Assembly (NCBI GenBank): GCA_030614485.1
Contig: JAUWTY010000023.1
Location: forward strand, 1 to 10,538
DNA length: 10,538 nt
Reading direction: 5' to 3'
DNA from: Methanosarcinales archaeon
GTDB lineage: Archaea > Halobacteriota > Methanosarcinia > Methanosarcinales > Methanocomedenaceae
The notes beneath the pieces were generated by a model. The model was not told where the DNA came from, searched no databases, and worked only from the letters and a program-made list of their open reading frames with translations. Below, in pieces: positions 1 to 10,538 of this stretch. The first letter of the stretch is position 1; each line of letters opens with the position of its first letter. Made by a program: the position numbers and the translations under genes.

Positions 1-416
1 AGCAGGATATCAAATCCACAGGCTTTTACCGGCAGAAGGCAAAGAATATTCTAAACGGCAGCAAGACCCTGCTGAATGATTTTGAAGGTGTAGTTCCCCA
101 CAGCATGGAAGAACTTATCACATTACCTGGAGTGGCTCGAAAGACCGCTAATGTCGTACTGTCCAGTGCATATGGCATCACTGAAGGTATTGCAGTTGAT
201 ACTCATGTGAAGCGGCTGTCCTTCAGGTTGGGACTGACCGAGCATACCGACCCAAACAAGATTGAGCGGGACCTGATGGAACTTGCCCCGCGGGAGGAGT
301 GGAACGACCTGTCCATGAGGCTCATACTGCACGGGCGCAATGTGTGCAATGCCCGCAAACCGAAGCATGATAACTGCATACTGGAGCATCTTTGCCCAAG
401 GAAGAGAATAGAATGA
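1..416 (+). CDS. nth: Endonuclease III (DNA glycosylase/AP lyase), 5'-truncated by the window edge
   Basis: This is the C-terminal 137 residues of an endonuclease III, read in frame from base 3. The family removes oxidised pyrimidines from DNA and nicks the abasic site in base excision repair. The fragment opens with a segment containing STGFYRQKAKNI, typical of the family. The helix-hairpin-helix LPGVARKTANVV carries the catalytic lysine (codon at 141-143), and VDTHV carries the catalytic aspartate (codon at 198-200). The C-terminal iron-sulfur loop is unusual. The family pattern is C-X6-C-X2-C-X5-C, but here it reads C-X6-H-X2-C-X5-C, with histidine (codon 366-368) in place of the second cysteine. 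The stop TGA shares four bases (ATGA) with the start of the next gene, which suggests translational coupling. The true start lies upstream of the window. Confidence 0.95.
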   Translation, partial: QDIKSTGFYRQKAKNILNGSKTLLNDFEGVVPHSMEELITLPGVARKTANVVLSSAYGITEGIAVDTHVKRLSFRLGLTEHTDPNKIERDLMELAPREEWNDLSMRLILHGRNVCNARKPKHDNCILEHLCPRKRIE

Positions 417-883
417 GCAAGGATGATTATCAGAATAAGCGGGATTTAACGGCAACTGATGACCCTGATGAAACTAAAAGCATAGCTGAAGACATAACTC
501 CAGGGAATATTTATGTCATTCAGGAACATGATTCCAAAAAACTGCACTATGACCTGAGACTCCAGTTCGGGGGTGTGCTGCGAAGCTGGGCAGTGCCAAA
601 GGAACCGCCCACAGAGGCAGGTGTGAAAAGGCTGGCCATACCTACCGAAGACCATCCCCTGGCGTATGCAACGTTCGAGGGTGAGATTCCTGAGGGGCAC
701 TACGGTGCCGGTACTGTGAAGATATGGGATAAAGGGACCTTCGAGCCGCTGGAAGTGGATGAGGAGCATGGCAAGATTATCTTCAGGATTGAGGGGGAGC
801 GGCTGAGTGGTGTGTACTGCCTTATCAAGACCAGGGGCAGGGGTGGCAAGGAGCAGTGGCTGTTCTTCAGGAAGAAGGGGTGA
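413..883 (+). CDS. Stand-alone LigD-type 3'-phosphoesterase (DNA 3'-end healing)
   Basis: This 156-residue protein corresponds to the 3'-phosphoesterase domain that in bacteria forms the N-terminal part of ligase LigD. The domain trims 3'-phosphates and 3'-ribonucleotides from DNA ends before ligation, using a metal. The active-site pattern is visible: QEH (H39), LHYDLRL (H45, D47, R49), HPLAY (H81) and IPEGHYGAG (Y97). These match the His, Asp, Arg and Tyr set known for the family. No ligase or polymerase domain is attached, as in the free-standing archaeal members. ATG at 413 is chosen because GGAAG lies just upstream and it overlaps the endonuclease III stop. A TTG at 392 would add seven residues. 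Coupling to a glycosylase/AP lyase fits a job in cleaning blocked 3' ends during repair. The first 30 or so residues are charged and probably flexible. Confidence 0.92.
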   Translation: MSKDDYQNKRDLTATDDPDETKSIAEDITPGNIYVIQEHDSKKLHYDLRLQFGGVLRSWAVPKEPPTEAGVKRLAIPTEDHPLAYATFEGEIPEGHYGAGTVKIWDKGTFEPLEVDEEHGKIIFRIEGERLSGVYCLIKTRGRGGKEQWLFFRKKG

Positions 884-1061
884 TAATTCAACACTGGCCG
901 CAGTATGTTGAGGTGGGGCATGAGCGCGCCTGGGAGTTGCTGGAGTGGGATGTTAGGAATGGGCTGGTGTTTTTTGGAGGAGGTATGGGGTGGAGCAGGG
1001 TTTGAGGCTGGTGTATAGTGTAGAGCCGGACGGCAGGGGTTATCCAAAAATTAGCAACTAA
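880..1061 (+). pseudogene. Possible small frameshifted reading frame downstream of the phosphoesterase
   Basis: A GTG at 880 overlaps the phosphoesterase stop (GTGA) and opens a 41-codon frame ending at 1005. It begins MIIQHWPQYVEVGHER. At the six-T run around 969-975, adding one base would carry the reading into another open frame ending at the TAA at 1059-1061, whose tail is LVYSVEPDGRGYPKISN. Read together, these give about 60 residues without an internal stop. This could be a decayed small gene, a gene with a sequencing or assembly deletion in the T run, or chance. I do not recognise a family. The start overlap and continuous frames are what I see; that it was ever a gene is an inference. 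Confidence 0.25.
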
Positions 1062-1229
1062 CTCGTGCGAACTGGTACGAACTCTTTGTAACATTTCATT
1101 TAAATTATATTTTTAAAGCCATGACATCACTCCACCGACACAACAACTGAATCTAACTTCCCATCACTACCACCCAATCACCCGCACCCGCTCCCGGCCA
1201 TCAGTGTCCAGGCCGAGGTTGTACACAAA

Positions 1230-1341
1230 GGGGGGGCAGACGAAGTGCATGTAAGGTTTTTGCTGGGGTATGGAGAAATCACCGCAGAGGCGCAGAGGGC
1301 GCAGAGATGAGGCGGCGGGAGAGCTGAAAAACTGCCCCCCC
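1230..1341. repeat. 10-base inverted repeat (G7CAG / CTGC7) flanking the GCAGAGG repeat
   Basis: GGGGGGGCAG at 1230-1239 is perfectly complementary to CTGCCCCCCC at 1332-1341. The two arms bound a 112-base segment that contains the GCAGAGG repeat. This could be the termini of a small non-autonomous element or the base of a large RNA stem. Most of the match is a homopolymer run, so chance is a serious alternative. Confidence 0.35.
1281..1307. repeat. GCAGAGG short tandem repeat of a dispersed type
   Basis: Three consecutive copies of CGCAGAG occur at 1284-1290, 1291-1297 and 1300-1306, with spacings of 7-9 bases, preceded by ACC. From general knowledge, very similar GCAGAGGCGCAGAGG strings are scattered between genes in many bacterial and archaeal genomes. 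On the minus strand they translate to the recurring LRPLRLCGDF string. Function is unknown. I treat it as a dispersed repeat rather than coding sequence. Confidence 0.6.
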
Positions 1342-1365
1342 ATTCGTTCTTGCGCTATCCTCCCG

Positions 1366-1418
1366 CCCGCCTGAATCACACCCATCCGCCCCCTCTCGTG
1401 ATGAGGACTGAAGGCGGG
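1366..1418. other. Possible imperfect hairpin in the GC-rich island
   Basis: CCCGCCT at 1366-1372 pairs with AGGCGGG at 1412-1418, and ATCAC at 1375-1379 pairs with GTGAT at 1398-1402. The internal loop is asymmetric (2 and 9 bases) and the apical loop has 18 bases. It could be part of a structured RNA. The pairing is modest for such a GC-rich stretch, so confidence is low. Confidence 0.2.
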
Positions 1419-1490
1419 GGCGAAGGCGATGGGGGGAATATTCACAGTTGGTACTAAATTATGCACAATCATAAGAACAATAACAGTAGG

Positions 1491-1507
1491 ATAATATATT
1501 ATAAAAT
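1491..1507 (+). promoter_or_regulatory. TATA-type promoter of the CitG-like gene
   Basis: The stretch around ATATTATAAAATC, centred near 1501, follows a GC-rich region and lies about 42 bases before the ATG at 1543. With the usual archaeal spacing of about 26 bases, transcription would start near 1527. That leaves a leader of roughly 15 bases without a clear ribosome binding site. Confidence 0.5.
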
Positions 1508-1542
1508 CATAAAATCCAAACAGAAAACCGGACTCAGTGCTT

Positions 1543-2445
1543 ATGACCAATAGTAATCACCGCATAGCCCAGTATGCCCAACTTGCCATGATACTGGAAG
1601 TAAGTGCCACACCTAAACCTGGCAATGTGGACAGGGACCATAACTATCCTGACACCCACTTCGAACATTTCCTGGCTTCGGCTGTAAGCGTGTACCCGGT
1701 GCTTGAGCAGGCATCACATGACCATGAAGGTATTGGCAGATATATCCACAAGGCTGTGCTTGAAAGCGGTAAATGGCAAAAAGGTGGAAATACTCATTTC
1801 GGCGCTTTTATGCTGCTTTTGCCGCTTGTAATGGCAGCAGGGAAACTTGCGAAAATGAACGAAAGCACACCCGAAATATTCCCTGAGTTGAAAAGCAGGA
1901 CCATGGAACTGGTGCAAAATACTACTGTGGAGGATGCGGTTGAGATCTATAAAGCATTTTCACAGGCAGGGGTGAAAGTAAAAGATGTATCTGACCTTGA
2001 CCTGAACGACCCGGCATCAATTGACAACATCAGGAGCAACGGGACTACATTGTACCAGTTGATGGAGATATCATCTTTATACGATATGATTGCAAGGGAG
2101 TGGACAGGTGGGTATCTCCTTACTTTCTCATGTGCCAACAGTATTCTTGGGAAAAAGGAACAAATATGCATAAATGATGCAGTAGTGTGGAGTTTCCTGG
2201 AGATACTCTCAGGAAATCCGGATACTTTCATCGGGATAAAATTCGACGGCCCGACGGCTGAGAATGTATCAGCGCGGGCAAAGAGCATCGTTAATACTAT
2301 TGAAGTTTCAGGATTTGATGATGCAAGAGATGACATCCGCGCTTTTGATGAAGAACTTATACGGGATGGTATAAATCCCGGGTCAACTGCAGATATTATG
2401 ATTGCCGGGCTGTTCGTTGCGTTGATGGGGGGACTGGAAGTTTGA
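1543..2445 (+). CDS. CitG/MdcB-like protein (triphosphoribosyl-dephospho-CoA synthase family)
   Basis: This 300-residue protein belongs to the CitG family. Bacterial members condense ATP with dephospho-CoA to make the prosthetic-group precursor of citrate or malonate lyase. Conserved segments are visible: TPKPGNVDRDHN near residues 23-34 and GGNTHFGAFMLLLPL at 81-95, the family's phosphate/nucleotide-binding stretches. The remainder is helical, as expected. Nothing in the window encodes a citrate lyase. The partner is a DUF447 gene overlapping the stop by TTGA, so the archaeal role is probably a different phosphoribosyl or nucleotide transfer, perhaps in C1-cofactor synthesis. That substrate idea is inference. 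ATG 1543 is preferred over GTG 1537, which would add two residues. No strong ribosome binding site is visible, consistent with a very short leader after the TATA box near 1501. Confidence 0.85.
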   Translation: MTNSNHRIAQYAQLAMILEVSATPKPGNVDRDHNYPDTHFEHFLASAVSVYPVLEQASHDHEGIGRYIHKAVLESGKWQKGGNTHFGAFMLLLPLVMAAGKLAKMNESTPEIFPELKSRTMELVQNTTVEDAVEIYKAFSQAGVKVKDVSDLDLNDPASIDNIRSNGTTLYQLMEISSLYDMIAREWTGGYLLTFSCANSILGKKEQICINDAVVWSFLEILSGNPDTFIGIKFDGPTAENVSARAKSIVNTIEVSGFDDARDDIRAFDEELIRDGINPGSTADIMIAGLFVALMGGLEV

Positions 2446-3026
2446 ATCTGGAACTTGACAGGTACGGTTTATGGGAGGGAATCAATGAGGTTATTGTGAC
2501 AACAGTTTCTTTAGATGGTAAACCCAATGCAGCACCTATAGGTATAATCAGGCGTGAGGGGAAACTCATGGTCAGGGTGTACAATGGCTCGCAAACTTAT
2601 TCCAACATAATGGAAACAAGACTGCTGGCTGCTAATATGGTCTATGACCCGGTATTGTTTGTACGCTCAGCATTGTCAGATGTGGATGATGATGTATTCA
2701 AATTTATAAAGACAGACAATGGTGAAGATTTTCCGGTGATAGCGGATTGCAATGCCTGGATGCTCTTTGAAGCAGAATTCAACAGTGAGAACACAGTCCT
2801 GGTCGCTGAATTGCATCCTGTAACCGGCACAATTAGGCAACAGGAGATAAGACCGGTGAATCGGGCTTTCAATGCTGTCATTGAAGCAGTAATTCTCGCA
2901 ACACGTTATAAAATTTTTAGGAAGGATAAATATTTATTACAGATAGAATCATATAGTAATACAATATATAAATGTGGAGGAAGTACTGAAAAAAATGCTT
3001 ATGACCTGATATTCAGGTTATTATAA
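2442..3026 (+). CDS. DUF447 family protein (flavin-reductase-like split-barrel fold)
   Basis: A 194-residue DUF447 protein. The family is mostly archaeal, has a split beta-barrel related to FMN-binding flavin reductases, and lacks an established reaction. Its signature N-terminus is present: YGLWEGINEVIVTT near residues 7-20, then a GKPNAAPIGII segment at about 25-35. A C-terminal helical part contains the family-like YKCGG tail near residues 176-180. The start is TTG at 2442, overlapping the previous stop as TTGA. A purine-rich GGGGGGACTGGAAG lies directly before it, and no better start exists before the conserved EGINE motif. Tight coupling with the CitG-like gene suggests that the two act in one pathway. 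I cannot name the substrate. No signal peptide or membrane helix is seen, so it should be cytoplasmic. Confidence 0.9.
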   Translation: MNLELDRYGLWEGINEVIVTTVSLDGKPNAAPIGIIRREGKLMVRVYNGSQTYSNIMETRLLAANMVYDPVLFVRSALSDVDDDVFKFIKTDNGEDFPVIADCNAWMLFEAEFNSENTVLVAELHPVTGTIRQQEIRPVNRAFNAVIEAVILATRYKIFRKDKYLLQIESYSNTIYKCGGSTEKNAYDLIFRLL

Positions 3027-3036
3027 TTGAGTTTTT
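3004..3036 (+). terminator. Possible hairpin and T-rich terminator after the DUF447 gene
   Basis: ACCTGA (3004-3009) and TCAGGT (3013-3018) form a perfect 6-base stem with a 3-base loop. It overlaps the last codons and is followed by an AT-rich tract ending in TTTTT near 3032-3036. It could terminate the CitG-like/DUF447 transcript. The same bases also belong to a larger inverted repeat, so a protein-binding role is an alternative. Confidence 0.35.
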
Positions 3037-3106
3037 CGGACGAGGACTTCCAGTAACAAGTATGAGTTATGAAAATGGGCGGATTCATTATATCAAATAA
3101 CCTGAA
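3012..3106. promoter_or_regulatory. 11-base inverted repeat flanking the signalling-cluster promoter
   Basis: TTCAGGTTATT at 3012-3022 is perfectly complementary to AATAACCTGAA at 3096-3106. A third ACCTGA half-site lies at 3004-3009. The right arm sits immediately downstream of a TATA-like TTATATC (3088-3094), where an archaeal repressor would block initiation. Seen: the exact repeat. Inferred: an operator pair for a dimeric regulator, or alternatively a long RNA stem. Confidence 0.4.
3088..3094 (+). promoter_or_regulatory. TATA-like box upstream of the Roadblock gene
   Basis: TTATATC within an AT-rich stretch lies about 40 bases before the TTG start at 3131. Normal spacing would put transcription start near 3118, just before the AAGGTGG ribosome binding site. 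The match to a strong TATA box is only fair. Confidence 0.35.
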
Positions 3107-3130
3107 AGTCAAATAAAAGGTGGAAATAAC

Positions 3131-3496
3131 TTGACTACAACAACCGAAATGCTTCAGGAAATACTTGAAAACCTGAAAAATCTGGGAAGTATAGAGGCAT
3201 GTGCCATAGCAAGTCGTGACGGCTTGTTAATGAGTTCAGATATGCCTGAGGGTATAATGGGTGAAACATTTGCCGCGATGTCTGCTACAATGCTGGGTGC
3301 TGCTGAAACAGCCGCATCTGAACTTGATAAAGGATTACCCAGTCGAGTGATTGTCGAATCGAAAAGCGGTAAATTAATTTGCATGGGTGCTGGACCAAAA
3401 GCACTTCTTGTTGCTATGACTGAGCATGATACAGGACTGGGTTTGATTTTACTGGAACTTGATAAAGCAGTTGCACATATAAAGGAAATAATTTAG
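3131..3496 (+). CDS. Roadblock/LC7 domain protein
   Basis: A 121-residue single-domain protein of the Roadblock/LC7 superfamily. These small alpha/beta proteins usually dimerise and, in prokaryotes, pair with small Ras-like GTPases or act as scaffolds in signalling. The diagnostic pattern is visible: an N-terminal helix, then IEACAIASRDGLLMSS near residues 21-36, a central helix rich in Ala and Met (FAAMSATMLGAAE), and the paired strands VIVESKSGKLICMGAG near 73-88. No transmembrane segment is present. The start TTG at 3131 is supported by AAGGTGG at 3117-3123, seven bases upstream; an internal ATG at 3149 has no such site. It is the first gene of the signalling cluster, and its stop TAG overlaps the GTG of the KaiC-like gene by one base. 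No GTPase gene lies in the window, so the partner may be the KaiC-like protein or a distant GTPase. Confidence 0.9.
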   Translation: MTTTTEMLQEILENLKNLGSIEACAIASRDGLLMSSDMPEGIMGETFAAMSATMLGAAETAASELDKGLPSRVIVESKSGKLICMGAGPKALLVAMTEHDTGLGLILLELDKAVAHIKEII

Positions 3497-4953
3497 TGGT
3501 TGTTATGAAGCAAGTGATATCAGGAATTTCCGGGCTTGATGAAATACTTGGTGAAGGTTTCACCAGACCGTCCACTGTTCTTATAGGGGGGATAATGGGC
3601 ACAGGAAAGACAACCTTTGCCATGCAGAGCCTTTTCAATGCAGCCAGGGAAGATGAAGTCTGTATGTACATTACTGCTATATCAGAACCCATTGCCATGA
3701 TAAACAATTTCATGTCGCGATTCAGTTTTTATAGTATTTCATTGATGGGTAAGGGTAACGTGAAGTATGTACCCCTTGACCCGGAGCAAATTAAAAAGGG
3801 TACTTCAGCTATTATCCAGGAGATTGAACGTAACATTGAGATTATCAAACCGGACCGCATTGTCATTGATCCGGTAAATGTGGTTACAAGCTGGATGGAT
3901 GAAAGCGAGAAGAGGGAATTCTATTATAATCTATTTAATAAAATGAAAGGGTGGAATTCATTGGTACTAATTACTGGTGAATTTTCTTATGAAAATATTT
4001 TGAATGACGAGATTAGTTACATTGCAGATGGGGTTATCTTCCTCTCAAATGATCAATTGAGAGATAAACGGGCGAGGCATCTGGAAGTCCTCAAAATGAG
4101 GGGGCAGAAGTATCTGTCTGGTAAACATTCATTTGAAATTACTGATGACGGTCTGAAGATTTATCCTTCGCTGCATCCTGATATGAGAAAACCATTGGCA
4201 TATGAGCATGTTCCTACTGGAATAAAAGGACTGGATAAAATGACCAATGGTGGCTTTATCCGGGGCAGCACTGTACTATTGAGCGGTGGGAGTGGAACCG
4301 GAAAGACATTGATAGGTCTTCAGTTCATTGTAAATGGTGCAAAGATGGGCGAACCAGGTGTTTTTGTTAGTTTTGAAGAGGATCCGGTGCTGCTTCGGAA
4401 TAATGCAGCAAGTTTTGGCTGTAACCTCGAAAAACTGGAGGCGGATGGTTTACTTAAAATAATCTATTCAAATTTAAGTCAACTTGAAGTGAACAAGATG
4501 GCTCTTGAGATTAAAGATATCGTGGAGGAATTGGATGCCAAACGCGTTGTCATAGACGGAGTCAATAATTTGAGGGTTGCACTGTTGGACGATTTGAGCA
4601 TGAGTGAATATGCATCTATTCTGTCAAGGTATTTCTCATCCAGAAACATCATTTCGCTGTTCACAAATGAGACTTCAGAACTTATGGGTTCGTCTTCTAT
4701 CACAGGAAATGGCTCATCTGTAGTTATGGACAGCATCATCCTGTTGCGATATGTGGAAATCCAGAGCGAAATGAAAAAAACTATATCGGTCTTAAAAATG
4801 AGGGGCAGTAACCACGATAAAGAGATTAGGGAATTTGTAATTAACAAGAAGGGAATTGAGATAAAATTACCATTCACTGAATATTCAGGATTGATGTCAG
4901 GCAATCCTGTAAAAACTCCTTCTCAGGCCTTTGTAGAAGCTTTCAAAAAATAA
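3496..4953 (+). CDS. KaiC-like protein with two RecA-type ATPase domains
   Basis: This 485-residue protein has tandem KaiC/RecA domains. Domain 1 (about 5-230) has Walker A GIMGTGKTT at 32-40 and Walker B RIVID at 121-125. Domain 2 (about 235-460) has Walker A GGSGTGKT at 264-271, the paired catalytic glutamates SFEEDP (E294, E295), Walker B RVVID at 350-354 and a KMRGSNHDKEIREF segment near 434-447 closely resembling cyanobacterial KaiC. In domain 1 the paired glutamates are replaced: the matching stretch reads TAISEP. Domain 2 retains Thr and Ser positions equivalent to KaiC T426 and S431 (T403, S408) but has Val409 where KaiC has T432. The family forms ATP-dependent oligomers in signalling. 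GTG 3496 overlaps the previous stop, with AAAGGA about ten bases upstream; ATG 3505 is an alternative. No KaiA or KaiB is present in the window. Confidence 0.93.
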   Translation: MVVMKQVISGISGLDEILGEGFTRPSTVLIGGIMGTGKTTFAMQSLFNAAREDEVCMYITAISEPIAMINNFMSRFSFYSISLMGKGNVKYVPLDPEQIKKGTSAIIQEIERNIEIIKPDRIVIDPVNVVTSWMDESEKREFYYNLFNKMKGWNSLVLITGEFSYENILNDEISYIADGVIFLSNDQLRDKRARHLEVLKMRGQKYLSGKHSFEITDDGLKIYPSLHPDMRKPLAYEHVPTGIKGLDKMTNGGFIRGSTVLLSGGSGTGKTLIGLQFIVNGAKMGEPGVFVSFEEDPVLLRNNAASFGCNLEKLEADGLLKIIYSNLSQLEVNKMALEIKDIVEELDAKRVVIDGVNNLRVALLDDLSMSEYASILSRYFSSRNIISLFTNETSELMGSSSITGNGSSVVMDSIILLRYVEIQSEMKKTISVLKMRGSNHDKEIREFVINKKGIEIKLPFTEYSGLMSGNPVKTPSQAFVEAFKK

Positions 4954-4966
4954 AATGTAATTGTAG

Positions 4967-5257
4967 GTGATTATACTGGACTATTCCTTGGTGACACAGG
5001 TGCTTCATTTTTATTCATGGATACTGATAAGCTTGTTAATAATTATTACCGGGGCTATTGGTTACTTCTATCAGAAAAAGTTCAACATCAAGACCAATTA
5101 TTATCTATTCATTATAGCTGCCGTACTGACATCAGGTGAGTTTCTACATTTTGTTGCTATGGATTATGTATGGATTGAGTTTATTCAAATGGCAGGTGTA
5201 CTATTAGCGTCAATTTTGACCTTGAAATTATATAATGCTATGACAGGGGCTGTGTGA
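4967..5257 (+). CDS. Small integral membrane protein, about three helices, unknown function
   Basis: A 96-residue hydrophobic protein that I do not recognise. Three likely membrane helices lie near residues 15-34, 45-62 and 68-90. A short basic loop (YQKKFNIKTN) follows the first helix and leads into YYLF. The layout mirrors the next gene, suggesting distant paralogy or two subunits of one membrane complex. The start is uncertain: GTG 4967 is the first start codon after an in-frame stop at 4964-4966, but no ribosome binding site precedes it. AGGTGA at 4965-4970 could instead serve a later start. It lies 13 bases after the KaiC-like gene and its TGA overlaps the next start, so it belongs to the same operon. 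Position between a KaiC-like ATPase and a membrane histidine kinase suggests a sensory or anchoring role, which is inference. Confidence 0.7.
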   Translation: MIILDYSLVTQVLHFYSWILISLLIIITGAIGYFYQKKFNIKTNYYLFIIAAVLTSGEFLHFVAMDYVWIEFIQMAGVLLASILTLKLYNAMTGAV

Positions 5258-5583
5258 TGTACTATTTCTTAAACTTCTTTTTTGAAGGGATTTCCATTGC
5301 TGCGTTTTTATCAATAATGTATGTGTTGTATAAACTTAGCCAGCATCTGGGCGAAGCCCTGCAGATGAAACCATATTACCACCTGTTTACCGTAGGTAGT
5401 GCACTGATTTATCTATCATTGTTCACAGATTTTACCGTACTTTGCAATTTAATGACTATCTCAGAATACCAATTATCTAAGTACCTGTTTATAGAAAATA
5501 TCATGCTATCGTTAGGCTTGACCTTATGTCTGTTATCAGCTTTGAAATACTGGGGCTGGTTGATAAAAGAGATATCTCATTGA
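5257..5583 (+). CDS. Small integral membrane protein, about three helices, unknown function
   Basis: A 108-residue hydrophobic protein, not recognised as any named family. Likely membrane helices lie near residues 5-24, 43-65 and 78-100. As in the preceding gene, the first helix is followed by a polar linker ending in YYHLF, and the last helix ends with an LKYW stretch comparable to LKLY in its neighbour. No enzyme motif is visible. ATG 5257 is chosen because AGGGG sits seven bases upstream and the TGATG overlap with the preceding stop indicates coupling. GTG 5254 would add one residue. The histidine kinase start follows 18 bases after the stop. A six-helix assembly of the two products acting as a membrane sensor or anchor for the KaiC-like or Roadblock proteins is possible, but nothing in the sequence proves it. 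Confidence 0.78.
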   Translation: MYYFLNFFFEGISIAAFLSIMYVLYKLSQHLGEALQMKPYYHLFTVGSALIYLSLFTDFTVLCNLMTISEYQLSKYLFIENIMLSLGLTLCLLSALKYWGWLIKEISH

Positions 5584-5601
5584 TGAAAAAGGGTGGGAGA
5601 T

Positions 5602-7926
5602 ATGGAAACATCCATCAGTAAAAGATTTGCATTTGCATTTTTAGTGATAACTTTTACTTCTTTTTTCATCGCTGGTGGGATGGGGGTGTACCTATTCAAT
5701 AATATGGTGCAAACCACCATCCAGAATGAAATTGGACATGATCTGGATGCGGCTGATGTTATATTCCAGACCCAGTTAACTAATACAGAGGAGATTGTAA
5801 AGTATTCATCTGGTTATTCACGTATACGTGATAATCTCATCAACAATGATTCTGCCGCCCTTCGCCAGGGACTTTTTGACATATACAATGAACGTTTCAA
5901 CGATACGATTGACATTCTTACGGTTACTGACAAGCATGGGGTGGTGATTGCCAGGGCCAGGAATCCTGCAGTGTTTGGTGATTCTGTAATAGATAACAGT
6001 CTTATCCAGCAGGCATTGACGGGTGAAACTATATCATCCACTGAAATAATGACACGTGGTGGACTGCTAAAGGAGAGTGAATTACTGGCCGTACAGGCAT
6101 ACATGGAATTCACACCCACACCCAAAGCAAAACCCAGACCTGATACAAATTCAACCTCTGGTATGGTATTGATGGCAGCTACACCCATATTTGACTATGA
6201 AGGTAATTTGGCTGGTGTGTTGTACGGGGCCAACCTGATAAACAGGGATTTCGCGATCGTTGACATAATAAAGGATGCTTTATTCAAAAACGTAGAATAT
6301 GACGGCAGGGATGTAGGCACTGTTACTATCTTCCAGGAAGATTTCAGGATATCAACCAATGTCTTCACAGATTCTGGGGAAAGGGCCATAACCACCAGGG
6401 TGTCACAGGAAGTCAATGAGGCGGTGCTGGAGAGGGGAGAGTCCTGGAATAGTAGAGCTTTTGTGGTGAATGCCTGGTATGTTACTGCTTATAAACCGAT
6501 ACGCAATTTTGATGGCGATATTATAGGTATAATGTACGTGGGCATACTTGAGCAGCCGTATATCGATGCAGGATATAAGATACTATGGGCATATCTTGGT
6601 TTTCTTTTTTTAGGTTTTGTATCTTCTATGTTTATCGCACGCTATTTTACCAAGTCCATCATCAGCCCGATTAAAAAATTAATTGAAGGGACTGAAGCAA
6701 TAGCAAAAGGGGAGTTTAAAGGTATAGATGTAATCACACATGATGAAATTGGAGAACTCGCCAATGCATTTAATGACATGGATGCAAAATTGCAGAATAC
6801 AATGGCTGACCTTATTTCATCCAGGAATGAGATTGAAGCCATATTTGAGAGCATCAGTGATGTTGCCAGCGCCCAGGATATGGATATGAAAATCACCTTT
6901 GCAAATAGATTGGCAAAAGACATGTATGGTGATGATATAATCGGACAATTTTGTTATAATGTATATGAAGGAAAAAGTGAGGTATGTGATGACTGCCCTG
7001 CGACTTCATTACTGGAGACTGGAGGTGTCGTACGAACGATTCATTCTAAATATGATAATGAAGGTGTGCAGTCTCATATTGAGACAACCGGTTCACCTTT
7101 GAAAGATGAGCAAGGCAATATTTCAGGTATGGTGATGATACGCAGGGATGTTACTGAGCAAAAGACACTTGAGAACGAATTAAGAGTGTCATATGTTAAC
7201 CTTGAGACGGCTTATGAAGAACTCAAACAACTTGACAAGATGAAATCAGAATTAGTTGCAAATATATCTCATGAAATACGCACGCCATTGACATCTATCA
7301 GGGGATATACTGAACTGATGCTGGACGGTACATTAGGCCAAACTACAAATCAGCAGCTTAAAGGCATGAAAGTGGTGCTTAGAAATGTGGATAGATTAAC
7401 CCGAATGATATCGAATGTGCTGGATCTGTCCAAGTTTGACCAGCAGGAACGAGTGGTCAAAGAAGTTGGATTGAAGGAGATTATTAAGCACGCTGTCGAT
7501 GATTTTGAGAATGAAATACCTTATAAGAGTATCGGTATAACAGTTGATGTGTCAGATAACCTGATACTGGAGTGTGATGCTGATGCACTGGAGCAGGTGT
7601 TTATTAATCTGCTGGGAAATGCTATAAAATTCACAGATAAAGGCGGTAGTGTATCGATACAGGCATATTACGAGGATGAACATCACATCCATATAGAAGT
7701 TATTGATACCGGGGTTGGGATTCCAGAGGATAAATTTGAGCTTGTGTTTGATAGGTTTTACCAGATAGATGCCAGTTCCACCCGAAAGTATGGGGGTACT
7801 GGTCTGGGACTTGCCATAACTAAGAAGATAGTGGAATGGCATAAAGGAACCATATGGGTGCGGAACAATCCGAACGGTAGCAGTGGAAGTGTTTTCCATA
7901 TTATTCTGCCAAGAAAGCATAATTAA
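5602..7926 (+). CDS. Sensor histidine kinase: Cache-type extracytoplasmic domain, HAMP, PAS, HisKA, HATPase
   Basis: A 774-residue membrane kinase. Order of parts: TM1 about 11-33; an extracytoplasmic region about 34-325 of Cache type, a ligand-binding fold; TM2 about 326-347; HAMP about 348-400, including the DEIGELANAF stretch; a linker; PAS about 408-520 ending in the usual VMIRRDVTEQ; a coiled coil; HisKA with ISHEIRTPL (phospho-acceptor H557); and a HATPase domain with N-box N673, DTGVG (702-706) and GGTGLGL (731-737). All catalytic motifs are intact. The PAS has Cys451, Cys462 and Cys465 (C-X10-C-X2-C), a pattern known in some PAS domains that might bind a metal or respond to redox. ATG 5602 is preferred, with GGGTGGG immediately upstream; GTG 5593 would add three residues. 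The response regulator 63 bases downstream is the likely partner. The ligand is unknown. Confidence 0.95.
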   Translation: METSISKRFAFAFLVITFTSFFIAGGMGVYLFNNMVQTTIQNEIGHDLDAADVIFQTQLTNTEEIVKYSSGYSRIRDNLINNDSAALRQGLFDIYNERFNDTIDILTVTDKHGVVIARARNPAVFGDSVIDNSLIQQALTGETISSTEIMTRGGLLKESELLAVQAYMEFTPTPKAKPRPDTNSTSGMVLMAATPIFDYEGNLAGVLYGANLINRDFAIVDIIKDALFKNVEYDGRDVGTVTIFQEDFRISTNVFTDSGERAITTRVSQEVNEAVLERGESWNSRAFVVNAWYVTAYKPIRNFDGDIIGIMYVGILEQPYIDAGYKILWAYLGFLFLGFVSSMFIARYFTKSIISPIKKLIEGTEAIAKGEFKGIDVITHDEIGELANAFNDMDAKLQNTMADLISSRNEIEAIFESISDVASAQDMDMKITFANRLAKDMYGDDIIGQFCYNVYEGKSEVCDDCPATSLLETGGVVRTIHSKYDNEGVQSHIETTGSPLKDEQGNISGMVMIRRDVTEQKTLENELRVSYVNLETAYEELKQLDKMKSELVANISHEIRTPLTSIRGYTELMLDGTLGQTTNQQLKGMKVVLRNVDRLTRMISNVLDLSKFDQQERVVKEVGLKEIIKHAVDDFENEIPYKSIGITVDVSDNLILECDADALEQVFINLLGNAIKFTDKGGSVSIQAYYEDEHHIHIEVIDTGVGIPEDKFELVFDRFYQIDASSTRKYGGTGLGLAITKKIVEWHKGTIWVRNNPNGSSGSVFHIILPRKHN

Positions 7927-7939
7927 TGAAATATATAGC

Positions 7940-7947
7940 TATAAATA
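7940..7947 (+). promoter_or_regulatory. TATA box of the response regulator gene
   Basis: TATAAATA at 7940-7947 lies 43-50 bases before the TTG start, predicting transcription start near 7970. An adjoining 10-base palindrome TATAGCTATA (7934-7943) overlaps the box. The regulator can therefore probably be transcribed independently of the kinase. Confidence 0.55.
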
Positions 7948-7975
7948 ATATGAACTTAAGAAATAGATATAAACC

Positions 7976-7982
7976 GGAGGAG
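7976..7982 (+). promoter_or_regulatory. Strong ribosome binding site fixing a TTG start
   Basis: GGAGGAG ends seven bases before TTG 7990. It is the strongest such site in the window and settles TTG as the start. The frame immediately reads MAKILVVDDE, the canonical receiver N-terminus. Confidence 0.8.
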
Positions 7983-7989
7983 AATTTTT

Positions 7990-8358
7990 TTGGCAAAGAT
8001 ACTGGTAGTGGACGATGAACCTGATACGGTAGACCTTGTAAAACTTGTCCTGGAAACTGAAGGATATCAAACCTCTGTTGCATACAACGGAGAGGAAGCC
8101 CTTGAGATGATCAAGATTGATAAGCCGGATCTTGTGTTACTTGACATCATGATGCCAAAAATGGATGGTTGGGCCATCAGAAAGAAGATTATTGATAATG
8201 AAGAGACCAGGGACATACCTATTGTCATGTTAACTGCTAAAGCCCAGCCGATTGATAAGATGATTGGGCTGCATGTAATAGGTGTAACAGATTATATTAC
8301 CAAGCCTTTCGGCCGCCAGGAACTCATTGATAGTGTGAAAAAGGCTATTGGGGAGTAG
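7990..8358 (+). CDS. Receiver-only response regulator (CheY/Spo0F-like)
   Basis: A 122-residue receiver domain without an output domain. The acidic pocket D8-D9, phosphorylation site D52 in LLDIMMPKMDG, the switch residue T82 in MLTAKA and the conserved K105 in TKPFG are all present, so it should accept phosphate from a histidine kinase. The start is TTG at 7990, fixed by GGAGGAG seven bases upstream. It lies 63 bases after the histidine kinase, its probable partner, and has its own TATA box near 7943. Without a DNA-binding domain it must act by protein contact, for example on a downstream phosphotransfer protein, the KaiC-like ATPase or a transcription factor elsewhere. These targets are inference. 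No further signalling gene follows; the next gene is tyrosyl-tRNA synthetase under its own promoter. Confidence 0.96.
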   Translation: MAKILVVDDEPDTVDLVKLVLETEGYQTSVAYNGEEALEMIKIDKPDLVLLDIMMPKMDGWAIRKKIIDNEETRDIPIVMLTAKAQPIDKMIGLHVIGVTDYITKPFGRQELIDSVKKAIGE

Positions 8359-8368
8359 GTGCAATACA

Positions 8369-8374
8369 TTTTTT
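8369..8374 (+). terminator. T-run after the response regulator gene
   Basis: Six T at 8369-8374, about ten bases after the stop. Archaeal polymerase often stops at such tracts without a hairpin. No stem precedes it, so support is slight. Confidence 0.3.
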
Positions 8375-8395
8375 GCTGGCGCTGGCTGTAGATAT

Positions 8396-8404
8396 ATTTA
8401 TATT
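8396..8404 (+). promoter_or_regulatory. TATA box of the tyrosyl-tRNA synthetase gene
   Basis: ATTTATATT at 8396-8404, within the AT-rich stretch 8391-8412, lies about 50 bases before ATG 8450. It would start transcription near 8427, just upstream of the AGGTGG at 8434-8439. Confidence 0.5.
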
Positions 8405-8449
8405 ATCTAAAATAGTGTACTCTGGAATCTACCAGGTGGTTGAACAGTT

Positions 8450-9415
8450 ATGGATAGAGTCTCACTTATTAAGCGCAACACTGAAGAGATTGTAACACAG
8501 GAAGAACTTGAAGCTCTTATTGAATCTAAAGAAGCTCCTACTGCTTATGTAGGATATGAACCCAGTGGTAAAATTCATATGGGCCATGTCCTGACCGTAA
8601 ACAAACTTATTGACCTGCAAAACGCAGGTTTCAAGGTAACTGTACTGCTTGCGGATGTCCATGCATACCTGAACGAAAAGGGAACCATGGAAGAGGTAAA
8701 GAAGATTGCTGATTTTAACAAAGAGTGTTTTATTGCGTTGGGTCTGGATGAGGAAAAAACCAATTACGTTTATGGTTCTGATTACCAGCTTGAACCTGAT
8801 TACATGTTGAACGTGCTGAAACTGGCCAGGGCAACTACCTTGAACCGTGCCAAACGGAGTATGGACGAGGTGAGCCGTAATGCTGACAACCCCATGGTGT
8901 CCCAGATGGTCTATCCCCTGATGCAGGCAGTGGACATTGCTTTGCTGGGTGTGGATGTGGCGGTTGGCGGTATTGACCAGCGCAAGATACACATGCTTGC
9001 AAGGGAAGGATTACCAGGATTGGGGTACAAAGCACCTATCTGTATCCATACACCTATCCTGCTGGGACTGGACGGTAAGAAGATGTCTTCGTCTTCAAAT
9101 AATTTCATTTCCATGGATGATACTGAGAAAGCGTTAAAGAAGAAGGTCAATAAGGCGTTTTGTCCCGAGGGTGATATTGTGGATAACCCGGTGCTTGCAC
9201 TATTCAGGTACCATATCATACCAAGGTACGAGGAGATTATTATCCAGCGGCCTGAAAAGTATGGCGGTGACCTGCATTATGAGTCCTATGAGGAGATGGA
9301 AGCTGCCTTTGCATCAAAGGAACTTCACCCAATGGACCTTAAAGCAGGTGCAGCAGATTACATGAACAGGATACTTGAGCCTGTGCGTGAGAAGATGTTT
9401 TCCGATTCTAATTGA
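8450..9415 (+). CDS. tyrS: Tyrosyl-tRNA synthetase, archaeal type
   Basis: A 321-residue class I enzyme that charges tRNA-Tyr with tyrosine using ATP in the cytoplasm. It matches the compact archaeal form and aligns along its full length with my memory of the Methanocaldococcus jannaschii enzyme. The HIGH motif is HMGH at 43-46 and the KMSKS motif is KMSSS at 211-215. Tyrosine-pocket residues are visible: Y33, then Y155, Q159 and D162 in MVYPLMQAVD, and Q177 in GGIDQRKIHML. The C-terminal HPMDLK segment is also typical. The start is ATG 8450, with AGGTGG at 8434-8439 ten bases upstream and a TATA box near 8400, so the gene has its own promoter and is probably not part of the upstream signalling operon. 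The gene ends before a terminator shared with the convergent pyrophosphatase. Nothing is unusual. Confidence 0.98.
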   Translation: MDRVSLIKRNTEEIVTQEELEALIESKEAPTAYVGYEPSGKIHMGHVLTVNKLIDLQNAGFKVTVLLADVHAYLNEKGTMEEVKKIADFNKECFIALGLDEEKTNYVYGSDYQLEPDYMLNVLKLARATTLNRAKRSMDEVSRNADNPMVSQMVYPLMQAVDIALLGVDVAVGGIDQRKIHMLAREGLPGLGYKAPICIHTPILLGLDGKKMSSSSNNFISMDDTEKALKKKVNKAFCPEGDIVDNPVLALFRYHIIPRYEEIIIQRPEKYGGDLHYESYEEMEAAFASKELHPMDLKAGAADYMNRILEPVREKMFSDSN

Positions 9416-9421
9416 AATCAG

Positions 9422-9460
9422 GTTTTTTTTAAAAAAAGGTGGAAGGCAAATGGCCTTCCT
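9422..9460. terminator. Bidirectional terminator between convergent genes
   Basis: GGAAGGC (9441-9447) and GCCTTCC (9453-9459) form a perfect 7-base stem with a 5-base loop. On the minus strand the stem is followed by seven T (complement of 9431-9437), a classic arrangement for stopping the pyrophosphatase transcript. On the plus strand eight T at 9423-9430 directly follow tyrS and can act as a T-tract stop. Confidence 0.75.
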
Positions 9461-9477
9461 AAAATCTTATTCAATAT

Positions 9478-10538
9478 TTAGAACAGCCCGGAATTTATAA
9501 ACATGCCAGAGAACAGAATTGCGATCATGTTCACTACCTTGATAAGGGCATTCAGTGCCGGGCCTGAAGTATCCTTGAACGGGTCACCCACTGTATCGCC
9601 TACCACAGCCGCTTTGTGAGCCTCAGAGCCCTTGCCGCCGTATGCACCGTCCTCGATGTACTTTTTGGCATTATCCCATGCGCCGCCGCCATTTGACATC
9701 ATAAGTGCCATCAACAGGCCCACTACAATAATGCCGATAAGCAGACCGGCCAGTGCTTCTTTGCCCAATAGCATTCCAACAGCCAGAGGTACACCGATGG
9801 CCATCACGCCCGGGAGTGCCATTTCCCTTATGGCGGCCCTGGTCACGATGTCCACGCACTTGCCGTATTCAGGTTTTGCCGTGCCTTCCATGATGCCGGG
9901 TATCTCCCTGAACTGCCGCCTGACCTCGTTGACAATTTCAAAAGCGGCCTTACCCACCGCTTTCATGGTTACCGCACTGAACAAAAATGGCAGCAGTCCG
10001 CCAATGAACAGACCAACCACCACAAGCGGATTGGAAAGACTTAATAATTCCGGATTTTCCATTAATCCTACTTTATGCGTATAATCTGCAAATAAGGCCA
10101 TTGCGCCCAATCCGGCAGAACCGATGGCATATCCCTTGGTCACTGCCTTGGTGGTGTTGCCCACACTGTCTAAGGCGTCAGTGATCTTCCTGGTTTTTTC
10201 CGGCAGGTTCGCCATCTCAGCAATGCCGCCTGCATTATCCGTAATCGGACCGTATGAATCAAGGGCAACGATTATGCCTGTGGTGGAGAGCATGGCAGCC
10301 GCTGCGATTGCGATACTATAAAGACCGATGATTTCCTGTCCTGGAACAAAGCCTCCGCCAACATAGTACGCTCCCAGAATTCCAAAGGCTATCACGAGCA
10401 CAGGTACGAATGTACTTTCAAGACCTACAGACATACCGGTGATGATATTGGTTCCGGCTCCGGTCTGTGAGGAAGCTGCGATAGATTTCACAGGCCTGTA
10501 TGAAACAGATGTGTAATACTCAGTGATCACTACCATCA
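9478..10538 (-). CDS. hppA: Membrane-bound pyrophosphatase (ion pump), C-terminal part, truncated at the window edge
   Basis: About 352 C-terminal residues of a membrane-integral pyrophosphatase, which couples hydrolysis of pyrophosphate to pumping of H+ or Na+ across the cell membrane. Recognisable family segments are TEYYTS near the fragment's start, [16 protein letters not shown] in the middle, and [17 protein letters not shown] near the end, which carries the pyrophosphate- and Mg-binding acidic residues. Several long hydrophobic helices lie between them. The stretch [10 protein letters not shown] has Lys at the position that is Ala in potassium-dependent enzymes, and Thr three residues later. 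Together these mark the potassium-independent class, normally proton pumps. The Glu that helps to decide H+ versus Na+ lies outside the window, as do the start and promoter. The gene converges on tyrS across a shared hairpin terminator. The first Met visible in the fragment (10534-10536) is internal, not the start. Confidence 0.97.

What the first reader, a model, noticed from the sequence alone, without database searches (positions are those of the whole stretch)
3131..8358. Roadblock-KaiC-membrane pair-histidine kinase-receiver cluster: candidate undescribed signalling system
Six genes on one strand, mostly overlapping or nearly so, join a Roadblock protein, a double KaiC-like ATPase, two unknown three-helix membrane proteins and a complete His-Asp pair. 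KaiC-like ATPases have been proposed as signalling hubs in archaea. This set adds membrane partners and an explicit sensor with a Cache domain. It could integrate an external ligand with an ATP-driven switch or timer.
Basis: partly seen in the sequence, partly recalled or inferred. Interest (0 to 1): 0.75.

Follow-up and report, generated by a model that had tools for sequence, protein, structure and literature searches.

The report
Membrane-linked KaiC signalling gene cluster
A gene cluster of methane-oxidising archaea ties a KaiC-type ATPase to a pair of small membrane proteins of unknown function and, in many copies, to a sensor kinase and a receiver; it looks like a membrane-docked molecular switch rather than a clock, and I know of no laboratory test of it.

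Summary
The six genes are real and correctly read. The host is an ANME-2 archaeon. Linkage is conserved, but the invariant unit is smaller. In 87 TM2 loci other than the window, TM1 sits beside the second membrane protein (TM2) in 86, and KaiC, or its end at a contig edge, lies upstream in 82. Kinase and receiver join that core in the window's family and in most Methanoperedenaceae loci, in two opposite orders. Family f4 almost lacks them, and two of three Methanocellaceae loci have the receiver alone. The receiver's subfamily also outlives the module: two genomes of the window's family deleted Roadblock-to-kinase in one block and kept it. 'Timer' is not supported: CI lacks the catalytic glutamates in 52 of 52 module KaiCs examined, no Ser-Thr phosphosite pair was seen, and KaiB was not found in 17 genomes of the window's family. 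Best reading: a membrane-docked KaiC switch with TM1/TM2 as new partners, fed in many ANME-2-type copies by a kinase-receiver relay; output unknown. A new variant of the proposed archaeal 'KaiC hub', whose founding paper was not held.

The parts
3131..3496 (+). Roadblock/LC7 protein (121 aa, TTG start)
   Evidence: PF03259 E 7.2e-15; upstream of KaiC in 6 of 7 other family-f1 loci, the 7th cut at a contig end
3496..4953 (+). Two-domain KaiC-family ATPase (likely start ATG 3505)
   Evidence: PF06745 E 1.9e-96, two stretches; best PDB relative KaiC 8zn5 E 4e-90
3586..3615 (+). CI Walker A region (GGIMGTGKTT), intact
   Evidence: K38 and T39 in 52 of 52 module KaiCs examined
3673..3690 (+). CI site of the catalytic Glu pair, here T-A-I-S-E-P
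   Evidence: EE-equivalents are I/L/M and S/T in 52 of 52; placed by eye against the CI letters of PDB KaiC
4282..4308 (+). CII Walker A, intact
   Evidence: K270 in 52 of 52
4369..4383 (+). CII catalytic Glu pair (SFEED), intact
   Evidence: E294 and E295 in 52 of 52
4702..4722 (+). Equivalent of the KaiC T426/S431/T432 phosphosite: T-G-N-G-S-S-V, second acceptor is Val
   Evidence: PDB alignment; position 409 is Ser in 2, Tyr in 9, other in 41 of 52
4967..5257 (+). TM1: small three-helix membrane protein, no Pfam family over cut-off
   Evidence: AlphaFold2 pLDDT 91.6
5254..5583 (+). TM2: small three-helix membrane protein with the conserved C-terminal KYWGWLIKE
   Evidence: AlphaFold2 pLDDT 89.8; 290 relatives in the protein database, 120 listed
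5593..7926 (+). Sensor histidine kinase (777 aa): Cache, HAMP, PAS, HisKA, HATPase_c
6235..6564 (+). sCache_3_3 sensor domain of the kinase
   Evidence: PF17202 E 4.1e-31
7240..7443 (+). HisKA domain with H-box SHEIRTPLT
   Evidence: PF00512 E 2.3e-19; H-box read in the translation
7990..8358 (+). Stand-alone receiver (122 aa), no output domain; D8, D9, D52, T82, K105 present
   Evidence: PF00072 E 8.9e-29; alignment A9

Best explanation
A membrane-docked KaiC switch. TM1 and TM2, probably distant paralogues, form a pair in the membrane whose conserved cytoplasmic loops and tails form a dock for a KaiC ring. Domain CI binds ATP but has lost its catalytic glutamates; CII is the working ATPase/kinase. 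The Roadblock protein, where present, acts as an adaptor on KaiC. In the window's lineage a Cache/PAS kinase senses an outside ligand and phosphorylates the stand-alone receiver; having no output domain, the receiver acts by binding a protein, most likely the KaiC/TM assembly, and flips its nucleotide state. It is a switch, not a clock. SHOWN: gene content, domains, conserved KaiC-TM1-TM2 unit, recurrent linkage to kinase and receiver, residue losses in KaiC, three-helix models, no KaiB found in family f1. INFERRED: ring formation, ATP binding by CI, docking, phosphotransfer, receiver-KaiC contact, direction of signal. UNKNOWN: ligand and output.
For: TM1 lies on the same strand next to TM2 in 86 of 87 loci (stop to stop 666 nt in L169, 284 to at most 380 nt in the other 85); the exception ends 80 nt upstream of TM2. 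KaiC is in the same gene run in 78 of 87, and KaiC sequence is directly upstream in four more (L188 shortened; L185, L153 and L142 C-terminal end only). The core survives a change of KaiC type: in Methanocellaceae a single-domain KaiC precedes TM1-TM2. Kinase and receiver orders differ (HK-REC in f1 and Methanoperedenaceae copy a, REC-HK in 16 copy-b loci and HK-REC in 4; kinase usually without receiver in f2), yet the content tends to be kept. Receivers of this subfamily score 141-230 bits; in 14 of 14 genomes tested no other receiver scores above 122. The same receiver type lies beside other KaiC-family ATPases: single-domain KaiC in 2 of 3 Methanocellaceae loci, and a GvpD/KaiC-like ATPase in L219 nearby and in eight g16 loci of family f4, with ArlH further downstream in L228. 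The conserved TM1/TM2 stretches are the positively charged, presumably cytoplasmic ones: 2.7-3.2 bits per position against 1.6-1.8 in the outer loops. TM1/TM2 profile match: probability 82%, E 1e-5.
Against: No interaction, expression or phosphotransfer data were available. Kinase in 1 of 10 and receiver in 0 of 10 family-f4 loci; no kinase in 3 Methanocellaceae loci; receiver in 1 of 13 f2 loci. TM1-TM2 stand without KaiC in L140 and L141, and KaiC stands without TM1-TM2 in L037, L095 and eight f4 loci. The receiver is kept in two genomes that deleted the rest and its subfamily occurs in 32 of 65 relatives without TM2, often away from any KaiC gene, so it must also do something else. Kinase types differ widely, and the base rate of kinase genes was not computed. 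Foldseek finds no PDB match for TM1 or TM2 at E <= 0.001. The KaiC tree does not join copy b with the other module KaiCs. The first TM1-TM2 comparison, with narrower alignments, gave only 37% probability.
Confidence: 0.5

Rival explanations
1. Two neighbours, not one system: a KaiC-TM1-TM2(-Roadblock) module of its own, and an ordinary kinase-receiver pair that shares the operon and feeds other targets, such as archaellum or pilus motors.
For: Family f4 has Roadblock-KaiC-TM1-TM2 without kinase or receiver in 6 of 10 loci. The receiver survives deletion of the module in G010 and G012. In family f4 a relative of it (L228) sits beside an archaellum operon with ArlF, ArlG, ArlH and FlaI.
Against: Kinase in 47 and receiver in 50 of 54 Methanoperedenaceae loci, mostly in opposite orders in the two copies, a pattern that selection for togetherness explains better than inertia.
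Confidence: 0.27
2. Signal runs the other way: KaiC state drives the kinase, as KaiC drives SasA/CikA in cyanobacteria, and the receiver is the output.
For: Kinase and receiver lie downstream of KaiC in nearly all loci that have them; HK-REC lies upstream in L167. The Methanoperedens nitroreducens copy (L025) has a 368-aa PAS kinase in which Pfam finds no outside sensor domain.
Against: Pfam finds no KaiB-like domain in the window's kinase, and PMC5520375 (passages) says that KaiC-SasA contact runs through that domain and that non-cyanobacterial SasA homologues lack it. Window-type kinases have their own Cache sensor.
Confidence: 0.12
3. A KaiC-based timer or clock.
For: Full two-domain KaiC with intact CII active site and S431-equivalent. 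Two recombinant archaeal KaiC3 proteins were phosphorylated in vitro (PMC5520375, passages).
Against: CI catalytic Glu pair absent in 52 of 52; second phosphosite Ser in only 2 of 52, Tyr in 9. KaiB in 0 of 17 family-f1 genomes, including nearly complete ones. Three Methanocellaceae loci use a single-domain KaiC.
Confidence: 0.04
4. TM1-TM2 is itself a small-molecule sensor or transporter and KaiC only regulates or energises it.
For: Methanocellaceae copies lie near ABC-transporter genes and 21 of 54 Methanoperedenaceae loci hold a PhnD-type binding protein. TM1-TM2 can stand alone.
Against: The best conserved stretches are at the presumed cytoplasmic face, not in the outer loops. Three short helices per chain leave little room for a solute path (inference).
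Confidence: 0.07

Closest known systems
Archaeal 'KaiC hub' proposal (Makarova, Galperin, Koonin 2017; not held, known to me by recall and as cited in PMC5847659)
   Same: KaiC-like ATPases linked to input and output domains. PMC5847659 (passages) reports KaiC-REC fusions in six Methanosarcinaceae genera.
   Different: Here KaiC is unfused and tied to a pair of small membrane proteins, with kinase, receiver and Roadblock as separate genes. I could not check whether that paper shows this neighbourhood.
Cyanobacterial KaiABC with SasA/CikA and RpaA
   Same: Two-domain KaiC beside a two-component pair; best PDB relative is KaiC.
   Different: No KaiB found in the window's family; CI catalytic glutamates and the phosphosite pair absent; no KaiB-like domain found in the kinase; receiver lacks a DNA-binding domain; two membrane partners added.
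Archaellum motor ArlH (KaiC fold) on the membrane platform ArlJ (the ArlJ contact is recalled)
   Same: KaiC-family ATPase working at a membrane protein; a relative of this receiver lies beside arlFGHI in L228 of family f4.
   Different: TM1/TM2 have no sequence match to solved proteins and no Pfam family over cut-off; no ArlI-type motor ATPase is in the cluster.
Canonical Cache-HAMP-PAS kinase with CheY-like receiver
   Same: All catalytic domains present.
   Different: Regular company of KaiC-TM1-TM2 in the window's family and in Methanoperedenaceae.
MglA/MglB- and Cvn-type Roadblock systems (recalled)
   Same: Small free-standing Roadblock protein; PDB relatives include 9jue, 7yh1 and 3leq (cvnB5).
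   Different: No small GTPase is in the cluster; the neighbour is a KaiC ATPase.

Membership tests
Cyanobacterial-type KaiC clock | Two KaiC domains with Walker A | tested here: met
   PF06745 two stretches; both Walker Lys in 52 of 52
Cyanobacterial-type KaiC clock | Catalytic Glu pair in CI and CII | tested here: not met
   CII yes, CI no, 52 of 52; CI position placed by eye
Cyanobacterial-type KaiC clock | S431-T432 phosphosite pair | tested here: not met
   First site Ser in 50 of 52; second Ser in 2, Tyr in 9, never Thr
Cyanobacterial-type KaiC clock | KaiB encoded in the genome | tested here: not met
   0 of 17 family-f1 genomes; own genome 58% complete; many Methanoperedenaceae genomes have KaiB elsewhere
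Cyanobacterial-type KaiC clock | KaiA | not tested
   PMC5520375 abstract (seen): KaiA only in cyanobacteria
Archaeal KaiC hub | KaiC-family ATPase linked to signalling input/output domains | tested here: met
Archaeal KaiC hub | Physical interaction of KaiC with those partners | not testable with these tools
Two-component system | HisKA His, HATPase, receiver Asp/Lys | tested here: met
Two-component system | Phosphotransfer between this kinase and this receiver | not testable with these tools
SasA-type kinase | KaiB-like N-terminal domain | tested here: not met
   Pfam finds Cache, HAMP and PAS instead
Archaellum ArlH/ArlJ platform | ArlH equivalog score | tested here: not met
   ArlH 67.9 bits, cut-off 215
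Roadblock-GTPase pair | Small GTPase gene beside Roadblock | tested here: not met
   neighbours are DUF447 and KaiC

The most novel reading that the evidence does not exclude
TM1-TM2 is the first recognised dedicated membrane receptor pair for KaiC-family ATPases: a half-and-half dock that turns a KaiC ring into a membrane-bound, phospho-relay-gated switch, found in ANME-2, Methanoperedens, Methanosarcinaceae-type and Methanocella lineages and fitted with interchangeable sensors (Cache kinase, PhnD-type lipoprotein plus kinase, soluble PAS kinase).
Probability: 0.4. Interest if true: 0.72.

Novelty: new variant of a known kind. Interest (0 to 1): 0.55.

Why it matters
Archaeal genomes hold many KaiC-like ATPases whose partners are mostly unknown. 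A membrane pair found almost only behind a KaiC gene gives a direct handle: it names the protein to pull down, and a genus with natural deletions to compare with. It would also put an ATP-driven switch and a ligand sensor in one operon of anaerobic methane oxidisers, whose signalling is, as far as I know, little studied.

Tried and rejected
Rejected: the clock reading. Rejected: 'six genes are the unit'. Rejected: 'restricted to methane oxidisers', because G019 and Methanocellaceae have TM1/TM2. Considered: that the N-terminal half of the second receiver protein (X-REC) in family f4 is a dead KaiC; profile comparison gave probability 0.2%, so not claimed. Considered: that L089's 380-aa REC protein is that same X-REC; only the receiver part matches well, and its N-terminus is a VUPS domain. 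Fold searches with TM1 and TM2 gave nothing usable. PDB profile searches gave 0 matches. NCBIfam LPxTATN for TM1 is under its cut-off and taken as chance hydrophobicity. PF24008/DUF7322 on one TM2 relative is under cut-off. Rfam found nothing over gathering score in the window. Literature: the listings of searches showed me no paper describing this neighbourhood; KaiC with Methanoperedens 0 papers (39), KaiC with ANME-2 0 papers (100). A search for PDB code 9JUE found 0 papers (99). Passages were read of PMC5847659, PMC6393860 and PMC5520375; no paper was read whole.
Full report
WHAT IS THERE. Six + strand genes at 3131-8358 are as described: Roadblock (121 aa), two-domain KaiC (485 aa; most relatives start at its fourth residue), TM1 (96), TM2 (109), a 777-aa kinase (Cache, HAMP, PAS, HisKA, HATPase) and a 122-aa receiver. 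Upstream are a citG homologue and DUF447; downstream tyrS and, on the other strand, a membrane pyrophosphatase-like gene (name from my reading of the sequence). The window is the whole contig C93 of a 58% complete assembly. The nearest named relatives are 'ANME-2 cluster archaeon' MAGs, KaiC 93% identical at best.

HOW CONSERVED. A scan of named genomes with KaiC gave 27 loci. The order ROBL-KaiC-TM1-TM2-HK-REC was found in the ANME-2 loci (L015 cut by its contig end), and in most Candidatus Methanoperedens loci, usually with an extra PhnD-type lipoprotein gene between TM2 and kinase; L035 and L037 have KaiC without TM1/TM2. With profiles of TM2 (A4) and TM1 (A5, A7) I went on: TM2 in 54 of 119 relatives, 62 of 237 genomes of the class and 12 of 392 in a sample of the phylum, two of these weak partial matches. 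TM1 in that sample matched 14 of 392 genomes at E <= 0.01: 10 strongly, the same 10 as TM2, and 4 weakly. The 87 full-length TM2 loci other than the window were fetched and annotated (census); a 51-nt partial match and the two weak ones were left out. Some genomes give two loci.

CENSUS (k of n). KaiC in the same gene run: f1 6/7, f2 13/13, f4 7/10, f5 49/54, f15 3/3, together 78/87. I searched the other 9 with tblastn: L188 has a shortened KaiC upstream; L185, L153 and L142 have the KaiC C-terminal end directly upstream of TM1 (L185 and L153 then reach the contig end; in L142 no more KaiC was found in the 311 nt left); L150 and L152 end too soon to tell; L154 shows none in 766 nt; L140 and L141 truly have TM1-TM2 alone. 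So 82/87 have KaiC sequence upstream. TM1: 86/87, all on the same strand. Kinase: 6/7, 8/13, 1/10, 47/54, 0/3; the missing f1 case, L189, is cut by the contig end inside the kinase (as L015). Receiver: 6/7, 1/13, 0/10, 50/54, 2/3. Roadblock: 6/7, 3/13, 7/10, 24/54, 0/3. PhnD lipoprotein: 21/54 in f5, 0 elsewhere. Orders differ: HK-REC in f1 and Methanoperedenaceae copy a; in copy b REC-HK in 16 loci, HK-REC in 4; KaiC-TM1-TM2-HK-ROBL in two f2 loci; HK-REC before KaiC in L167. f15 is Methanocellaceae (contig length and name MCP_2526, Methanocella paludicola). I take f4 to be Methanosarcinaceae because the length of G019 matches Methanosalsum zhilinae as I recall it. f2 is unnamed here.

DISTRIBUTION IS PATCHY. 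In the window's own family, TM2 was found in 6 of 8 g1 genomes, 2 of 6 g4 genomes and 0 of 3 in g2 and g3. Two g4 genomes show one reason: G010 (L238) and G012 (L239) keep citG-DUF447-REC-tyrS in the same place. The DNA between matches the g4 locus L109 (reverse complement) up to mid-Roadblock (position 3702) and resumes near the kinase end (8180), with 14 nt shared at the junction: a deletion of about 4.5 kb with Roadblock remnants and an open receiver frame.

KAIC. In a tree of 78 proteins, the module KaiCs of f1, f2, f4 and f5 copy a fall together (support 0.985, midpoint rooting) along with eight KaiC-only loci of f4 (same flanks by ORF size) and L037; copy b falls apart from them, with other KaiCs, and includes L095, which has no TM1/TM2. 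For residues I used 52 module KaiCs: 12 of copy a and 13 of copy b chosen by hand, the rest from f1, f2 and f4; L210 was dropped as too short. Both Walker lysines 52/52; CI catalytic glutamates 0/52; CII glutamates 52/52; S431-equivalent Ser 50, Thr 1, Ala 1; T432-equivalent Ser 2, Tyr 9, other 41, Thr 0. Motif names follow PMC5520375 (passages), which reports Ser-Ser in KaiC2 and Tyr at the second site of some KaiC3, so a variant phosphosite is not excluded in those few. KaiB (PF07689): 0 of 17 f1 genomes, while many Methanoperedenaceae genomes have it, at places other than the module.

TM1 AND TM2. No Pfam family over cut-off, no PDB sequence match, no PDB fold match at E <= 0.001. Each is predicted as three helices with high confidence. 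Profile comparison links them to each other (82%, E 1e-5; 37% with the narrower first alignments). The loop after helix 1 and the C-terminus carry positive charge and most of the conservation: TM2 3.24 and 3.03 bits against 1.56 in the outer loop, TM1 2.97 and 2.66 against 1.78 (segment borders set by me). By the positive-inside rule these face the cytoplasm, where KaiC would be. TM1 and TM2 frames overlap in 71 of 86 loci, and KaiC stop to TM1 start has a median of -4 nt (n = 79), both counted from the longest ORF.

RECEIVER. A profile of module receivers finds, in 14 of 14 genomes, one or two receivers at 166-227 bits and no other above 122. At E <= 1e-40 it is present in 82 of 119 relatives, single-copy in 60 of the 82: in 50 of 54 with TM2 and 32 of 65 without (Fisher p 2.7e-7, not corrected for shared ancestry). 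Where it lies outside the module its neighbours vary: in f2 an aldehyde-dehydrogenase-like gene in L214, L215 and L217, other or unseen genes in L216, L218 and L235-L237; in two f4 genera (L224, L225, L230-L232) ribosomal-protein genes nearby; in eight g16 loci of f4 a GvpD/KaiC-like ATPase, a second receiver protein and, in L228 where I checked, an archaellum operon; in L220 the second receiver protein and similar genes but no GvpD-like ATPase (the aldehyde dehydrogenase and ribosomal names are my reading). So it keeps KaiC-family company in several settings, but not always.

MECHANISM. Shown: content, conservation, residue state, fold class. Inferred: KaiC docks on TM1-TM2; kinase to receiver to KaiC is the likely flow where both are present, because the receiver has no output domain and sits with KaiC-family ATPases, in two Methanocellaceae loci with no kinase beside it. 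The sensor part looks interchangeable in the kinases I scanned: sCache (window, L109), dCache (L070, L074, L079), GAF and PAS types, a PAS-only kinase (L025), or an added PhnD-type lipoprotein. L089, in a genome of the window's genus, shows another two-domain KaiC 38 nt upstream of a VUPS-REC fusion; its N-terminal part was found in 1 of 119 genomes, so it is only an anecdote.

VERDICT. Real, conserved and in part new to me: a KaiC-TM1-TM2 unit with optional Roadblock, kinase and receiver. It fits the published KaiC-hub idea and adds membrane partners. Not a clock by present evidence.

Noticed in passing
L238 5583-6033 and L239 5535-6022: Natural block deletion of Roadblock-to-kinase at the same syntenic place, leaving remnants and an open receiver frame; the same junction in two genomes.
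   Followed up: yes
L089 2100-4765: Two-domain KaiC followed by a VUPS domain fused to a receiver; its N-terminal part was found in 1 of 119 genomes.
   Followed up: partly
L228 3488-12284; similar by ORF sizes in L226, L227, L229, L233, L234, L242, L243: GvpD/KaiC-like ATPase, an unknown domain fused to a receiver, and the stand-alone receiver, next to an archaellum operon (ArlF, ArlG, ArlH, FlaI identified in L228 only).
   Followed up: partly
L160-L162: Methanocella: single-domain KaiC-TM1-TM2 (and receiver in two of three) near ABC-transporter genes (names from my reading).
   Followed up: partly
L021 13078-15448 and most other Methanoperedenaceae copy-a loci: DUF2150 follows the receiver; in L021 then a methyltransferase and an FtsJ-type methyltransferase. 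DUF2150 function unknown.
   Followed up: no
L140, L141: TM1-TM2 without KaiC at the place (by flanking ORF sizes) where other genera have KaiC without TM1-TM2 (L081-L086) or Roadblock-KaiC-TM1-TM2 (L145-L149).
   Followed up: partly
G037:C53, G029:C75, G044:C49 and others: Several Methanoperedenaceae genomes carry two KaiB genes side by side, away from this module.
   Followed up: no
window 1537-3026: citG homologue and DUF447 stay neighbours at this place in family-f1 loci, also where the module is deleted.
   Followed up: no
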